NCBI GenBank assembly: GCA_947494305.1
Contig: CANLUL010000004.1
Coordinates: forward strand, 62,001 to 126,000
Direction: 5' to 3'
Length of the DNA stretch: 64,000 nt
DNA from: an uncultured Sphingomonadaceae bacterium
GTDB lineage: Bacteria; Pseudomonadota; Alphaproteobacteria; Sphingomonadales; Sphingomonadaceae
Part shown: positions 1 through 64,000 of the stretch, one piece after another
How positions within the stretch are numbered: position 1 is the first letter of the stretch
Layout of the letters: each line of letters opens with the position of its first letter
Notes under the pieces: generated by a model
Told to the model about the DNA's origin: nothing
The model's input: the letters and a program-made list of their open reading frames with translations, nothing else
Database searches by the model: none
Position numbers and translations under genes: made by a program

Positions 1-832
1 TCCGATTTTCATCTTTGGTCTGGGCTTGGGTATGAACGGCGCCGCCATTGCCTCTAGTTGCGCCGCTATTGTTTCGGCGATCGCTGCGGTCATCCCTGTA
101 CTAAAGAATTATGGTGGGTTTGAGCGATTTCATTTTGGATGGTTCAAGGAAGATTTAAAGCCAGTTTCAGCCATTTTGATCCCGGCGATTTTAACAAATT
201 TGGCCACTCCGGTAGGCGGTTTTATTTCCTATCGCTTCATTGCTGAATATCCCGATGAAGTAATCGCCGGGTTTGCCGTGATCGGAAGAGTTGTGCCTGT
301 TGCATTTTGCTTGCTCTTTTCACTGTCGGGAGCGGTCGGGCCAATTATCGGACAAAATTTCGGCGCGCTGAACTTTGATCGTATTCGTTTAACCATTAAG
401 CAGTCGATGGGTTTCGCAATGGGCTACACACTGTTAATCTGGCCCGCACTTTGGCTGTTTAGTGAACCGATCAGCGATCTGTTTAATTTGGAGGCACAGG
501 GGCGTCATCTATTTTCATTATTCGCAATAATTGTAACACCGCTCTTCTTTTTCAACGGTGTGCTCTTCATTTCCAACGCCGCATGTAACAATCTCGAGCG
601 ACCCAGGTGGTCAACCTATTTAAACTGGGCCCGCAATACGCTCGGTCTGATCCCATTTTTGTGGCTTGGAGAAAAATATTATGGGTTGGAAGGGGTCTTA
701 ATTGGACCTGGGATTGGCGGGATTATTTTTGGCCTGCTGGGGTATCTCGTTATTCGCTATTTGGTCGGTTTTCAAGAACAGGCCTATCAATCTGATTCGG
801 ATCAAAATCCACCGAGTTCTCGTTTTTCTTAG
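1..832 (+). CDS. MATE family efflux transporter, C-terminal part (5' truncated by window)
   Basis: The reading frame is open from the first bases and ends in TAG at 830-832, so only about the last 277 residues are present and the true start lies before the window. The protein is almost entirely hydrophobic helices, with motifs such as GLGLGMNGAAIAS, GGFISYR and GAVGPIIGQNFGA that resemble the second half of MATE (multidrug and toxin extrusion) transporters. These proteins export cationic drugs or metabolites across the inner membrane in exchange for Na+ or H+. An internal TTG and ATG near 26-34 are not starts, because the preceding codons (PIFIFG) continue the family pattern. The substrate cannot be told from sequence. 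Confidence 0.85.
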   Translation, partial: PIFIFGLGLGMNGAAIASSCAAIVSAIAAVIPVLKNYGGFERFHFGWFKEDLKPVSAILIPAILTNLATPVGGFISYRFIAEYPDEVIAGFAVIGRVVPVAFCLLFSLSGAVGPIIGQNFGALNFDRIRLTIKQSMGFAMGYTLLIWPALWLFSEPISDLFNLEAQGRHLFSLFAIIVTPLFFFNGVLFISNAACNNLERPRWSTYLNWARNTLGLIPFLWLGEKYYGLEGVLIGPGIGGIIFGLLGYLVIRYLVGFQEQAYQSDSDQNPPSSRFS

Positions 833-1033
833 CACTTAATCCAACTATCTTGCCGTCATTTGAGGACAAATATCCGGTTTATGCCCGGAATTGCGTCGTT
901 AACTATTTAACAGACGGGATTACCTCGTCCCATCTTGAAACACCCCCATTACGGGAGCAAAAAGGTAAGGAATCCGCTGTATACCGGCAGTTCACCGCCC
1001 AACAGGGCCTGATGCAGGTGTTTCGAAACTACA

Positions 1034-2380
1034 ATGCGTGTTCCTCCTCCATATGTTCCAGACCTTGGGAGTGGTGCGCCAGCTGTTGCTGGCCTTGCGG
1101 GATTCACCCTTGCTTCATCAGCAACCGAAACCATCCATCAAGGCCCATATAAGCCGCAAAAGACACAACCGGACCGCTCCAAATCACCAGATTCTGAACC
1201 AAAGGCCTCGCAAACAGGTCGCACCAAACCAAATTGGATGATCCTTTCCATTCGCGAGCGCATACTATTGGCGATGCTGGTTGCATGCTTGATCATGGTG
1301 CCAATTTCGATGCCTGAGTCGAGCGTTGACGCACAACAATACTATCCGAGCGATATCAACTTAGGATCAGTTGAGCGAGCGGAAGAGAATTTCGCGGGTT
1401 CTGCTTTCTATTTCATCGATCCCAACTACGCGATCCCACAAAATTATGGCGGTCTGCCGCTTGATCCACTTGCGGAAACGGGTGATCAATCCTTGGGGGA
1501 TTTGGCAGGCGGATCGAATATCGCAAACGATATTGGTGCTTCGTCTCATTTTATTCGTCCGGTAGCGTTTAAAGGGTCATTGACGGACAACAACCGTTCG
1601 CTGAAATGCCTGACCGAGGCGATCTACTACGAAGCGGGAATGGAACCTGATGCTGGCCAACGGGCGGTGGCTCAAGTCATTTTAAACCGTGTTCGTCACC
1701 CAAGCTATCCCGGAACAGTTTGCGGTGTAATCTACCAAGGCAGTGAACGGCGCACTGGCTGTCAATTCTCCTACACGTGTGACGGATCGCTCCGTCGCAA
1801 GCCAAGTAAGTTCCACTGGAACCGTTCAAACAAAGTCGCTGCATCTGCACTGGCTGGCAAAAGTTACACAACGGTGGGCACGGCAACCCATTATCACGCA
1901 ACCTATGTTTATCCATACTGGGCACCAAGCCTCCGTTTTCTAGGTACAATTGGAGCGCACCGATTCTACAGCTGGAAAGGCAGCGCTGGAAAGGCAAAAG
2001 CGTTTACACAACGCTATCGGGGCGGCGAACCTCTACCTGCACCCAAGCCGCGCAAATTTGCCTCCACGCAATCAGCTTCATCACTGGACCCAATTGCAAT
2101 GGAAAGGGCCTATGAAGAGGGGCGCCGGAAGGCGCAAGCTCAAGCCATCAAATCCGAAAAGGCTGCAGCCGTGGCGGCTGACAATGCTCGCCGACATGAC
2201 CTGCCCACGCCAGGCTTGGATATCGCAAAACCACGTTCTTATCAGACCCCGGACTACAGTCGTGAAGCCAAAGCCAAAGGTGGTGACAAAGCTTTTGCCG
2301 GTCAAAGACTCCCGGACATCGGCCAAATCAAATCTGAATATCGCAACGCTGGGACATGGAAAAAGAAACCAGGAAGTTAA
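1034..2380 (+). CDS. SleB/CwlJ-type cell wall hydrolase
   Basis: This 448-residue protein has one hydrophobic segment (about residues 78-95, ILLAMLVACLIMVPISM), which probably anchors or exports it. A Hydrolase_2 (SleB/CwlJ) domain follows at about 185-320, recognised by LTEAIYYEAGMEPDAGQRAVAQVILNRV, the conserved CQFSYTCDG segment and the HYHATYVYPYW stretch. The glutamate in EAIYYEAG is the expected catalytic acid of this lytic-transglycosylase-like fold. The last 120 residues are charged and probably disordered. The ATG at 1034 has an AGGTG about 14 bases upstream, which is weak; a later start nearer the membrane segment is possible. In alphaproteobacteria this family is linked to vegetative peptidoglycan turnover rather than spore germination. 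Confidence 0.85.
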   Translation: MRVPPPYVPDLGSGAPAVAGLAGFTLASSATETIHQGPYKPQKTQPDRSKSPDSEPKASQTGRTKPNWMILSIRERILLAMLVACLIMVPISMPESSVDAQQYYPSDINLGSVERAEENFAGSAFYFIDPNYAIPQNYGGLPLDPLAETGDQSLGDLAGGSNIANDIGASSHFIRPVAFKGSLTDNNRSLKCLTEAIYYEAGMEPDAGQRAVAQVILNRVRHPSYPGTVCGVIYQGSERRTGCQFSYTCDGSLRRKPSKFHWNRSNKVAASALAGKSYTTVGTATHYHATYVYPYWAPSLRFLGTIGAHRFYSWKGSAGKAKAFTQRYRGGEPLPAPKPRKFASTQSASSLDPIAMERAYEEGRRKAQAQAIKSEKAAAVAADNARRHDLPTPGLDIAKPRSYQTPDYSREAKAKGGDKAFAGQRLPDIGQIKSEYRNAGTWKKKPGS

Positions 2381-2502
2381 CAACCGGAGCAAAGGCTGGC
2401 CTGGTTTCACCAGCAACCAAACCGCGCTTTTCCTTGCCTTTGCTCTTGATTCCAGCCTAAAGGCTCCCGATTTTATATGTAAATAACTGGAGTGCCCTGA
2501 AT

Positions 2503-3876
2503 ATGGCGACAAACTGGACGCCAAACGGCTGGAGAAATTTTGAAGGGCTGCAAATGCCTGACTACCCAGACGCGACCAAATTGGCCGAAACTGAGAAATT
2601 GCTAGGTAGTTATCCACCTCTAGTATTTGCCGGCGAAGCAAGAAGTCTAAAGGCTCAACTGGCTGAAGTAGCGGAAGGCAAAGGATTTCTGCTGCAGGGT
2701 GGCGATTGTGCTGAGAGTTTTGCAGAATTCCATCCGAATAACATCCGCGACACATTTCGTGTGATATTGCAGATGGCCGTCGTACTGACTTATGCCTCCA
2801 AATTGCCAATTGTTAAATTGGGACGGATGGCGGGTCAGTTCGCCAAACCGCGATCAGCGCCCACTGAAGTTCAAGACGGCATCGAAATGCCCAGCTATCG
2901 TGGAGATATTATCAACGGTATTGAGTTTGAAGCGGGCCGCCGCGCACCCGATCCGGATCGCATGGTGCGTGCCTATAACCAAGCAGCTGCAACATTAAAC
3001 CTCTTGCGGGCTTTCTCGACAGGTGGATATGCTAATCTGAAAGAAGTCCATGGTTGGACTCATGATTTCATGTCCCGCAGTCCCTGGGCCACTAAGTTCG
3101 AGGAAATGGCCAAGAAAATAAGTGAAGCTTTGTCCTTTATGGAAGCATGCGGAATTAATCCTGATACGGTTCCACAGCTTAAGGCAACCTCATTCTACAC
3201 CAGTCATGAGGCACTGTTGCTGCCTTATGAGGAGGCGCTCACAAGGCAGGATAGCTTGACCGGTGATTGGTATGACACCAGCGCGCATTTCCTCTGGATT
3301 GGCGATCGTACCCGGTTTGAAGGCTCGGCCCATGTTGAGTTTCTGCGGGGTATTGGCAATCCCGTTGGTATGAAGTGTGGTCCATCTCTGAAACCCGATG
3401 ATTTGCTAACTATGCTGGACACGTTGAATCCTGCACGCGAAGCTGGCCGTATCACCCTGATATCGCGCTTCGGTCAGGACAAAATCGAGAGTGGTCTCGC
3501 GCCGCTGGTTCGTGCGGTCAAAGCCGAAGGTCATCCGGTCATCTGGTCCTGTGATCCGATGCATGGCAACGTCATTAAGGCGGATAGCGGTTACAAAACC
3601 CGACCGTTTGAACGTATCTTGTCAGAGGTGCGCGGCTTTTTTGCTGTACATCGTGCAGAAGGTACGTTCGCGGGCGGAATTCATTGTGAGATGACAGGCC
3701 AGGATGTCACCGAATGCACAGGCGGCGCTGTGGCCATTACTGACGCTTCCCTTGGTGACCGCTACCACACCCATTGCGACCCACGCCTCAATGCGGCGCA
3801 ATCCCTCGAACTCGCCTTTTTGCTAGCAGAAATGCTTAACCAAGAATTGTCTGAGCGCGAGAAGAAAGCGGCGTAA
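2503..3876 (+). CDS. Class II 3-deoxy-7-phosphoheptulonate (DAHP) synthase
   Basis: This enzyme condenses phosphoenolpyruvate with erythrose 4-phosphate, the first step of the shikimate pathway to aromatic amino acids. The 457-residue length and the sequence ([10 protein letters not shown] near the N-terminus, [61 protein letters not shown]) are those of the plant-like class II enzymes, unrelated in length to the E. coli AroFGH type. The Cys in GGDC, the His in DPMHGN and the Glu in HCEMTGQ are the expected metal ligands. Its stop overlaps the start of the next small gene (TAATG), so the two are translationally coupled. Confidence 0.95.
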
Positions 3877-4109
3877 TGGCTGAAAAGATCAAACCGGAGC
3901 GAATGCGACCGGAAGACTATGCACCAGGAGAAAGCCCGATGGCCCGAGGAGCAACTTATGTACGCAAGGAAGTTGTCAAAAACGGAGTCGGTTTCGGCAG
4001 CGCACTTGCCATTGCGATTAGCTTTACAACGCATCAGTCGGTTTTGTGGGCTATATTGCATGGTATCTTCTCTTGGTTTTATGTGGTCTATTTCTTACTG
4101 ACACGTTGA
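3876..4109 (+). CDS. Small membrane protein of unknown function, coupled to DAHP synthase
   Basis: This 77-residue protein starts in a TAATG overlap with the DAHP synthase stop codon, which argues that it is really translated. The first 35 residues are charged ([20 protein letters not shown]) and the rest is hydrophobic, with one or two membrane-spanning helices ending in WFYVVYFLLTR. I do not recognise a family. It probably sits in the inner membrane with its N-terminus in the cytoplasm; a link to aromatic amino acid synthesis is suggested only by position. Confidence 0.65.
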   Translation: MAEKIKPERMRPEDYAPGESPMARGATYVRKEVVKNGVGFGSALAIAISFTTHQSVLWAILHGIFSWFYVVYFLLTR

Positions 4110-4220
4110 TCTAAACTACCAATCGCAATTATTTTTACATTGCTACCAATTGATTTATCGTGACTTAATCACTTTGACTTTCTACTATAGATTCATCTTT
4201 GGATAAGCCCGGGATTTCAG

Positions 4221-4772
4221 ATGACCCGTCTTGCCGTTACTTTATTGCTAGCAAACCTGATACTTGCCGGATGCGCCGGCCCTATTGAGACGCGCGTTCA
4301 AACCATATCATCCGCAAAAGGTACAAAGCCGGAAAGCTTCCGCTTTTTGGATGTAGTTGCACCAAATTCCCAAGTTTCAAATTTGACTCAACAAGAGTTA
4401 AGGCAAGCATTGGAAGCCAAAGGATATTTGGAATCTAAATCGGCTTCCATTCTCTTGAGTTCATCCATCGCCAGTAGACCAGCTTCCATCGCCATCCAGC
4501 TGGGAGAGGGAAAAGAGGCGCATATGGTTACAGTTACCAAAGCGAACAAACCCTTTCAATCTTGCAAGGATCGTGAACATCGCCTGATTGTAACATTGAT
4601 CCAGCGGGATTCCGGTGAGCAATTATATCGGGGAACAGCATCTGAGTATCATTGCAAGGCTGATCTTACCCTAAGCCTTCCTCATCTTGTCAAAGCCGCG
4701 TTGTCGGATTTGGGTCAGAGTTCAGACGGTGAAAATCATCAGAAAGTTCTAGTGCGCCGAGGACTTGATTAG
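4221..4772 (+). CDS. Putative lipoprotein (DUF4136-like)
   Basis: The 183-residue product begins with a short hydrophobic signal and a clear lipobox, LILAGC, so Cys17 is predicted to be lipidated. The mature part has alternating hydrophobic residues typical of beta strands, with segments such as LRQALEAKGYLESKSASILLSSS that resemble DUF4136-type lipoproteins, where conserved residues near the N-terminus prepare a small alpha/beta fold. No catalytic motif is visible. The gene runs convergently to the histidine kinase gene with a single base between the two stops, so any terminator must lie inside one of the coding regions. Confidence 0.7.
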   Translation: MTRLAVTLLLANLILAGCAGPIETRVQTISSAKGTKPESFRFLDVVAPNSQVSNLTQQELRQALEAKGYLESKSASILLSSSIASRPASIAIQLGEGKEAHMVTVTKANKPFQSCKDREHRLIVTLIQRDSGEQLYRGTASEYHCKADLTLSLPHLVKAALSDLGQSSDGENHQKVLVRRGLD

Positions 4773-4773
4773 C

Positions 4774-7068
4774 TCAAACTGTTTCTGGTTCAGGGGCAAG
4801 TGGCAGCAAGACGGTAAACTGCGCACCACCCTTTATACCTTTCTTATCTGCGATATTCTCAGCTCTAATCGAACCTCCATGCCGTTCAATCACCGTGGCC
4901 ACAAAGTTTAAACCAAGGCCAGCACCCTTCACGCTACCCTTAGAACCACTATCATCGCTTGCAAACCGCTCGAACAGGTTACCAAGCATATCCTCAGATA
5001 TTCCATCACCCTCATCTTTAATGGAAACTGCAACATAAGGTTCCTTATCTAACTCCATGACGCGCATTATAATCTGAATCGTGCTGCTATCAGGACTATA
5101 CTTGATTGCATTGTCGATGAGGTTGACAAAAGAGCGATGGAGGCTGGATGGTTCTCCCAAAATAAATGCACCTTCAGACTCATCCCCAATCGTTGCTTTG
5201 ATATTCCGGGCTTTGGCGAGCGGCCAAAGACTATCGTTAGCCTCGATAACAAGGTCGGATAGCAAAATTTCCTCACCCGAAAACTCGTTCGATTTGATCC
5301 TTGCCAAGCCAACGAAGTTGTCCGCCAATGCCAACGTTCTACGAGCATGCTTTTCTATGCGTTTTGTCGTCTCAGATTGAGTTTGACCATCCAACAATGC
5401 CAATATTGCGGCTTGCGGCGCGCGCATATCGTGCGAAAGAAGCTGTAAGACTTCTTCCCGTTCCTGAGCCGCATTAGCGACCTCAGTAATATCGGCTAAA
5501 TAGTGGATGTAACCGCGCAACTCACCTTCATCAGACACTACAGACGCGCGTCGCATTGCGAACACCTCATCGTTCAAAGATGTGAAATCGACATAATCAA
5601 GCTCTTTGGGTTTGGCTTGCATCGTGAGATACTCTTTGACTTCATCGAGATCTTCAGGCGCTACAAATCGATTTAGCATGTCATCAAGCGCGAAATCCTG
5701 AGAGCCATCTTCAATACCGGTTTGCGCCAATTTGTTCACAAATTTCACTTTCCCATCGATGCCTGTGATGAACATCGGGTCTGGGAGATTGCTCAATGCA
5801 TCGGTAATGAACCGGCGCAGATCACGTACATGAGCAATAGCATGGGTCAATTCCTCAGCCTGTCCGGTGACCACATCTACCGGGCCGGCGGAAGTGACAA
5901 CAACGGGAATATCTACCTTGGCCAGACGGAAATTCTCTAGTTCTTCATCCATGAAGTCACTGGTCGATTGAAGGCGTCGCCAACCCCAAATTGGATAGAC
6001 AAAAACCAATCCAGCAAGAGCCGCTCCGGGAGCAAACCAAGTTTTCATCGAGAGCAACCCAAAGCTGGCGATCAGAACAAGCGATATTAGAGCGATTGAT
6101 GCAAATATCGTTGTCCGCGGGCGCCACCGCCAAAATCCGGTTAGCAATATCCATACTGGCAGCAGGGAAAGAACCAACTGCAGCCATTTTGGCAGTGGGG
6201 AAATGAAATTGTCATCTAATAAGGCATTATATAGATTGGCCATAATTTCCACGCCCGCCAGCGTTCCGCCATCTCTCATAGGGACCGGGTGTTGATCTCC
6301 CAGTCCTTGTGCCGTTGCTCCGATTAAAATAACTTTATCGCGCAGGAAACTGATTGGCATTTCGCCATTGACCAATGCCGCATATGGAATGGTCGTATAA
6401 CTCCCACGTGCGGCATAGGGCAGCAAGAGATTTTGCTTACAATCAGACTGTCGATCAAATGCCAGAGAAGCATTACCATTTGCATGGCGATAAGCCAGTT
6501 CCATCAGATGTGGCCATGTTTTGCCCGAGGTATCTTTGAAGCAAAGCGAGGTGCGGCGAACCATTCCATCCTTATCAAAATTCAGATTGACGTGACCCAG
6601 ACCTTGGGCTGATTCCTTGATTGGAGACACAGGCTCTTTCAAATCAAATTCAGCGCCATTGGCTCCTGGTAAAACGAGATGTATCGGTAGATAGAGATTG
6701 GGATTTTCTGAAATTGACTTTGCTAGACGGAGGTCCGTCTCAGGATCACTGGCCTCACTTAGTAGAATATCGAAAGCAATAGCTTTGGACTCTGAGCTGG
6801 CCATTTTCTCAAATAGCTCCGCATGTCGGTTCCGGGACCACGGCCATTTCCCAAATGCTGACAAGCTATCTTCATCGATCGCAACAATCAAAATATCATC
6901 GGAAGCTTCTGGCCGATCCAAATCAGACAATTGATCATAGATAAGATTATCAAAATCTGCGAGGCCATCCCAATGTATTAGTCCCACAATCAAAAGTGAG
7001 GCGGCAAGCGCTACACCCGCCCACTCAATGCCTAAGCGCCGCCGTAATCGTGATGGGCGGGTTTTCAT
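4774..7068 (-). CDS. CHASE2-PAS sensor histidine kinase
   Basis: This 764-residue membrane sensor has an N-terminal helix (about 15-32), a periplasmic CHASE2 domain (about 35-290, including ILIVAIDEDSLSAFGKWPWSR and AFDILLSE), a cluster of membrane helices (about 295-362), a PAS domain (about 415-525) and a histidine kinase core. His546 in LLSHDMRAP is the phospho-acceptor; the N box NLIDNAIKYSP and the glycine boxes (DEGDGIS, GAGLGLNF) bind ATP. It is the last gene of an operon transcribed leftward after the response regulator and the LysM-FecR protein (53 bases downstream of the latter). The periplasmic FecR protein is a natural candidate for delivering or modulating the CHASE2 signal. The ligand is unknown. 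Confidence 0.92.
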   Translation of the reverse strand: MKTRPSRLRRRLGIEWAGVALAASLLIVGLIHWDGLADFDNLIYDQLSDLDRPEASDDILIVAIDEDSLSAFGKWPWSRNRHAELFEKMASSESKAIAFDILLSEASDPETDLRLAKSISENPNLYLPIHLVLPGANGAEFDLKEPVSPIKESAQGLGHVNLNFDKDGMVRRTSLCFKDTSGKTWPHLMELAYRHANGNASLAFDRQSDCKQNLLLPYAARGSYTTIPYAALVNGEMPISFLRDKVILIGATAQGLGDQHPVPMRDGGTLAGVEIMANLYNALLDDNFISPLPKWLQLVLSLLPVWILLTGFWRWRPRTTIFASIALISLVLIASFGLLSMKTWFAPGAALAGLVFVYPIWGWRRLQSTSDFMDEELENFRLAKVDIPVVVTSAGPVDVVTGQAEELTHAIAHVRDLRRFITDALSNLPDPMFITGIDGKVKFVNKLAQTGIEDGSQDFALDDMLNRFVAPEDLDEVKEYLTMQAKPKELDYVDFTSLNDEVFAMRRASVVSDEGELRGYIHYLADITEVANAAQEREEVLQLLSHDMRAPQAAILALLDGQTQSETTKRIEKHARRTLALADNFVGLARIKSNEFSGEEILLSDLVIEANDSLWPLAKARNIKATIGDESEGAFILGEPSSLHRSFVNLIDNAIKYSPDSSTIQIIMRVMELDKEPYVAVSIKDEGDGISEDMLGNLFERFASDDSGSKGSVKGAGLGLNFVATVIERHGGSIRAENIADKKGIKGGAQFTVLLPLAPEPETV

Positions 7069-7121
7069 TTGCAGTTGGATCTCCGCTGATAGTCGCTGGC
7101 ATTGCGGAAAGAACTAGAAGC

Positions 7122-8462
7122 CTAACTGGCCACCGTCAATTTTTCAAATTCAGTCCACTTTTGTGAGACACCTAACTCCGCATCATTGGTAAATTGAGTC
7201 ACACCTACGCGCCAATAATACTCACCATCGGGCAGGTCAGAAAGAGTTATGCTGTCCACCGTCAAATCTGTTTCATCTACCAAAGCGACAGCTGTCTTGT
7301 TGTCCTTGAGTAGCTGGAACCGAAAGAGCCGCTTTCCGCTGCCTTCACCAAACCACTTGAACTTATATCCAAATTCACTTTGCTCTGCACTTCCCGTAAC
7401 TGTGTTCAAAAGACGCTTGAAGGAATAGGTCGATGGCATACCTTCAAAGCCTTCGTTTGAAAACGCAGTGGCCTTGGCGAAATAACGGCCATTTGGAATC
7501 CCCGCCAATACAACTGGTCCGCTATTCTGTTTTTGCTCAGCGACAATATCCACAAACCCCGCATCAGATGACACCACGATCCGGTGTCCAGTAGCCAAAT
7601 CGTTCGGCGTGATGGCAAAGCTCAAAGACTCTTCAGACTGCACTTTCGCAGGGTCCATCAATTCTGGTGCTGACAATAGGTTCGCTGTCACAGTCTCACC
7701 AGCTTTGTTGGCGCGTGCACCGGTTCCTTGCGAAACACCTATCTTTTTTTCACCAACAGCAACATCAATCGCTCCTTCGACGGTTTCCGAAAACGCTGTT
7801 CCCGCGATATCATCAACACGGGTACGATAATCGGTCCCGCGGACAGCAGAGACTGAAACAGGAGTCCGGACTCTATAGCGCCCAGGTTTGCTTCCAAATG
7901 GAGTGACTTTGGAACGTAGACGACCACGGTCAACAGCAAGCTCATAATCAACACTATCGGTTAGTAAAATATGCCGCAACCGTGTTATGCGAACCTTGCT
8001 ATTGGATGGCATGGATACTCTTGATCCATCTTCCAACTGGATGGTTAGAAAACTACCGGCAGCGGTAGACAATTGACTTCCTTCATCCAAACCCAACCCT
8101 TTGACCGGTTCCAGCGCCTTTCCCATGGAAGCTATGGATACACTACCGCGAAAGGCACTGAGATTTGCTTGGCTCTTGCGGTATTTCAATAGGTGGAAGG
8201 GTATACTTACTTTCTTTCCCACAGAAATTCGATGCGGATTGCGGATGCGGTTTAGCCTCTGGACGATCCGATAGTCTGAAGGTTTGCGAAAGTATTTCTG
8301 AGCCAGCTCAATCAATGTATCTCCGCGTTTGAATTTATATTCAACACGCGGATTTTCACTTTGGGGTTGAGCAAGAACCGGCGCTGAAATCGCGACACAC
8401 AAAAGCAGGGCTAACCACAAATATGTGAATTTCTTTGCATCACGCATTGCGCTGCCTTGCAT
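7122..8462 (-). CDS. Exported LysM and FecR domain protein
   Basis: The 446-residue protein has an N-terminal signal sequence ending near LAQPQ, a LysM domain (about residues 40-92: YKFKRGDTLIELAQKYF ... VGKKVSIP) that should bind peptidoglycan, and a FecR domain (about 105-240, containing the strand pattern GSQLSTAAGSFLTIQLEDGS and VSAVRGTDYRTR). The C-terminal part has two fibronectin-like repeats ending in DGEYYWRVGV. The ATG at 8462 has GGGAG seven bases upstream and lies directly after the response regulator stop. FecR domains classically pass signals to sigma/anti-sigma systems. Here no sigma factor is present and the neighbours are a two-component pair, so a signalling role toward the CHASE2 kinase is inferred from context. 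Confidence 0.88.
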   Translation of the reverse strand: MQGSAMRDAKKFTYLWLALLLCVAISAPVLAQPQSENPRVEYKFKRGDTLIELAQKYFRKPSDYRIVQRLNRIRNPHRISVGKKVSIPFHLLKYRKSQANLSAFRGSVSIASMGKALEPVKGLGLDEGSQLSTAAGSFLTIQLEDGSRVSMPSNSKVRITRLRHILLTDSVDYELAVDRGRLRSKVTPFGSKPGRYRVRTPVSVSAVRGTDYRTRVDDIAGTAFSETVEGAIDVAVGEKKIGVSQGTGARANKAGETVTANLLSAPELMDPAKVQSEESLSFAITPNDLATGHRIVVSSDAGFVDIVAEQKQNSGPVVLAGIPNGRYFAKATAFSNEGFEGMPSTYSFKRLLNTVTGSAEQSEFGYKFKWFGEGSGKRLFRFQLLKDNKTAVALVDETDLTVDSITLSDLPDGEYYWRVGVTQFTNDAELGVSQKWTEFEKLTVAS

Positions 8463-8464
8463 TT

Positions 8465-9160
8465 TTAGCTCCCGTTACCCAGAGTCTCCAGACGGTATCC
8501 ATAGCCGAAAACAGTAAATATCCGAAACCCATTCTCAGGGGTTAAAGATAGTTTTGAGCGGACTCTCGAAACGTGCATGTCCAGCGTTCGGGTCGCCAAA
8601 TGTGCATTGGTACGCCAAACAGTTTCCATAATGTAACGACGTGACAACGTCCGATCGCGATTGCGGAACATCAGATCCGTCAACTCAAATTCCTTCGCCG
8701 TAAGCGATATATCCTTGCCTTTGTGGTGCACTTTCTGCTCGATCCGATCGAGTTTATACTCACCATATTGAGCCGATGCCTCCATTGCCGACGATCCACT
8801 GCCACGCCGCAAAATAGCTTGTATACGTGCGGCAATAACTCCCGGATCTTCCGGTTTAGTGATATAATCGTCGGCGCCTGCATTGAGGGCGTCGCTAATA
8901 TCTTGCTTCGCAGCCCGGCTGGTCATCATAATGACGGGTGGACGATCTTCAATGGCACCTTCCATCCATTCAAGAATTTGCATCCCGGTTCTTCCTGGCA
9001 TATTCCAGTCCAGAATAACCAAGTCAAACGTATCCCGCAAAAGTGCACTAGACAACGCATTCCCATCCGGAAAGCCAGCATAGACATATTCCAGACCTTC
9101 AACGATACCACCAAGGAATTCGACTATCTCTTTGTCATCATCTGCAATCGCAATGCGCAT
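8465..9160 (-). CDS. OmpR/PhoB-family response regulator
   Basis: From the ATG at 9160 the protein has 231 residues. The receiver domain begins MRIAIADDD and carries the phosphorylation site Asp51 in VILDWNMPG, the switch Thr in MMTSRA and the Lys in YITKPED. A winged-helix DNA-binding domain follows (LTAKEFELTDLMF ... TLDMHVSRVRSKL ... VFGYGYRLE). A longer frame to 9211 exists, but the start at 9160 fits the receiver fold and has GGGGA seven bases upstream. It is the first gene of the regulator / LysM-FecR / CHASE2-kinase operon and is presumably the kinase's partner. Target genes cannot be named from the window. Confidence 0.92.
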   Translation of the reverse strand: MRIAIADDDKEIVEFLGGIVEGLEYVYAGFPDGNALSSALLRDTFDLVILDWNMPGRTGMQILEWMEGAIEDRPPVIMMTSRAAKQDISDALNAGADDYITKPEDPGVIAARIQAILRRGSGSSAMEASAQYGEYKLDRIEQKVHHKGKDISLTAKEFELTDLMFRNRDRTLSRRYIMETVWRTNAHLATRTLDMHVSRVRSKLSLTPENGFRIFTVFGYGYRLETLGNGS

Positions 9161-9371
9161 AGTTGTTCCCCGTTTCAGCTCTGAGCCAAGGTAATTAGCC
9201 TTTTCTCTCATCTACTTTTAGTATTTGATTCAACTTTCGTGATTTACCCTGAAATACGGGGGCTTTGCCAGCTTTTCACGAGCGGAGTTACAATGATTTA
9301 CAAATGAGCTGGTTAATATCTGCTAAGAAATAGCGAAATCGTCACGCGTCTGATCATGAGATCAGGGTCGC

Positions 9372-9401
9372 AAAAGCCGGCAGGGAGACCTGTCGGCTTT
9401 T
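9372..9401 (-). terminator. Hairpin terminator downstream of tRNA-Gln
   Basis: Two 13-base arms (AAAAGCCGGCAGG at 9372-9384 and CCTGTCGGCTTTT at 9389-9401) pair with a single mismatch around a 4-base loop. It lies about 20 bases beyond the 3' end of the leftward tRNA-Gln gene and has T-rich sequence on both sides, so it could also stop rightward transcription. Between it and the response regulator start (9161-9371) I see no gene. Confidence 0.75.
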
Positions 9402-9419
9402 TATTTTCCATTTGAAGGA

Positions 9420-9494
9420 TGGTTGGGGTGGCAGGATTCGAACCTGCGCATGGCGGCATCAAAAGCCGCTGCCTTACCACTTGGCGACACCCCA
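9420..9494 (-). tRNA. tRNA-Gln (UUG anticodon)
   Basis: Read on the minus strand, a 75-base cloverleaf starts TGGGGTG at 9494 and ends CACCCCA-A-CCA at 9420, so the CCA tail is encoded. The D loop has AAGTGGTAAGG, the anticodon loop reads CTTTTGA with anticodon TTG, and the T arm carries GGTTCGAATCC. The TTG anticodon specifies glutamine. A hairpin terminator follows. Confidence 0.95.
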
Positions 9495-9574
9495 ATATTA
9501 CCGGTCAACCGGTTGGTGAGAGGGCTATTATCCACTTTGCTGCAATGGGGCAAGGGGCAGTTCGCGCTTATTGT

Positions 9575-10672
9575 CTAAAAGAGGCGTTTTACCCAGCTAT
9601 GATTGTCCGGAGCAATGCCTCTTTGTATATCAACCAGACGCGATCTTAGTTTCTCCGTCAACTGTCCGGGTCCCCCAGAACCTATAGTAAACGAGCCCCC
9701 TGAAGATTTGACCGTACCGACCGACGTAACAACAGCAGCGGTTCCGCAAGCAAATGTTTCGCGCAAAGCACCGCTTTTGGCATCAGCTTCCCACTGATCT
9801 ATGGAATACAGCTCCTCACTGACGGTTAATCCTTCTTCACGCGCCAGTGTCATGATCGATTCTCGCGTAATACCAGGCAATATGGTTCCGGTCAGTGGCG
9901 GTGTGATAAGGCGCCCATCATCCATCACAAAAAACAGGTTCATACCGCCTAGTTCTTCAACCCATTTATGTTCGGCGGCATCAAGGAAAACAACTTGATC
10001 GCAATCCTGTTTAATCGCTTCAGCTTGGGCCACGAGACTAGCCGCATAGTTTCCTCCGCATTTTGCGGCACCGGTGCCTCCCGGCGCTGCCCTGCTATAA
10101 TCTTCGGACACCCAAATCGTGACCGCTGATGATCCTTTTTTGAAATAGGCTCCTGCTGGTGAAGCAATAACCAAATAGAGATATTGCTTGGCCGGCCTCA
10201 CACCCAAAAATACTTCGCTCGCGAACATGAAGGGGCGCAAATAGAGCGAACCGCCCTCGATGGATGGGATCCAATCGCGGTCTATATCGACCAGTTTTTC
10301 GATCGACTCCATAAACATATTGACCGGCAGCTCCGGCATGGCCATGCGCCGCGCAGATGCCTGAAATCGCTTTGCATTTTCTTCGGGGCGGAACAGCGCT
10401 GTGCTGCCGTCCTCAAGACGATAGGCTTTCATACCTTCGAATATTTCCTGGGCATAGTGCAGCACGGACGATGCCGGATCCATTTGGATAGCCTCTCGTT
10501 TTTGCACACGCGCATCATGCCACCCCTGTCCTTCAGACCAGCGGATCATTGTCATGTGATCGGTAAAAAGATTTCCAAACCCCGGATCTTCCAATAGTTT
10601 TTCGCGATCGGCCTTAGCGACGGGAGAATCGGTTTTCTCAATCGAAAATTGTTGGACACTGGATTCTGCCAT
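9575..10672 (-). CDS. ilvE: Branched-chain amino acid aminotransferase
   Basis: A class IV PLP-dependent aminotransferase that interconverts Leu, Ile and Val with their 2-oxo acids. Motifs include YAQEIFEGMKAYR, LYLRPFMFAS, the segment GGNYAASLVAQAEA that holds the PLP-lysine neighbourhood (AAKCGGNYAAS), VEELGGMNLFFV and TGTILPGITRESI. The family usually has about 360 residues. The start at 10672 (MAESSVQQ) gives 365 residues, whereas the upstream extension to 10741 would run into the shared promoter region. The ribosome site is weak (GAAAG). It is divergent from a MarR-type gene; the 100-base gap holds the inverted repeat at 10761-10787, which may control both genes. Confidence 0.94.
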   Translation of the reverse strand: MAESSVQQFSIEKTDSPVAKADREKLLEDPGFGNLFTDHMTMIRWSEGQGWHDARVQKREAIQMDPASSVLHYAQEIFEGMKAYRLEDGSTALFRPEENAKRFQASARRMAMPELPVNMFMESIEKLVDIDRDWIPSIEGGSLYLRPFMFASEVFLGVRPAKQYLYLVIASPAGAYFKKGSSAVTIWVSEDYSRAAPGGTGAAKCGGNYAASLVAQAEAIKQDCDQVVFLDAAEHKWVEELGGMNLFFVMDDGRLITPPLTGTILPGITRESIMTLAREEGLTVSEELYSIDQWEADAKSGALRETFACGTAAVVTSVGTVKSSGGSFTIGSGGPGQLTEKLRSRLVDIQRGIAPDNHSWVKRLF

Positions 10673-10760
10673 GTTGTTGCTTTCACTATAGAATGGGGAC
10701 CAAAACGGGAATAGATGGAGCCCTGATTTGATATCTTGCAATCAGTCGAGCAGCCTGTCA

Positions 10761-10787
10761 AGATACGTCAACATGACTGACGTATCT
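10761..10787. promoter_or_regulatory. Perfect inverted repeat over the MarR-type start codon (putative autoregulatory operator)
   Basis: AGATACGTCA (10761-10770) is repeated as its exact reverse complement TGACGTATCT (10778-10787) across a 7-base spacer that contains the ATG at 10773. The 17-base centre-to-centre arrangement is of the size bound by a MarR-type dimer. Binding here would block translation start and transcription of the regulator, and could also influence ilvE about 90 bases away. Identity of the binding protein is inferred from adjacency. Confidence 0.65.
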
Positions 10788-11285
10788 TCCTCTGCCGTTT
10801 CTCTCCCTGCATCATCGCTCTTTATGCGTGAAGATGAGATTAGACGTGGCGTAGAACTGCTGTATTTCGGGTATACACGACTGACGAATGCCATTGACCA
10901 GGAGCTTGCAAAACAAGGATTGGGACGCGCGCACCACCGGGCACTTTATTTTATCGCCAGACAACCAGACCTGACCGTTGGCGATTTGCTAAAACTTCTT
11001 GCCATTACAAAGCAATCGCTTGGTCGGGTGCTTAAAGATCTTCATGAGCGTGATTTGGTGATCACTAAATCAGGAATTGTTGACCGTCGGCAGAAACTGT
11101 TGCGATTGACCGACAGTGGATCGAAATTGGAGCAAGAATTGTTCCAGCAACTCAGCCAAAAGCTATCCTCTGCTTATGCGTCTGCAGGACAGGAAGCAGT
11201 GACTGGGTTCTGGCATGTTCTGGAAGGGTTGGTTCCCGAGGCCGATAGGCAGATGGTTTTTGACTTACGCAAAGAACGAACCTGA
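10773..11285 (+). CDS. MarR-family winged-helix transcriptional regulator
   Basis: The 170-residue protein has the MarR fold: ELLYFGYTRLTNAIDQELAKQGLGRAHHRALYFIARQPDLTVGDLLKLLAITKQSLGRVLKDLHERDLV, with recognition helix TKQSLGRVLKDL and the wing around DRRQKLLRLT. I chose ATG 10773 because it gives the usual MarR length. A TTG at 10728 preceded by GGAG at 7 bases is an alternative that would add 15 residues and translate the first arm of the inverted repeat. The gene is divergent from ilvE, which suggests, without proving, control of amino acid metabolism. The ligand is unknown. Confidence 0.88.
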   Translation: MTDVSSSAVSLPASSLFMREDEIRRGVELLYFGYTRLTNAIDQELAKQGLGRAHHRALYFIARQPDLTVGDLLKLLAITKQSLGRVLKDLHERDLVITKSGIVDRRQKLLRLTDSGSKLEQELFQQLSQKLSSAYASAGQEAVTGFWHVLEGLVPEADRQMVFDLRKERT

Positions 11286-11300
11286 GACAGGTTTTTAAAA

Positions 11301-12119
11301 CTAGTTTTTGGCTTCTTCTGCCATTTCACGATTGCGTTCCATCGCCGCCTTCAAAACATCTTTCATCAACAGATTTACTCGGTCTTCTGAATCCAGCACG
11401 TCAAGTCCCTTGCGTGTCACACCGCCTGGGCTTGCTACGCGGTCAGCCAGCACGCCTGGACTATCTTCCGCTCCTGCGGCCAATTCTGCTGCGCCTTCAA
11501 CCATCGCGAGGGCCAACCGTGCCGCTTGATCGGCGCCCATGCCCAATTCCCCAGCAGACACAGCAAGCGCATCAATGAAACGGAATAGAAAAGCCGGTCC
11601 CGACCCCGACAATGCCGTCGCCAAATGCATCTGATCTTCATTGGCGAGCCATTCGGGTCGGCCAAGCGGTGAAAACAGATTGTTCATCTGCTCTTTCAAC
11701 CCCGGATCATCCGAGCGGCTAACCATGATCATCGGGGACTTACCAACCGTAACCGCCATATTGGGCATCAAGCGCACAATATTGCCAGCAAGGGGAATTG
11801 CGGCGGCCAGGATATCAAGCTCTGTCCCGGCAAGGATCGACACCAATGTGGTTTGCGAATTGCAGTGCGGTGCCAATTCAGATGCAATATCACCGAGCAT
11901 ATGTGGCTTAACCGAAAGCAACACCAGTTCAGGTGGATCGCCATCCGGATAATCAGCTCGTGCGGTCAGGCCCTGAGGCAGTCTTGAAGGTGAAGGGTCA
12001 ATAACGGTAATATTTGATGCTGGAGCACCTTGATCAAGCCAGGCCTGTGCAATCGAACCGCCCATATTGCCGCAACCAATAACCCAAATATTCTGGGGCC
12101 AATTTATGGCAGCGCTCAC
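11301..12119 (-). CDS. proC: Pyrroline-5-carboxylate reductase
   Basis: This enzyme reduces 1-pyrroline-5-carboxylate to proline with NAD(P)H. The 272-residue protein begins with the nucleotide-binding motif WVIGCGNMGGSIAQAW, has VLLSVKPHML, the conserved stretch RLMPNMAVTVGKSPM, and the dimerisation/active-site region LSGSGPAFLFRFIDAL followed by SPGGVTRKGLDVL. Its start codon overlaps the stop of the upstream ybjN-like gene by four bases (ATGA), so the two form an operon. The arrangement ybjN-proC is common in alphaproteobacteria. Confidence 0.94.
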   Translation of the reverse strand: MSAAINWPQNIWVIGCGNMGGSIAQAWLDQGAPASNITVIDPSPSRLPQGLTARADYPDGDPPELVLLSVKPHMLGDIASELAPHCNSQTTLVSILAGTELDILAAAIPLAGNIVRLMPNMAVTVGKSPMIMVSRSDDPGLKEQMNNLFSPLGRPEWLANEDQMHLATALSGSGPAFLFRFIDALAVSAGELGMGADQAARLALAMVEGAAELAAGAEDSPGVLADRVASPGGVTRKGLDVLDSEDRVNLLMKDVLKAAMERNREMAEEAKN

Positions 12120-12622
12120 GCTTCGCCCTGCGTATCAACCATGGCATGCTCAATTGCGTCCTTGGGGCTTTTGTCGCTCCACAATACAAATTGAAATACG
12201 GGATAAAAGCGTTCCCATTCTTCAATCGCCATATCAACAATGGCCTGCGCCTGATCGAGACCAAGCATACCATCATTGCCCAGCATTGTTGCATGTCGAA
12301 ACAGCAAGATGCTGTTGTTGGACCATAGGTCGAAATGACCCAGCCAAAGCTGTTCGTTGATTAGTCCCAGTGTTTCGTAAATGGCCTGAATCTTATCATC
12401 CGGCACACGGATGTCGGGCAGCAGAAGCAGTTGTAGCACGCGGTCTTCTGCGCGCCATATCCCGCGAAGCTGATAACTGGTCCAGTTACCCTTAATCTCA
12501 ACAGAGATTTCTTCTTCGCTGACATGATCGACCGACCAGCCACGTGCTTCGAAAAAAGCCGCCAGCATATCGACCGGGGGGGCTTCCTCCTGGTCGAGCT
12601 CAGACCACTGGTCTTCAAGCAT
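12116..12622 (-). CDS. YbjN domain protein
   Basis: The 168-residue soluble protein has the YbjN-type pattern: a DMLAAFFEARGW helix, strands VDHVSEEEISVEIKG and YQLRGIWRAEDRVLQLLLLPDIRVPDDK, then LINEQLWLGHFDLWSNNSILLFRHATML. These match the bacterial sensory transduction regulator/YbjN family, which has a type III secretion chaperone-like fold and no known enzymatic activity. It overlaps proC by four bases. Its job in this operon is not known. Confidence 0.85.
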   Translation of the reverse strand: MLEDQWSELDQEEAPPVDMLAAFFEARGWSVDHVSEEEISVEIKGNWTSYQLRGIWRAEDRVLQLLLLPDIRVPDDKIQAIYETLGLINEQLWLGHFDLWSNNSILLFRHATMLGNDGMLGLDQAQAIVDMAIEEWERFYPVFQFVLWSDKSPKDAIEHAMVDTQGEA

Positions 12623-12755
12623 TGTTTTGGTTCATGAATGTAGTCACACCCTCCCTCTGGCCTAGCCAGAGAGTCGGGGCAAGCCGATCAACCATGCCCT
12701 CCCACATTGTTTGTGGGAAGACTGTGGATAATGGATTTGCGCTATCGCAATTTAA

Positions 12756-13145
12756 TTACTTGCTGGAATTGGGCTTTTTTACTGCTGGCTTTGCAGCCGT
12801 CTTCCGAGTTGTGGCAGGCTTTCTAGCAGCAGGCTTTGCTTTGCTGGCAGTCTTGCGTGCTGCTGGTCGTTTCGCCGCCGGTTTTCTCGCTGCGGGTGCT
12901 TTTGTTCCGCCTTTTTCTAACGCATCAACGCGTTTTTTCAGGGCATCAGCCTCGGCGCGAGCCTTGGCCGCCATATCCTTCACCGCGTCAAATTCCTCGC
13001 GCGACACAAAGTCCATTCCGCCGAACCATTCTTTTGCTCGCTCCCGCGCGCTAGATTCTGCCTCGCGGCCAACACCGGCCATGGTTCCTGCTAGGCCATT
13101 TAAAACCTTGGCGAGATCATCAAAAAATTTGTTCTGACTTTGCAT
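12756..13145 (-). CDS. UbiK-like accessory factor (BMFP domain) with Lys/Ala/Pro-rich tail
   Basis: From the ATG at 13145, preceded by GGAG at 7 bases, the product has 129 residues. The first 75 match the UbiK/YqiC BMFP family: MQSQNKFFDDLAKVLNGLAGTMAG and VSREEFDAVKDMAAKARAEADALKKRVDALEK, a coiled coil that trimerises. UbiK assists the soluble ubiquinone-biosynthesis complex. The last 50 residues are low-complexity repeats of KPAA, RKTA and KPA units, basic and resembling histone H1-like tails; such tails are frequent in alphaproteobacterial members. The tail makes a spurious long reading frame on the opposite strand. Confidence 0.82.
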   Translation of the reverse strand: MQSQNKFFDDLAKVLNGLAGTMAGVGREAESSARERAKEWFGGMDFVSREEFDAVKDMAAKARAEADALKKRVDALEKGGTKAPAARKPAAKRPAARKTASKAKPAARKPATTRKTAAKPAVKKPNSSK

Positions 13146-13195
13146 GTTATAACTCCATCGCAGACCTAGTTTTGGGTCCATTATCCCTTACTCAA

Positions 13196-13711
13196 CTATA
13201 TTTGGGTTCTCGCAGCCGGAACAACAAGGGTTTCGGCATTCGGATTTAGCCAATCTATCTGCTTGTTGAGTACACCAGCAAAACAGAGCCAAGCCAGATA
13301 GGGGACCATCAACCAGGCCGCAGCCTTTCTGATCCGTCCAAAAACCATCGTCGTTGCCAAAGCGGCGATAAAAATAGTGACCAGCAACCAAAATGCAGCA
13401 GATACTTGATGCATCCCAAAAAATAGCGGTGACCAGAAAAGATTGAGCGCAAACTGAACAAGAAAAAGAATGATAGCCAAACCGCGCAAAGGAGCACCGC
13501 GGGCGTGCAATATCATCGCAAAGGATATCCCCATCATCGCATATAGAATACTCCATGCCACGCCGAACAACCAGCCGGGGGGTTGCGCCGCTGGTTTTTC
13601 TAGCGCGCTAAACCAGCGGTTTTCTTCGCCTGATCCAGCAACCTGACCAGCCATGAACCCGAGCAAAACAATCACTGGTACAATGAACAAAATCCACCGC
13701 AACAGCGACAT
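13196..13711 (-). CDS. TspO/MBR family membrane protein
   Basis: From the ATG at 13711 (AAAGG 10 bases upstream) the protein has 171 residues with five hydrophobic helices. It carries the family signatures WFSALEKPAAQPPGWLFGVAWSILYAMMGIS, LFLVQFALNLFWSPLFFG and PYLAWLCFAGVLN. TspO is a Trp-rich outer or inner membrane protein binding porphyrins and sterols, and in alphaproteobacteria it modulates tetrapyrrole metabolism and stress responses. A longer frame to 13810 would add a hydrophilic, Gln/His-rich segment not expected in the family. Confidence 0.9.
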   Translation of the reverse strand: MSLLRWILFIVPVIVLLGFMAGQVAGSGEENRWFSALEKPAAQPPGWLFGVAWSILYAMMGISFAMILHARGAPLRGLAIILFLVQFALNLFWSPLFFGMHQVSAAFWLLVTIFIAALATTMVFGRIRKAAAWLMVPYLAWLCFAGVLNKQIDWLNPNAETLVVPAARTQI

Positions 13712-13990
13712 TCGTAATTGGCCTTTGGATGCAATCTGGTTCAAATTCTGATCCTCAGTGGTCCCATGCCCTTGAGATGGATGGAATTGTTTCGCGCGTC
13801 CCTTAAGCAAAGCTAGGTGATTCTACCAGAGCGAAGAGATTATTACGCCGTCAACTGCGATATTCTGATCGAAAATCAAACAAATCTGGATATTTGAGAA
13901 ACACACCCCATTTTGATTGATCATGGTGAAGTGCAGTCGATCCAACTGACAAGGATTGTGACCCACTCAACCCACTGCTAGGCGATAGAG

Positions 13991-15820
13991 ATGAGTGATC
14001 AAAAAATAGAACAATCTTCCGGTAAGGATAAGCTCGACGAAAATACCCACCGCAAAATAGGAAATTTGCGCATGGTTTGGGTTCGGGCCGTTCATTATCC
14101 TAAACAAATAGTCTTTGCCGGTATCGCGCTGATGGTTGCCGCTTTTGCTACACTAGCTATTCCGATCGGATTTAAGGAAATTGTTGATAACGGATTTGCT
14201 TCTGAAGGCGGCAATATTGCTCCATATTTTCAAGCACTTTTGGTCATTGTTGCAATTCTGGCAGTGGCAACTGCTTGCCGGTTTTACTTCGTAAGTTGGC
14301 TAGGCGAACGGGTTGTCGCCGATATCCGTCTTGCGGTGCAGAAAAACTTACTCCGTCTGGCACCCGGCTTTTTTGAGGAAAACCGGCCATCTGAAATTGC
14401 ATCGAGGATGACCTCTGATACGGCGATTATTGAGCAGGTTGTCGGAACAACAGTGTCTGTAGCGCTTCGCAATTCCGTCGTCGGGATTGGCGGGATTATT
14501 TATCTATTTACTCTAGCGCCGACCCTGACAGCAGGCCTCTTGCTGGGGATACCTGTCGTTATTCTTCCTATCGTGTTTATTGGACGAAAGCTAACCAATG
14601 TATCACGCTTTAGCCAGGATCGTGTAGCCGACGTTGGAGCAATGGTTGCCGAGACTCTCGGCGCAATGAAAATCGTACAGGCTTTTGGACAGGAAAAGCG
14701 CGAACATGATCGCTTTGGTGGCGCAGTAAATGCCACTTTCGAAACGGCCAAGCGACGGATACGGTTGCGCGCTGCATTGACGGCTGTTGTAATTGCGCTG
14801 ATCTTCTCTGGTATTACCATGCTCATGTGGCGCGGTGCGATTGGCGTGTCTGACGGTTCCATTTCTCCTGGTTCCATAGCCGCCTTTGTGCTGACCGGCG
14901 GCTTAGTCGCAGGGGCCTTTGGCGCATTAACCGAAGTTTATGGCGATTTGCTGCGTGCGGCGGGTGCCGCTGGCCGACTGGCGGAGCTTTTAGAAGAAAA
15001 ACCTGAAATAGCACCGCCCGCCTCGCCGATCACACTACCGGAACCGCCGCGGGGACAGATTACCTATGACAACGTGACGTTCGCTTACCCCACACGGCCT
15101 GACACCAACGCCCTGCAAAACTTCTCCTTAAAGGTAACGCCCGGCGAGACAGTGGCGGTTGTAGGTCCATCGGGTGCCGGTAAATCAACATTGTTCCAAC
15201 TGGCGCAGCGTTTCTACGATCCCAATTCAGGCAGCGTCCGGATTGACGGCGTCTCGCTCCCCTCGGCTGATCCCGGTGATATCCGCCAGCGCATGGCTCT
15301 GGTGCCTCAGGATACCGTATTGTTTGCAGCCAGTGCACGGGACAATCTGCGCTACGGACAATGGGATGCGACCGATGAAGATATCTGGAAAGCAGCGAGA
15401 GCGGCTAATGCTGAGCAGTTTTTAAAGGCCCTGCCCGAGGGTTTGGATACTTTCATGGGGGAAGCGGGTACACGCCTGTCTGGCGGTCAACGTCAGCGCG
15501 TATCCATCGCACGCGCCATATTGCGAAACACGCCCATATTATTGCTTGATGAAGCCACTTCGGCGCTTGATGCGGAAAGTGAAAAGTTGGTTCAAGATGC
15601 TCTCGAGCATCTAATGGAGGATCGCACGACTTTGGTCATCGCCCACCGTCTAGCCACAATTCGATCGGCAGACCGCATCATAGTGATGGATGAAGGTCGC
15701 ATTGTGGAAGAGGGTAACCATGACAGTCTTATGGCCAAAAATGGTCTATATTCAAGACTGGCTGATTTGCAGTTCAACAGCGGCGACCTTACCCAGAAGC
15801 CAAGCAAAGCCAAAGCCTAG
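13991..15820 (+). CDS. ABC transporter, fused permease and ATPase (ABCB/MsbA type)
   Basis: The 609-residue half-transporter has a six-helix exporter domain (about 35-330) and an ATPase domain with Walker A GPSGAGKST, Q loop VPQDTVLFA, signature LSGGQRQR and Walker B ILLLDEATSALD followed by the H loop IAHRLAT. It should work as a homodimer, exporting lipids or drugs. The family is broad, so the substrate cannot be given. A perfect bidirectional hairpin terminator lies about 65 bases after its stop. The 180 bases upstream contain no gene. Confidence 0.93.
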   Translation: MSDQKIEQSSGKDKLDENTHRKIGNLRMVWVRAVHYPKQIVFAGIALMVAAFATLAIPIGFKEIVDNGFASEGGNIAPYFQALLVIVAILAVATACRFYFVSWLGERVVADIRLAVQKNLLRLAPGFFEENRPSEIASRMTSDTAIIEQVVGTTVSVALRNSVVGIGGIIYLFTLAPTLTAGLLLGIPVVILPIVFIGRKLTNVSRFSQDRVADVGAMVAETLGAMKIVQAFGQEKREHDRFGGAVNATFETAKRRIRLRAALTAVVIALIFSGITMLMWRGAIGVSDGSISPGSIAAFVLTGGLVAGAFGALTEVYGDLLRAAGAAGRLAELLEEKPEIAPPASPITLPEPPRGQITYDNVTFAYPTRPDTNALQNFSLKVTPGETVAVVGPSGAGKSTLFQLAQRFYDPNSGSVRIDGVSLPSADPGDIRQRMALVPQDTVLFAASARDNLRYGQWDATDEDIWKAARAANAEQFLKALPEGLDTFMGEAGTRLSGGQRQRVSIARAILRNTPILLLDEATSALDAESEKLVQDALEHLMEDRTTLVIAHRLATIRSADRIIVMDEGRIVEEGNHDSLMAKNGLYSRLADLQFNSGDLTQKPSKAKA

Positions 15821-15886
15821 GATCGAAATTTCAAAGCCATTGTTAACGGCAATGGATAACGCACCGGCGATAACTCAAGACACAAA

Positions 15887-15915
15887 AAAGGGCGATGCCA
15901 ATGGCACCGCCCTTT
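15887..15915. terminator. Bidirectional terminator between ABC transporter and exbD
   Basis: AAAGGGCG at 15887-15894 pairs with CGCCCTTT at 15908-15915, and the inner ATGCCA/ATGGCA adds further pairing. An A run precedes it and T-rich sequence follows, so it can stop both the rightward ABC gene and the leftward TonB operon. Confidence 0.8.
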
Positions 15916-15934
15916 GTAATTCTTTTAGCCAGTT

Positions 15935-16387
15935 TTAGTTTGGTGGCCGGCTAGCCTTGTTGAAGGTGCCATATTGCTCGTTACCAACAAAACCAAACTT
16001 GGTAATACCGCTATCCTTAATTACCGCCAGAATACGATCCACCGTTAGATAGTTACTCGCCGGATCCGGTTGAAACTGAAGTTCAGGTTCAGGCACCATT
16101 GACTTTGTTTGGGCCAGATATTGCTTCACCTGATTCAACGTTGCCGGAGCGTCATTCCACAAAATTTCATTGCGGGCAGTTACACCAAGACGGTTTTTCA
16201 CCGGGTCAATAGCATCCGGTGGCGGTGGATTGTTATCCGATACTGGAAGATCAATTTTCACCGCGTGGGTTTGGATCGGAATTGTAATAATGAACATGAT
16301 GAGAAGAACCAAAAGGACGTCGATGAGCGGCGTCGTGTTCATCTCCATCATTGGTTCGCCATTGTCTTTACCGCCACTCATTGCCAT
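15935..16387 (-). CDS. exbD: Biopolymer transport protein ExbD (second copy)
   Basis: This 150-residue protein has the ExbD layout: a short cytoplasmic start, EMNTTPLIDVLLVLLIMFIITIPI (one membrane helix with the essential Asp in the LIDVLLVLL helix that carries protons), and a periplasmic domain. It is the last gene of the tonB-exbB-exbD-exbD operon, 42 bases after the first exbD. Sphingomonads and xanthomonads often have two ExbD proteins, of which the second can be dedicated to certain receptors. Confidence 0.93.
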   Translation of the reverse strand: MAMSGGKDNGEPMMEMNTTPLIDVLLVLLIMFIITIPIQTHAVKIDLPVSDNNPPPPDAIDPVKNRLGVTARNEILWNDAPATLNQVKQYLAQTKSMVPEPELQFQPDPASNYLTVDRILAVIKDSGITKFGFVGNEQYGTFNKASRPPN

Positions 16388-16429
16388 GTGCGCGTCTCCT
16401 TAACTCTTTTCATTTTCAGCTCGCAACAA

Positions 16430-16954
16430 TCAGGTCGTTGGAGCGATTGGTGTGGACAAGAAGCCAACTTTGGCAAATCCTGCGCGCTGCATGGTGTAAA
16501 TCGCACCGCCAATGCACTTATAAGGTGTATTGATGTCACCACGAATATGAACTTCCGGCATGTCTTCCGGTGTCATGTTTTCCACGCCGCCCAGATTATC
16601 GATATGATCTTCCAGATGTTTCACTGCACGTTGAACCAATTCTGATGAATCGATTGGTGTCGTGTTCCAGTAGATACGACAGTTACCACCTGGATTTGCA
16701 CCTGCGAATTCCGGATCACCAGGATCCCGTCCAGCAGCATCTGTGGTCGTCACCGCGAGAAGAACATTTTCTCGTTTGGTTGTCGTTGGCTCAAACGGCA
16801 TCACTGGAAGTTCCAATTCAACTGTTTGTATAACCACCGGCACCGCGATCAGGAAGATGATGAGCAAAACCAACATGACGTCCACGAGCGGTGTCGTGTT
16901 AATATCCGACATCGGAGTTTCGTCACCACCTCCGCCTCCAGCACTCATTCCCAT
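16430..16954 (-). CDS. exbD: Biopolymer transport protein ExbD (first copy)
   Basis: The 174-residue protein shows the conserved DINTTPLVDVMLVLLIIFLIAVPV helix with the proton-carrying Asp and a periplasmic domain of about 120 residues containing VHIRGD. It is longer than the second ExbD because of an insertion (TTTDAAGRDPGDPEFAGANPGGNC) in the periplasmic part. It forms the inner-membrane motor with ExbB, which energises TonB-dependent uptake. The glycine-rich N-terminus (MGMSAGGGGGDE) resembles other sphingomonad ExbD proteins. Confidence 0.93.
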   Translation of the reverse strand: MGMSAGGGGGDETPMSDINTTPLVDVMLVLLIIFLIAVPVVIQTVELELPVMPFEPTTTKRENVLLAVTTTDAAGRDPGDPEFAGANPGGNCRIYWNTTPIDSSELVQRAVKHLEDHIDNLGGVENMTPEDMPEVHIRGDINTPYKCIGGAIYTMQRAGFAKVGFLSTPIAPTT

Positions 16955-17021
16955 AGGATTTTATCCTCTCAAAGCTTATTCATTACGGCAGGCATAAGAT
17001 ATCCTGCCAAGCAAATAATAG

Positions 17022-17046
17022 TGGGCGAGCACAGAATGCCCGCCCA
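17022..17046 (-). promoter_or_regulatory. Intercistronic hairpin between exbB and exbD
   Basis: TGGGCGAGC (17022-17030) pairs with GCCCGCCCA (17038-17046) with one mismatch around a 7-base loop, directly after the exbB stop. It lacks a strong T run, so it is more likely an RNA-processing or partial-termination element than the operon terminator. Confidence 0.5.
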
Positions 17047-17053
17047 TTCTAAT

Positions 17054-17812
17054 TTACTTTTTCGCTGCTGGTTTTGGCGCAGCTGCTTTTGCTGGCGCAG
17101 CAGTTTTCGCCGTAGCCGGCTTAACGTTACCGTCAGAAGCCATGTAACCCAATACGTCGTTAGAGAACGCACTCATTTGCTCAGCAATACGCTTATTACG
17201 ACCTTGCAGCCAGTTATAAGCAAGAACAGCAGGAACCGCCACACCAAGACCAAGAGCGGTCATGATAAGCGCTTCACCAACCGGTCCAGCCACAGCATCA
17301 ATCGAAGCCTGTCCAGCAATACCAATTTTGATAAGCGCGCGATAAATACCGATCACAGTACCGAACAAACCGATAAACGGTGAGGTAGCACCCACAGTTG
17401 CCAACCAAGGAAGGCCGGTTGCTAGTTTTGAATTGATCGTATCTTGCGAACGATTGATCGAACCGTGCAGCCAATCATGCGCTTCGACAGGATCGGTCAA
17501 TTTGCTGTGATCATCATCAGCTTTAATAGCATCATCCACAATCTGGCGATAAGCGGAGTTTTTGTCCAACTTCGCTGCGCCTTCTTTAAGGCTGCCTGTG
17601 CGCCAGAAAGTCGATTGCGCGGCTTCAAATTGTTTAAACACCTTGTTTTGCTCGAACAGTTTCGAAAACAAAATGTAAAAGGACGAAACCGACATGATAG
17701 CAAGGACGCCTAAAGTAAACCAAGCGATAACACCGCCTTGTTCCATGGCTTCCCAGAAGCCAAATGAATTTTGCGGCGCTCCGGCACCAGCTGCCAAAAT
17801 TTCAATTAACAT
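17054..17812 (-). CDS. exbB: ExbB/TolQ-type proton channel protein
   Basis: The 252-residue MotA/TolQ/ExbB family protein has a first membrane helix (GVIAWFTLGVLAIMSVSSFYILFS) and two later ones with the signatures LPWLATVGATSPFIGLFGTVIGIYRAL and VGEALIMTALGLGVAVPAVLAYNWL. The C-terminus is Ala/Pro/Lys-rich. With ExbD it forms the proton-driven motor for TonB. It is the second gene of the operon, 75 bases after tonB. Confidence 0.95.
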   Translation of the reverse strand: MLIEILAAGAGAPQNSFGFWEAMEQGGVIAWFTLGVLAIMSVSSFYILFSKLFEQNKVFKQFEAAQSTFWRTGSLKEGAAKLDKNSAYRQIVDDAIKADDDHSKLTDPVEAHDWLHGSINRSQDTINSKLATGLPWLATVGATSPFIGLFGTVIGIYRALIKIGIAGQASIDAVAGPVGEALIMTALGLGVAVPAVLAYNWLQGRNKRIAEQMSAFSNDVLGYMASDGNVKPATAKTAAPAKAAAPKPAAKK

Positions 17813-17852
17813 TTTTAAATTCCCCTCAGGATAAATTTATTTGATCAGTTTT

Positions 17853-17880
17853 GGTCAGATGAGAATGATCTCACCTGACC
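17853..17880 (-). promoter_or_regulatory. Intercistronic hairpin between tonB and exbB
   Basis: GGTCAGATGAG (17853-17863) pairs with CTCACCTGACC (17870-17880) with one mismatch and a 6-base loop. It lies immediately after the tonB stop on the transcribed strand and has no T run, resembling the element after exbB. Confidence 0.5.
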
Positions 17881-17887
17881 GATAAGA

Positions 17888-18544
17888 TTATTTTGGTATC
17901 TGCCAACGAACTGCGTTGGAATAGGTACCGCTTGTAGGATTACCAGCAGAATCCAGCGCCGGTCTAAATCGAGCTCGACGCCTAAGGTTCTTACACGCGG
18001 CCTGATCCAAATCAGCATGGCCACTAGAACCTGTCACCTGGCAATCTGTCACGCGACCATTTGACCCAACAGTCAACCTAAACCGCGTTGTGCCTTCACG
18101 CTCCTCACGCAAAGCGCGCGACGGATAATCGTTAGCATTGGCCCATCGACCTGGATTACCCCTAGGCTCTGGATTGGCCCGCTGTGGAGGCGGCGGTGGA
18201 GGTGGTGGCGGCGGCGGTGGAGCTGCTACCGGCGGTGGCGGAGGCGGTGCCGTAGGTACAGACGATATAGTCGGCTGCGGCGCTACTACCGGTGCCACGA
18301 TCGGTGGCGGCGTTACCACTGGCGGCGGTTCAATAGGCTGATCAGGTGGCGGAGGCGGTTCCTCCACCTCTTCCGGCGGTTCTTCCTCTTCAATGTCGAT
18401 TACGTCTAGTTGCGTAGCAACCTTTTTGACCGCGTCGTAAGCGAGTCCAGTAACCAAAGCATATCCAAATAACGCATGAATGATGATCACCAGTGCGATG
18501 GACACCATCTTGCTGGAACTCATCTGTTGGTCAACATAAGCCAT
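17888..18544 (-). CDS. tonB: TonB energy transducer
   Basis: The 218-residue protein has one N-terminal membrane anchor (VSIALVIIIHALFGYALVTGL), a long proline-rich periplasmic spacer (about 45-130) beginning EEEPPEEVEEPPPPPDQ, and a C-terminal TonB domain (about 135-218) with YPSRALREEREGTTRFRLTVGSNGRV and CKNLRRRARFRPALD. It links the ExbBD motor to outer membrane receptors such as the one at the right end of this window. It is the first gene of its operon; 264 bases without a gene lie upstream. Confidence 0.95.
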   Translation of the reverse strand: MAYVDQQMSSSKMVSIALVIIIHALFGYALVTGLAYDAVKKVATQLDVIDIEEEEPPEEVEEPPPPPDQPIEPPPVVTPPPIVAPVVAPQPTISSVPTAPPPPPPVAAPPPPPPPPPPPPQRANPEPRGNPGRWANANDYPSRALREEREGTTRFRLTVGSNGRVTDCQVTGSSGHADLDQAACKNLRRRARFRPALDSAGNPTSGTYSNAVRWQIPK

Positions 18545-18808
18545 TCAGAATTTTCACTCCTTTTCTTCCCCCGGGGAAGCACGATCTACAAAGAAGATCC
18601 CGCTCAAAAAAAGAATAGCAGCACATTTCATACCGCGACCTTTTTAATCCCCATGACAATTCATCGTTAGGTGCAAATTGTCTTACTTTTGTTTTAACGC
18701 CGGTTTTTCGGTCAGGCAATCTGTTTATCGATTCAGACTAGATTAAGCTGCATAAGGACCAATATATATGCTAGCCAAGGGCACAGAAAATGGGACTTAC
18801 ATAGCCAA

Positions 18809-19648
18809 ATGAACCATCAATTTACAAAATTATTTTTAGTGCTTTTGATCACGATAAGCGCCCAGAAACCGGCATTTGGGCAGGGCCCAGGGACCATAGA
18901 TCCTCTCCAATATGCTGATCTTGCAGACCTTAGTACCAAAGCTTCGACGATCGTTCATGCGACCGTTAAACGAGCTGTAAAGATTAACGATGAGAGAGCC
19001 TTGTCGGCCCCAATCGGTACTCAAAGATATTATGTTGAAGCGGAAACCAATGCCCTGATTCGGGGTGCTCGTGGCATCCCCGGAACGATTCGCTATGTCA
19101 TAGACTTGCCATTAGATGAGCGCGGTCGTGCTCCAAAGATTAAGAAAAAGTCATTCATCGTATTTGCCCGTCCCAATGGAAGGGAAAACGGACAACTGCA
19201 ATTGGTGGCTAAAGACGCGCAGATTATGTGGACACCTTTGCGCGATTCGCGTGTAAAGGCTATCGTTCGAGAAATTCTGAGCCTGAATGCCGCACCGGGG
19301 ATTGAACGCATTGGCAGTGCCTTTCACGTACCGGGAACAATAATCGGTGAAGGTGAAACCCAGATCTTCATGGAAACCGACAGCAATGTTCCAATTTCCA
19401 TTTCAGTGTTGAGCCGTGATGGACAAAGAAAAACTTGGGCGGTCTCTTTAGGTGAGATTGTTGATGAGGCAGCTAGAGCACCGGCAAAGAACAGCCTACT
19501 TTGGTATCGGCTGGCCTGTTTCCTGCCGGACGACCTTCCTTACGACTCGTTAGATGGACAGTCTCCAGCAAATGCTGATCAGGCACGCCGGGACTACCAA
19601 ATGGTGCGACGGGATCTAGGACCTTGCCCCCGGTCCCGTGCGTTGTGA
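18809..19648 (+). CDS. Exported protein of unknown function
   Basis: I do not recognise this 279-residue protein. It begins with a Sec-type signal (FLVLLITISAQKPAFG, probable cleavage after AFG) and the mature part has many short alternating hydrophobic segments, such as STIVHATVKRAVKIN, TIRYVIDLPLDERGRA and KSFIVFARPNG, suggesting a beta-rich periplasmic fold. Two Cys near the C-terminus (CFLPDDLPYD, CPRSRAL) could form a disulfide. It stands alone, about 90 bases before hom on the same strand. Confidence 0.75.
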   Translation: MNHQFTKLFLVLLITISAQKPAFGQGPGTIDPLQYADLADLSTKASTIVHATVKRAVKINDERALSAPIGTQRYYVEAETNALIRGARGIPGTIRYVIDLPLDERGRAPKIKKKSFIVFARPNGRENGQLQLVAKDAQIMWTPLRDSRVKAIVREILSLNAAPGIERIGSAFHVPGTIIGEGETQIFMETDSNVPISISVLSRDGQRKTWAVSLGEIVDEAARAPAKNSLLWYRLACFLPDDLPYDSLDGQSPANADQARRDYQMVRRDLGPCPRSRAL

Positions 19649-19737
19649 TTGACGACAAAGTCTGCCCTAGCAATAGAAAGTAATGACGCTATTAGAAGCG
19701 CTCTATTTTCATTGTGGATCAGCAAAGGGGTTTCGAA

Positions 19738-21036
19738 ATGACCGCTCCACTTCGCGTAGCGCTAGCCGGTTTGGGAACCGTCGGCACAGGTGTTGTTCAA
19801 CTCATCAGACAAAATGGCGACCTGATTGCCGAACGTGCCGGCCGGCGAATCGAGATTAGTGCGGTTTCAGCTCGCGACAGGAACAGAGATCGCGGAATTG
19901 ACCTTTCGGAATTTAGTTGGGTCGACGATCTCGAGCAACTCGCAAGCAACAACAACACCGACTGTGTGATTGAAATGATAGGTGGTTCAGACGGCCCGGC
20001 TCTTGATTTGGCTCGCAAAAGCCTTGCCAACGGCCAATCGGTGGTTACGGCCAACAAGGCCATGATTGCCCATCATGGTTTGGAATTGGCCAAGCTGGCG
20101 GAAACCAGCGGTAGTTTGCTCAAATATGAGGCGGCGGTCGCCGGCGGTATTCCAGTTATCAAAGGATTGAAGGAGGGCGCAGCTGCCAATGAGATTGCTC
20201 GCGTCTACGGCATCTTGAACGGCACGTGTAACTATATCCTCACAACCATGGAGAAGCATGGAAGCGATTTTGAGGAGGTATTGAAAGAAGCTCAAAACCT
20301 TGGTTTCGCTGAGGCTGACCCAAGCTTTGATATTGATGGCGTCGATGCGGCTCACAAATTGGCGATCCTGGCGAGTCTATCTTTTGGCAATGCAATAGAC
20401 TTTGGAGGTGTCGATACATCTGGCATCCGAGATATTATGGCCGCGGATATTAGTCAGGCTAAGGCACTTGGATATCGTATCCGGTTATTGGGCATGGCAA
20501 GAATTGACGATGGTAAGTTATTCCAACGCGTCAATCCATATCTCGTGCCCGAAAACCACCCTTTGGCTCATATTGAAGGGTCCACAAATGCGGTTGTAGC
20601 CGAAGGCAATTTTTCTGGTCGACTAATGTTCCAGGGAGCCGGAGCAGGCGACGGTCCAACCGCCTCCGCCGTGGTTGCTGACATTATCGATATAGCACGC
20701 GGCGACAATGGAACTGTTTTTGCCAGTCCCGCAAATCAGATGGTAGCAATTGATCGGGCAGAAAGCGGGAACCGCAAAGGGAAAAGCTATATCCGTTTTG
20801 TGGTCGCCGACAAACCTGGCGTTTTAGCCGAAATCACCGCTGCTATGCGCGATGCTGATGTTTCTATCGAAAGCCTTATTCAAACCGAGAAAACCGATGA
20901 GGGTAATGTTCTAATTTCGATGGTCACTCATGACGCAACAGAAGGAGATGTTACCAAGAGCCTGGCTTCGCTTTCGAGTTCGACAAGCGTCACCGGTGAA
21001 CCCATGATCATGCATTTACTCAGCGATGACGACTGA
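19738..21036 (+). CDS. hom: Homoserine dehydrogenase
   Basis: This enzyme reduces aspartate semialdehyde to homoserine on the path to Thr, Met and Ile. The 432-residue protein has the NAD(P)-binding motif VALAGLGTVGTGVVQLI, the catalytic region VTANKAMIAHHG, KYEAAVAGGIPVIKGLKE, NGTCNYILTTME and GFAEADPSFDIDGVDAAHKLAIL, and a C-terminal ACT domain (FVVADKPGVLAEITAAMRDA) for feedback control by threonine. The ATG at 19738 has AAGGGG seven bases upstream and is preferred to the GTG at 19714. Its stop abuts the stop of the convergent gene that follows. Confidence 0.95.
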   Translation: MTAPLRVALAGLGTVGTGVVQLIRQNGDLIAERAGRRIEISAVSARDRNRDRGIDLSEFSWVDDLEQLASNNNTDCVIEMIGGSDGPALDLARKSLANGQSVVTANKAMIAHHGLELAKLAETSGSLLKYEAAVAGGIPVIKGLKEGAAANEIARVYGILNGTCNYILTTMEKHGSDFEEVLKEAQNLGFAEADPSFDIDGVDAAHKLAILASLSFGNAIDFGGVDTSGIRDIMAADISQAKALGYRIRLLGMARIDDGKLFQRVNPYLVPENHPLAHIEGSTNAVVAEGNFSGRLMFQGAGAGDGPTASAVVADIIDIARGDNGTVFASPANQMVAIDRAESGNRKGKSYIRFVVADKPGVLAEITAAMRDADVSIESLIQTEKTDEGNVLISMVTHDATEGDVTKSLASLSSSTSVTGEPMIMHLLSDDD

Positions 21037-21507
21037 TTACTTAACGTCAACCGGCTTAACCTGCACTTGCTTGACATAATCTTCATCTGGCACCGGAGTC
21101 TCTACCATACGCCAAAGCCTGCCAACCGGGCCGCCAACACCACTGCCACTGCCGCCAAGAGATACAGACATTAGGGGTACACCCTTGAAACAATTGCGCT
21201 CGTTCAAGGTAACATAACATCGACCTTGTTGTACGATTTCTGCGTTGGCATCCGGGATTGGCTCCCGGATTCGCTTATTCGGATCTACCGTCAATGCAGG
21301 AAATGGCAGCCGTTGTTCACGATCAATTTCCGGCATTCCGCAGACGACGATTTCATTCGCCTCTCGATACAGAAGGCAGCCATCTGCATCAACTGCCACA
21401 AGCTTCTTGGCATGAGCCATTAACGCTTCAATTGTATCGGACGGCTCAAACGGTTGAGCAAGTGAAACCGATGGAATCAAAACAACGAGAAGAAGCCATC
21501 TCGACAT
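21037..21507 (-). CDS. Exported protein of unknown function
   Basis: This 156-residue protein has a signal peptide (WLLLVVLIPSVSLAQ, cleavage after SLA). The mature region contains a central segment DGCLLYREANEIVVCGMPEIDREQRLPFP with two Cys that may pair, and a glycine-rich stretch SLGGSGSGVGGPVGR. The pattern CLLY...EIVVCG followed by an R-rich LPxP segment recurs in small sphingomonad secreted proteins, as far as I recall, but no function is known. It is convergent with hom, the two stops touching, and divergent from glpX. Confidence 0.7.
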   Translation of the reverse strand: MSRWLLLVVLIPSVSLAQPFEPSDTIEALMAHAKKLVAVDADGCLLYREANEIVVCGMPEIDREQRLPFPALTVDPNKRIREPIPDANAEIVQQGRCYVTLNERNCFKGVPLMSVSLGGSGSGVGGPVGRLWRMVETPVPDEDYVKQVQVKPVDVK

Positions 21508-21570
21508 TGTAATAATGCTCCCCTATCGAGAGTTCAAAATGGGCCCCTGTGCAAAGGACTAACAATAACA

Positions 21571-22545
21571 ATGCCTAAATCAAGTGATATTCTAGATCGT
21601 GTACTGGTTATGGAAATGGTGCGGGTCACCGAAGCTGCAGCTATATCTGCGTCCAACCTTATCGGTCGCGGTGATGAAAAAGCGGCCGATGCCGCGGCGG
21701 TTGAAGCGATGCGCGCAGCTCTAAACAAGCTCCAAATATGCGGTACCGTGGTTATCGGCGAAGGCGAGCGTGATGAAGCACCTATGCTATATATTGGCGA
21801 AAAAGTGGGTTGCGGGAGTGGTGACACAGACCCAGCCATTGATATTGCGTTGGATCCATTGGAAGGCACAACAATTACAGCAAAAGCGGGCGCTAATGCT
21901 CTAGCCGTCTTGGCCATTGCCGAAGGGGGGAACCTGCTCAACGCACCCGACGTTTATATGGACAAACTTGCTGTTGGTCCGGGATATTCCGATGATATTA
22001 TTGACCTGAATAAGTCTGTTACTGAAAATGTGTCGGCTGTTGCCAAAGAAAAAGGCGTAAAACCCAACGAAATCATCGTTTGCGTGTTGGATCGTCCGCG
22101 ACATGAAAAAATCATTACGGAACTGCGTGAGATTGGATGTGGAATCATGCTGATTCCCGATGGCGATGTCGCTGGCGTGATTGCAACCACGGACGAAGAC
22201 ACTACCGTTGATATGTATATGGGCAGCGGCGGCGCGCCAGAAGGCGTATTGGCAGCGGCAGCCCTTCGCTGCGTTGGCGGTCAATTCAAGGGACGACTAT
22301 TGTTTCGGAATGATGACGAACGCCAACGAGCCTATAAATGGGGAATCGAAGATCTCGACAAAATTTACGATTTGAAAGAACTCGCAATGGGCGATGTTAT
22401 CTTTGCTGCGACGGGCGTGACCCATGGTTCCTTGTTGGAAGGCGTTAAGAAACTACGCAGCGGTAAGATGACAACAGAAAGCGTCGTGATGCGCGCATCA
22501 TCCGGCACCGTGCGCTGGGTCAAAAGCGAGCACCGCAAAACGTGA
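21571..22545 (+). CDS. glpX: Fructose-1,6-bisphosphatase class II
   Basis: GlpX hydrolyses fructose 1,6-bisphosphate to fructose 6-phosphate in gluconeogenesis. The 324-residue length and the motifs AAISASNLIGRGDEKAADAAAVEAMR, VVIGEGERDEAPMLYIGE, DIALDPLEGTT, ILNxD-type metal sites and MGSGGAPEGVLAAAAL are typical. Asp and Glu residues in GEGERDEAP and DPLEGT bind the divalent metal. The adjacency of hom and glpX is a common alphaproteobacterial arrangement. Its stop overlaps the beginning of the next reading frame. Confidence 0.95.
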   Translation: MPKSSDILDRVLVMEMVRVTEAAAISASNLIGRGDEKAADAAAVEAMRAALNKLQICGTVVIGEGERDEAPMLYIGEKVGCGSGDTDPAIDIALDPLEGTTITAKAGANALAVLAIAEGGNLLNAPDVYMDKLAVGPGYSDDIIDLNKSVTENVSAVAKEKGVKPNEIIVCVLDRPRHEKIITELREIGCGIMLIPDGDVAGVIATTDEDTTVDMYMGSGGAPEGVLAAAALRCVGGQFKGRLLFRNDDERQRAYKWGIEDLDKIYDLKELAMGDVIFAATGVTHGSLLEGVKKLRSGKMTTESVVMRASSGTVRWVKSEHRKT

Positions 22546-22550
22546 TCTTG

Positions 22551-23798
22551 ATGACCTCTCTCAATCGGGTTCGAGGTCAAAAGGCTCTTTTGCCGCAACT
22601 AATGCGACCGGTTGGCTTAGCGCTCTCGCTATTGCTAGCGGGTTGCATTTCTCCTGTAGATTACGGCAAAATTCCGCATAGTGAATATGTCGCACATCCA
22701 CGGTGTTCGCCGGAAAACGGGACAAATACTGCGGCAGCGAGCTTTCCTTATTTTGTTGTAACAAGCCGGTTACCGGACTGCCGGAGTGACCAGGTAAAGT
22801 TGATGCATCATCGCGGCGATAGGGTCCGTTATGGCCGCTTCGATGCGCCTCTAGTCGAACCCGAAAACAACAAGGACGGGGCATCGTCAGTGCCGTTCCT
22901 GCTAAACAACGAAACACAATGGTGGAAAGATTTAGCCGGACAAATGGGCGCCAGAGACGGCCGCGTGCTTCTTTATGTGCATGGTTTTCGCGAGACGTTT
23001 GTCACCAGCTCCAAAGATGCAGCGCAAATCGCGCGCATGACCAATTTTGATGGCCCTGTCATCCAGTATAGTTGGCCTTCACAGGGTGAGTTTCTCAAAT
23101 ATGCCGTCGATGAAACAAATATGTATTGGGACGAGCGCAATTTCCGAAACTTTCTGATGAAACTGGCCCAGCAGAAATGGACCAAAGAAATTGTGCTGGT
23201 CTCACACTCTCTGGGTGCAAGGTTAGTTCTGCCGTCCGTTGAATATGTCGATCGCAATTCTAGTAATGCCGATTCCAGCAATATTTCCAATATTATATTG
23301 GCTTCTCCTGATGTCGATCGGCAGGATTTTGAACGAGATATTGCGGATGAAATTCTGGCCGCTCGCCGGGTGAAAAATAAACGCAGAATAACGGTCTATG
23401 CTTCCGAGAAAGATAGAGCACTGAAGCTCTCAGACGATATCCATGGCTATCCAAGATTAGGAATGCCGCGTTGTTTTGATACGTTTAAGGCAGCCAGGCT
23501 AAAGGAGCGCGGTTTGCCGGAACGATGCTATGCAACCCACCCTACCTATGAAAATACACCGGAGTTAAGCGGGTTGACCATTATTGACACCACCGATGTT
23601 AGTCACGGCGGCACAGGCCATAGTGACTACCTCCGCTCCGCTTCGGCTTGCCAAGACTTTGCTTCAGTAGTCGGCGGTGAAACCGACAAATTGCAAGGGC
23701 GCAAGGCAACCCACTTGCCCCACGTGTTCCTGCTGGCTCCATATGTGAACAACGCCGAACCAGACCATAGGCTGATTTGTAAAAGGGATGCCGAATAG
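22551..23798 (+). CDS. Lipoprotein alpha/beta hydrolase (DUF900 family)
   Basis: The 415-residue protein starts six bases after glpX and has an N-terminal hydrophobic segment with the lipobox LLLAGC (ALSLLLAGCISPV), so it is probably a membrane-anchored lipoprotein. The hydrolase domain (about 130-270) has the oxyanion motif LLYVHGFRETF, the strand-turn VIQYSWPSQGEFLKY typical of DUF900, and the nucleophile motif VSHSLGARL. The C-terminal region contains several Cys and His residues (GGTGHSDYLRSASAC). Such enzymes are serine hydrolases with unknown natural substrates. An upstream GTG at 22542 inside glpX is a less likely start. Confidence 0.82.
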   Translation: MTSLNRVRGQKALLPQLMRPVGLALSLLLAGCISPVDYGKIPHSEYVAHPRCSPENGTNTAAASFPYFVVTSRLPDCRSDQVKLMHHRGDRVRYGRFDAPLVEPENNKDGASSVPFLLNNETQWWKDLAGQMGARDGRVLLYVHGFRETFVTSSKDAAQIARMTNFDGPVIQYSWPSQGEFLKYAVDETNMYWDERNFRNFLMKLAQQKWTKEIVLVSHSLGARLVLPSVEYVDRNSSNADSSNISNIILASPDVDRQDFERDIADEILAARRVKNKRRITVYASEKDRALKLSDDIHGYPRLGMPRCFDTFKAARLKERGLPERCYATHPTYENTPELSGLTIIDTTDVSHGGTGHSDYLRSASACQDFASVVGGETDKLQGRKATHLPHVFLLAPYVNNAEPDHRLICKRDAE

Positions 23799-23801
23799 AC
23801 A

Positions 23802-24386
23802 ATGGCGGTTGATCAGGACTTGGAGCAACTGCTCACCACAGTGCGCTCATGCACCATCTGCCCAAAGCTGCCGCTTGGGCCAAAGCCATTGCTTCAAGCT
23901 GGAAATGGCGCAAATATTCTAATCGCTGGCCAGGCACCGGGAAGCAAGACACACGAAAAAGGGCGGCCTTTTGACGATGCCAGCGGCAAACGTTTGCGCC
24001 AATGGCTGGGTGTCACTGAAGATCAATTTTACGACCCTGAACTATTTGCAATTATCCCTATGGGTTTTTGTTTCCCCGGGACAGGGAAAGGCGGCGACCT
24101 ACCCCCTCGCCCGGAGTGCGCACCGCAATGGCGCGAACCCCTGTTGCAGGCACTGCCCAAACTCCAACTCACCCTTGTTCTGGGTCAATATGCGCTCGAC
24201 TGGCATCTGGGTGACGCCAAATCAAAAACGCTAACCGACACGGTGAAACGGTGGGAAGAGTTCTGGCCCGATCACCTGCCTCTGCCCCATCCCAGCCCGC
24301 GCAATATTCGCTGGTTCAAGGCCAATCCATGGTTTGAAGAGGAAGTGATTCCCGTCATGCAAGACCGGGTTTCCGGACTAATCTAA
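23802..24386 (+). CDS. Uracil-DNA glycosylase family protein (Fe-S type)
   Basis: The 194-residue protein starts three bases after the preceding stop. It has GQAPGSKTHEKGRPFDDASGKRLRQWLG, the motif A/pocket region of the uracil-DNA glycosylase superfamily, and HPSPRN near the C-terminus, the motif with the catalytic-loop His. Four Cys (SCTICP near the N-terminus, then GFCFPG and PECAPQW) fit the Fe-S cluster ligands of family 4-like members. It probably removes uracil or other damaged bases from DNA. Exact substrate is uncertain because several subfamilies share these features. Confidence 0.85.
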   Translation: MAVDQDLEQLLTTVRSCTICPKLPLGPKPLLQAGNGANILIAGQAPGSKTHEKGRPFDDASGKRLRQWLGVTEDQFYDPELFAIIPMGFCFPGTGKGGDLPPRPECAPQWREPLLQALPKLQLTLVLGQYALDWHLGDAKSKTLTDTVKRWEEFWPDHLPLPHPSPRNIRWFKANPWFEEEVIPVMQDRVSGLI

Positions 24387-24874
24387 AATATTCCCATAGC
24401 CAGTCCTGCCGACAGGGTCGCACCCACTTCCGCGCAACGCTCCAGATCTTTTTGATCAATAGTCTTTTGCGCCAGAATCTCTGCTTCAGTCTGTGCGTGG
24501 GTACAAATAATCGGTGTATCCATTACCTTTTTCAGCCGCCAGCCGGTCGCAATCCGTTCCAATTGTTTCTTTGCATTCTTGCCATCAGAGCCCGCGCAAA
24601 TCATGGCAGCATAGGGTCGTCCCTCAATCTTGCCGAGCAACGGATAATAGCAACGGTCAAAAAAAGCCTTCATCACGCCGGCGATGGCGGCCAGGTTCTC
24701 TGGCGAGGCAAAAACAAAACCATCGGCGGCCAGCATATCAATCGACTGGCAATCTTCAGCCATCAAGATTTGTACTTTTGTGCCTTTCTCGGCGCGCGCC
24801 GCCTCTGCCGCCGCCTTTACCATCTGGGCAGTACCGCCTGTATAGCTATGATAAACAATGAGCAGGTTTTTCAT
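24383..24874 (-). CDS. Flavodoxin-like NAD(P)H-dependent FMN reductase
   Basis: The 163-residue protein has the flavodoxin fold: LLIVYHSYTGGTAQMVKAAAEAA binds the FMN phosphate, followed by ADGFVFASPENLAAIAGVMKAFFDRCYYPLLG and YAAMICAGSDGKNAKKQLERIATGWRLKKV. It fits the NAD(P)H-dependent FMN reductase/flavodoxin group. The stop overlaps that of the convergent glycosylase gene by four bases. It sits just downstream of the persulfide-type blh gene on the same strand (27 bases), so the two may be co-transcribed. Confidence 0.82.
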   Translation of the reverse strand: MKNLLIVYHSYTGGTAQMVKAAAEAARAEKGTKVQILMAEDCQSIDMLAADGFVFASPENLAAIAGVMKAFFDRCYYPLLGKIEGRPYAAMICAGSDGKNAKKQLERIATGWRLKKVMDTPIICTHAQTEAEILAQKTIDQKDLERCAEVGATLSAGLAMGIF

Positions 24875-24901
24875 GTTTGTAACTATCCCCGGTCGCCTGG
24901 C

Positions 24902-25831
24902 TCAAATATGCCAGTCAGGCTCAAAATCATGCAATTTGGCATTAAGCTCCTCGCTTGTCGCCTGAAATCCAGGGAAAGCATTGACCGGCAACCGCAGGAA
25001 CACGGCGCCTGAATTTTCAGCTGGTGGCAATGTGCCTGCTCGGATGTTGACCTGCAAGGACGGCAATATCAGCTTAGGCGCTGCCAGATTGGCATCTCTC
25101 GCTTTTCGCATTGCGATAAACGCATCGGCTTCAATCCCGTCATGGACATGAATGTTGGATTGTTTCTGCTGCGCAACACTACTCTCCGATACATAGCTGG
25201 AACGCCCTTCCGGTAGATAGTCATGGCAAGTGAAAATGCGTGAGTGTTCGGGCAGCGCTAGAATCTTTTTGACCGATTGATAAAGAACTGCCGCGTCACC
25301 ACCCGGAAAGTCACATCGCGCAGTGCCAAAATCCGGCATGAATAATGTGTCACCAACAAATACCGCATCGCCAATAACATAGGTTGCACAGGCAGGTGTG
25401 TGTCCCGGTGTATGCATGACTTTGATTTCGGCATTTCCTAACGGGAGTATTTCTCCATCGGCGAGCAGCAGATCAAATGCAGAACCATCCAGCGCGACGT
25501 CATCTGCTTCATATATCGGGGCAAAGGCCTTTTGAACTTCGGTGATTTTGGAACCAATCCCCAGCTTGGCACCGGTATGAGCTCTAAGATAATGGCCTGC
25601 ACTCAAATGATCAGCATGCGCATGGGTTTCCAAGACGTAGCATATGTTCAATCCTTGGTCTTGTGCATGGTTCAACAGCTTATCTGCGCTGACAGTATCA
25701 AGCCTGCCGCTGTGGAGATCAAAATCCAGCACCGGATCAATAATCACTGCTGCCAGACTTTCCTTATCGACAACTAAATAGGTAAATGTGTTCGTGGGTT
25801 CATCAAAATAAGCCTCTACCGCGATCGTCAA
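24902..25831 (-). CDS. blh: Blh-type metallo-beta-lactamase-fold hydrolase (persulfide dioxygenase-like)
   Basis: The 309-residue protein has the metal-binding motif THAHADHLSAG, MHTPGHTPACATYVIGDAVFVGDTLF and CHDYLPEGR, as in ETHE1/Blh persulfide dioxygenases. Blh oxidises glutathione persulfide to sulfite during H2S detoxification. It is transcribed away from an ArsR/BigR-like repressor with 71 bases between the starts, the classical blh/bigR arrangement, and two YeeE/YedE genes follow the repressor. The ETHE1 family normally uses a 2-His-1-Asp iron site, consistent with the residues seen. Confidence 0.9.
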   Translation of the reverse strand: MTIAVEAYFDEPTNTFTYLVVDKESLAAVIIDPVLDFDLHSGRLDTVSADKLLNHAQDQGLNICYVLETHAHADHLSAGHYLRAHTGAKLGIGSKITEVQKAFAPIYEADDVALDGSAFDLLLADGEILPLGNAEIKVMHTPGHTPACATYVIGDAVFVGDTLFMPDFGTARCDFPGGDAAVLYQSVKKILALPEHSRIFTCHDYLPEGRSSYVSESSVAQQKQSNIHVHDGIEADAFIAMRKARDANLAAPKLILPSLQVNIRAGTLPPAENSGAVFLRLPVNAFPGFQATSEELNAKLHDFEPDWHI

Positions 25832-25889
25832 ACTTTATCTCCTCAGTTCAGCATCACTAATTTAGCAGTTGCTTAATTAGATTCAACTA

Positions 25890-25904
25890 ATATATTAAAT
25901 ATAT
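25890..25904. promoter_or_regulatory. AT-rich palindrome at the bigR-like start (putative BigR box)
   Basis: ATATATT (25890-25896) and AATATAT (25898-25904) form a perfect palindrome around one A and overlap the ATG of the ArsR-type gene at 25903. AT-rich palindromes of this sort are the known targets of BigR/SqrR repressors. Its position suits simultaneous control of the repressor operon and blh. Confidence 0.6.
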
Positions 25905-26241
25905 GCTTTTTGAACCAGATCAAATGAACCAGATGCGCCAACATGCTGCCGAAGCGACAACCGTATTGCGATTGATCGGAAACGAACATCGCCTGATTGC
26001 TTTATGCTCTCTGGTGGAAGGAGAAATGGGTGTTGGTGCCCTGCAAGACCGGCTTGACCTATCACAGTCAGCATTGTCCCAGCATCTTGCCAAATTGCGC
26101 GCCGATGGCCTGATATCAGCGCGCCGAGAGAGTCAAAATATCTATTACAGCATTGCCGATAAGAAGATCTTCGCGCTGATTGCTGCATTGGCCGAAATAT
26201 TCTGTCCTGACGAAATTGCAAAAGGATCAGTACCAAAATGA
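25903..26241 (+). CDS. ArsR-family regulator, BigR/SqrR-like persulfide sensor
   Basis: The 112-residue winged-helix protein has the ArsR pattern LIGNEHRLIALCSLVEGEMGVGALQDRLDLSQSALSQHLAKLRADGLI with recognition helix QSALSQHLAKL. It contains exactly two cysteines, Cys35 and Cys101. Their separation of 66 residues equals that of the redox pair of SqrR (Cys41/Cys107), which forms a tetrasulfide bridge and leaves DNA in the presence of persulfides. Gene order with blh and YeeE/YedE supports a sulfide-responsive repressor. Its stop overlaps the next gene by four bases. Confidence 0.9.
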   Translation: MLFEPDQMNQMRQHAAEATTVLRLIGNEHRLIALCSLVEGEMGVGALQDRLDLSQSALSQHLAKLRADGLISARRESQNIYYSIADKKIFALIAALAEIFCPDEIAKGSVPK

Positions 26242-26684
26242 TATTGCAGAGTTTTCCCAACGCGATACCCTTCCATGGATTAATCGGCGGATTGATGATT
26301 GGACTGGCAGCAGCGGTCCTGTTGCTGGGCGCCGGACGGGTTGCCGGCATAAGCGGCCTGTTTGCGCGCGCTTCGACACTGAGCAAATCGGGGCCACCTT
26401 GGGCTTTGGCATTTGCATTTGTTCTGAGCATGTTGGCCGGCGCCCTAACCATTGACTGGATCAATGACGGTGTTACCGCAATATACCCCTCCTCTACTAT
26501 ACTATTGATAATAGGTGGATTGCTGGTCGGATTTGGAACGCGCTTAGGTAGCGGCTGCACCAGCGGTCACGGCGTCTGCGGTATGTCGCGGTTTTCGATC
26601 CGCTCGCTAATTGCCACACCCGTATTCATAGTCGCTGGCATTGCAACAGTCGCGCTGATGCGGGTCATCGGAGTAACTCCATGA
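26238..26684 (+). CDS. YeeE/YedE family membrane protein (N-terminal half type)
   Basis: The 148-residue protein has four hydrophobic helices and the signature GTRLGSGCTSGHGVCGMSRFS, in which conserved cysteines lie in a re-entrant loop. YeeE (TsuA) family proteins move thiosulfate or other sulfur species across the inner membrane. Here the family is split into two genes that overlap by four bases, each about half of the usual length. The genes are co-transcribed with the persulfide sensor. Confidence 0.88.
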   Translation: MILQSFPNAIPFHGLIGGLMIGLAAAVLLLGAGRVAGISGLFARASTLSKSGPPWALAFAFVLSMLAGALTIDWINDGVTAIYPSSTILLIIGGLLVGFGTRLGSGCTSGHGVCGMSRFSIRSLIATPVFIVAGIATVALMRVIGVTP

Positions 26685-27097
26685 TCAGGCAGCTTCCAAT
26701 ATTCATATTATCCGGCTTGTTATTTGGTGCAGGCCTGGCAGTTTCCGGCATGGCTGATCCCCAGCGTGTTCGCGGTTTTCTCGATATTTTTGGTGCTTGG
26801 GATCCCACTCTAATTTTTGTGATGGGCGGCGCCGTCATGGTGATGATGTTGGCGTGGCCGCTGCAACGCCGGATGCTACACCCGCTCCTCACCAACAAAT
26901 TTCAGTTGCCCAGCCGCAAGGATGTGGACCGCCCTCTCATAATCGGCGCAATTATATTTGGCATTGGCTGGGCTATTGCCGGTCTCTGCCCCGGACCCGC
27001 ACTGATTGGGCTTGTACTGGAGCCGCTGAGCGCACTGATCTTCGTTGTGGCAATGACATTTGGTATGGCAATATATCGCGTGTTACCGATGCCCTAA
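26681..27097 (+). CDS. YeeE/YedE family membrane protein (C-terminal half type)
   Basis: This 138-residue protein complements the preceding gene: four membrane segments, GLLFGAGLAVSGMADPQRVRGFLDIFGAWDPTLIFVMGGA and a conserved Cys motif GIGWAIAGLCPGPALIGL. Together with its partner it should form a sulfur-compound transporter with two Cys-containing loops. It is the last gene of the bigR-like operon; recJ starts 55 bases later on the same strand and might be read through. Confidence 0.88.
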   Translation: MIRQLPIFILSGLLFGAGLAVSGMADPQRVRGFLDIFGAWDPTLIFVMGGAVMVMMLAWPLQRRMLHPLLTNKFQLPSRKDVDRPLIIGAIIFGIGWAIAGLCPGPALIGLVLEPLSALIFVVAMTFGMAIYRVLPMP

Positions 27098-27151
27098 AGT
27101 CAGGGCATATTACCTCTTGCACAGACATCTGTTCGGCCTAGACAGGCAGAT

Positions 27152-28918
27152 ATGAACGCCGTTCTCAATATTGAAAAATCTATCTCCGGGCAGCGCTGGC
27201 AATGGCGCAGCACCAGTGCAGATGCCCGTGACCCCGGATTTCAACCAGACGATCTGGTAACCCAGCTTTTACTGGCGCGCGGCGCGACCAGGGAGACACT
27301 CGATATTAATCGAGTACCAACCATCCGCGGCTTCATGCCCGATCCTTCCGTTTTTCAGGATATGGACAAGGCAGCAGAACGCATTGCAGATGCGGTTTTG
27401 AAGCAGCAAAAAGTCACGATCTTTGGAGACTATGACGTCGATGGCGCCACCAGCGCAGCGTTACTCATCCGCTTGCTTCGCGATCTCGGGCTCGACGCTG
27501 GTTACTACATTCCCGACCGCCTGATGGAGGGCTATGGGCCGTCCGGCGAAGCATTGGTCAAGCTTGGCAAACAGGGCAGCGATCTGGTTGTCACGGTTGA
27601 TTGCGGTGCCATGGCCTTTGATGCGCTTGAGATGGCGAATGAAGCAGGAATCGAGGTGATTGTCGTTGACCATCACAAATGCGCACCAGAGCTACCCAAG
27701 GCATCCGCTTTGGTAAATCCCAATCGCCTGGATGAAAGCGATGCGGGCGCCGAGCACGGCCATCTCGCCGCTGTTGGCATGGCGTTCCTGCTTGGTGCGA
27801 CTCTCATTCGAACGTTGCGCAGTCTTGGTTATTTCAAAGATCGTCCGGAACCAAAGCTATTGGAATTGCTCGATATCGTTGCGCTGGGGACGGTTGCCGA
27901 TGTGGCGAAGCTTCAAGGCCTCAACCGGGCATTTGTCGCGCAGGGGCTGAAAATATTAGCGGGACGCAAGAACATAGGCATGACCGCACTCATTGAAGCC
28001 AGCCGGTTGAAACGCGCACCGATTTGTTCTGATTTGGGCTTTGCATTGGGCCCGCGGATCAATGCCGGTGGCCGTGTCGGAAAATCTGATCTCGGTGTCC
28101 GGCTGCTCATCACAGAAAACCCGGATGAAGCGCAACAGATTGCTGCCGAACTCAGCCATCTGAACGAAGAACGCCGCGCGATCGAGGCGCATGTTTTGGA
28201 AGAAGCGGAAGCGCTATGCGCCGGACAGCAAAATCAGGCCGTTGCCGTGCTCTCTGGCAAAGGGTGGCATCCCGGGGTGATCGGCATTGTCGCCAGCCGG
28301 ATCAAAGAGAAAATGAAGCGTCCCGCGATCATCATTGCCGAAGATGAAGATGGCACTGCCAAAGGATCAGGCCGCTCAATCTCCGGCGTCGATTTGGGTG
28401 CTGCCATCATTGCCGCCAAAGACCATGGCCTGCTCATCGCGGGCGGCGGCCATGCGATGGCGGCGGGCATCACTATTGCATCCGAAAAAATCGATGCTTT
28501 CAGTGAATTTCTGAACGACCGCCTCGCCAAAAATGTGAGTGAGGCACAATCAGGCAAGGCGCTGCTGCTTGATGCCGTGCTGTCACCGAAAGGCGTTAAC
28601 CCACTCTTTATCGAGGCTATGGATGATGCAGGCCCCTATGGAATGGGCTGGCCCGCACCGCGAATCGCCACCGGCCCGGTTCGCATCATAAAATGTGATA
28701 TTGTCGGCAAAGACCATGTCCGCATGATTGTCGGTGGGGATGACGGTGGTTCGATCAAGACCATCGCCTTTCGCGCGGCAGAAACCGAATTGGGTCAAGC
28801 TTTGCTCAGCGCCCCGCGGGGCCGAAAACTGTGGATCGCTGGCCGCGCAAAGATAGACGATTGGGGAAGCCGCCCCGCCGCGGAAATCCATCTGGAAGAC
28901 GCTGCTTGGGCAGACTGA
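27152..28918 (+). CDS. recJ: Single-stranded-DNA-specific exonuclease RecJ
   Basis: RecJ degrades single-stranded DNA 5' to 3' in recombination and mismatch repair. The 588-residue protein carries the DHH-family motifs: FGDYDVDGATSAALL (metal-binding Asp residues), VVTVDCG, VVDHHKC (the DHH) and, in the DHHA1 domain, the stretch GPRINAGGRVGKSD and SGRSISGVDL, GGGHAMAAG. The length and order of domains are normal for RecJ. The start at 27152 is an ATG. Confidence 0.95.
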   Translation: MNAVLNIEKSISGQRWQWRSTSADARDPGFQPDDLVTQLLLARGATRETLDINRVPTIRGFMPDPSVFQDMDKAAERIADAVLKQQKVTIFGDYDVDGATSAALLIRLLRDLGLDAGYYIPDRLMEGYGPSGEALVKLGKQGSDLVVTVDCGAMAFDALEMANEAGIEVIVVDHHKCAPELPKASALVNPNRLDESDAGAEHGHLAAVGMAFLLGATLIRTLRSLGYFKDRPEPKLLELLDIVALGTVADVAKLQGLNRAFVAQGLKILAGRKNIGMTALIEASRLKRAPICSDLGFALGPRINAGGRVGKSDLGVRLLITENPDEAQQIAAELSHLNEERRAIEAHVLEEAEALCAGQQNQAVAVLSGKGWHPGVIGIVASRIKEKMKRPAIIIAEDEDGTAKGSGRSISGVDLGAAIIAAKDHGLLIAGGGHAMAAGITIASEKIDAFSEFLNDRLAKNVSEAQSGKALLLDAVLSPKGVNPLFIEAMDDAGPYGMGWPAPRIATGPVRIIKCDIVGKDHVRMIVGGDDGGSIKTIAFRAAETELGQALLSAPRGRKLWIAGRAKIDDWGSRPAAEIHLEDAAWAD

Positions 28919-28936
28919 CAATAAGGAGAAATCGCC

Positions 28937-29320
28937 ATGTACAGCCACATCACGCTGGGAATAGATGATTTTCCCAAGGCTGAACCCTTTTACGATGCGA
29001 TAATGGACGTTCTTGGTCACCCGGTTCTTTTCGGTCATGATAAAGGCAAGGCTTGGGGAGAACCGACCGGACCAAAGCTGTTCATCGGCCCAGCTTTTGA
29101 CGGCAATCCAACACACCACGGCAATGGCCAGCATGCGGCATTTATTGCAACCACCCGCAAACAGGTCAACGCCTTTTATGAGGCAGCGCTGGCCAATGGC
29201 GGCAGCGACGAAGGCAAACCCGGTCTACGCCCCCATTACCATCCCAACTACTATGGTGCCTACGTGCGTGATCCCGAGGGAAACAAGCTGCAGGCCGTTT
29301 GTCACAGCGCAAATGGATAA
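28937..29320 (+). CDS. VOC (glyoxalase/bleomycin resistance) family protein
   Basis: The 127-residue protein is a single glyoxalase-fold domain: MYSHITLGIDDFPKAEPFYDAIMDVLGHPVLF, HAAFIATTRKQVNAFYEAAL and a C-terminal YGAYVRDPEGNKLQAVCH, with His and Glu residues in the usual metal-binding places. It has AAGGAG seven to eight bases upstream and follows recJ by 18 bases. Substrate unknown; the family includes dioxygenases, glyoxalases and antibiotic-binding proteins. Confidence 0.88.
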   Translation: MYSHITLGIDDFPKAEPFYDAIMDVLGHPVLFGHDKGKAWGEPTGPKLFIGPAFDGNPTHHGNGQHAAFIATTRKQVNAFYEAALANGGSDEGKPGLRPHYHPNYYGAYVRDPEGNKLQAVCHSANG

Positions 29321-29415
29321 AGCTTCAAAAAGCATCATGATTGGGGTTGACCAAAGCCGCCGACATGCCTAATTGCCGGGCTTCGCCGATCAGGCACGCT
29401 GCAAAGCACTGGTAT

Positions 29416-29490
29416 GGCCCCTTCGTCTAGCGGTTAGGACGCGGCCCTTTCACGGCTGAAACACGGGTTCGATTCCCGTAGGGGTCACCA
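29416..29490 (+). tRNA. tRNA-Glu (UUC anticodon)
   Basis: A 75-base cloverleaf: acceptor GGCCCCT at the 5' end pairs with AGGGGTC near the 3' end, and the encoded CCA ends at 29490. The D arm contains TCTAGCGGTTAGGA, the anticodon loop CTTTCAC has anticodon TTC, and the T arm is CGGGTTCGATTCCCG. TTC specifies glutamate. Confidence 0.96.
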
Positions 29491-29820
29491 CTCTTCGCAG
29501 AAATTTCCCTAAAGTTGCTTGGGCTTAGCAAAACAAGTATTTTTCAGCCGATACGAACTTTCTCCGCATTGGAACAACAGCCAAACCATCTCTCTGATTG
29601 ACGGTTGCCAACTTAAACCTTGCTCAAAGACTGGATCACAATGACAACATTGTCATAAATTGACCAAGGAAGACAAATGCCCTTGGTTTTGGGTCTATTG
29701 TTTTATGTGGAGTCTGGATTGTCTTTATTGCGCTAGCTACCGTTGCCGATGCATAAAAGTTGGAATTACCTGCATCAGGAACACTTCCATTGCGGTTGCG
29801 AACCATGATAGATCATACGA
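29491..29820. other. Gene-free region before glk with a small inverted repeat
   Basis: No credible coding region is visible. The one structured element is ATGACAA-CA-TTGTCAT at 29641-29656, a perfect 7-base inverted repeat with a 2-base centre, about 165 bases before the glk start. It could be an operator; it does not match the other repeated operators in this window in spacing. Confidence 0.4.
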
Positions 29821-30798
29821 ATGAGTGATGATCATAAAATTGCCGTTGTTGATATCGGCGGTACACACGCCCGGTTTGCCATTGCTCATATGACAGGAAA
29901 CGATGCAATCACGTTGGAAGACGTCGTAAAAATGCGGGTTGATGAACATGCTTCGCTTCGGCTCGCATGGGAGGTTTACGCCAATCAAATTGGTCAACGC
30001 CTACCCAAAGAAGGCGCTATTGCCTTAGCAGCGCCAGTTCACAATGATGTGATGCAACTAACAAACGCCCGTTGGATAATTCGCCCGTCATTGCTTTCTA
30101 CAGATTTGAAATTGAATCGCATTACCCTGGTCAATGACTTCAGCGCAGCGGCGCACGCAATCGCGGGAATGGAAAGGGAGTCTTTCAAACATATCTCCGG
30201 ACCTCACAATTCCTTGAATGGCGATGGATTAACCAGTGTTATTGGCCCCGGAACCGGTTTGGGTGTTGCGCATTTGCGACGTGATAATGGGGATTACCGC
30301 GTAACGCAGACTGAAGGTGGACATATTGATTTTGCTCCACTTGATGTTTTGGAAGACAAGATTCTCAGTAATTTAAGGCAACAACATCAGCGTGTTTCAG
30401 TGGAACGTATTGTATCGGGACCAGGGCTAAAGAATATTTATCAAGCTCTAGCCGATATGAAAGGTCTGGAACCTGAAAAAATGGATGATCAAGAACTTTG
30501 GCAAAAGGCATCCAACTCAGATGATCAACTCGCGGCAGCGGCGTTGGATCGCTTTTGCATGTGTTTCGGAGCGGTCGCCGGTGATCTCGTATTGGCTCAA
30601 GGTTCCAACAATCTAGTCATAACCGGGGGCCTTGCATCGCGGTTTCAAGAAAGATTACTGACATCTCGGTTTCAGCAACGGTTCGTCGCCAAAGGTCGTT
30701 TTCAATCGCATATGGAAAATATCGGTGTTTATCTTGCAGCTGACGATAACCTTGGACTTAAAGGTGCTGCAGCCGCATTTATTCAGGAACATCAATGA
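29821..30798 (+). CDS. glk: Glucokinase
   Basis: Glucokinase phosphorylates glucose with ATP to glucose 6-phosphate. The 325-residue protein has the ATP-binding motif VVDIGGTHARFA, the sugar-binding stretch TLVNDFSAAAHAI, GPGTGLGVAHL with the second phosphate loop, the Glu-containing QTEGGHIDFAP and a late NLVITGGLASRF. These are features of the bacterial Glk family. The start at 29821 is an ATG; the 280 bases after the gene hold the next gene's promoter and operator. Confidence 0.93.
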   Translation: MSDDHKIAVVDIGGTHARFAIAHMTGNDAITLEDVVKMRVDEHASLRLAWEVYANQIGQRLPKEGAIALAAPVHNDVMQLTNARWIIRPSLLSTDLKLNRITLVNDFSAAAHAIAGMERESFKHISGPHNSLNGDGLTSVIGPGTGLGVAHLRRDNGDYRVTQTEGGHIDFAPLDVLEDKILSNLRQQHQRVSVERIVSGPGLKNIYQALADMKGLEPEKMDDQELWQKASNSDDQLAAAALDRFCMCFGAVAGDLVLAQGSNNLVITGGLASRFQERLLTSRFQQRFVAKGRFQSHMENIGVYLAADDNLGLKGAAAAFIQEHQ

Positions 30799-31016
30799 AC
30801 AATTGCGCACAATATCCCAAATTACCCGCCATCGGTTATGCCGAACAATCCATTAATCACACATATAGGAATCTGTTTATTTGCGATCCCGATGCCCTCC
30901 TTTGATCCCATGAACTAATCCGACATGTACTTTTCACGGGTTCCGGTCATAACACTCGAATCAGAATACAAGATAAAACCGTTACCATTGTAGTCCGCCC
31001 TCAATCGCCGCATTAT

Positions 31017-31037
31017 ATTGACATTATCTATGTCATA
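31017..31037. promoter_or_regulatory. Operator site A of the 31-42 kb regulon
   Basis: Half-sites ATTGACAT (31017-31024) and ATGTCATA (31030-31037) flank the centre TATCT. TGACAT and ATGTCA are perfectly inverted. The same layout with the same TATyk centre occurs at 33208, 36699 and 42024. It lies about 50 bases upstream of the TTG start at 31078, where a promoter is expected. Confidence 0.7.
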
Positions 31038-31077
31038 TTATAGTCACTTATCAAACTGACCTTATCGGGAGCAAACT

Positions 31078-32148
31078 TTGAAAAAAAAATTCTGGCTCAT
31101 TCTTGTTGCTTTTTTGCTCATCCCTGCTTCCGTGATATTCCTGTTTCAGAAACAAATTGGCGGTATGTTGTTTGAGCGCGCGCTCGAAAGCCGAGTTGGT
31201 GCCAACAATCTTGCAGGGCTGAAAGATGGCTTACATGTAGGGCTTTGCGGAACCGGTTCACCATTGCCCAATCCAGATCGCGCCGGTCCGTGTAATGTTG
31301 TGATTGCCGGAGAGCAAATATTTGTCGTGGATATTGGCGAAGGCGGAGCACGTAATCTCAACCTTATGGCTATACCAGCCCCCGATGTGGACGGCGTCTT
31401 ACTGACTCATTTCCATTCGGATCATATTGATGGTTTGGGACCTTTGATGTTGTTTCATTGGACACAGGGTGCAGCAACCGCACCGCTCCCAGTTTATGGT
31501 CCTGCCGGCGTTGAAGCGATTATCGCAGGCTTTAATGCTGCCTATGCGACCGACAACACCTATCGCACCGCCCATCACGGTGAGAAGATTGCACCTTCTA
31601 CCGGCGGCGGTGCAGAGGCCAGGCCTTTTGAGATGACTGGCAATCAGACAGTGGTCTTGGAAAAAGACGGTCTCAAAATTACGGCCTTCACAGTTGATCA
31701 CGATCCGGTTGCTCCTGCCATTGGGTACCGTTTTGACTATCAGGATCGTTCAGCCTGCATCAGCGGCGATACCGCCAAATCAACCAATCTTGAGCGGGTT
31801 TGCAAGGGCGCTGAGCTGCTCGTTCACGAAGCACTGGCTTCACATATGGTAAAACAGATGACGGCGGCACTGGAGAAGCGGAAGCTAACCAATGCCGCAA
31901 TCATTACCAAGGATATATTGGACTATCATGCAACGCCAACCGAAGCTGCGGAATCCGCGCAAGCAGCGGGTGCAAAACAGCTAGTGCTCAGCCACCTGGT
32001 ACCGCCCCTGCCCAGCAGTTATTTCTATCCTGCCTTTTTGGCCGATGCACCGGACAAGTTTGACGGAGAAATCACTGTTGGCGAAGACGGCATGCTGTTC
32101 AGCCTGCCGGCAAACAGCACCGATATCGAACAAATACAACTGAAGTAA
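31078..32148 (+). CDS. Exported metallo-beta-lactamase-fold hydrolase (RNase Z/AtsA-like)
   Basis: The 356-residue protein starts at a TTG with GGGAG six bases upstream and has an N-terminal hydrophobic segment (FWLILVAFLLIPASVIFLFQ), so it is periplasmic or anchored. The MBL fold shows LTHFHSDHIDGLG (HxHxDH), FTVDHDPVAPAIGYRF, SGDTAKS and a final VLSHLVPP, the order seen in RNase Z-like enzymes. MBL-fold arylsulfatases of the AtsA type belong to this branch, and here a classical sulfatase is nearby, but that activity is inference. A signal anchor makes a tRNA-processing role improbable. Operator site A lies upstream. Confidence 0.85.
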   Translation: MKKKFWLILVAFLLIPASVIFLFQKQIGGMLFERALESRVGANNLAGLKDGLHVGLCGTGSPLPNPDRAGPCNVVIAGEQIFVVDIGEGGARNLNLMAIPAPDVDGVLLTHFHSDHIDGLGPLMLFHWTQGAATAPLPVYGPAGVEAIIAGFNAAYATDNTYRTAHHGEKIAPSTGGGAEARPFEMTGNQTVVLEKDGLKITAFTVDHDPVAPAIGYRFDYQDRSACISGDTAKSTNLERVCKGAELLVHEALASHMVKQMTAALEKRKLTNAAIITKDILDYHATPTEAAESAQAAGAKQLVLSHLVPPLPSSYFYPAFLADAPDKFDGEITVGEDGMLFSLPANSTDIEQIQLK

Positions 32149-32258
32149 GAAACAGGTACGCAAACAGTTCACGGCGCACTGGGTCCACCTTATTCGACGA
32201 TGGTGCGAATTTCAGTGACACAAATTGCGCAATTTTTGGTTGATTAAAGCGCGGTACC

Positions 32259-32873
32259 TCAACTCATATTGATCGCCTTATCGAAGGCCGGCCGATCTGT
32301 GATCCGCTGCACATAAGCTTTTAAGTGCGTCATTTCATCGGGAACACATCCAAGACGGTTGCTCATAAAGGCCGCATGGCCGAGCATGATATCAGCGCCG
32401 GAGAAATCTCCAATCAGATAGTCTTTGCCTTCCAACGCTTCGTTGACCGGTCCCCAAGCTTTGGTCAACAACCGCTTCGCCTGTTCACGCACGGTTTCAT
32501 CCTGACGGTCGGGTGGCAGCAAAAGCGTATGCACCACAATTGTATTCACCGGGGGCATCACCATCCCTTCGCAATAATGAAACCATTGCAAATAATAGGG
32601 GAAATTTGGATCATCGACTGCCGGTTTCAGACCACCGTTTTTGTGGCATTCCAATATATATTCCACTATCGCACCGGACTCATATATCGACACATCGCCG
32701 TCTTCCAACACCGGGATACGGCCCAGCGGATGGCGATCGCGATGTTCATCCGACTTCAGGTCCTTGGGATGAAAAGCCATGGCGTTAAGCTCATAGGGCA
32801 GTTCCAGTTCCTCCAGCAGCCAGCTGATCCGGCTGGCACGGCTATTCGGTGCGAAGTGCAGTTTCAATGTCAT
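32259..32873 (-). CDS. Glutathione S-transferase
   Basis: The 204-residue cytosolic GST has a thioredoxin-like N-terminal domain (LKLHFAPNSRASRISWLLEELELPYEL ... GRIPVLEDGDVSIYESGAIVEYIL, with the glutathione-binding ESGAI turn and cis-Pro VPVL-like IPVL) and an all-helical C-terminal domain containing YLIGDFSGADIMLGHA. It starts five bases after the EF-hand gene (TAA-ACTC-ATG), with GAGGG about 10 bases before, so both genes form an operon under operator site B. Confidence 0.92.
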   Translation of the reverse strand: MTLKLHFAPNSRASRISWLLEELELPYELNAMAFHPKDLKSDEHRDRHPLGRIPVLEDGDVSIYESGAIVEYILECHKNGGLKPAVDDPNFPYYLQWFHYCEGMVMPPVNTIVVHTLLLPPDRQDETVREQAKRLLTKAWGPVNEALEGKDYLIGDFSGADIMLGHAAFMSNRLGCVPDEMTHLKAYVQRITDRPAFDKAINMS

Positions 32874-32877
32874 GAGT

Positions 32878-33180
32878 TTATTTCCCTCTCATGGCTGCTA
32901 GTTCTTTTAGGGTAACATTACCATCCTTGTTGGCATCAACCCTGGCAAAGGCGGTGTCATAGGCATCGAACCGTTTTATCATCGGAGCTTTGCCAAGATC
33001 ATCTGCCGCATCGGCATCTATCAACTTGCGAAACTCCGACTTGGTCAGTTTTTTATCCTTGTTGCCGTCAGCCTGTTTGAAATTGGTCTGGAACGCGGCA
33101 CGATTGGCGTTTTTTTCTAGCGCAAGAGTCGGGGTAGCTATGACCGCTGTTGAGAGTGAAATAAGGGTGAGAATACGCAA
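32878..33180 (-). CDS. Exported EF-hand protein
   Basis: From a TTG at 33180, with AGGAG seven bases upstream, the protein has 100 residues: a signal peptide (LRILTLISLSTAVIATPTLALE) and two EF-hand loops, ADGNKDKKLTKSEF and VDANKDGNVTLKEL, of the DxNxDxxL calcium type. A longer frame from 33255 exists, but it would place operator B inside the gene and an odd basic stretch before the signal. The operator and the strong ribosome site together support the TTG. It is the first gene of a two-gene operon with the GST. Confidence 0.82.
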   Translation of the reverse strand: MRILTLISLSTAVIATPTLALEKNANRAAFQTNFKQADGNKDKKLTKSEFRKLIDADAADDLGKAPMIKRFDAYDTAFARVDANKDGNVTLKELAAMRGK

Positions 33181-33207
33181 GGGAAGTCTCCTATGATACG
33201 ATTGCTT

Positions 33208-33228
33208 TATGGCATTATTGGTGCCATA
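33208..33228. promoter_or_regulatory. Operator site B of the 31-42 kb regulon
   Basis: TATGGCAT (33208-33215) and GTGCCATA (33221-33228) flank the centre TATTG; the TATGGCA/TGCCATA arms are perfectly inverted. The site lies in the divergent intergenic region between the EF-hand/GST operon (leftward) and the GST/EF-hand/membrane-protein operon (rightward), so one regulator dimer could control both. Confidence 0.7.
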
Positions 33229-33281
33229 TAAATTAGCATATTGCAACTTCAACAAATCCCAACGCGGGTGTCAGGAAAAAT

Positions 33282-34274
33282 ATGTACACCATTCACGGGG
33301 CCTTAGGATCCCCTTATTCCATGAAGATGCGGGCGTTGATGCGCTATCGCCGGATTACACATGTTTGGAAGCATGGTGGCCATGCCCAGCAACTAGCGGC
33401 TGAAAAGGCACGCGCGCCGGTCATTCCGGTGATTGAATATCCCGATGGCAGTTTTGATAATGACAGCACGCCGGTTCTTTATGATCTGGAAGAACGCCAC
33501 AAGGGACGCGGCGTTGTGCCACCTGATCCGGCACAAGCCTTTATCGCTCACCTGCTCGAGGATTTCGCTGATGAATGGCTGACCAAGGCAATGTTTGGGT
33601 ATCGCTGGCTCGAAGAAGTAGACCAGATCCAGATGAGCCGTTGGCTGTCCTTTGATGCCATGAAAGGCGGCGGGCTGGAGCAGAGCCAGGGCATGGCCGA
33701 GCATTTTCGTGGACGGCAGGTTGGCCGGATGGCGATGGTCGGTTGCTCGCGCGAAAACTTCCCGCTGATCGAAGCATCGACCCGGGCGGTGCTCGGGGCG
33801 CTCGAGGAGCATGTGGTCAACGAACATTATCTCTTCGGTTCCCGGCCATCGCTCGCGGAACTGGGAATTTATGGACAGCTATCGCAGCTGGGAGTTGATC
33901 CCACGGCGCAAGCCATGATGCGCGCCGACTATCCTTACGCTTTTCGCTGGCTGCTCCATATCGATGACATGTCGGGAATTGAGGATGAATGGGATTCCCC
34001 TGACCAACCGTTCAAACCCGTTGTCGGTAAATTGCTCGAACAGGTGGGTTCGGTCTATGTACCGTTCCTGCTCGCCAATGCCGCTGCAATAGAGGCCGGT
34101 GAAGAGACTTTCCGTATCGAAGTGATGGACAAACCCTATTCGCAGGGAACGTTCAAATATCAGATTAAATGCTTGCGCGAGTTGCGGCATCGCTATGACA
34201 AGTTGGACGCCGAAGCACGAGCGAAAGTTGACCCGATACTCGCAAAAAATGGTTGTTTGGAGTTTTTACAATGA
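33282..34274 (+). CDS. Glutathione S-transferase family protein, long form
   Basis: The 330-residue protein has a GST N-terminal domain (MYTIHGALGSPYSMKMRALMRY ... APVIPVIEYPDGSFDNDSTPVLYDLEERH, with cis-Pro and the DST segment in the place of the glutathione gamma-glutamyl contact) and a C-terminal helical domain (about 95-215). About 100 extra residues follow. Such long GST-like proteins occur in sphingomonads near catabolic clusters. It has no standard start-site alternative; the gene starts 54 bases to the right of operator B. It overlaps the next EF-hand gene by four bases. Confidence 0.85.
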   Translation: MYTIHGALGSPYSMKMRALMRYRRITHVWKHGGHAQQLAAEKARAPVIPVIEYPDGSFDNDSTPVLYDLEERHKGRGVVPPDPAQAFIAHLLEDFADEWLTKAMFGYRWLEEVDQIQMSRWLSFDAMKGGGLEQSQGMAEHFRGRQVGRMAMVGCSRENFPLIEASTRAVLGALEEHVVNEHYLFGSRPSLAELGIYGQLSQLGVDPTAQAMMRADYPYAFRWLLHIDDMSGIEDEWDSPDQPFKPVVGKLLEQVGSVYVPFLLANAAAIEAGEETFRIEVMDKPYSQGTFKYQIKCLRELRHRYDKLDAEARAKVDPILAKNGCLEFLQ

Positions 34275-34546
34275 AGCGTCTCATAAAAGTCTCAGTGTTT
34301 TGCACCGGCGTGCTAGCACTTGGTGGAGCAGCCCAAGCACAAACACTGGCAGAAGTGCACCAGCAGATGAAAAGCAATTTCAAGAAGTCTGATACTGACA
34401 AAAATGGCAAACTGACACAGAAAGAAGCGAAGGATGGCGACATGTGGCGTGTCTCTATGGGCTTCAGTCGGATCGACGCGCAAAAACGCGGTTATGTGAC
34501 ATTGCCTCAGCTCAAACGAATAGCCACCAAACGGTATCAAAAATAA
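34271..34546 (+). CDS. Exported EF-hand protein (second copy)
   Basis: The 91-residue protein starts in an ATGA overlap with the preceding GST stop and has GGAG eight bases upstream. It has a signal peptide (VSVFCTGVLALGGAAQAQ) and one clear EF-hand loop, DTDKNGKLTQKEA, followed by a degenerate second loop (DAQKRGYVTLPQL) that lacks the normal acidic residues. Its resemblance to the EF-hand protein at 32878-33180 suggests duplication. Calcium binding in the periplasm is the likely role; sulfatases of the formylglycine type also use Ca2+, so a link is possible but unproved. Confidence 0.8.
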   Translation: MKRLIKVSVFCTGVLALGGAAQAQTLAEVHQQMKSNFKKSDTDKNGKLTQKEAKDGDMWRVSMGFSRIDAQKRGYVTLPQLKRIATKRYQK

Positions 34547-34558
34547 CGAGAACGAATT

Positions 34559-35020
34559 ATGTTTCAGCGCCTCTTCCCCCCTGCTTTTAACAATGTCTTT
34601 CCGGGGCAGAAGATTGCGCTCTGGCTATTCTATTTACTGACTGCGATAACTTTGTGGCGTAGCCAACATCATATTTTTGCAGCAGATGGCGGTGCTCAAA
34701 GCATTGCGACCATTCCGCTGGACACATATGTGCAAGGCGGCGCTGCAACCGTAGTGAGCGTCTTCGCGCTATGGGGACTGGCACAACTGAGCATGGCCTT
34801 CATAATGCTGCTTGCCTGTATTCGTTACAAGGCGATGATACCCCTGTTGTGGCTTTTCATCCTGTTTGAATATCTTGGGCGGTTGTGCATCGGAATGTAC
34901 AAACCCATTGAAACCATCGAAACGGCGCCGGGACAGACAGGCAATGTGGTACTTCCGATCATCGCTCTGGCTATGCTCATCCTGTCGCTTATTCCGCCAA
35001 GTAACCATTCCGCCAAGTAA
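34559..35020 (+). CDS. Four-helix membrane protein of unknown function
   Basis: The 153-residue protein has about four predicted membrane helices (IALWLFYLLTAITLW, VVSVFALWGLAQLSMAF, IPLLWLFILFEYLGRL, VVLPIIALAMLILSLI). I do not recognise it from named families. It follows the EF-hand gene by 12 bases and ends the rightward operon that starts at 33282. A role as an inner membrane accessory or carrier for the pathway is only suggested by position. Confidence 0.72.
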   Translation: MFQRLFPPAFNNVFPGQKIALWLFYLLTAITLWRSQHHIFAADGGAQSIATIPLDTYVQGGAATVVSVFALWGLAQLSMAFIMLLACIRYKAMIPLLWLFILFEYLGRLCIGMYKPIETIETAPGQTGNVVLPIIALAMLILSLIPPSNHSAK

Positions 35021-35216
35021 CAAAGCGAAGATCTAGTCCAGCTTGAAATATTGTGCTGTCCTACATTCGACCGGGATGCCATCTAACGAGCAACGCTCTT
35101 TGACATCTTGAAAATACACCAATCAAGCGATCCCGCTTTTGCAAACTGTAACCCTGTCCAAAAGGGTTATATACGCCACTTAATGCATGATATTCAGTGA
35201 GTTATCGGGAAAGGCC

Positions 35217-35250
35217 ATAGGGTGACACGGTGTAACCTATGTCACCCTAT
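35217..35250. repeat. 11-bp perfect inverted repeat between convergent operons
   Basis: ATAGGGTGACA (35217-35227) pairs exactly with TGTCACCCTAT (35240-35250) across 12 bases. It begins 7 bases after the DUF1330 gene stop and about 200 bases after the rightward operon. It lacks a T run, so it is either an unusual terminator or a protein-binding site. It is not an ATTGACA-type operator. Confidence 0.5.
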
Positions 35251-35256
35251 ATCCGT

Positions 35257-35673
35257 TCACCCAAGCGAACCCGGCTTTGTCTTGATGTTGAGCTGTCCGG
35301 CCAGTCCGGCTGTCCGGTGCACCGATATCGCCTGATATTCGGGAAACATGATCATCGTTCTCATCGCTTGAAGCGAGGGATATTCGGCCAGCGCCACCAT
35401 ATCCCAGTTTTCCTCTATCTCTCCAAGCATAAGGCCAGTTACTGGTCCGCTATAGTGCGGCTTCGCACCGACGGCGGCAAGACGTTCCACCACGGCCGCT
35501 CCATATAATGAATAGGCTTCCGCACCGCTGAGGTCGGTGGCGCGACCATCGGCATATTCCGCCTTGTCCTTGAATTTCAGCAAATTGACCATGACAAATG
35601 GCCCGTCTTCGGCATCTCCGAAAAATTCCTGCATACGTTCGGGGGACGGATGGACCTGATTGATAACTTCCAT
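35257..35673 (-). CDS. DUF1330 family protein
   Basis: The 138-residue soluble protein shows the DUF1330 pattern: FVMVNLLKFKDKAEY, EAYSLYGAAVVERLAAVGAKPHYSG and VALAEYPSLQAMRTMIMFPEYQAI. The fold is a ferredoxin-like dimer related to monooxygenase/isomerase domains that act on small aromatic or lipid substrates; no function is established. It starts 9 bases after the hydrolase gene, so the two are co-transcribed from operator C. Confidence 0.88.
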   Translation of the reverse strand: MEVINQVHPSPERMQEFFGDAEDGPFVMVNLLKFKDKAEYADGRATDLSGAEAYSLYGAAVVERLAAVGAKPHYSGPVTGLMLGEIEENWDMVALAEYPSLQAMRTMIMFPEYQAISVHRTAGLAGQLNIKTKPGSLG

Positions 35674-35682
35674 CGGTTGCTC

Positions 35683-36675
35683 CTAGGATTTGATGAAGTG
35701 GATAATGGCGTCGGACAATTGTTTCGGACAGTCTTCCTGCAAGAAATGCCCGCCACCTTTAATGGTAACATGGGCGACACCCTTCGCACCCGGAATGCGC
35801 TCCTGGAATTGGGTTTCCCCGCCTTTTGTAACCGGATCACCATCGCTAAAGGCCGTCAGCACAGGTTTCTCAAATTGTTCCAGAACTTCCCAAGCTTTGT
35901 CATTGGCATCACGATCCGACTGGTGATGCGGCAATAGCGGCACACAAGAAGGGAATTTGCGGGCTCCTGCACTATGGTTCTCGTCCGGATGCGGCGCTTC
36001 ATAGCCATCCAAAATTGCCTGATCTTTGATACCGGAAAGAATATTGAACACTTCGCGAACCGAAAAATCCGGACTTTCGGCAGCATATTTAACCCAAAAT
36101 AGAAAGGCACCAGGCGAGCCACTGGCAAACTGCTCCTGAACCATTGCCGCGTCAGGTACAGGAATGGTTGGATAGAGGTTGCCCATCATCTCAGACATTT
36201 CCGGAGACACCATTTTGGACGATGGCAAACCGGTGTTGGCAATCACCAACCGTGCAAATTTGTCGACATTGTCGGCCACAACGCGAAGACCGATCAGGCC
36301 TCCCCAGTCCTGACACATCAACGTTACTTCCGAGATATCCATCGATCGGAACCACGCGTTCATCCAGTCGACATGATTCTGATAGCTATAATCATCGATG
36401 TGATCCGGCTTATCCGATTTGCCAAAGCCAATAAGATCGGGCGCAATGACTCGAAAGCCGGCATTTGTGAGAATTGGAATCATCTTCCGATAGAGATAAG
36501 ACCATGAAGGCTGCCCATGCATGCAAAGGACAATCTCGCCATCACGCGGTCCCTCATCCAGATAATGCAAGCGCAGTGCCGTTCCGTCGGCCGCTGTCAC
36601 TTCGGAATAATGGGGTTCAAAACCATAGCCGGAAAGATTTTCAAATCGGCTATCGGGGGTACGCTGGACTTGCAT
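35683..36675 (-). CDS. Haloalkane dehalogenase-like alpha/beta hydrolase (DhlA-type)
   Basis: The 330-residue protein resembles the HLD-I subfamily: LCMHGQPSWSYLYRKMIPIL, VIAPDLIGFGKSDKP, the nucleophile Asp123 in MCQDWGGLIGL, a Trp immediately after it and a second Trp at about 194 in FLFWVKYAAE, the two halide-stabilising Trp of DhlA. Asp280 (or 278) in FSDGDPVT and His310 in GGGHFLQE complete the triad. Positions match DhlA (Asp124, Trp125, Trp175, Asp260, His289) well, which supports dehalogenation rather than epoxide hydrolysis; the latter cannot be excluded. Operator C is 24 bases upstream. Confidence 0.85.
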   Translation of the reverse strand: MQVQRTPDSRFENLSGYGFEPHYSEVTAADGTALRLHYLDEGPRDGEIVLCMHGQPSWSYLYRKMIPILTNAGFRVIAPDLIGFGKSDKPDHIDDYSYQNHVDWMNAWFRSMDISEVTLMCQDWGGLIGLRVVADNVDKFARLVIANTGLPSSKMVSPEMSEMMGNLYPTIPVPDAAMVQEQFASGSPGAFLFWVKYAAESPDFSVREVFNILSGIKDQAILDGYEAPHPDENHSAGARKFPSCVPLLPHHQSDRDANDKAWEVLEQFEKPVLTAFSDGDPVTKGGETQFQERIPGAKGVAHVTIKGGGHFLQEDCPKQLSDAIIHFIKS

Positions 36676-36698
36676 TGGGAGTGACCTTTCATTGATAT

Positions 36699-36719
36699 AT
36701 TGACACTATTTATGTCAAT
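36699..36719. promoter_or_regulatory. Operator site C of the 31-42 kb regulon
   Basis: ATTGACAC (36699-36706) and ATGTCAAT (36712-36719) flank TATTT. The arms ATTGACA/TGTCAAT are 7-base perfect inverted repeats. It lies 24 bases before the dehalogenase-like start, between it and the upstream FGE gene, indicating a separate promoter within the leftward gene series. Confidence 0.75.
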
Positions 36720-36737
36720 TAATGGAGTCAAGATGGT

Positions 36738-37658
36738 TCAACTATTGGGGGCAGGTTTCTTATTGTCGACCAACCGGAACCCGATATGATTGGTGCCGAG
36801 GCCGCGTTCCTGAAACTGGCGAGCTGCCGGTCGATAACGTGCACAATAGTTGGCGGCACAGAGATAAGAACCGCCCTTGATGACTTTCACACCTTCACTG
36901 GCGTCGGCACGTGATCCATCCGCTGTAGTCCATTCCCAGACATTTCCGAGCATATCATACAGGCCGAAACCATTGGCTTTGTAACAACCAACCGGTGCGC
37001 GGGTTTCAAACCCGTCTTCTCCAAGGTCCTTGGCGGGAAATGCTCCTTGATAGTAATTGGCCTGCGGCTTGCCACTGGCATCTTTGGGTTCTGGCAGTAT
37101 CTCTTCGCCACCCCGTGCCGCATATTCCCATTGTTCTTCACTGGGCAGATCCATACCCGCCCATTGGGCATAGGCCAGCGCATCATCATAAGCGATCTGG
37201 ACGACCGGCACCCGGTCTTTGCCATTGATGCTTTCACCAGGCCCTGATGGATTGCGCCATTGTGCACCGGTTTCCCATCGCCACCAGCGGCGATCCGTTT
37301 CACTAGGCACGTTGAAGACGGCCGAGCCAGGCAACAGCACTTCCGGTGGCGCACCTGCTATTTTGGGAGGGTCGCGTTCCGCAAGGGTTTTGTAACCGGT
37401 TTGCTCCACAAATTGGGCAAATTGGGCATTGGTAACCTCATGATTGCCCATCCAGAAACCATCAACGTGAATCGAGCGCGGTGGCCCCTCTTCACGGTAA
37501 CGCGGGCTCTCTCCCATGACGAAACTACCGCCGGGGACCCAAACCATTTCGGATTTTCCGATACCTTCACAATGGATTGCCTTTTTGTCCGGGGAAGCTT
37601 GCTCCTGTTGCTGTGAACAACCAAGCAGCAGCAAGCTGCATAGGATACCGATGCGCAT
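36738..37658 (-). CDS. Lipoprotein formylglycine-generating enzyme (sulfatase modifying factor)
   Basis: FGE converts the cysteine of CxPSR in sulfatases to formylglycine. From ATG 37658 the protein has 306 residues. It shows the family core MVWVPGGSFVMGE, HPVxxVxxDxFW-like SIHVDGFWMGNHEVTNAQFAQFVEQTGY, LPSEEQWEYAARG, MLGNVWEWTT and GGSYLCAANYCARYRPAAR. The two cysteines in that last motif (267 and 272) are spaced exactly as the catalytic pair of human FGE (Cys336/341). An N-terminal lipobox LLLGC marks it as a lipoprotein, so it should act outside the cytoplasm. A TTG at 37673 is a less likely start. It lies 4 bases after the TetR gene. Confidence 0.9.
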   Translation of the reverse strand: MRIGILCSLLLLGCSQQQEQASPDKKAIHCEGIGKSEMVWVPGGSFVMGESPRYREEGPPRSIHVDGFWMGNHEVTNAQFAQFVEQTGYKTLAERDPPKIAGAPPEVLLPGSAVFNVPSETDRRWWRWETGAQWRNPSGPGESINGKDRVPVVQIAYDDALAYAQWAGMDLPSEEQWEYAARGGEEILPEPKDASGKPQANYYQGAFPAKDLGEDGFETRAPVGCYKANGFGLYDMLGNVWEWTTADGSRADASEGVKVIKGGSYLCAANYCARYRPAARQFQERGLGTNHIGFRLVDNKKPAPNS

Positions 37659-37662
37659 GAAT

Positions 37663-38286
37663 TCAATCTTCAATCTGATCGAGAATGTCCCGCAATAACT
37701 GTCTCATCACCTCGATGGTTTTTTTGTTGGACAGTTCTTCGTCATGTCGAAACAGGCGCCAGGTGTCGAAGCTAGTAGAGAGTAGAATCGCGCGCGCGCG
37801 GTTACTATCATTCTTGACATGCTCCGGCAAAAGCCTGTCCCGCGCCTTGCGTTCAGTCTCCAGTAGCCGCCGGTAGTTCTCCATCAGGGTGGGAGAGCGG
37901 AATCGCTGAATGCTGGTAGATAGTCTGAATGGAGCCGTTTTTTCCCACACCCCTGCGCGACGTTCGATCAGTTCAAGAAGCTGTTCGCGCCAGTCATTGG
38001 AGCTGAAAGGTCGATTGAGTTCCGGGCTATACGCGTCCCACAAGATGGTGTTCATCTCGCTGTAGATTGATTCCTTATCGTCGAAATGCCGGAAAACCGA
38101 GCGAAGTCCAACGCCTGCCTTTTCCGCCACCTTCGCGGCGCTGGGATTAATGTCACCTTCCACAATCAGGTCCATCATCGCTTTAATGATCCTGCTACGA
38201 CTGTTCCGGCTGCGTTCACGGCGGCCATCAGGGTGCGGGCCATCACCATCTATTGCTTTACTTAGTAACGCGCTCTGTTTTGTCAT
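37663..38286 (-). CDS. TetR-family regulator
   Basis: From ATG 38286 (GGACGAG upstream) the protein has 207 residues. The N-terminal helix-turn-helix is recognisable in RSRIIKAMMDLIVEGDINPSAAKVAEKAGVGLRSVFRHFDDKESIYSEM, with the recognition helix LRSVFRHFDD. The remainder is the helical ligand-binding domain. The longer frame to 38376 overlaps the upstream gene's end and is not needed. It is embedded in the sulfatase/FGE operon and is the obvious candidate for the regulator that binds the ATTGACAY-type operators in this block; this is inference. The ligand is unknown. Confidence 0.88.
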   Translation of the reverse strand: MTKQSALLSKAIDGDGPHPDGRRERSRNSRSRIIKAMMDLIVEGDINPSAAKVAEKAGVGLRSVFRHFDDKESIYSEMNTILWDAYSPELNRPFSSNDWREQLLELIERRAGVWEKTAPFRLSTSIQRFRSPTLMENYRRLLETERKARDRLLPEHVKNDSNRARAILLSTSFDTWRLFRHDEELSNKKTIEVMRQLLRDILDQIED

Positions 38287-38305
38287 AACTCGTCCAGAAT
38301 ATGCT

Positions 38306-38323
38306 ATGCCAATTCTATGGCAT
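38306..38323. promoter_or_regulatory. Inverted repeat before the TetR gene
   Basis: ATGCCA (38306-38311) pairs with TGGCAT (38318-38323) around six bases, 20 bases upstream of the TetR start and just after the DsbA-like gene ends. The right half TATGGCAT also matches the left half of operator B and is followed at 38329 by ATATCGA, a weak match to the second half, so a degenerate regulon operator may overlap it. Confidence 0.45.
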
Positions 38324-38326
38324 TGA

Positions 38327-39682
38327 TCATATCGAAACGCCAGCTTTGGCTGCACGTCTCCGGATTTCCGCAGCAATCAACCACAGCCTATCCTGCCCCC
38401 AGACCGCCAAGTCCGGTTCACCGTCCGGTCCGGACAGACGGTAACTCGGCACGCCCCATAGGCCAAGGCCATCGACCATTTCGTCCTGATGCTTTTCGAC
38501 CATGGCTTTCCAGCCATCACTGCCCAGATGCTTTTTGGCCGTTACCCAATCAAGGCCCGAAGCCTCGACCGCTTGTTTCATCCCCTTTTTGGTGTGTAGC
38601 CCAATGCCTTTTGCAAACGCGCAACTGAGCAAAGAGGACATTAGCGCCTCATCCTTGCCCTGTTCCATCGCCCAAGGGAGCAGGGAATAGGCTTGTCGGG
38701 TCGGGTCGCCAATCGGCGTTATCATCGGTCCGAAAGGAACGCCCAGAAACTCCGCTTCTCGCTTGGTGTCAAAGATGATGTACATGCCCTTTGCACGTGT
38801 CGCTGGAACACCACGCATGATCATCGGTAGCACAGGTTTATGGTTGAACTGAATGCCGCATTCATCTTTCATAGAGATGGTGTGGTCGTAGATAATCGAT
38901 GTATAGGGCGAATTGAGCGAGGGATAGAAATCCAGCGTCAACGCACTGGCATCGACCCCGCTGACGTCAATATCAGGGCGAGGACAGATAAGGGGCAATT
39001 CCGTAGTCTTGCAGGTTCCAAGATCCCGTAACCGTTGTTCGAGATGGAACAGGCGATCCACTCCCCAATACCACTCACCTGCATAGAAAAAGGTTGCACC
39101 GGAATAATGACCCAATTCAGAAAGGCGTGCGCTTCCTTCTTCAAGTAGGGCGTCAATATTGTCACCGTCCTTAGGCTCAATCTCTCCATTCCACAAAGCT
39201 GTGCTGATCTCTGATATTGAACGCAGAAAACTCTCAGCGGATAGTTTCGAAAGCGCCAATGCGGCAGCATTCTGGCATTCGATATCAGGCCTGATACCTG
39301 CATCTTCGGGGAATTTCAGTCCATAATAGGGCGCGATTAACGCCGCATCGCGCCTAGCCCATTTGGCCAGCTTTTCCAGTTCCGGCTGGTTCTTCCCTCC
39401 AGCAGCCCGGATCAGATGCGGTTTGAGCACCACATCATAACGTTCTGCAAAAATCGCCAGCACTTGAGCCGTCAAATGCGAATAGGGATCATCCAACTGG
39501 TGGAAATATTCCACCACATGCGGATCTCCACTTCGCTGCCGTTTCTTTTCCGCTTTTTGACGACGCTGGTTTACCTTTCGAAGATCGGTGACCCTGTCAA
39601 ACTGCCGTCGCATCAATTGACGCAACCAGCCGGGAGGGTCGACTATCAGCTTTGGGTTCGGATTTTTGTCAGGCTCAAGCAT
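38327..39682 (-). CDS. Double DsbA/HCCA-isomerase-like (thioredoxin-fold) protein
   Basis: The 451-residue protein contains two copies of a thioredoxin-fold DsbA/2-hydroxychromene-2-carboxylate isomerase-like module: one near residues 56-230 (VVEYFHQLDDPYSHLTAQVLAIFAERYDV) and one near 248-445 (LTLDFYPSLNSPYTSIIYDHTI ... WGVPSYRLSG). Both lack a CxxC redox motif and have an S/PYS or PYT motif in that place, which in HCCA isomerase and kappa GSTs holds the glutathione sulfur. So a glutathione-dependent isomerase or transferase is more likely than an oxidoreductase. It overlaps the previous gene by 8 bases. Confidence 0.82.
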   Translation of the reverse strand: MLEPDKNPNPKLIVDPPGWLRQLMRRQFDRVTDLRKVNQRRQKAEKKRQRSGDPHVVEYFHQLDDPYSHLTAQVLAIFAERYDVVLKPHLIRAAGGKNQPELEKLAKWARRDAALIAPYYGLKFPEDAGIRPDIECQNAAALALSKLSAESFLRSISEISTALWNGEIEPKDGDNIDALLEEGSARLSELGHYSGATFFYAGEWYWGVDRLFHLEQRLRDLGTCKTTELPLICPRPDIDVSGVDASALTLDFYPSLNSPYTSIIYDHTISMKDECGIQFNHKPVLPMIMRGVPATRAKGMYIIFDTKREAEFLGVPFGPMITPIGDPTRQAYSLLPWAMEQGKDEALMSSLLSCAFAKGIGLHTKKGMKQAVEASGLDWVTAKKHLGSDGWKAMVEKHQDEMVDGLGLWGVPSYRLSGPDGEPDLAVWGQDRLWLIAAEIRRRAAKAGVSI

Positions 39683-40307
39683 TGCGGTCCTTGCCTGTTT
39701 TTTGTTTCCAGTCGATCAACTTCCACCCGATAAAGCCAAGTATCAGAAATAGCATCCCCAACATAAATCGCACCTGCACAAAGGTGATAGTGGGCCGCGT
39801 GATGAAGACTTCGGTGTGGGCGAGGGATGCAGATTTGAATTGGTTGCCCTCAACCATCCGTTCGTCGCGGATCATGTCGAGCAAGTCGCGCAACGAACGA
39901 TAACGAACAACCGCAACGCGGTCGATCTGGTTACCAAATTTGCCCAGCATCAATCCGGCACGCTCGCTCACAAAAACCGGGTGACCGCCGCGTTCAAGAA
40001 GTAAAGGAACGACAATTTCGCCATATTGCGTTTCGGCCTGCTTTGCATTTGGCCCTTGTGCACGGGTTTCCAAATTAACAGCATAAAACTCTTTGCCATC
40101 ATCTTTGGGAAGCATGGCCGTTAGATTTCGACTCATGCTGCCTTCCGGGGTATCTTCAAGCTTGAACCCATGCAGTTGCTCGATCTGCGCAAGCATATTT
40201 TCACCGTCGGCCTGCGAAATCGGATCACCATTGCCGCCATACCAGACCCAGAAACTGTCATAAAGGATCGCCAGCAAAGCGGCCCAGATTATCTTGGCTT
40301 TGGACAT
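39675..40307 (-). CDS. Membrane-anchored protein of unknown function
   Basis: From ATG 40307 (AGGGA eight bases upstream) the protein has 210 residues: an N-terminal hydrophobic helix (IIWAALLAILYDSFWVWY), a periplasmic region of about 150 residues and a C-terminal helix (FMLGMLFLILGFIGWKLIDW) before a basic tail. I do not recognise the family. It starts 10 bases after the sulfatase stop and overlaps the next gene by 8 bases, so it is tightly coupled to the sulfatase. Confidence 0.78.
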   Translation of the reverse strand: MSKAKIIWAALLAILYDSFWVWYGGNGDPISQADGENMLAQIEQLHGFKLEDTPEGSMSRNLTAMLPKDDGKEFYAVNLETRAQGPNAKQAETQYGEIVVPLLLERGGHPVFVSERAGLMLGKFGNQIDRVAVVRYRSLRDLLDMIRDERMVEGNQFKSASLAHTEVFITRPTITFVQVRFMLGMLFLILGFIGWKLIDWKQKTGKDRNA

Positions 40308-40317
40308 TTGTATTTCC

Positions 40318-41997
40318 CTAGTTTGGCCAGAATATATATTCATCGCCCGCCACAATCTTGTCAGCACGGGTCTTGTCTATCGCGATCGGACTTTCCAGGC
40401 TGTAGGCATAGAGCGGGGGTTTGCGATCCTTATGGTGATTGGCAAGCAGCTGTTTCAGCTCCGCCAGCTTGGCAGGATTGACCTCCGCTATATTTTTCTG
40501 CTCGGTTGGATCGTCGGCCAGATTGAACAACCAGCTTTTCTTTTGCCTACCGTTGACTTGCAGCTTCCAGTCTCCCGCTCGCACGACTTGATAATAGCCA
40601 CTTTGCCAGAAAATCGCGTCATCGAGTCTACTGATAGAACCGGTTCCCGTAGCAGCGGGGAGCATATTCTTTCCGTCAATTTCGACCCCTTCAGGCAATG
40701 GTGCGCCACCGGCGGCGACCAAAGTCGGCATGACATCGATATGCGCCACAGGTGTTTCTACCAGTGTGCCCGGTTTGATTTTGGCTGGCCATTTGACAAA
40801 CATTGGCGCCCGAATACCACCCTCAAACAGGGTGATTTTCCAACCGCGATAAGGAGCATTTACCTCGGGCAAGCCAATATAACCCGCGCCGCCGTTATCA
40901 CTGGAAAAGACAATGATGGTGTTGTCGGCCAGGCCTTCCTCTTCCAGTTTCTTCATAATCCGGCCAACGCTGCGATCAAGCGCGCGCACCATGGCGGCAT
41001 AAACTCGCAACCGGTGCGGTTTGATATCGCCGACCGCTTCATAGTCCGCCCGCGTGGCCTGTAAGGGCGTGTGCACACCCCAATGGGCCAGATAAAGGAA
41101 GAAGGGACGGTTCCTGTTCGCCCCGATCACTTTCAGCGATTCATCGGTCCACCAATCAGTCAGATAGCCTCCCGGCTTGAACCGGGTCGCATCATCAAAC
41201 TCCTCGTTGTGGAACGATGCGGCATATTGCATCCCTGCCCACAGAAATTTGTCAATCGGGTCAAAGTCCAGCTGGGCCTTGACGCCATCCGGATCATCCT
41301 CCTCCAGAAACAGTCCGCTGGCCATCAGCAGGCTTTCATCAAACCCCTGCGCCAGTGGATTGGTTTCTGCATTACGACCCAAATGCCATTTGCCGATATG
41401 GGCGGTATGATATCCCTGTTCCTTGAGCAATTCCGCAATGGTAATTTCGCTGCCTGGCAAACCCATGTCTTCATAAGCTACGGCATTATCCGCTGATGGC
41501 ATATATTCAGCTGGCGGCAGGCCAGAGTCTAACTCATTGCTAATTGCGCTGACCATGCGCCCCATTCCTGGTGGCGTCGGAGTAAACTCAAATCCGGTGC
41601 GGGTTGGATAACGTCCAGTCATTAGCATCCCACGCGATGGAGCGCAGGTTGCATTGCCGGCATAAGCCTGACTGAATATCGCCCCATCGGCAGCCAGCTT
41701 GTCAATATGGGGTGTTGGCACACGGCCACCGGCGACACCACCGCCGAAAGTCGAGATGTCATTGATGCCCAGATCGTCGGCGAGGATAAAGATAATGTTG
41801 GGCGGGCGCTCTGCGGGCGGGATCGCGATCTCCTTGGGCCCCTGCGCCCATTGAACAGTACGATTGTCCGCAACATCGGGATGAGTGAAATTTTTGATAT
41901 AAGCGAGCATCAAAGAGGTACGATTTTGATAACCCGCCAAGCCAAACCCAATAAGAACGAACAATATCGTCAGCGTGATCTTTTGCCAGCGTTTCAC
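40318..41997 (-). CDS. Formylglycine-dependent sulfatase (arylsulfatase family)
   Basis: Sulfatases hydrolyse sulfate esters. From a GTG at 41997 (GGAG six bases upstream) the protein has 559 residues, with an N-terminal signal/anchor helix (ITLTILFVLIGFGLAGY). The catalytic domain shows NIIFILADDLGINDIS (metal-binding Asp pair), the maturation motif CAPSR (Cys118, CxPSR type, processed by FGE), GYHTAHIGKWHLG with the conserved Lys/His and FSSDNGGAG. The frame also reads from an ATG at 42009, which would abut a 46-bp inverted repeat and leave no ribosome site. The nearby lipoprotein FGE is the likely activator. Natural substrate unknown. Confidence 0.93.
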   Translation of the reverse strand: MKRWQKITLTILFVLIGFGLAGYQNRTSLMLAYIKNFTHPDVADNRTVQWAQGPKEIAIPPAERPPNIIFILADDLGINDISTFGGGVAGGRVPTPHIDKLAADGAIFSQAYAGNATCAPSRGMLMTGRYPTRTGFEFTPTPPGMGRMVSAISNELDSGLPPAEYMPSADNAVAYEDMGLPGSEITIAELLKEQGYHTAHIGKWHLGRNAETNPLAQGFDESLLMASGLFLEEDDPDGVKAQLDFDPIDKFLWAGMQYAASFHNEEFDDATRFKPGGYLTDWWTDESLKVIGANRNRPFFLYLAHWGVHTPLQATRADYEAVGDIKPHRLRVYAAMVRALDRSVGRIMKKLEEEGLADNTIIVFSSDNGGAGYIGLPEVNAPYRGWKITLFEGGIRAPMFVKWPAKIKPGTLVETPVAHIDVMPTLVAAGGAPLPEGVEIDGKNMLPAATGTGSISRLDDAIFWQSGYYQVVRAGDWKLQVNGRQKKSWLFNLADDPTEQKNIAEVNPAKLAELKQLLANHHKDRKPPLYAYSLESPIAIDKTRADKIVAGDEYIFWPN

Positions 41998-42010
41998 GTG
42001 TATCTCCATC

Positions 42011-42056
42011 CAACCACCATTATATTGACACTATTGGTGCAATATAATGGTGGTTG
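42011..42056. promoter_or_regulatory. Long inverted repeat containing operator site E of the 31-42 kb regulon
   Basis: CAACCACCATTATATTG (42011-42027) and its exact reverse complement CAATATAATGGTGGTTG (42040-42056) enclose 12 bases. Nested in the centre is the regulon operator: ATTGACAC (42024-42031), TATTG (42032-42036), GTGCAATA (42037-42044). The element lies 13 bases before the sulfatase GTG start, in the untranslated leader, and may also fold as an RNA hairpin that hides the ribosome site region. Confidence 0.75.
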
Positions 42057-42267
42057 GGTCAAGAATTTAAGCTCGTATGTTCGGTTACATGATTTAATCG
42101 GCTCAGCAGTTGCGAGCGACTTAGTTCGACTAAATCGTCCTAACAATTTTTACTGAGGTCTTAGAGTCAGAGTTTACCGTCCACCGCCGACGGTTAACTT
42201 CTTGAAATACCTGGGTTAAAAACCTTCGCGTCCATCCAAGCCTATGACAGAATATCGCGCAAGGCGG

Positions 42268-43704
42268 TCAACGGGGTAGCGAGCTTTGCCCCATCAATTG
42301 CATATCCACAGCGCGGGCACATTGCCTTCCTTCACGGATCGCCCAAACAACCAGACTCTGACCACGGCGCATATCACCGCAGGCGAAAATACCGCTTTTA
42401 CTGGTGGTGTAACTGTTGACATTGGCAGCGACATTGCCGCGCTCATCCAGTTCCACTTCAGATTGGTCAACAAGGCCCATTTTGCGAGGACCGACAAAGC
42501 CCATTGCCAGCAAAATAAGGTCGGCTTTCAGGGTAAATTCACTGCCCTCGATTTCCGTCATCTGGCCGTCAACCCAATCAATGCGTATGCACTCCAGTCC
42601 CTCAACCGTACCGTTTGTTCCCACAACGCGCTTCGCGAGAATGGCCCAGTCACGTTCACAACCTTCCTGATGGCTGGATGAAGTCCGCAATTTTAACGGC
42701 CAGTCCGGCCAGGACATCATTTTGTCCTCGATTTTCGGTGGTTTAGGCATGATCTCTATTTGTGTAACCGAAGCGGCGCCTTGCCGATTGGAGGTACCGA
42801 CACAGTCTGATCCTGTATCACCGCCGCCAATCACTATCACATGCTTGCCAGTGGCTGTAATTGACCCTCTCGGCGCAGCGCGCATTTCCTCATCGCCAGC
42901 ATTACGCTTATTCTGCTGAACCAAAAATTCCATGGCGAGGCGAATACCGGTCATTTCATATCCTGGAATATCCAGCATACGCGGTTTTTCTGCGCCGCCG
43001 GACATGACGACAGCATCATAATTTTCCTGAAGCGAATCCACCGAAACGGTGACACCGACTTCCGTGCTGGATCGCAATTCAACGCCTTCCGCCTCCATTT
43101 GCACAAGACGGCGGTTGATCAGATGCTTTTCCATTTTGAAATCGGGAATTCCGTATCGAAGCAGTCCGCCCATCCGGTCGTTCTTCTCAAAAAGCGTGAC
43201 ACTATGTCCTGCGCGAGCCAATTGTTGAGCACAGGCCATACCAGCCGGCCCAGAACCAACAACCGCAACCGATTTACCGGTTTTCTCCTCGGCAATTTGT
43301 GGTTTGATCCAACCTTCTTCCCAACCACGATCAACAATAGCACATTCAATCGATTTGATGTTCACTGGCACATCGTCGATGTTCAAAGTACAGCTGGCTT
43401 CGCAAGGTGCAGGACAAATACGACCGGTAAACTCTGGGAAATTATTGGTCGATTGCAGCGTTTCCAATGCAGTCTTCCAATCACCCTCATAGACAAGGTT
43501 ATTCCAGTCTGGAATGATATTGTTAACAGGGCAGCCATTGTGACAATATGGGATTCCGCAATCCATGCAGCGCGCCGCCTGATCTTTGATCTCAGACTCC
43601 GGTAATGGATTGGTGAACTCTTTATAGTGCTTCAGCCGCTCCTTTGGATCGGCATATGTTGCTTCTTTGCGATCGATCTCGAGAAAGCCTGTTACTTTAC
43701 CCAC
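42268..43704 (-). CDS. gltD: Glutamate synthase small subunit
   Basis: GltD transfers electrons from NADPH through FAD and Fe-S clusters to the large subunit, which makes glutamate from glutamine and 2-oxoglutarate. The 478-residue protein has the N-terminal Cys clusters ([31 protein letters not shown]), the FAD motif [21 protein letters not shown] and an NADPH motif [17 protein letters not shown]. It starts 21 bases after gltB. The gap to the sulfatase leader (about 200 bases) has no gene. Confidence 0.96.
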
Positions 43705-43725
43705 GGTCTACTCCAATATCTTCAA

Positions 43726-46700
43726 TTATTCTGCGGCTTCGATTGTGTCGAAACGCTCTGCTTCCAGCTGCTTTAGAGCCGCAGCGTAGTCTCGCGGCAT
43801 TACTTTTACGAAGCGGCCGAGCGCGTCATCCCAGTTGTCAAGAATCTCGCTTGCTCGCTTGCTGCCGGTGTGAAGCTTGTGGCGCTCCAACAAGATCCTA
43901 AGCCGCGCAGCGTCATGATAGAGCATATCGCCCATACCATAGTCGTTCACGTCTACGGGAAGCTGTTGTGGTATAGCTGTACCTTCACCATCATCAGCAT
44001 TGGCATCAATAGACTCAATATCGACCATGGCCATATTGCAACGCTGACGGAAAAGGCCGTCTTCATCATAAACATAGGCAACACCGCCGGACATGCCCGC
44101 TGCAAAATTGCGTCCGGTTTGACCTAGCACAGCAACAACACCGCCCGTCATATATTCACAGCCGTGATCGCCCGTTCCTTCAACCACTGCGACTGCGCCT
44201 GAATTACGGACAGCGAAACGCTCACCAGCAACGCCGTTAAAATAGGCTTCACCCGCCACAGCTCCGTAAAGAACGGTGTTTCCGACGATGATGTTCTCCG
44301 TTGGATTACGATCGACATGTGCTGGCTGTTTGACAATAACACGTCCGCCAGAAAGCCCTTTGCCAACATAGTCATTGGCATCGCCAATCAATTCAGCAGA
44401 TACGCCATGCGCCAGAAATGCTCCGAAACTCTGGCCAGCAACCCCTTTGAAAGCGAGATGGATAGTGTTGGTTGGTAATCCGGCATGTCCATAAAGTTTA
44501 GCAACTTCTCCGGACAACATAGCGCCAACTGTACGATTGACGTTTTTCACGTTCCGCTCAATTTTGACTGTCTGACCGTTTTCCAGTGCCGGAGCAGCTG
44601 CTTTGATCAAATCCTGATCCAACGCAGCATCAAGACCGTGGTCTTGGAAAATTGTTTGGAACAGTGTCTCCCCTTCTGGAAGCTCAACTGTGTGCAACAA
44701 GCGAGATAGATCAACGCCCTCTGCTTTCCAGTGATGGATTGCCTTGTTCATATCGATCCGGTCAACACGCCCGACCATTTCCTCCAATGTGCGGAAGCCC
44801 ATTTCCGCCATAATCTGACGCAATTCCTCAGCGACAAAGAAGAAATAGTTGATCACATGTTCCGGCTGTCCGGTGAACTTTTTGCGTAGCTCCGGATTCT
44901 GTGTAGCGACGCCAACAGGACAGGTATTGAGGTGACACTTGCGCATCATGATGCAACCCGCAGCAATAAGCGGTGCTGTTGCAAAACCAAACTCATCCGC
45001 ACCGAGCAATGCGCCGATGGCAACATCACGTCCGGTTCTCAAACCGCCATCAACTTGAACGGAGATTCTCGAACGCAAACCATTGAGCAGCAGTGTCTGC
45101 TGAGTTTCCGCCAAACCAATTTCCCACGGCGATCCCGCATGCGTCAACGATGTTAAAGGGGAAGCACCGGTTCCGCCATCATAACCTGAAATAGTCAAGT
45201 GATCAGCGCGCGCTTTGGAAACGCCCGCAGCGACAGTGCCTACGCCCACTTCGGATACCAACTTCACCGATACGCGAGCACCGGTATTCACATTTTTTAG
45301 ATCGTGAATGAGCTGCGCCAAGTCTTCAATTGAATAAATATCGTGATGCGGTGGTGGAGAAATCAAGCCTACACCAGGAGTGGAGTGGCGAACCTTGCCA
45401 ATATTCTTATCCACTTTGCTGCCCGGAAGTTGCCCACCTTCACCGGGTTTCGCTCCTTGAGCCATTTTTATCTGAATATCGTCAGCATTGACTAAATATT
45501 CGGCCGTCACACCAAAACGGCCACTGGCGACCTGCTTAATGGCAGAGCGCATTGAATCGCCATTTTCTTTTGGAATGAAGCGATCCGGTTCCTCTCCGCC
45601 TTCACCCGTATTGGATTTACCGCCAATGCGGTTCATCGCGATAGCAAGCGTTGTATGCGCTTCTCTGCTGATCGAGCCAAAGCTCATGGCACCTGTTGCA
45701 AAGCGTTTGACGATTTCGGTCGCTGGTTCGACTTCGTCAATATCGAGCGGTTTATCTGCTTTCGCCAGCTCCATTAGCCCGCGAATGGTCAATAGATTCT
45801 CGTTTTGCTCATTGACCGATCTGGCGAATTCCTCGTAATTCTTGGCATCATTGCCGCGGACAGCATGCTGTAAGTTCGCAACATTAGCAGGCGTCCATGC
45901 ATGGTCTTCGCCGCGCAGTCGGTAGCCGTAAATACCGCCTACATCGAGCATGTTTTTGTAGATGGGATTATCACCATAGGCTTCAGTATGACGGTACACG
46001 GTTTCTCCCGCCACTTCATCCAAGCCGACGCCTTCAATCGTGGTAGCAGTCCCGGTGAAATATTTTTCGACAAACGCGCTGGACAACCCAACGGCATCAA
46101 AAATCTGGGCTCCGCAATAGCTTTGGTAGGTCGAAATGCCCATTTTGGACATGACCTTCAAGATACCTTTTCCAACAGCCTTGATATAGTTTTGCTCTAC
46201 TTCTTCGGTCGTTAGTGGAAGCTCTCGCCGAACCCGGATTTCTTCCAGTGTCTCAAACGCTACATAAGGATTGACCGCTTCTGCCCCATATCCAGCAAGC
46301 ACACAGAAATGATGCACCTCCCGCGCCTCACCGGTTTCGACGACCAGGCCAGTTTGCATACGAAGCCCTTGGCGAACCAGATGATGATGCACAGCTGCTG
46401 TTGCTAGAATTGCTGGCATCGGAATACGATCAGGTCCCTGTGCACGATCCGAAATAATCAGGATGTTCCGGTCAGCAAGGACTGCTTCCGTGGCAGCCCA
46501 GCACATTTCCTTGATCGCCATTTCCAGACCGGCCGCGCCGGCCTCAGCGTCCCAGGTCATATCGATAGTTTCGGTACGAAACGCACCATCCAACGCCTCT
46601 TCAACCGAACGAATTTTCAACAAGTCCGCATTGGTCAGCACGGGTTGATCCACTTCAAGTCGCTTATGCGTACCTGCATCATGACCTAGTAAATTTGGTC

Positions 46701-48378
46701 GTGGGCCGATCATCGACACCAGCGACATTACTAGTTCTTCCCGGATCGGATCGATCGGAGGATTGGTGACCTGAGCAAAATTCTGTTTGAAATAATCGTA
46801 CAGCAATCGCGGTTTGCCCGAAAGAACGGCAATAGGCGTGTCGGTACCCATGGAACCAATAGGATCCATGCCATCGGCCGCCATTGGTTCCAGAAATTTA
46901 GTTACGTCTTCTTGTGTATAACCAAAAGCTTGTTGACGATCGAGCAGTGCCGCGGGAGTGCCTTTTCCTACTATCTCTGGTCGTTCAATATCATCCAGGT
47001 CATCAAGGTCGAGGTCCTTCAAATTATATTGTGTAGATTCTAGCCATTTTGCATAGGGTGCCGCTTTAGCAAGATCGGCCTTAATCTCCGCATCCTCAAT
47101 AATGCGGCCTTGCTCCATATCTATGAGCAACATTTTGCCAGGTTGTAAGCGCCACTTGCGGACAATATTATCCTCTTTAACCGGAAGCACGCCAGATTCA
47201 GATGCCATGATGACATACCCGTCATCCGTGACACAAAAGCGCGCCGGACGCAGACCATTGCGGTCCAGTGTAGCTCCAACTTGGCGACCATCAGTAAATG
47301 CAACGGCCGCCGGACCATCCCATGGCTCCATCAGGGCCGCATGGTATTCGTAAAAGGCTTTGCGTGCAGGATCCATCATTGGGTCACCTGCCCATGCCTC
47401 CGGAATCAGCATCATCACGGCATGTGCAAGAGAGAAACCACCTGCAACCAATAACTCCAGCGCATTATCCAAACAGGCCGTATCGGATTGGCCATGAGGG
47501 ATTAGCGGCCACATTTTGTCCAGATCCGCGCCCAGCAAATCAGATTCCATCGTTCGGCGACGCGCATTCATCCAGTTCACATTGCCGCGGACGGTATTGA
47601 TTTCACCATTATGCGCAATAAACCGATAGGGGTGCGCAAGTTTCCAAGATGGGAAAGTATTGGTAGAGAAACGCTGGTGAACCATAGCAACAGCGGATGT
47701 GGTAAGCGGATCGTTCAAATCTTTGTAAAAAGACCCAACCTGATCAGCCAACAACAAACCTTTGTAAACAATGGTCCGGGTTGAAAATGATGGCATGTAG
47801 AACTCAGATAGGCCCGGCATGTTATTTTTCTCAGCATGCCCATCCAGTGGATTGTGAACTTGCTTACGAAGTGCAAGGATTTTTCGTTCAAAAGCATCCT
47901 GATCTGCGATCGAATCACCTTTTCCAATGATCGCCTGACGAATCACCGGCATCTGGTCGAGTACGGCCTTGCCTATGCCCTTGGTATCAATTGGAACATC
48001 GCGCCAACCGATTAAATGCTGCCCTTCTTTAGCGATGAAACGTTCAAAATGACTTGTCGCAAACTCAGCTTCCGCCGGATCCGCCGGAAAGAAACACATA
48101 GCCACCGCATAGCCTCCAACAGGCGGCAGGCTCAAATCTTGATTATCGGCCCAATCCCGCAGAAGAGCGTCAGGAATCTGCAATAATATGCCAGCTCCGT
48201 CACCCAGTAGAGGGTCGGCGCCAACGGCACCGCGATGATCAATATTGACGAGAATTTCGAGGCCACGCTTGACGGTCAGGTGAGATTTTTCACCCTTAAT
48301 ATTTGCAACAAACCCGACGCCACATGCGTCATGTTCATTATTTGAATCGTACAGACCTTGCCGTGGCGGGAAGTTCAT
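43726..48378 (-). CDS. gltB: Glutamate synthase large subunit
   Basis: The 1550-residue protein has the normal size of GltB. After a short propeptide, Cys19 in [15 protein letters not shown] is the nucleophile of the glutaminase domain, becoming the N-terminus after processing. Then follow a central domain, the FMN/2-oxoglutarate domain ([57 protein letters not shown]) with the 3Fe-4S Cys motif [19 protein letters not shown], and a C-terminal beta-helix with repeats GGRVIV and [16 protein letters not shown]. It is the first gene of the gltBD operon, reading leftward. Confidence 0.97.
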
Positions 48379-48880
48379 TTTCCGTCCTCATATTTTCAAA
48401 AATTTTTGTAATTAAGATGTTCCTAGATAAATTTCGGCGCAATTTGAAGACAAGATTTGCATAATCTGGAAAAGAAATATTGAACGGGTATCAAGCATTG
48501 TTGATAAAGTGCCTATCAAAATTGCCATGATGGGGATTGCAGCAATTCACAAGGGAGGCCTGAGCAGACATCACGAAAATATATCGTTGATGTATTTCAC
48601 AGCAGCTCTGAAATTCCTTCCAGCTGCCTAGCAAACAGCGTCTAATGCCCTTCAACGCCCAATCAAGTGGTAAAACAAGGATGTTTTTACACATATATAA
48701 CTAAGATTTAGCACGATCAATCCGGCATTTGTTGCTTCAAGCACAGCGCAACAATAGCAAAAATTAATAGGCCCACGCGTGAATTGCACGATTTTTGGGA
48801 TTCACAACAATCATCGGATGTGCTTTTATGCCTATAGCAAGAGTTTATTGAGAACTGATTGCTGAAGGGGCAGTTACTGA
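48379..48880. other. 500-base intergenic region between gltB and the winged-helix gene
   Basis: No coding frame here looks real. It holds the divergent control region of gltB and the gene at 48881. One weak element is GTGAAT (48779-48784) with ATTCAC (48800-48805). The only strong signal is the ribosome site GAAGGGG just before 48881. Confidence 0.5.
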
Positions 48881-49351
48881 ATGAAAGAATCATTTTTTCG
48901 CTTATCGGAGATCCAGCATCATAATGACGATGATTCAGTTAATACAGGCCGGACTGGCAAATCTGAGAAAACCAGATTGTTACTTAGGCACATCAGGAAA
49001 GTTCACAGGATAAAGTCCGAGGGTCTGGGTAAAAGCTATTCCATACTTGGAGACACTGCGTGGCAGATTCTGTGCGAAATCCATCTTCACAATTTGGATC
49101 AGAAAAATATTGATATTGCTTCGATTCAAATGTCTTTGTCTTTGTCGCGTTCGATAGCGATACGATATTTGGAAATCCTGCAGGTCGAAATGCTTGTCGA
49201 AGAAACTTCGGCAAATAGCCAATCAAGCTATCGAGACCTTAGACTGACTAAATTGGGACAATCCAAGGTTCAATCGATTCTTGAAAAGTGTGCGGAGGCA
49301 TTTACCTCAATATCTATTTACTCGCAGCCTCAAGCTGTTCCTTCGGATTAA
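48881..49351 (+). CDS. Winged-helix DNA-binding protein (MarR-like)
   Basis: The 156-residue protein contains a winged-helix segment (about 55-135): SILGDTAWQILCEIHLHNLDQKNIDIASIQMSLSLSRSIAIRYLEILQVEMLVEETS ... YRDLRLTKLGQSKV, where LSRSIAIRYLEIL is a recognition helix. The N-terminus is charged and the C-terminus Ser/Gln-rich. This looks like the MarR/SMc04008-type regulators found in sphingomonads near cell envelope genes. The start has GAAGGGG about 10 bases upstream. Targets are unknown. Confidence 0.75.
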   Translation: MKESFFRLSEIQHHNDDDSVNTGRTGKSEKTRLLLRHIRKVHRIKSEGLGKSYSILGDTAWQILCEIHLHNLDQKNIDIASIQMSLSLSRSIAIRYLEILQVEMLVEETSANSQSSYRDLRLTKLGQSKVQSILEKCAEAFTSISIYSQPQAVPSD

Positions 49352-49530
49352 TCAGGTCGTTGTCGATGGCAGTCTTTTAGTGCATTGATTGCCTGATCGA
49401 TATGTAATGCGACAATTTCACAGCCCGCAGTTTTATCCAGCAAAACTAGCAACTCTTCAAGTTGTTGCTCCACAACGCCGAGCTTGACGTCCAAACTGTC
49501 GTCGCTGACTTTTACCTGGCTGCTACTCAT
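49348..49530 (-). CDS. Possible small acidic protein
   Basis: A 60-residue frame, rich in Asp, Glu and Leu (VKLGVVEQQLEELLVLLDK), looks like an amphipathic helix pair. Its stop overlaps the convergent winged-helix stop by four bases. The ribosome site is weak (AAGG about 13 bases away). It may be real because the composition is natural, but evidence is thin. Confidence 0.4.
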   Translation of the reverse strand: MSSSQVKVSDDSLDVKLGVVEQQLEELLVLLDKTAGCEIVALHIDQAINALKDCHRQRPD

Positions 49531-49853
49531 TGGATATCAATTGCCTTGAAGTTTGAACTTTCAAGCCGACTTAGCGCACAGAGTTTTAGTTTTTACAACA
49601 AATTTGTGCCTATTTTGCAAGTTGTTGCATCTTCGACAGGTACACCAGCTGAAAAATGTGACTTCTCATCAAGCAATAATCGCTTTCGAAACTTAGAAGT
49701 CATTGCCATATTGATTGATAGTAGAAAGAACGGGTATGAGGTCGATAGTTGTCCTTTTGCAAATCGTTCTACTGAACCTTTTGATTGAGAAGCGATCTGC
49801 GGTAACGTAAAGATTGTTGATGGTTGTTTTCACGTATTAAAATAGGAGTAAAT
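49531..49853. other. Intergenic region before the cytochrome gene
   Basis: About 320 bases without a convincing gene. A frame covering 49462-49788 on the plus strand has irregular composition and no ribosome site. The ribosome site of the cytochrome gene (TAGGAG) is at its right end. Confidence 0.5.
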
Positions 49854-50366
49854 ATGACCAAGATAAAGGCATTCGCAGGTGTGATTGCATTGTCAGCTTT
49901 GGTTGCCGGTTGTTCTGGTGATAGTGGCTCGGAAACGGCTGAAGAGGCGCCGGTAGTCGAGGAAGTAACTGATGATACTGTAGACGAAGCTCCCACCGAA
50001 GAAACCGCAACTAAAGATAATCCTCTGGCGACCAAAGATGGCGTTGATTATGCAAGCCTGACTGGGGATGCGGCCAAAGGTAAATTGGTATTTGCCCAAT
50101 GCCGAACCTGTCACGTTACCGATCCCGATGTAAATCGCACTGGACCATCACTGGCCGGTATTATTGGCCGTACTGCAGGCTCCGTTAAAGGGTACAAATA
50201 TTCAACCGCCAATGCAGATAGCGGCCTGACATGGTCAGAAGAACAGATGTATGTCTATCTAGAAGATCCTCAAAAAATTATTCCGAAAACAAAGATGATC
50301 TATGCCGGCCTACCAAAAGCACAAGATCGGGCAGACATTATCGCTTATTTGAAGAACCCAAGCTAA
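49854..50366 (+). CDS. Lipoprotein-type class I cytochrome c
   Basis: The 170-residue protein starts at ATG 49854 with TAGGAG five bases upstream. It has a lipobox (LSALVAGC), a long acidic Glu/Thr/Val-rich linker (about 24-58) and a C-terminal cytochrome c domain with the heme motif CRTCH. The stretch GPSLAGIIGRTAGS is typical of cytochrome c2/c550, and Met in TKMIYAG is the expected axial ligand. The anchored cytochrome probably shuttles electrons between membrane respiratory complexes at the periplasmic face. A strong terminator follows. Confidence 0.9.
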   Translation: MTKIKAFAGVIALSALVAGCSGDSGSETAEEAPVVEEVTDDTVDEAPTEETATKDNPLATKDGVDYASLTGDAAKGKLVFAQCRTCHVTDPDVNRTGPSLAGIIGRTAGSVKGYKYSTANADSGLTWSEEQMYVYLEDPQKIIPKTKMIYAGLPKAQDRADIIAYLKNPS

Positions 50367-50393
50367 GTTGCAGAAATCACTTAAACCCACGAC

Positions 50394-50420
50394 AAAGGGC
50401 CGGGAATTCCGGCCCTTTTT
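50394..50420 (+). terminator. Rho-independent terminator after the cytochrome c gene
   Basis: AAAGGGCCGG (50394-50403) pairs exactly with CCGGCCCTTT (50409-50418) around GAATT, followed by TT. Position 30 bases after the cytochrome c stop and stability make this a clear terminator; A-rich sequence on the left lets it work for the leftward GST gene too. Confidence 0.88.
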
Positions 50421-50493
50421 GCTTGCTCGATACCAGCCTAAGAGCCGGATTTTATAATTTAGAAGGAGCCATCACCGTCTCCCTTCTCGGGAT

Positions 50494-51267
50494 TTATTTC
50501 CGCTCGGAGGGTGGACGCTGCTTAATAGCCGGTAGGTTTCCAATCATCCCATCAGGCCGAGCAACTTCCAGCATTTTTTTATACGCTGGTCGCGCCTGAA
50601 TTTTCTTTTTCCATGCTGCGATATTGGGAAACTTTTCTACATCAACCAGGTTGAGCCCTGTTCCGACATTTAGCGGGAACATCATCATGATATCGGCGGA
50701 AGAAAATTCCTTTCCTCCGAACCAGGGTTGCTTGGCCAAATGGTTTTCAGAAAACTGGACGACCGCCTCACTATCAACAAGTCTGGACCGAGTAGTGGGC
50801 GGAGTTGTTCTCCACGCCCGGTAATCACTGAACAATCGAGCCGCTAGAGAACCTTCCGCGTAGTGCATCCACATCCGGTGGCTGGGGTAATGCTCGCTAT
50901 CTCTCGACGGTTCCATCTTTCCGGGTGCATAGCGTGCCAGAATCACATCTATGATAGCTCCGGACTCCACCAATATTTGATCGCCTATTACAACTGTTGG
51001 AACCATTGGCATTTCATGACCCAAGCTGTGAACCTTTGCCATTGATGCACGAAGATCGCCGCGGACATATTCGAGTTTATATGGGAGATCCAATTCTTCC
51101 ATAAGCCAAACAATCCGTTCAGAGCGGCGTCCTTCTAGGTGATAAATTGTCACATCTGGCATTTCCATCGGTGCAATTTGTGCTGCGCCTTCCTCTGCCT
51201 TTGCCTGACACGGCGCGACAGATATTCCAGCAACGAGCGCCAGGCTTGTAACCACAGTTCTAAGCAT
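50494..51267 (-). CDS. Exported glutathione S-transferase-like protein
   Basis: The 257-residue protein carries a Sec signal peptide (VVTSLALVAGISVAPCQAKAEE, cleavage near QAKA) in front of a complete GST: DVTIYHLEGRRSERIVWLMEELDLPYKLEYV ... PMVPTVVIGDQILVESGAIIDVILARY and a C-terminal domain with PWFGGKEFSSADIMMMFPLN. The ESGAI glutathione-binding turn and cis-Pro are intact. A GST in the periplasm is unusual since GSH is mostly cytosolic, so it may use exported glutathione. It resembles the cytosolic GST at 32259-32873. Its terminator is shared with the cytochrome gene. Confidence 0.85.
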   Translation of the reverse strand: MLRTVVTSLALVAGISVAPCQAKAEEGAAQIAPMEMPDVTIYHLEGRRSERIVWLMEELDLPYKLEYVRGDLRASMAKVHSLGHEMPMVPTVVIGDQILVESGAIIDVILARYAPGKMEPSRDSEHYPSHRMWMHYAEGSLAARLFSDYRAWRTTPPTTRSRLVDSEAVVQFSENHLAKQPWFGGKEFSSADIMMMFPLNVGTGLNLVDVEKFPNIAAWKKKIQARPAYKKMLEVARPDGMIGNLPAIKQRPPSERK

Positions 51268-51410
51268 TTGTAATTTCCTCCCAGTAACAGTTTTTTGTTT
51301 TCAAAATGACGTTCGGTGAATTCTACTTCTCCGTCAAGCTTACCGACACCAAATGCCAAATTCGATTTTTGACTGCCATTGGCGCACCATAGCAAAAGGC
51401 TTTTCAACTT

Positions 51411-51968
51411 TTAGTCGATTTGAAAACTTAACTTTATGCCTGCACGCGCCAATATGTCCTTTTTATCAAGGTCGGGTCCAAAGGCTTCTTCGGTCACGGG
51501 ATCATTGTTTTGGAGATCATATCCGGTTTGACTCGACAAAATAACAACAATTTCTGTTGATGGTTCAACGGCAAAGGGAAACTCATGCCAAGTTCCGACA
51601 TGCATTAAAAACCCGGCCGAACCATCAAACAAGAAAGCGCGCGCCGCCGAAAGATCAGGCATATCATCAGACGATGGCGGCGCCATTACAACCACGAAGG
51701 ATTTGCCTCCCAGAGGCATGAACACCTGAGTATGTTGAAAGTGCCGTTCCATGTAGCGTACTTCGGATTTCCGTGGCTCCACCATCGTGACTGACAAATC
51801 AACCGGGTGCTCGGAATGGAATGGCGCCGGTTTGCTAACCCTCACCGCTCCATCATAAAAATCGATTGGCATGAGATCAGAATTGCCCGACTTTCCCACA
51901 AGCTGGCCAAAAGGTTCCAGATCCTTAACATTGGGTCGTTCCAATGGAAGTCGGATATTTTCCGTCAT
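51411..51968 (-). CDS. allA: Ureidoglycolate lyase family protein
   Basis: From ATG 51968 the protein has 185 residues with the AllA cupin-like fold: ADG-type start, YMERHFQHTQVFMPLGGKSFVVVMAPP and FLFDGSAGFLMHVGTWHEFPFAVEP. AllA splits ureidoglycolate to glyoxylate and urea in allantoin catabolism. The motif HxQxFMPLGG and GTWHxxPF are conserved family residues. No other allantoin genes are near, so a related function on another ureide or keto acid is possible. Confidence 0.8.
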   Translation of the reverse strand: MTENIRLPLERPNVKDLEPFGQLVGKSGNSDLMPIDFYDGAVRVSKPAPFHSEHPVDLSVTMVEPRKSEVRYMERHFQHTQVFMPLGGKSFVVVMAPPSSDDMPDLSAARAFLFDGSAGFLMHVGTWHEFPFAVEPSTEIVVILSSQTGYDLQNNDPVTEEAFGPDLDKKDILARAGIKLSFQID

Positions 51969-52070
51969 ATCAATCAATCTCTTATTTCTATGGAAAGACA
52001 GATTGCGCAATCGCAACAAATAGGCAATTCCCTTTGTTGATGAGTGACTGTCAATCTGAAGGAAGCTGAA

Positions 52071-52937
52071 ATGTCGGAATGGGTATTGGGCATAATTGGG
52101 GGATCGGGGCTCTATCAGCTCGACATGTTACAAGATGCGCGATGGAAAACCATTGATACACCATGGGGCAAGCCTTCCGATGATCTGCTCGTTGGAAAAA
52201 TTGGATCGGTGAAATGCGTGTTCCTGCCCCGTCACGGGCGCGGCCATCATATCGGGCCAAGTCAATTGAATTTTCGCGCCAATATCGATGCAATGAAGCA
52301 GCTGGGCGTAACTGATCTTGTATCAATATCTGCTGTGGGGTCATTGGTAGAAGAACTTTCACCCGGTCATTTTGTTGCTGTTGATCAATTTATCGACCGC
52401 ACCTTTGCGAGAGAAAAAAGCTTTTTTGGCGACGGCCTGGTTGCGCATGTATCTATGGCAGATCCGGTTTGTCCTCGATTATCCAAATTTGCTGCTGATG
52501 CAGCCAAAAACGCCGGAGCTAATGTGCATCAAGGCGGTACCTATCTCGCAATGGAAGGACCGCAGTTTTCCTCAAGGGCGGAGAGCCATTTGTATAAGCA
52601 ATGGGGCGCACATGTCATCGGGATGACAGCGATGCCCGAGGCGAAACTCGCGCGGGAAGCAGAGCTACCCTATGCGTTGATCGGTATGGTCACCGACTAT
52701 GATTGCTGGCGAGAGAACGAAGCTCCAGTCGAAGTTGAGGCGGTTATCGCACAACTGACTGCTAACGCCACAAAGGCACGCAATTTGATCGTAAACCTGG
52801 TCCAAAGCCTCCCTAACAAACGTGATGCCAGTCCGATTGACACCGCCCTGGACTTCGCCATCATTACTGCCCCAGAGCATCGCAATTCTGAAGCCACCAC
52901 GAAATTGAGAAACATCGCCGGGCGGGTTTTAAGCTGA
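52071..52937 (+). CDS. mtnP: S-methyl-5'-thioadenosine phosphorylase
   Basis: MtnP cleaves methylthioadenosine to adenine and methylthioribose 1-phosphate in methionine salvage. From ATG 52071 (AAGGA seven bases upstream) the protein has 288 residues with the phosphate-binding GIIGGSGLYQ, VFLPRHGRGHHIGPSQLNFRANI, the ISAVGSL segment, VAMEGPQFSSRAESHLYKQWGAHVIGMTAMPEAKLAREAELPYALIGMVTDYDCW. These are exact family motifs. It overlaps the convergent radical SAM gene by 9 bases. Upstream frame to 52044 begins with a GTG and is not needed. Confidence 0.93.
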   Translation: MSEWVLGIIGGSGLYQLDMLQDARWKTIDTPWGKPSDDLLVGKIGSVKCVFLPRHGRGHHIGPSQLNFRANIDAMKQLGVTDLVSISAVGSLVEELSPGHFVAVDQFIDRTFAREKSFFGDGLVAHVSMADPVCPRLSKFAADAAKNAGANVHQGGTYLAMEGPQFSSRAESHLYKQWGAHVIGMTAMPEAKLAREAELPYALIGMVTDYDCWRENEAPVEVEAVIAQLTANATKARNLIVNLVQSLPNKRDASPIDTALDFAIITAPEHRNSEATTKLRNIAGRVLS

Positions 52938-53888
52938 ACAGCTGGCTCCACCCAGAACACAAAATCGAGAACAATGCGGGTGGTTTAGTTTAACGTTCTG
53001 AGACGATTCAACAAGAGTATCACCCATATCGAATTGAGGGTCATACGGAAGCAAAGTGCATGCAGCGACACGCGGCGTTTGCTCGCCTTTACGCTTCACC
53101 ACCATCCGGCTGTTGGCGCACATTATAGACTCTGGATCGACATCCAATATTTGCCAACAGGATGTTGTGATTTCAGGGGTATCTAACGTGGCATCCATCT
53201 CGGGAAATAACGCCAGCTCCGCCTCGTTTTCCGGATCAATATTCATAGCATGCTTTTGAAAAAGCTTGGCGTAGCCTTCTCGTGCATCAGATATGCTTTC
53301 CTGCCCCAAATGCCTGCCCGCAATGGCAGTCTTGAAACTATTTTCAGTCAGCCAGATTAGCCCATCTATAGCCTTATCCCAACTGTTCGGTCCGCGTTCT
53401 GCTTCGTGAACCTCTTGCGTGAAGTGATCGAGGCTGACACGGATAGTCAGATTGTCGCGATTGGGAAGTTGTAACAGGTCTTTTTCAAACCGACGCATTG
53501 GCCGCATCGCATTGGAAAGAACAAGTACATCAAATCCACGTGTCAAGCATAGTTCCAGCATTGCCATGAAGTCGGGATTCATAAAAGGCTCGCCGCCCGT
53601 AAATGCGATCTCTCGCGTCGGTAGCCCCTCACCCGCTATTTCATCCAGATATTGCAGGACTTCAGAGAGGGTTAAGTAGACAAGCGCATCATTGGTTGGA
53701 GAGCTTTCAATGTAACAATTTTTGCAAGCCAGATTGCACAGGGTGCCAGTATTGAACCATAAAGTATCGAGCTGCGTCAGAGAAACATGCGCGCGTTGTT
53801 CTCCATCAGCGGTAACATCAGCGTTCTGGAATTTCAGATGACTGATTGGCCGTCCATCAGCGACAGAAAATGGAGATTGTTCATTCAT
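52929..53888 (-). CDS. Radical SAM enzyme of unknown reaction
   Basis: The 319-residue protein has the Fe-S motif CNLACKNC (Cys51, 55, 58, of the CX3CX2C radical SAM type) and the SAM-binding GGEPFMN. The barrel continues to about residue 230. The C-terminal end holds several more Cys (SCWQILD, MCANSRM, ACTLLPYDP, HCSRFCVLGGASC) that could bind extra Fe-S clusters, as in SPASM/twitch enzymes. It is divergent from an SDR gene. Neighbouring glycosyltransferase-like genes of the TIGR04282/TIGR04283 type are annotated for arsenosugar synthesis elsewhere, but this is not a typical ArsS sequence and arsM is absent here. The substrate is open. Confidence 0.85.
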   Translation of the reverse strand: MNEQSPFSVADGRPISHLKFQNADVTADGEQRAHVSLTQLDTLWFNTGTLCNLACKNCYIESSPTNDALVYLTLSEVLQYLDEIAGEGLPTREIAFTGGEPFMNPDFMAMLELCLTRGFDVLVLSNAMRPMRRFEKDLLQLPNRDNLTIRVSLDHFTQEVHEAERGPNSWDKAIDGLIWLTENSFKTAIAGRHLGQESISDAREGYAKLFQKHAMNIDPENEAELALFPEMDATLDTPEITTSCWQILDVDPESIMCANSRMVVKRKGEQTPRVAACTLLPYDPQFDMGDTLVESSQNVKLNHPHCSRFCVLGGASCSA

Positions 53889-53933
53889 GATATACTATTC
53901 GCGCATTGGAGGTTTAACGTTACAAATTCAGCA

Positions 53934-53953
53934 AGTTTCGGTGTAACGAAACT
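53934..53953. promoter_or_regulatory. Inverted repeat in the radical SAM / SDR divergent region
   Basis: AGTTTCG (53934-53940) and CGAAACT (53947-53953) are perfect inverted repeats around GTGTAA. The element sits 46 bases from the radical SAM start and 110 from the SDR start. It could be an operator for both genes; no binding protein can be named. Confidence 0.45.
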
Positions 53954-54062
53954 GTCGATGATCCGAATAGGTATCAAATAGCGTATTTATTGATAATGCG
54001 GATCGTATCATTGGTTGCTCTGACCATAGAATGGCTCGACCTACAACTGGATTTGGAATTTC

Positions 54063-55121
54063 ATGAAAATATTTGTTACGGGCGCTGCCGGTCTAATCGG
54101 AGGGGAACTGGTTGCCAAACTTTTGAATAGCGGTCATTCCGTCATAGGTTTGGTTCGATCCAACGGTGATATCCGATCCAATGCTGACGAGCTTCTGCCG
54201 GCAACGCAGTTCAATTTAGATTTACCAGCCACAGGTAAGCTGACTACAATTCAAGGTGATGTCTCTCTCCAAGGGTTTGGGTTTGAGCAAAAAACCCGGC
54301 AATTTCTTGCGGCTGATGTTGATATGGTCATTCATTGCGCGGCCATGACCTCTTTCGATGCAGATCCGACAATACAAGATTCAATCAACGTTCAGGGCAC
54401 AAAGAACACGTTAGATCTGTTTCCCGAAACTCCGTTTCTTCACGTCAGCACGGCTTATACTTGCGGTCTACAAAATGGACCTGTGCGAGAAGCTTTGCAC
54501 GGTCTGGGCACGAAATTCATGAATGGCTATGAACAATCCAAGGCAAAGGCTGAGGCGTTAGTCACAGAGCATTCTTCCGACTATGCGATCGCCCGCCCCA
54601 GTATTGTTGTCGGGGAACAAAAAACGGGTCAAATCAAATCATTCGATACGATTTATACCGTGTTCCGTCTTATTGCTGAGGGAAGAATTTCCTCAATTCC
54701 CGCCAATATCGAAGCTAGTTTGGATTTCGTTCCTATCGACCATGTGGTTGGCGGGCTGATCGACATAGTGAACCATTGGAATGATGCGACCGGGAAGGTT
54801 TTCCATCTTTCATCCGGCAATCCTATCCCACCGACTATGTTGGTCGAGGCCATCGGTTCCTTCGACCAGCTATCAAAACCAAATTTAGTTCCCAATGACC
54901 AATTTTCTGCCGAGGAACTGCCTCCTCGAGAACGCCGTCTCTACAAAATGACCGCTTCGCACTACGCCAGCTACTTTGCCCGCAATCCAGGTTTCGAGAC
55001 AGATAACTTACCCGAACTCAGCGGGAGAGTCTGTCCGCCCATTGATGAGGCTGCATTATACCGAATGATAAAATTTTGCATAGATTCAGGTTTTTTGGCG
55101 GTTCAAAAACCGGTGGGTTAA
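54063..55121 (+). CDS. SDR family NAD(P)-dependent reductase (thioester-reductase/NAD_binding_4-like)
   Basis: The 352-residue protein has the extended SDR start MKIFVTGAAGLIGGELVAKLLNSGHSVIGLVRS, a VDMVIHCAAMTSFDAD segment, NVQGTKNTLDL, STAYTCG, YEQSKAKAEAL (Tyr-Lys of the active site) and ARPSIVVGEQKTG. The features STAYTCG and DFVPIDHVVGGLI are close to the NAD_binding_4 group that reduces thioesters or acyl groups, as well as to epimerases. It ends convergently with the glycosyltransferase gene with a 4-base overlap. Confidence 0.85.
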   Translation: MKIFVTGAAGLIGGELVAKLLNSGHSVIGLVRSNGDIRSNADELLPATQFNLDLPATGKLTTIQGDVSLQGFGFEQKTRQFLAADVDMVIHCAAMTSFDADPTIQDSINVQGTKNTLDLFPETPFLHVSTAYTCGLQNGPVREALHGLGTKFMNGYEQSKAKAEALVTEHSSDYAIARPSIVVGEQKTGQIKSFDTIYTVFRLIAEGRISSIPANIEASLDFVPIDHVVGGLIDIVNHWNDATGKVFHLSSGNPIPPTMLVEAIGSFDQLSKPNLVPNDQFSAEELPPRERRLYKMTASHYASYFARNPGFETDNLPELSGRVCPPIDEAALYRMIKFCIDSGFLAVQKPVG

Positions 55122-55846
55122 CGAACATCGGGATAGTGTTTTGATAGCCTTTCACGTGCTCCAAAAGCCCACATTATGCCCACTTTGAAATAAACCCAAT
55201 TGGCCTTTATCGGCCCCCATGCTGCAATCCTCCGATCCGACGTCCAAATCCACCGAGGGATCATCTTGATCTTTCCATATCGCGCCAGTTTGATGCAGAG
55301 ATCAGCCTCCTCCATGATCATGATATCTTCGTCGCAGCCGCCGACTTCCAAATACTGCTCGCGCCGAAAAAACATAGCGTGATCACCAAATAACAATCGA
55401 ACGCCTTTAACAAAAAGCCATGGCCGCATGAGCAACGGCGCGTACCAGGTTTTTATATAGTTGTGGAACGTTGTTCCCCACCTCGTGCCAATCGGTCCAG
55501 CAATGCGAGGGGTAAAGCTGGCCAATGCAACATTGATGTCTGCCATTGTCTTCCGAATTTCAGAAACTGCATCGACCGGCAATCGCGAGTCAGCATGAAG
55601 GACGCATATAACCGGTCCTTTGGCTTTGCTGACACCAAAGTTAATCTGCGCTCCGCGGCCTGTGGTTGGGGAAACCAGAACTTCCAAGCCAGCCTGCCTG
55701 CCCAATTCACAAGTTCCATCTTCGCTACCCCCGTCAATCAGCAAGATTTGCTCAGGCTTCGGGTCAAGAGTACTCAAATTTTCGAGAGTGACAGGCAACG
55801 CCTTTTCTTCATTCAAAGCGGGGATGAGGATCGTGACCGCTGTCAT
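55118..55846 (-). CDS. Family 2 glycosyltransferase (TIGR04283-like)
   Basis: The 242-residue protein has a GT2 fold: TILIPALNEEKALPVTLENLSTLDPKPEQILLIDGGSEDGT, VLVSPTTGRGAQINFGVSKAKGPVICVLHADSRLP (DxD-like), and GDHAMFFRREQYLEVGGCDEDIMIMEEADLCIKLARYGKI. This is the architecture of the TIGR04283 family, annotated for arsenosugar biosynthesis by gene context. It starts in an ATGA overlap with the preceding gene, making a coupled pair. Confidence 0.85.
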   Translation of the reverse strand: MTAVTILIPALNEEKALPVTLENLSTLDPKPEQILLIDGGSEDGTCELGRQAGLEVLVSPTTGRGAQINFGVSKAKGPVICVLHADSRLPVDAVSEIRKTMADINVALASFTPRIAGPIGTRWGTTFHNYIKTWYAPLLMRPWLFVKGVRLLFGDHAMFFRREQYLEVGGCDEDIMIMEEADLCIKLARYGKIKMIPRWIWTSDRRIAAWGPIKANWVYFKVGIMWAFGARERLSKHYPDVR

Positions 55847-56433
55847 TCGGTCAACCAAGGCCAACGCACAAGATCTTCTGGTAGATCACAGTCGCTCAGT
55901 GTTTCCAGTAACTTAACTGAAAGACCGTTTCGTTGCGCCCGCTCCATTGTTTCATTCAGAACCGCGTCCGTGCTCCAGGGCATGTTTTCAAACAGAACTG
56001 GGAAAGGTCGGCGCATTCCGATCAGGTAATAACCACCGTCTTCTGCAGGGCCGATCGTTACGTCATGTTTTTGCAAAGCGTCAATTGCAGCTTCGATATG
56101 CCCAGACTGAAGATCAGGCGTATCGGATCCGAAAAAAATCACCGGAGCAGGGTCAAGAGCGGCTAACAGTTTTCTTGAAAGATCGCCTTCTGGTTGTTCA
56201 ATATAGTCGGCTCCTGATCCCAGCCAATCTTCAAACTGCGCGGCATTTCCACCGGTATAGTGTACCTCAATTGACTGTCCGCTTTGCAGAAATAAGGTGA
56301 CCGTTTGTTCGGTCAGTCTTTTGTGTACTTCCGCGGCGGCGGCGGCGCCGATCGCGGGGATCAACCGCGTTTTAGCTTCCCCTGCCACCGGATAGCGGGT
56401 GAACAGAACCAATCTTGTTGATTTTGATGGCAA
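55843..56433 (-). CDS. DUF2064/TIGR04282 glycosyltransferase-like protein
   Basis: The 196-residue protein from a TTG at 56433 (GAGG nine bases upstream) has KSTRLVLFTRYPVAGEAKTRLIPAIG, FFGSDTPDLQSGHIEAAIDAL and IGPAEDGGYYLIGMRRPFPVLFENMPWSTDAVLNET, diagnostic of DUF2064, a nucleotidyltransferase-like GT-A fold often next to TIGR04283 proteins. It follows hemA by 22 bases and overlaps the GT2 gene. So hemA, this and the GT2 gene form an operon. Confidence 0.88.
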   Translation of the reverse strand: MPSKSTRLVLFTRYPVAGEAKTRLIPAIGAAAAAEVHKRLTEQTVTLFLQSGQSIEVHYTGGNAAQFEDWLGSGADYIEQPEGDLSRKLLAALDPAPVIFFGSDTPDLQSGHIEAAIDALQKHDVTIGPAEDGGYYLIGMRRPFPVLFENMPWSTDAVLNETMERAQRNGLSVKLLETLSDCDLPEDLVRWPWLTE

Positions 56434-56455
56434 TTACTTGTGCCTCAAAAGATGT

Positions 56456-57676
56456 TTAAGCAGCAACATCCCGTCGTGCGAGCTCACATTGTGACCATAT
56501 CTCTGATAGCGCTGAAATAAGCCGATCTATGTCACCGTCGGAGTGGACGGGTGACGGTGTGATACGCAGGCGCTCAGTGCCTCTTGGAACCGTTGGATAG
56601 TTGATCGGTTGAACATAAATGCCATGATTATCCATCAACCAATCGCTGATAAACTTACACTTATGAGCATCGCCCACCATCACCGGAATAATATGGCTTG
56701 GGTTTGGTAAATGCGGAATACCCATGCGATCCAATGCACCGCGAACTTTCTCCACCCGCTCTTTGTGCGTGTCCCGCTCGTGACGGCTTTCTTTCAAATG
56801 CTGAATACTTGCACAGGCACCTGCTGCAATGGCGGGAGGCAGCGCTGTGGTGAAAATAAAACCGCTGGCGAAGGTGCGGACATAGTCACAGAGATCTTTC
56901 GAAGCTGCAATATAGCCGCCCATCACACCAAAGGCTTTACCAAGCGTACCTTCAATAACAGTGATTCGGTCCATCAAACCTTCGCGTTCTGCAACGCCGC
57001 CGCCGCGCGGACCATAAAGGCCAACCGCATGGACTTCGTCGATATAACTCATCGCGTTGTGTTTTTCACAAACATCGAGAATCTCTGCAATCGGAGCGAT
57101 ATCTCCGTCCATTGAGTAAACACTTTCAAAAGCCACCAATTTTGGCCGGTCTGGATCAAGCATAGATAATTTGTGATCCAGGTCTTCTGGATCATTGTGT
57201 TCAAAGATCATCCGATCAGCCTTACTGTACCGGATGCCTTCGATCATTGAAGCGTGGTTGAGTGCGTCGGAAAGTACGACGCAATTTGGGATACGCCCAG
57301 CCAATGTACCCAAAGCCGCCCAGTTGGACACATAACCAGACGTAAACAGCAGCGCGTCTTCCTTACCATGCAGGTCAGCCAGTTCATTTTCTAGCAATAC
57401 ATGATGGTGATTGGTGCCTGAGATATTACGTGTACCCCCTGCCCCGGCACCGCATTCATCGATAACGGTATGCATCGCATCGGTGACTTTGGGATGTTGC
57501 CCCATTCCAAGATAGTCATTTGAGCACCAGACTGTGATTTCAGTCTTGTCACCATCGATGTAGCGGGTTGCGTGCGGAAAACTGCCAGCACGTCGCTCTA
57601 TCTCCGCAAATACACGGTAGCGACCTTCTTCACGCACAGCTGATAACTCGCTGCCGAAAAATGACTCGTAATCCAC
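56456..57676 (-). CDS. hemA: 5-aminolevulinate synthase
   Basis: ALAS condenses glycine with succinyl-CoA, the C4 route to tetrapyrroles that is typical of alphaproteobacteria. The 406-residue protein has [71 protein letters not shown] and the PLP lysine in [15 protein letters not shown]. The start at 57676 is an ATG; about 270 bases up to the next gene hold its promoter and the palindrome at 57901. Confidence 0.96.
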
Positions 57677-57900
57677 GCCTTAACTCCCTGTTGGAAAAGC
57701 CTTCTTAGTCGACTATTCTAGGATTTCCAATGCTCAATTCGACAATTTAGAACTGGAAATTCCAATATCTCAAATCGATTCTATCTCTATCTAAACATAT
57801 TAAAGCATTGATAAAGATCAATTTAGTTTCAAAAACTAAGAAATTTGATGTGTTATGAGAAAACAGTATCACAAAATTTATCGCCGCTTTCACTCGACAT

Positions 57901-57912
57901 TTGTCCGGACAA
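57901..57912. promoter_or_regulatory. Palindrome TTGTCCGGACAA, first copy
   Basis: The perfect palindrome TTGTCCGGACAA (with flanking ATT/ATT extending it on both sides) lies 32 bases before the gene at 57945. The identical 12-base sequence recurs at 59539-59550. Palindromes with this TTGTn(4)ACAA form are typical of GntR/FCD-type or related dimeric repressors; the protein is not identified here. Confidence 0.7.
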
Positions 57913-57944
57913 ATTTATGATGCATACTCGATTCTTCCAAGCAG

Positions 57945-58760
57945 ATGAGATCAATGATGATTAGTTTAACAATGGCTTTGGCACTCGCCGCCGAACAAAA
58001 TAGCAAACAACCAGACATTAACTCCCTACTATCAGGCACCTTCAGCAACGAAGAACAAGTGTATTTTGAAAAGGATGCGGGGCGAAATTCCCCGCCTTGG
58101 ATTTCTTTGAAAATTACGAAGTCCGACAAAGGATGGAAGCTGCAGGAAGTCGATGCATATAGTCAACATCTGGGAGAGGTGAAATCAGTCAGCTTGGTCA
58201 AGAGTAATATGAGAGACACCATAACCGTGGGAGATTGTTCCCGGTTTTTTGCTCGTTCTGAATCGGATTGGAAATATAGTCCAATACAGAACAGAAAAGC
58301 ATGTCGTCAGAAGTTCCAGATCACCGAAATCAGCGCAGAAGGCTTAAAATTGCGTCTCTCCGATGGAACCGAAACTATTCTAAAGCGAGGACGTGATGTC
58401 GAATGTTGGGCTGCTATTCCCAAAACCATCAAAAAGGAAGATGGATCGACAGATTGGTTGTTCAAACGTAACCTGAACCTTCACGATCAGGGTGGCCGGG
58501 TCACAATCGGCGGTGGCGATAGTGGAGCAGAGGAAGTCACCCTTCGCATGCGTGCCGTCCATTGGCCGCCACCCAGCACCAATAGGCCGAGCATGGTTCT
58601 CTACATTCACAAAGACGATCCCAATAGTGCCGCGAGCTATAGCTGGGCTGATATCGACGCAAGCCGAGTCGGGATTAATCTGCGTTGGATGCAGGCCAGT
58701 TGCACAATAAAAGGCGCAGAACGACCGTCGGAAGTCACCAATACCAATTTTCGTGGTTAG
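57945..58760 (+). CDS. Exported protein of unknown function
   Basis: The 271-residue protein begins with a short hydrophobic stretch (MISLTMALALAAEQN) that could be a signal peptide. The rest has many beta-like segments (PPWISLKITKSDKGWKLQEV, LKLRLSDGTETIL, GGRVTIGGGDSGAEEVTLRM) and several Cys. I do not recognise it. It is preceded by the palindrome at 57901 and its stop overlaps that of the convergent unknown gene at 58757 by four bases. Confidence 0.7.
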   Translation: MRSMMISLTMALALAAEQNSKQPDINSLLSGTFSNEEQVYFEKDAGRNSPPWISLKITKSDKGWKLQEVDAYSQHLGEVKSVSLVKSNMRDTITVGDCSRFFARSESDWKYSPIQNRKACRQKFQITEISAEGLKLRLSDGTETILKRGRDVECWAAIPKTIKKEDGSTDWLFKRNLNLHDQGGRVTIGGGDSGAEEVTLRMRAVHWPPPSTNRPSMVLYIHKDDPNSAASYSWADIDASRVGINLRWMQASCTIKGAERPSEVTNTNFRG

Positions 58761-59524
58761 TTCGATCCGCCCTGGTTCGGCGGCGTGAAGACGTTGGAAT
58801 CTATCAGCTTGTCGACCTTCGCCGTAGACCAGAAAACCTCATTTGATTTTCGTCCATCATAATAAAGCGTGACATGCCTGGCCTGCAACCAACGCGGATT
58901 GTCCAGATAAAAGAAATCATCATAGGTTCGTTCATGCCAACCACGCGGCGTGTCAAATCCGATTTTTCGGATTGCATGCATTTTTTGATCCACTCCAAAA
59001 AGTGTTTTGCCTCCAGTAGGATCCGTTAGTTCAACCATGTAGAGCGCGTGTCCAGCAATGCTATCGTCCGCTATTCGGTTTGCAGAAAAACCCGGCTTTC
59101 CAGCCTGCCGAATTATTCCGAACCCAAAACTGTTGGCCCAAAACTTATCCGCTTGTTTTTTCGGAACAATGCCCTCTTCGGTCCAGGTTGTTTCCCCGTC
59201 AAAGCCAACCTCAAAGACAAGCTTCCCATCCGCTTTGGCTATAATCCGGACTTTACCATCAGGCCCATGGGCTGCTTTGCGATCTTGGTCAAAAACTCGC
59301 CACATGCGATAGTCATCAGATTTGGAACGTGGCTCATGCCCTTCGGGACCGTAAAAGACAGCAGAACCAGTTAATGCGAGCGAGCTAGCATTGGCCCATC
59401 CATCGCCGCCTGCTGCTTCGCGCGCCATCACCAATATGGCATCGCCATCAAGATCATCCGCAGCCTGTATCGGACTCGTGAATACAGTGAATAATGTCAA
59501 AAAACTCAAAAGATTGCGTAACAT
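58757..59524 (-). CDS. Exported protein of unknown function (beta-rich, LolA-like)
   Basis: From ATG 59524 the protein has 255 residues: a signal peptide (LLSFLTLFTVFTSPIQAA) and a mature region of repeated strands such as KVRIIAKADGKLVFEVGFDGETTWTEEG and GKTLFGVDQKMHAIRKIGFDTPRG. The pattern suggests the LolA/LolB-like open barrel that binds lipids, but that is only a fold guess. Its start region holds the second palindrome, shared with the divergent amine oxidase gene. Confidence 0.7.
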   Translation of the reverse strand: MLRNLLSFLTLFTVFTSPIQAADDLDGDAILVMAREAAGGDGWANASSLALTGSAVFYGPEGHEPRSKSDDYRMWRVFDQDRKAAHGPDGKVRIIAKADGKLVFEVGFDGETTWTEEGIVPKKQADKFWANSFGFGIIRQAGKPGFSANRIADDSIAGHALYMVELTDPTGGKTLFGVDQKMHAIRKIGFDTPRGWHERTYDDFFYLDNPRWLQARHVTLYYDGRKSNEVFWSTAKVDKLIDSNVFTPPNQGGSN

Positions 59525-59538
59525 AGTGAATTCCAATG

Positions 59539-59550
59539 TTGTCCGGACAA
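59539..59550. promoter_or_regulatory. Palindrome TTGTCCGGACAA, second copy
   Basis: Identical to the copy at 57901-57912. It lies 15 bases before the leftward unknown gene's start and 28 bases before the amine oxidase ATG at 59578, so it can control both directions. Two perfect 12-base copies within 1.7 kb would be very unlikely by chance. Confidence 0.75.
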
Positions 59551-59577
59551 ATTATACTTGCCTTGCAAGCATAATTG

Positions 59578-61005
59578 ATGTCAAATCCATTCATGTCGAC
59601 ATCACCAAAATTTGCAATCAGCCGCCGTACATTCATTGGAGGAATGAGTGCTTCGCTCGTTGCCTGTGCAGCGCCCCGTTCAACGTGGAGTAGCACAACG
59701 GCAGATGTGATTGTGATTGGAGCTGGATTGGCGGGATTGCATGCCACTAGTTTGATCGAGAAGGCAGGTTATAAAGCCATATTACTTGAGGCAAATGGCC
59801 GACCCGGTGGTCGCCTCTATACACTTGATGATATGCCTGTCCCAACCGATGCAGGCGGCGTACAAGTGGGATCCAGTTACAAACGGTTTCATGAGATTGC
59901 TGATCGATTGGGTGTAGAACGCTATGTTCCACCCTCTTCCGGTCGAGGCTCGCTCTATCGCATCAATGGCGCATCATTGACACCAAAGACATGGCGAAAT
60001 GCGCAGCAGAACCAACTTCCCCAGAGTGAGAAATCCCGTACGCCTGAAAGCTTGCTATTCTCCTATTTGGGCGGACTTCCCAAATTCGAAAAAATGTCAG
60101 ACTGGATGACGGCAGAGGCGCAATCAATTGATATACCGCTAAAAGATTATCTGATCAAGCAAGGTGCATCTGCCGAAGCGCTGCGCCTAATAGATGCAAA
60201 TCTAAATGGATATTCCCTAGAGACTTTGTCGGCGTTGCATCTAGCGAGAACGTTGGCTGGCTTTCGTCAAGGAAGTGGCCCTACAAAATTTGTGAAAAAC
60301 GGATCACAGCGGATGACCGATGCTATGGCCAATGACCTGCGCAGTGATCTGATTTTAAACAGCAATGTCATCGCGATTGAAGACGAAGGAGATGGAGTTG
60401 AGGTCAGCCTTGTCGATGGCCGGAAATTCGGGGCTCGACATGTGATTTGTACTGCTCCTTTTTCAGTTCTGCGAACTATGCAGATTGAAACACAACTGCC
60501 ATTGGCAATGCGGAATATGATTGCAGATTTACCCTATACGATGGCAAGCTTTGCCTATCTTCAAGCCAGTGATCCATTCTGGAAACATGACGGATACCCC
60601 GAATCCATTTGGTCAGATGATCCATTACTGGGCCGTGTCTTTGCGTTGGGCGAAGACCCTCCGATGTTAAAAGTGTGGCTTAACGGCCCTAGCGCCGAAA
60701 TAGTTGCTCGGATGAATGATCAGGAAGCTGGAAAGGCCATCATAAGCAAAATTGAACAGGCGCGCCCATCGGCAAAAGGAAAATTAAAACTGCTGCGCAT
60801 GTTCAGCTGGCAGAAGGAGAAGTTCGCCAAAGGAATTTATCATCACATTGGCGTTGGGCAAGGCGCGATGCTAGCAGAAGTTGCGCAATATGAAGGTGCC
60901 AGACTGCATTTCGCCGGCGAACACATGGCTCAGAATAGTCCCGGTATGGAGGGTGCTTTGGAGAGCGGAGAGCGCACCGCCAACCGGATACTCGCAAGTC
61001 TTTGA
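59578..61005 (+). CDS. Tat-exported FAD-dependent amine oxidase
   Basis: The 475-residue protein has a twin-arginine signal (ISRRTFIGGMSASLVACA, with a lipobox-like LVAC), then the FAD-binding motif DVIVIGAGLAGLHATSLIEKAGYKAILLEANGRPGGRLYTL and a C-terminal flavin motif FAGEHMAQNSPGMEGALESGERTANRI. These are typical of the flavin monoamine oxidase family, which oxidises amines in a periplasmic setting here. The start could be 59578 or 59593. The preceding palindrome probably regulates it, and the alpha/beta hydrolase that follows is co-transcribed. Confidence 0.9.
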   Translation: MSNPFMSTSPKFAISRRTFIGGMSASLVACAAPRSTWSSTTADVIVIGAGLAGLHATSLIEKAGYKAILLEANGRPGGRLYTLDDMPVPTDAGGVQVGSSYKRFHEIADRLGVERYVPPSSGRGSLYRINGASLTPKTWRNAQQNQLPQSEKSRTPESLLFSYLGGLPKFEKMSDWMTAEAQSIDIPLKDYLIKQGASAEALRLIDANLNGYSLETLSALHLARTLAGFRQGSGPTKFVKNGSQRMTDAMANDLRSDLILNSNVIAIEDEGDGVEVSLVDGRKFGARHVICTAPFSVLRTMQIETQLPLAMRNMIADLPYTMASFAYLQASDPFWKHDGYPESIWSDDPLLGRVFALGEDPPMLKVWLNGPSAEIVARMNDQEAGKAIISKIEQARPSAKGKLKLLRMFSWQKEKFAKGIYHHIGVGQGAMLAEVAQYEGARLHFAGEHMAQNSPGMEGALESGERTANRILASL

Positions 61006-61019
61006 GGAATATCGGTACA

Positions 61020-61877
61020 ATGTCAGAAAACCCTTCATCTTTTCCCAATCGACGCAAAGTTATGGCGGGAATGGCAGCCGCAGGAGTTGTGCTAACCGCT
61101 CCTTCTCAAGTAAATTCAGCACCAAAAGAAAAAAGTGAAGCAAGAAGCAAAATGCAAAAAACCTATGTTCTTGTCCACGGCGCATGGCATGGCGGTTGGT
61201 GCTGGCGCGATGTAGCAAAACCATTGTTAGATGCTGGACACATGGTCTTTACTCCCAGCCTATCCGGCCTTGCTGAGCGCAAACATTTAGTATCGCCGGA
61301 AATTGGCCTCGAAACACATATTACCGATATTATCTCTCTAATCGAATATTATGATTTACAGGACATAATCCTGATGGGTCATAGCTATGGTGGGATGGTC
61401 ATTACCGGCGTTGCCGATAGTATGAAGGAAAGAATATCTCATATAGTCTACTTGGATGCCGCATTGCCAGAAAATGGCGACACGATGATTTCACAGGGAC
61501 CGCGGCGAAATGCGGAAGCAATTAAAGAAACAGAAGTTGGTCTTCGAGCTTTGGCTCCAGATGGCATTGCGATGCAGGCCTTTCCGCCTGAAATTTTGGG
61601 TATTGCACAATCGCACCCAAGCTATTCATGGGTTGCGGAAAAACTGACACCACATCCGCTCAAAACCTGGCTTGATCCAATCAAACTCTTAGATGGTGGA
61701 TCACACGGACTGAACAGAACATTTATTCATTGCAACAGACCAGCACTGCCGAATAGCAGATTTCAGTGGCATGCTGAGCAAGTGCAACAAGATGAGAGCT
61801 GGCAATATCATGCGTTGGCCACCGGGCATGACGCGATGATCACGGCGCCGCAAGAGCTGTTTCAATTGCTGACATAG
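61020..61877 (+). CDS. Exported alpha/beta hydrolase (MES/EstC-like)
   Basis: The 285-residue protein begins with a Tat-like signal (NRRKVMAGMAAAGVVLTAP) and continues with TYVLVHGAWHGGWCWRDVAKPLLDAGHMVFTPSLSGLAERKHL, the nucleophile elbow MGHSYGGMV and the catalytic His in ATGHDAM. HGAWHGGWCW is the mark of the hydroxynitrile lyase/methyl esterase group, which handles small esters and cyanohydrins. It starts 15 bases after the amine oxidase stop (GAGGA before the ATG). A strong terminator follows. Confidence 0.88.
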   Translation: MSENPSSFPNRRKVMAGMAAAGVVLTAPSQVNSAPKEKSEARSKMQKTYVLVHGAWHGGWCWRDVAKPLLDAGHMVFTPSLSGLAERKHLVSPEIGLETHITDIISLIEYYDLQDIILMGHSYGGMVITGVADSMKERISHIVYLDAALPENGDTMISQGPRRNAEAIKETEVGLRALAPDGIAMQAFPPEILGIAQSHPSYSWVAEKLTPHPLKTWLDPIKLLDGGSHGLNRTFIHCNRPALPNSRFQWHAEQVQQDESWQYHALATGHDAMITAPQELFQLLT

Positions 61878-61883
61878 GCTAAA

Positions 61884-61921
61884 GAGAAGCCCGCCATCAC
61901 AATGGATGGCGGGCTTCTCTG
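61884..61921. terminator. Bidirectional terminator between the hydrolase and the TonB-dependent receptor
   Basis: AGAGAAGCCCGCCATC (61884-61899) and GATGGCGGGCTTCTCT (61906-61921) are perfect 16-base arms around a 6-base loop. The genes on both sides end toward it. Confidence 0.88.
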
Positions 61922-61938
61922 CGACTAAATATCTTCAA

Positions 61939-64000
61939 TCAATAGCGTGCAGTTAGTACAACTCCAAAACGCCTGCCGGGACGCAGTCCGGCAATAAAAT
62001 TGCGTTTAAAAGTATCATTGCCATCGGCATAGCGGATGATTTGTGCAACCGAGTCTTCATTGGTCAGGTTTTTGACATAGCCCTGAATTTTGAAATTCTC
62101 ATTCTCAACCCCGATGCGAAAATCTGCTACAGCGGAGCCGCCAGTTTCTGCAAGGTTATGCACCTGAGCAAAACTGGATGACACCAAGCTAACATTGGCA
62201 CCTGTGAAGAAGGTCCAGTCACCAGATCCAATTGATCTGCGATAGTCAACATCCGCAAATATCTGATGAACTGGAGCGCGTGGGATGCGATTTCCATCGA
62301 TTGAACCAAAGAGCGATTGACAGCCCGGCTCGCCAGGCAACTCATCGCCCGTTGAACAGTTAACCAATCCATCGTCTGCGACATCGTTGAGAACGCCCTG
62401 ATTTTGATCAAATCCATCGGTAAAACGACTGTCGGCCAATGCATAGTTTGCAGTAAAAGTGAGGTTATCGCTGGGCCGTGCGACAATTTCCAGCTCCATT
62501 CCGGCTATTCTGGCATCACCCGCATTTACAACTGCAGAGACGGCATTTGTCGTGGACTGCACGTTTTGGGTTAACTGATATCCATTTATCTCATTATAGA
62601 ACAAAGCTGCGTTTACGGTAAGAGCGCCGTTAAGAAAAACGTTTTTGGAACCAATCTCCCAAGCATCGGCTTCCTCTTCTTGAAAAGTATCCACGCCAGC
62701 CTGAACAGCCGTTACACCATTGAAACCGCCAGGTTTCTGCCCTTGAGCAAATGACGCATAGAGAAGATTATCTGGAGAAACTTGCCAATCCAGAAGGACT
62801 CGAGGCGAAAATTTCTTGAATGTTGCCGACGAGGTGACCGTGGTTGGCCCGGTATCAACGCCGTTAGTAATAGTACGCGCCACCAAGAACTGATCTACTT
62901 TCTCTTCTGTATATCGAGCCTCTACGCCCAAGGTAACGGTGTCCGAAATATCGAAACTTGCTGATCCAAAAATGGCCCAATTCTGAATATCCTGATTGTT
63001 AACGTTACGTGTTACTGCAACGACCTCAGCACCAGCAGAATCCGTGAGAAAGTTGAAAAAACAGCCACCTGCCGGCGAACAAAGAGCCGCACGACGAGCC
63101 TCGGAATTAGCTAGTGCCAATGCGTTGGCATTGGCGGGCAATTCACGAATATCACGACCATCATCGGATTGATCGAAGTAGTAACCACCGATCATGACGT
63201 CAAATCGATCTCCATCATAGGCCAGACGCAATTCTTGGGACCAATCTTCAGTTTGACCTGCATTGGCGAAAGAAAAATCTATGGGGCCACCGTTGACAAT
63301 CCCCAATCCAATAACTGGTCCACCGGGAAAAGCTGGTACGCCAAAGGTAGCAAATGTAGCGGGTTGGAAACTACCAGGGCTATAGTCGCCGTCAGTTAAA
63401 GTGCGATCAGTAACTTTGTTATAACCTGTCAATGACGTCAGTGTGACCTGGTCATTGATTTCATAATCCATCCGAAGGCTTGCGTTGAAGGTTTTGATGT
63501 CCAACCCAACGTCCATGCCACCATTGGGAAATTGCCGCGTATAATCGGTGTTGATTTGACCCGGCTGAATGACACCACAGAAATAGCGACCTGCACCGCC
63601 ATAGAAACTACCATTATCAAAGAAGCAATTGTTGTCGGAAGCATCTTGCGCAAATATTGCAGGTTGCCCATCGTTAGTACGATTATAATATGTGCGCACC
63701 TGTGCTGTAAAAGGCCCCCCGTCATCATAAGCAAAGCCACCCGAGAAGGAATATGATTCCTGTTCGCCGACCTTGTTCCCATCGAACAGGTTCGTATATT
63801 CACCATCGAAAGTATAATATCGCGCAGAAGCAAAGGCCGTTATGGAATCAGTAACAGGGCCACGAATATTGCCGGTAATATCAAATCTGCCATGCTCGGA
63901 AATATCTGCTGAGATATTTCCAGTCAATTGATCAGCTGTGGTTTTCGAAATAATATTGATCGCACCGGAATAGGTATTTCGGCCATAAAGCGCGCTCTGA
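61939..64000 (-). CDS. TonB-dependent receptor (5' end beyond the window)
   Basis: The frame is open from 64000 to 61939: the first bases translate to SALYGRNTYSGAINIISKTTAD, a plug-domain motif, so the ATG at 63927 is not the start and the N-terminus with its signal lies beyond the window. The remaining 685 residues form the barrel, with typical repeats of strand pairs such as LRMDYEINDQVTLTSLTGYN, ELRLAYDGDRFDVMIGGYYFDQ and PSDNLTFTANYALADSRF, ending in FGVVLTARY with the C-terminal aromatic. It imports a ligand using the TonB system, perhaps that whose catabolism the neighbouring amine oxidase and hydrolase serve. Confidence 0.95.
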   Translation of the reverse strand, partial: QSALYGRNTYSGAINIISKTTADQLTGNISADISEHGRFDITGNIRGPVTDSITAFASARYYTFDGEYTNLFDGNKVGEQESYSFSGGFAYDDGGPFTAQVRTYYNRTNDGQPAIFAQDASDNNCFFDNGSFYGGAGRYFCGVIQPGQINTDYTRQFPNGGMDVGLDIKTFNASLRMDYEINDQVTLTSLTGYNKVTDRTLTDGDYSPGSFQPATFATFGVPAFPGGPVIGLGIVNGGPIDFSFANAGQTEDWSQELRLAYDGDRFDVMIGGYYFDQSDDGRDIRELPANANALALANSEARRAALCSPAGGCFFNFLTDSAGAEVVAVTRNVNNQDIQNWAIFGSASFDISDTVTLGVEARYTEEKVDQFLVARTITNGVDTGPTTVTSSATFKKFSPRVLLDWQVSPDNLLYASFAQGQKPGGFNGVTAVQAGVDTFQEEEADAWEIGSKNVFLNGALTVNAALFYNEINGYQLTQNVQSTTNAVSAVVNAGDARIAGMELEIVARPSDNLTFTANYALADSRFTDGFDQNQGVLNDVADDGLVNCSTGDELPGEPGCQSLFGSIDGNRIPRAPVHQIFADVDYRRSIGSGDWTFFTGANVSLVSSSFAQVHNLAETGGSAVADFRIGVENENFKIQGYVKNLTNEDSVAQIIRYADGNDTFKRNFIAGLRPGRRFGVVLTARY

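Follow-up and report, generated by a model that had tools for sequence, protein, structure and literature searches.

Genes of the block and their catalytic residues

The window, the whole stretch of 64,000 nucleotides analyzed here, carries between 31 and 42 kb a block of genes whose originally predicted content, including a doubled DsbA fold, proved correct. The first gene (31078..32148, plus strand) encodes an MBL-fold hydrolase that matched Pfam Lactamase_B_2 at 68.7 bits, reached no NCBIfam cut-off, and has an export-type N-terminus as judged by eye. On the minus strand lie the glutathione S-transferase GST1 (32259..32873), with Pfam GST_N and GST_C over cut-off, and the small EF-hand protein EF1 (32878..33180), for which a TTG start at 33180 was picked by eye behind AGGAGA, the listed open reading frame running from 33255. 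On the plus strand are GST2 (33282..34274), a glutathione S-transferase-like protein of 330 residues (Pfam GST_N_3, 34.2 bits; cut-off, 22), the small EF-hand protein EF2 (34253..34546; Pfam EF-hand_6), and DUFx (34559..35020), a membrane-like protein of no Pfam family that is kept in the cluster of genus relatives.

The remaining genes are all on the minus strand. They encode a DUF1330 protein (35257..35673), which at 22.4 bits falls slightly below the Pfam cut-off of 23; a haloalkane dehalogenase (35683..36675; NCBIfam PRK00870, 429.9 bits; cut-off, 265); a formylglycine-generating enzyme (FGE; 36738..37673; Pfam, 235 bits) with an N-terminus that looks lipoprotein-like by eye; a TetR-family regulator (37663..38286); a tandem DsbA-fold protein, DsbA2 (38327..39682; Pfam DSBA at residues 249 to 440); a membrane protein, DUF1330m (39675..40367), which has no Pfam family of its own and was related to DUF1330 by sequence comparison; and a type I sulfatase (40318..42009; Pfam, 183 bits). 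DUF1330m matched the DUF1330 protein with a BLASTP E value of 4e-8 and an hhalign probability of 97.8%. The two halves of DsbA2 matched each other with an hhalign probability of 87% (E value, 3.7e-6; 15 sequences). The CxxC active site is absent from DsbA2, whose first and second halves have DDPYS and NSPYT at the corresponding position, and the protein has only its fold in common with the DsbA disulfide oxidoreductase; we assume a likeness to kappa-GST. Among the plasmid records searched, the tandem DsbA protein had no relative, and the only matches were to the sulfatase, all below 60% identity.

The enzyme families are established, and their catalytic residues are largely intact. The sulfatase C-x-P-x-R site, CAPSR in the window, is intact in 49/51 relatives (44/46 for the second sulfatase). 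The FGE matched a solved FGE with an E value of 5.5e-52 and shares its aligned active-site cysteine pair (GGSYLCAANYC versus GGSYMCHRSYC), which is kept in 53/57 relatives. In this, the block resembles known pairs of type I sulfatase and FGE; it differs from them in the lipoprotein-like N-terminus of the FGE and in the predicted coregulation with dehalogenase and glutathione transferase genes. Haloalkane dehalogenases use a catalytic pentad, D-W-W-D-H, with known residue roles; it is intact in the window protein and in 35 of the 42 relatives, the other seven deviating only at the second W. Its closest known counterparts are haloalkane dehalogenases of the DhlA/DpcA type (subfamily I). The window enzyme resembles that type in its pentad and in its match to solved dehalogenases (E values down to 1.5e-97, for 5esr), and it departs from it in about 33 unaligned cap-region residues (153 to 186) and in its predicted coregulation with sulfatases.

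A conserved operator at the promoter gaps

Near-palindromes with the consensus WWWTGRCAY-N5-RTGYCAWWW occupy all four promoter-bearing gaps of the block (31017, 33208, 36699, and 42024) and neither of its two convergent gaps. Operator 1 (31017..31037; matrix score, 25.8) lies upstream of the MBL-fold gene, its core 42 nt from the start codon. Operator 2 (33208..33228; 29.4) lies in the divergent gap between EF1 and GST2, 29 nt from the start of the former and 55 nt from that of the latter. Operator 3 (36699..36719; 29.4) lies within the 62 bp that separate FGE from the dehalogenase gene, 25 nt from the dehalogenase start, and operator 4 (42024..42044; 26.6) lies upstream of the sulfatase operon, 16 nt from the ATG, within an off-centre inverted repeat with perfect 18-bp arms. 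All four sites are thus present where they had been predicted. The 21-bp pattern proposed for them is exact at 33208, 36699, and 42024, but at 31017 the right half reads ATGTCATA and the outer bases differ. A repeat search made without the pattern also found all four; its first family, D1, comprised 31011, 36693, and 42018, and family D6 joined 33210 with 31019 and 42026. A scan for consensus sigma-70 promoters gave 13 matches versus 10.9 expected and none at the operators, so overlap of the operators with promoters is presumed.

A genome-wide motif scan, proposed earlier as a check, was run as a pattern search. The core TGRCAYTATYKRTGYMA, which was derived from the same sites, had four zero-mismatch matches in the 3.35-Mb genome, all in the block, but allowing one mismatch added six others. 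Four of these six were examined, and all four lie within long open frames. One of the six, at C1:445152, reached 22.3 when scored over 21 columns of the matrix and so exceeds the lowest-scoring window site (21.6), which speaks against uniqueness. Within the window, only the four operators reached a matrix score of 12.

Conservation was measured with a 25-bp matrix built from 24 sites, from which 8 of 28 sites were excluded (four of the five of L054, which are near copies of L053, and four of the more distant L058 to L060). The held-out set consisted of 75 loci collected solely by homology to the block's TetR, 5 of 80 loci, from training genomes, having been left out. Sites were found in 71 of the 75 loci, 144 in 1.37 Mb, compared with 0.3 per 1.44 Mb when the sequence was shuffled with local matching and none in 186,713 bases of control DNA. 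The four held-out loci where the matrix found none were L074, L077, L095, and L112; the G022 and G008 regions had no site at up to two mismatches. A labelled regulon gene lies directly downstream of 139 of the 144 sites.

Of 298 genomes of the family, 60 carry this TetR; 37 of these have the strict motif and 23 lack it, versus 6 with the motif among the other 238 (P = 3e-25, a value that overstates independence because the loci are related by descent). The reversed pattern, used as a control, occurs in 2 of the 298 genomes versus 43 for the motif. In two of the six motif-only genomes, sites occur in tandem next to a TetR that fits the same profile but is more distantly related; the other four yield no site at a matrix score of 13. 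Among the matches listed, 47 of 61 sites lie within 15 kb of the TetR gene; 11 of the 14 far sites were examined, and 9 of these precede regulon gene families, 4 of them dehalogenases. The operator, its conservation, and its tie to this TetR are established. The regulon is carried by many Sphingomonadales and some Hyphomonadaceae, is sometimes scattered over the genome, and in some relatives includes TonB receptors and further enzymes; as read from these sequences, it is wider in taxa, dispersal, and gene content than the original prediction could see.

The TetR protein and the proposed switch

The TetR protein is the sole regulator encoded in the block. It has 207 residues from the conserved start (the listed open reading frame runs from 38376) and exceeds the TetR_N cut-off (25.2 bits; cut-off, 24), and its predicted structure is all helical (pLDDT, 87.3; pTM, 0.76). 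Sequence matches to solved TetR relatives fall mainly within the DNA-binding part. Fold matches of the model were weak, with E values of ≤0.001 in 4 of 805, too weak to name any ligand class, and assignment of one from structure was dropped. In the window, tetR belongs to the operon behind operator 4, and in 50 of 80 loci the tetR gene itself is preceded by a site within about 330 nt. Because of the held-out matrix sites, the sites at tetR, the co-occurrence, and the far sites before the same families, this TetR very probably binds the operators and regulates itself. The predicted targets are, very probably, type I sulfatases with their own FGE, subfamily I haloalkane dehalogenases, and glutathione transferase-like and DUF1330 proteins.

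The original prediction is supported in part: its reading of one operator, one TetR, and one regulon receives strong support from held-out conservation, sites at tetR, and co-occurrence over the 298 genomes, and its response to one single substrate is hypothetical. It is likely that the four sites are operators through which TetR (37663..38286) controls, by derepression, a catabolic regulon of five units. We infer binding, repression, inducer release, export, and a pathway as follows. Without inducer, a TetR dimer would sit on each operator, 16 to 55 nt ahead of the start codons, and block the MBL gene, EF1-GST1, GST2-EF2-DUFx, dehalogenase-DUF1330, and sulfatase-DUF1330m-DsbA2-tetR-FGE; because tetR sits in the last unit, it would repress itself. 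A substrate or breakdown product would bind TetR and release it, switching the catabolic set on. The sulfatase, which would be exported and be activated by the FGE of its own operon, would act first, followed by the dehalogenase, the glutathione-dependent enzymes, and the hydrolases. The pathway may not be a fixed one, as only 18 of the 56 full-length loci hold both sulfatase and dehalogenase, and 8 lack sulfatase, dehalogenase, FGE, and GST2 alike.

Local, autoregulated TetR catabolic regulons are a kind already known, as in FadR of Bacillus and KstR of actinobacteria, both of which appear among the weak fold matches of the TetR model. Like these, the present system has a one-component regulator that would control its own gene, a palindromic operator repeated at several promoters, and catabolic targets; it departs from them in its operator, its set of targets, and its TetR subfamily. 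No paper on the present regulon was found among the literature matches listed, as judged by titles and the starts of abstracts. On these partial texts, the sulfatase/dehalogenase regulon appears new to the searched literature, in keeping with the claim that it was previously undescribed.

Substrate class and competing explanations

The target enzyme set suggests that an organic sulfate, often halogenated too, is used, and the substrate class is most likely of this kind, of algal or planktonic origin. It is possible, at rather less than even chances, that the regulon instead serves sulfated glycans or sterol sulfates, with the dehalogenase working on something else: of 56 full-length loci, 43 carry sulfatases and 21 the dehalogenase, and some loci have GH92 glycosidases in the vicinity of tetR (L084 and L122 checked). 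However, 25 of the 144 held-out operators stand directly before dehalogenase genes and none before GH92 genes, and dehalogenases also follow four of the far sites.

A narrower reading, which we consider unlikely, is a dedicated pathway for chlorosulfolipids of algae, or for halogenated organic sulfates like them, under a single TetR that represses itself. After TonB uptake, FGE-activated sulfatases would remove the sulfate and subfamily I dehalogenases would dechlorinate hydrolytically, with glutathione chemistry and acyl-CoA entry to follow, and these orphan dehalogenases would, if this is true, gain a natural role. Reports place chlorosulfolipids in freshwater chrysophytes and, more recently, in coastal plankton blooms (PMC13413282); the words "sulfatase" and "dehalogenase" are both absent from that text, and the literature matches listed included no paper on bacteria degrading chlorosulfolipids.

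As to the regulator, it is also unlikely that TetR, when bound to the operators, acts as an activator or in both directions instead of as a repressor. The direction of control is not legible in sequence, and the lack of consensus promoters at the operators would suit an activator; against this, the operators lie 16 to 55 nt ahead of start codons and before tetR itself. Such a layout, close before start codons and at the regulator's own gene, is typical of TetR repressors. That a different regulator binds the palindromes, with TetR a passenger or coregulated gene, is improbable: co-occurrence and the site before tetR would also fit tetR as a mere target, and six genomes contain the motif but not this TetR; against this, no other regulator gene lies in the block, and the motif-only genomes are either those with a distant TetR of the same profile beside tandem sites or those without a site at score 13. 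Chance likeness in AT-rich promoter DNA, suggested by the TTGACA within the half-site and the AT-rich flanks, can be dismissed almost entirely given the 144 held-out sites against the shuffle expectation and the rarity of the reversed pattern.

The operator predicts additional pathway genes, including ones distant from the cluster. As a separate observation, TonB-receptor identities in L082, L091, L094, L110, L122, and others were rejected, the reference being a GH92 glycosidase. Many related aquatic bacteria share this arrangement of the operator next to the regulator gene.

Operator sites in the gene block

Inspection of the window sequence confirmed the coordinates of the four predicted operators (31017, 33208, 36699, and 42024). 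Three of them match every letter of the pattern written for them in the original prediction, while 31017 deviates in its outer bases. The block at approximately 31 to 42 kb contains six intergenic gaps of more than 50 bp: four promoter-bearing (before the MBL-fold hydrolase gene MBL, in the EF1/GST2 gap, before the dehalogenase gene, and before the sulfatase gene) and two convergent (32149-32258 and 35021-35256). Exactly one site was found in each of the four promoter gaps and none in the convergent gaps. A search of the 3.35-Mb genome for the core pattern returned these four sites alone as exact matches; the pattern was derived from them. A near-match on contig C1 (C1:445152) outscored the weakest window site, reaching 22.3 over 21 columns. 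It sits in a long open frame, and the same holds for three more near-matches that were fetched and for five further pattern near-matches in this genome; this frame test is indicative only, as an antisense frame crosses the 42024 site as well.

Operator 4 lies within an inverted repeat (42012-42059) with 18-bp perfect arms, immediately before the sulfatase start; as RNA, this repeat has a folding energy of -40.5 kcal/mol (z, -6.8). Because perfect arms reach 12 bp at most at 163 sites of relatives, the 18-bp extension looks particular to this genome.

Recurrence of the operator beside TetR relatives

Since the core pattern was made from the four sites, a separate matrix was built and tried on loci fetched solely through TetR protein homology. 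This symmetric 25-bp matrix was trained on the four window sites and 20 of the 28 sites near TetR relatives (at most 2 mismatches), the 20 coming from six genus relatives. The test loci were the best 80 of 158 TetR relatives, of which 5 in training genomes were set aside, leaving 75 held out. At a score of at least 15, at least one site was present in 71 of the 75, with 144 sites (113 distinct) in 1,374,342 bases; the shuffled expectation was 0.3 sites per 1,443,122 bases (first-order resampling, 500-bp blocks, 80 loci, 3 rounds). Control DNA, consisting of the window minus the block, flanks from the same genome, 19 loci with weak TetR matches, and 16 loci with chance pattern matches, gave 0 sites in 186,713 bases. 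L074, L077, L095, and L112 were the held-out loci without a site at this score, and loci L052 (genome G022) and L061 (G008) had none in a search allowing up to 2 mismatches.

Three comparisons bear on which protein binds the sites: their position relative to tetR, co-occurrence across genomes, and distance from TetR. In 50 of the 80 loci, the stretch of approximately 330 nt preceding tetR contained a site. Among 298 family genomes, 43 contained the strict motif and 60 contained TetR (detected with profile A1 at an E value of at most 1e-15); 37 had both, 6 the motif only, 23 TetR only, and 232 neither (Fisher P value, 3e-25, or 3e-23 once training genomes G000, G007, and G020 were removed; the loci share ancestry, so these values overstate independence). 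The pattern read backwards, as a control, matched 2 of 298 genomes. In two motif-only genomes, G227 and G224, tandem sites adjoin a gene that fits the TetR profile more distantly (31.9 bits in G227 and 48.0 bits in G224); in the other four, no site reached a matrix score of 13. L161 and L166, loci from two genomes without a close TetR, carry tandem copies of the motif at approximately 5010-5086, adjoining remoter TetR genes.

Among the matches listed, which do not include training genomes, 47 of 61 sites were at most 15 kb from TetR. Draft-genome fragments (G151 and G212) account for 4 of the 14 far sites. Eleven of the 14 were fetched, and 9 of these were upstream of regulon families: dehalogenase in four loci (L153, L156, L158, and L150, the last with a matrix score of only 13.4), GST in L151 and, weakly, L152, MBL in L154 and L157 (in L157 followed by GST2 and the second sulfatase), and DUF1330 in L163. 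The far site in L159 precedes a gene for a probable FAD enzyme, judged by eye, and that in L155 has no labelled gene behind it.

Genes behind the sites

Gene labels in relatives were assigned by tblastn against a small reference set, and a site in a divergent gap was credited to both genes. The first genes behind the 144 held-out sites were mostly tetR (50), dehalogenase (25), DUF1330m (23), second sulfatase (22), and GST2 (17); rarer ones were DUF1330a (7), MBL (6), GST380 (6), sulfatase (5), TonB receptor (4), alcohol dehydrogenase (4), DUF2855 (1), and DsbA2 (1), and 5 sites had no labelled downstream gene. The four TonB-linked sites represent two genes, with 76% (L064) and 28% (L080) identity to a Pfam-checked receptor. 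Of 56 full-length loci, 43 contained a sulfatase and 21 a dehalogenase (18 both), 34 contained the formylglycine-generating enzyme FGE (33 alongside sulfatase), 23 contained GST2, and 8 had none of these four. From these counts, we conclude that the more common core function is sulfate removal, to which dehalogenation is often added.

In four loci from Hyphomonadaceae, Maricaulis, and Phycosocius (L091, L094, L110, and L122), the sole operator separates tetR from a divergently oriented gene of the DUF1330m type, and the stretch has no labelled sulfatase or dehalogenase; this arrangement may be the system in its simplest form. GH92 glycosidase genes were seen near tetR in L122 (6686-8968) and L084 (16960-19728). 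The family grouped with them is present in 16 loci, and no GH92 gene stood directly behind any of the 144 held-out sites.

Enzymes, candidate substrate, and proposed pathway

Catalytic residues were largely intact in relatives: CxPSR in 49 of 51 sulfatases, CxPxR in 44 of 46 second sulfatases, the Cys pair in 53 of 57 FGEs, and the pentad in 35 of 42 dehalogenases. The window FGE and dehalogenase matched solved structures at E values of 5.5e-52 and 1.5e-97, and all four dehalogenases checked (window, L143, L099, and L057) passed the NCBIfam haloalkane dehalogenase cutoff. The tandem DsbA-fold protein is a true duplication without CxxC. DUF1330m, a membrane protein outside any Pfam family, is related in sequence to the DUF1330 protein. 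No solved structure is closely related to the window TetR (37663-38286): the best match has an E value of 6e-8 and covers the DNA-binding part, and the fold matches are weak. Among the best 80 of 158 relatives of this TetR, the nearest named one is from Sphingorhabdus sp. Alg239-R122 (82%).

Local catabolic regulons under TetR control are of a known kind. Among the papers listed by literature searches on TetR with sulfatase, dehalogenase, DUF1330, and related terms, none was on this one. We suggest chlorosulfolipids as a candidate substrate, since they combine a sulfate ester and an alkyl chloride in one molecule and, according to an excerpt of PMC13413282, are known from freshwater chrysophytes and coastal plankton. 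Macroalgal Sphingomonadales reportedly bear genes for degrading halogenated compounds (PMC10919026, excerpt); the excerpts of both papers draw no tie to such a regulon.

In the most likely mechanism, TetR dimers on the operators would repress five window units, including tetR itself, until an inducer frees the operators; both the sign of regulation and the ligand are inferred. The enzyme set suggests extracytoplasmic desulfation (the export signal was judged by eye), with dehalogenation and glutathione chemistry inside the cell. TonB uptake may be added in some relatives (L069 and L051), and an AMP-binding ligase in L051. The 19-kb contig of L051, a genus relative (G007:C30), carries parts of two such gene sets and two TetR paralogues, at 526-1143 (70%) and 18741-19337 (52%).
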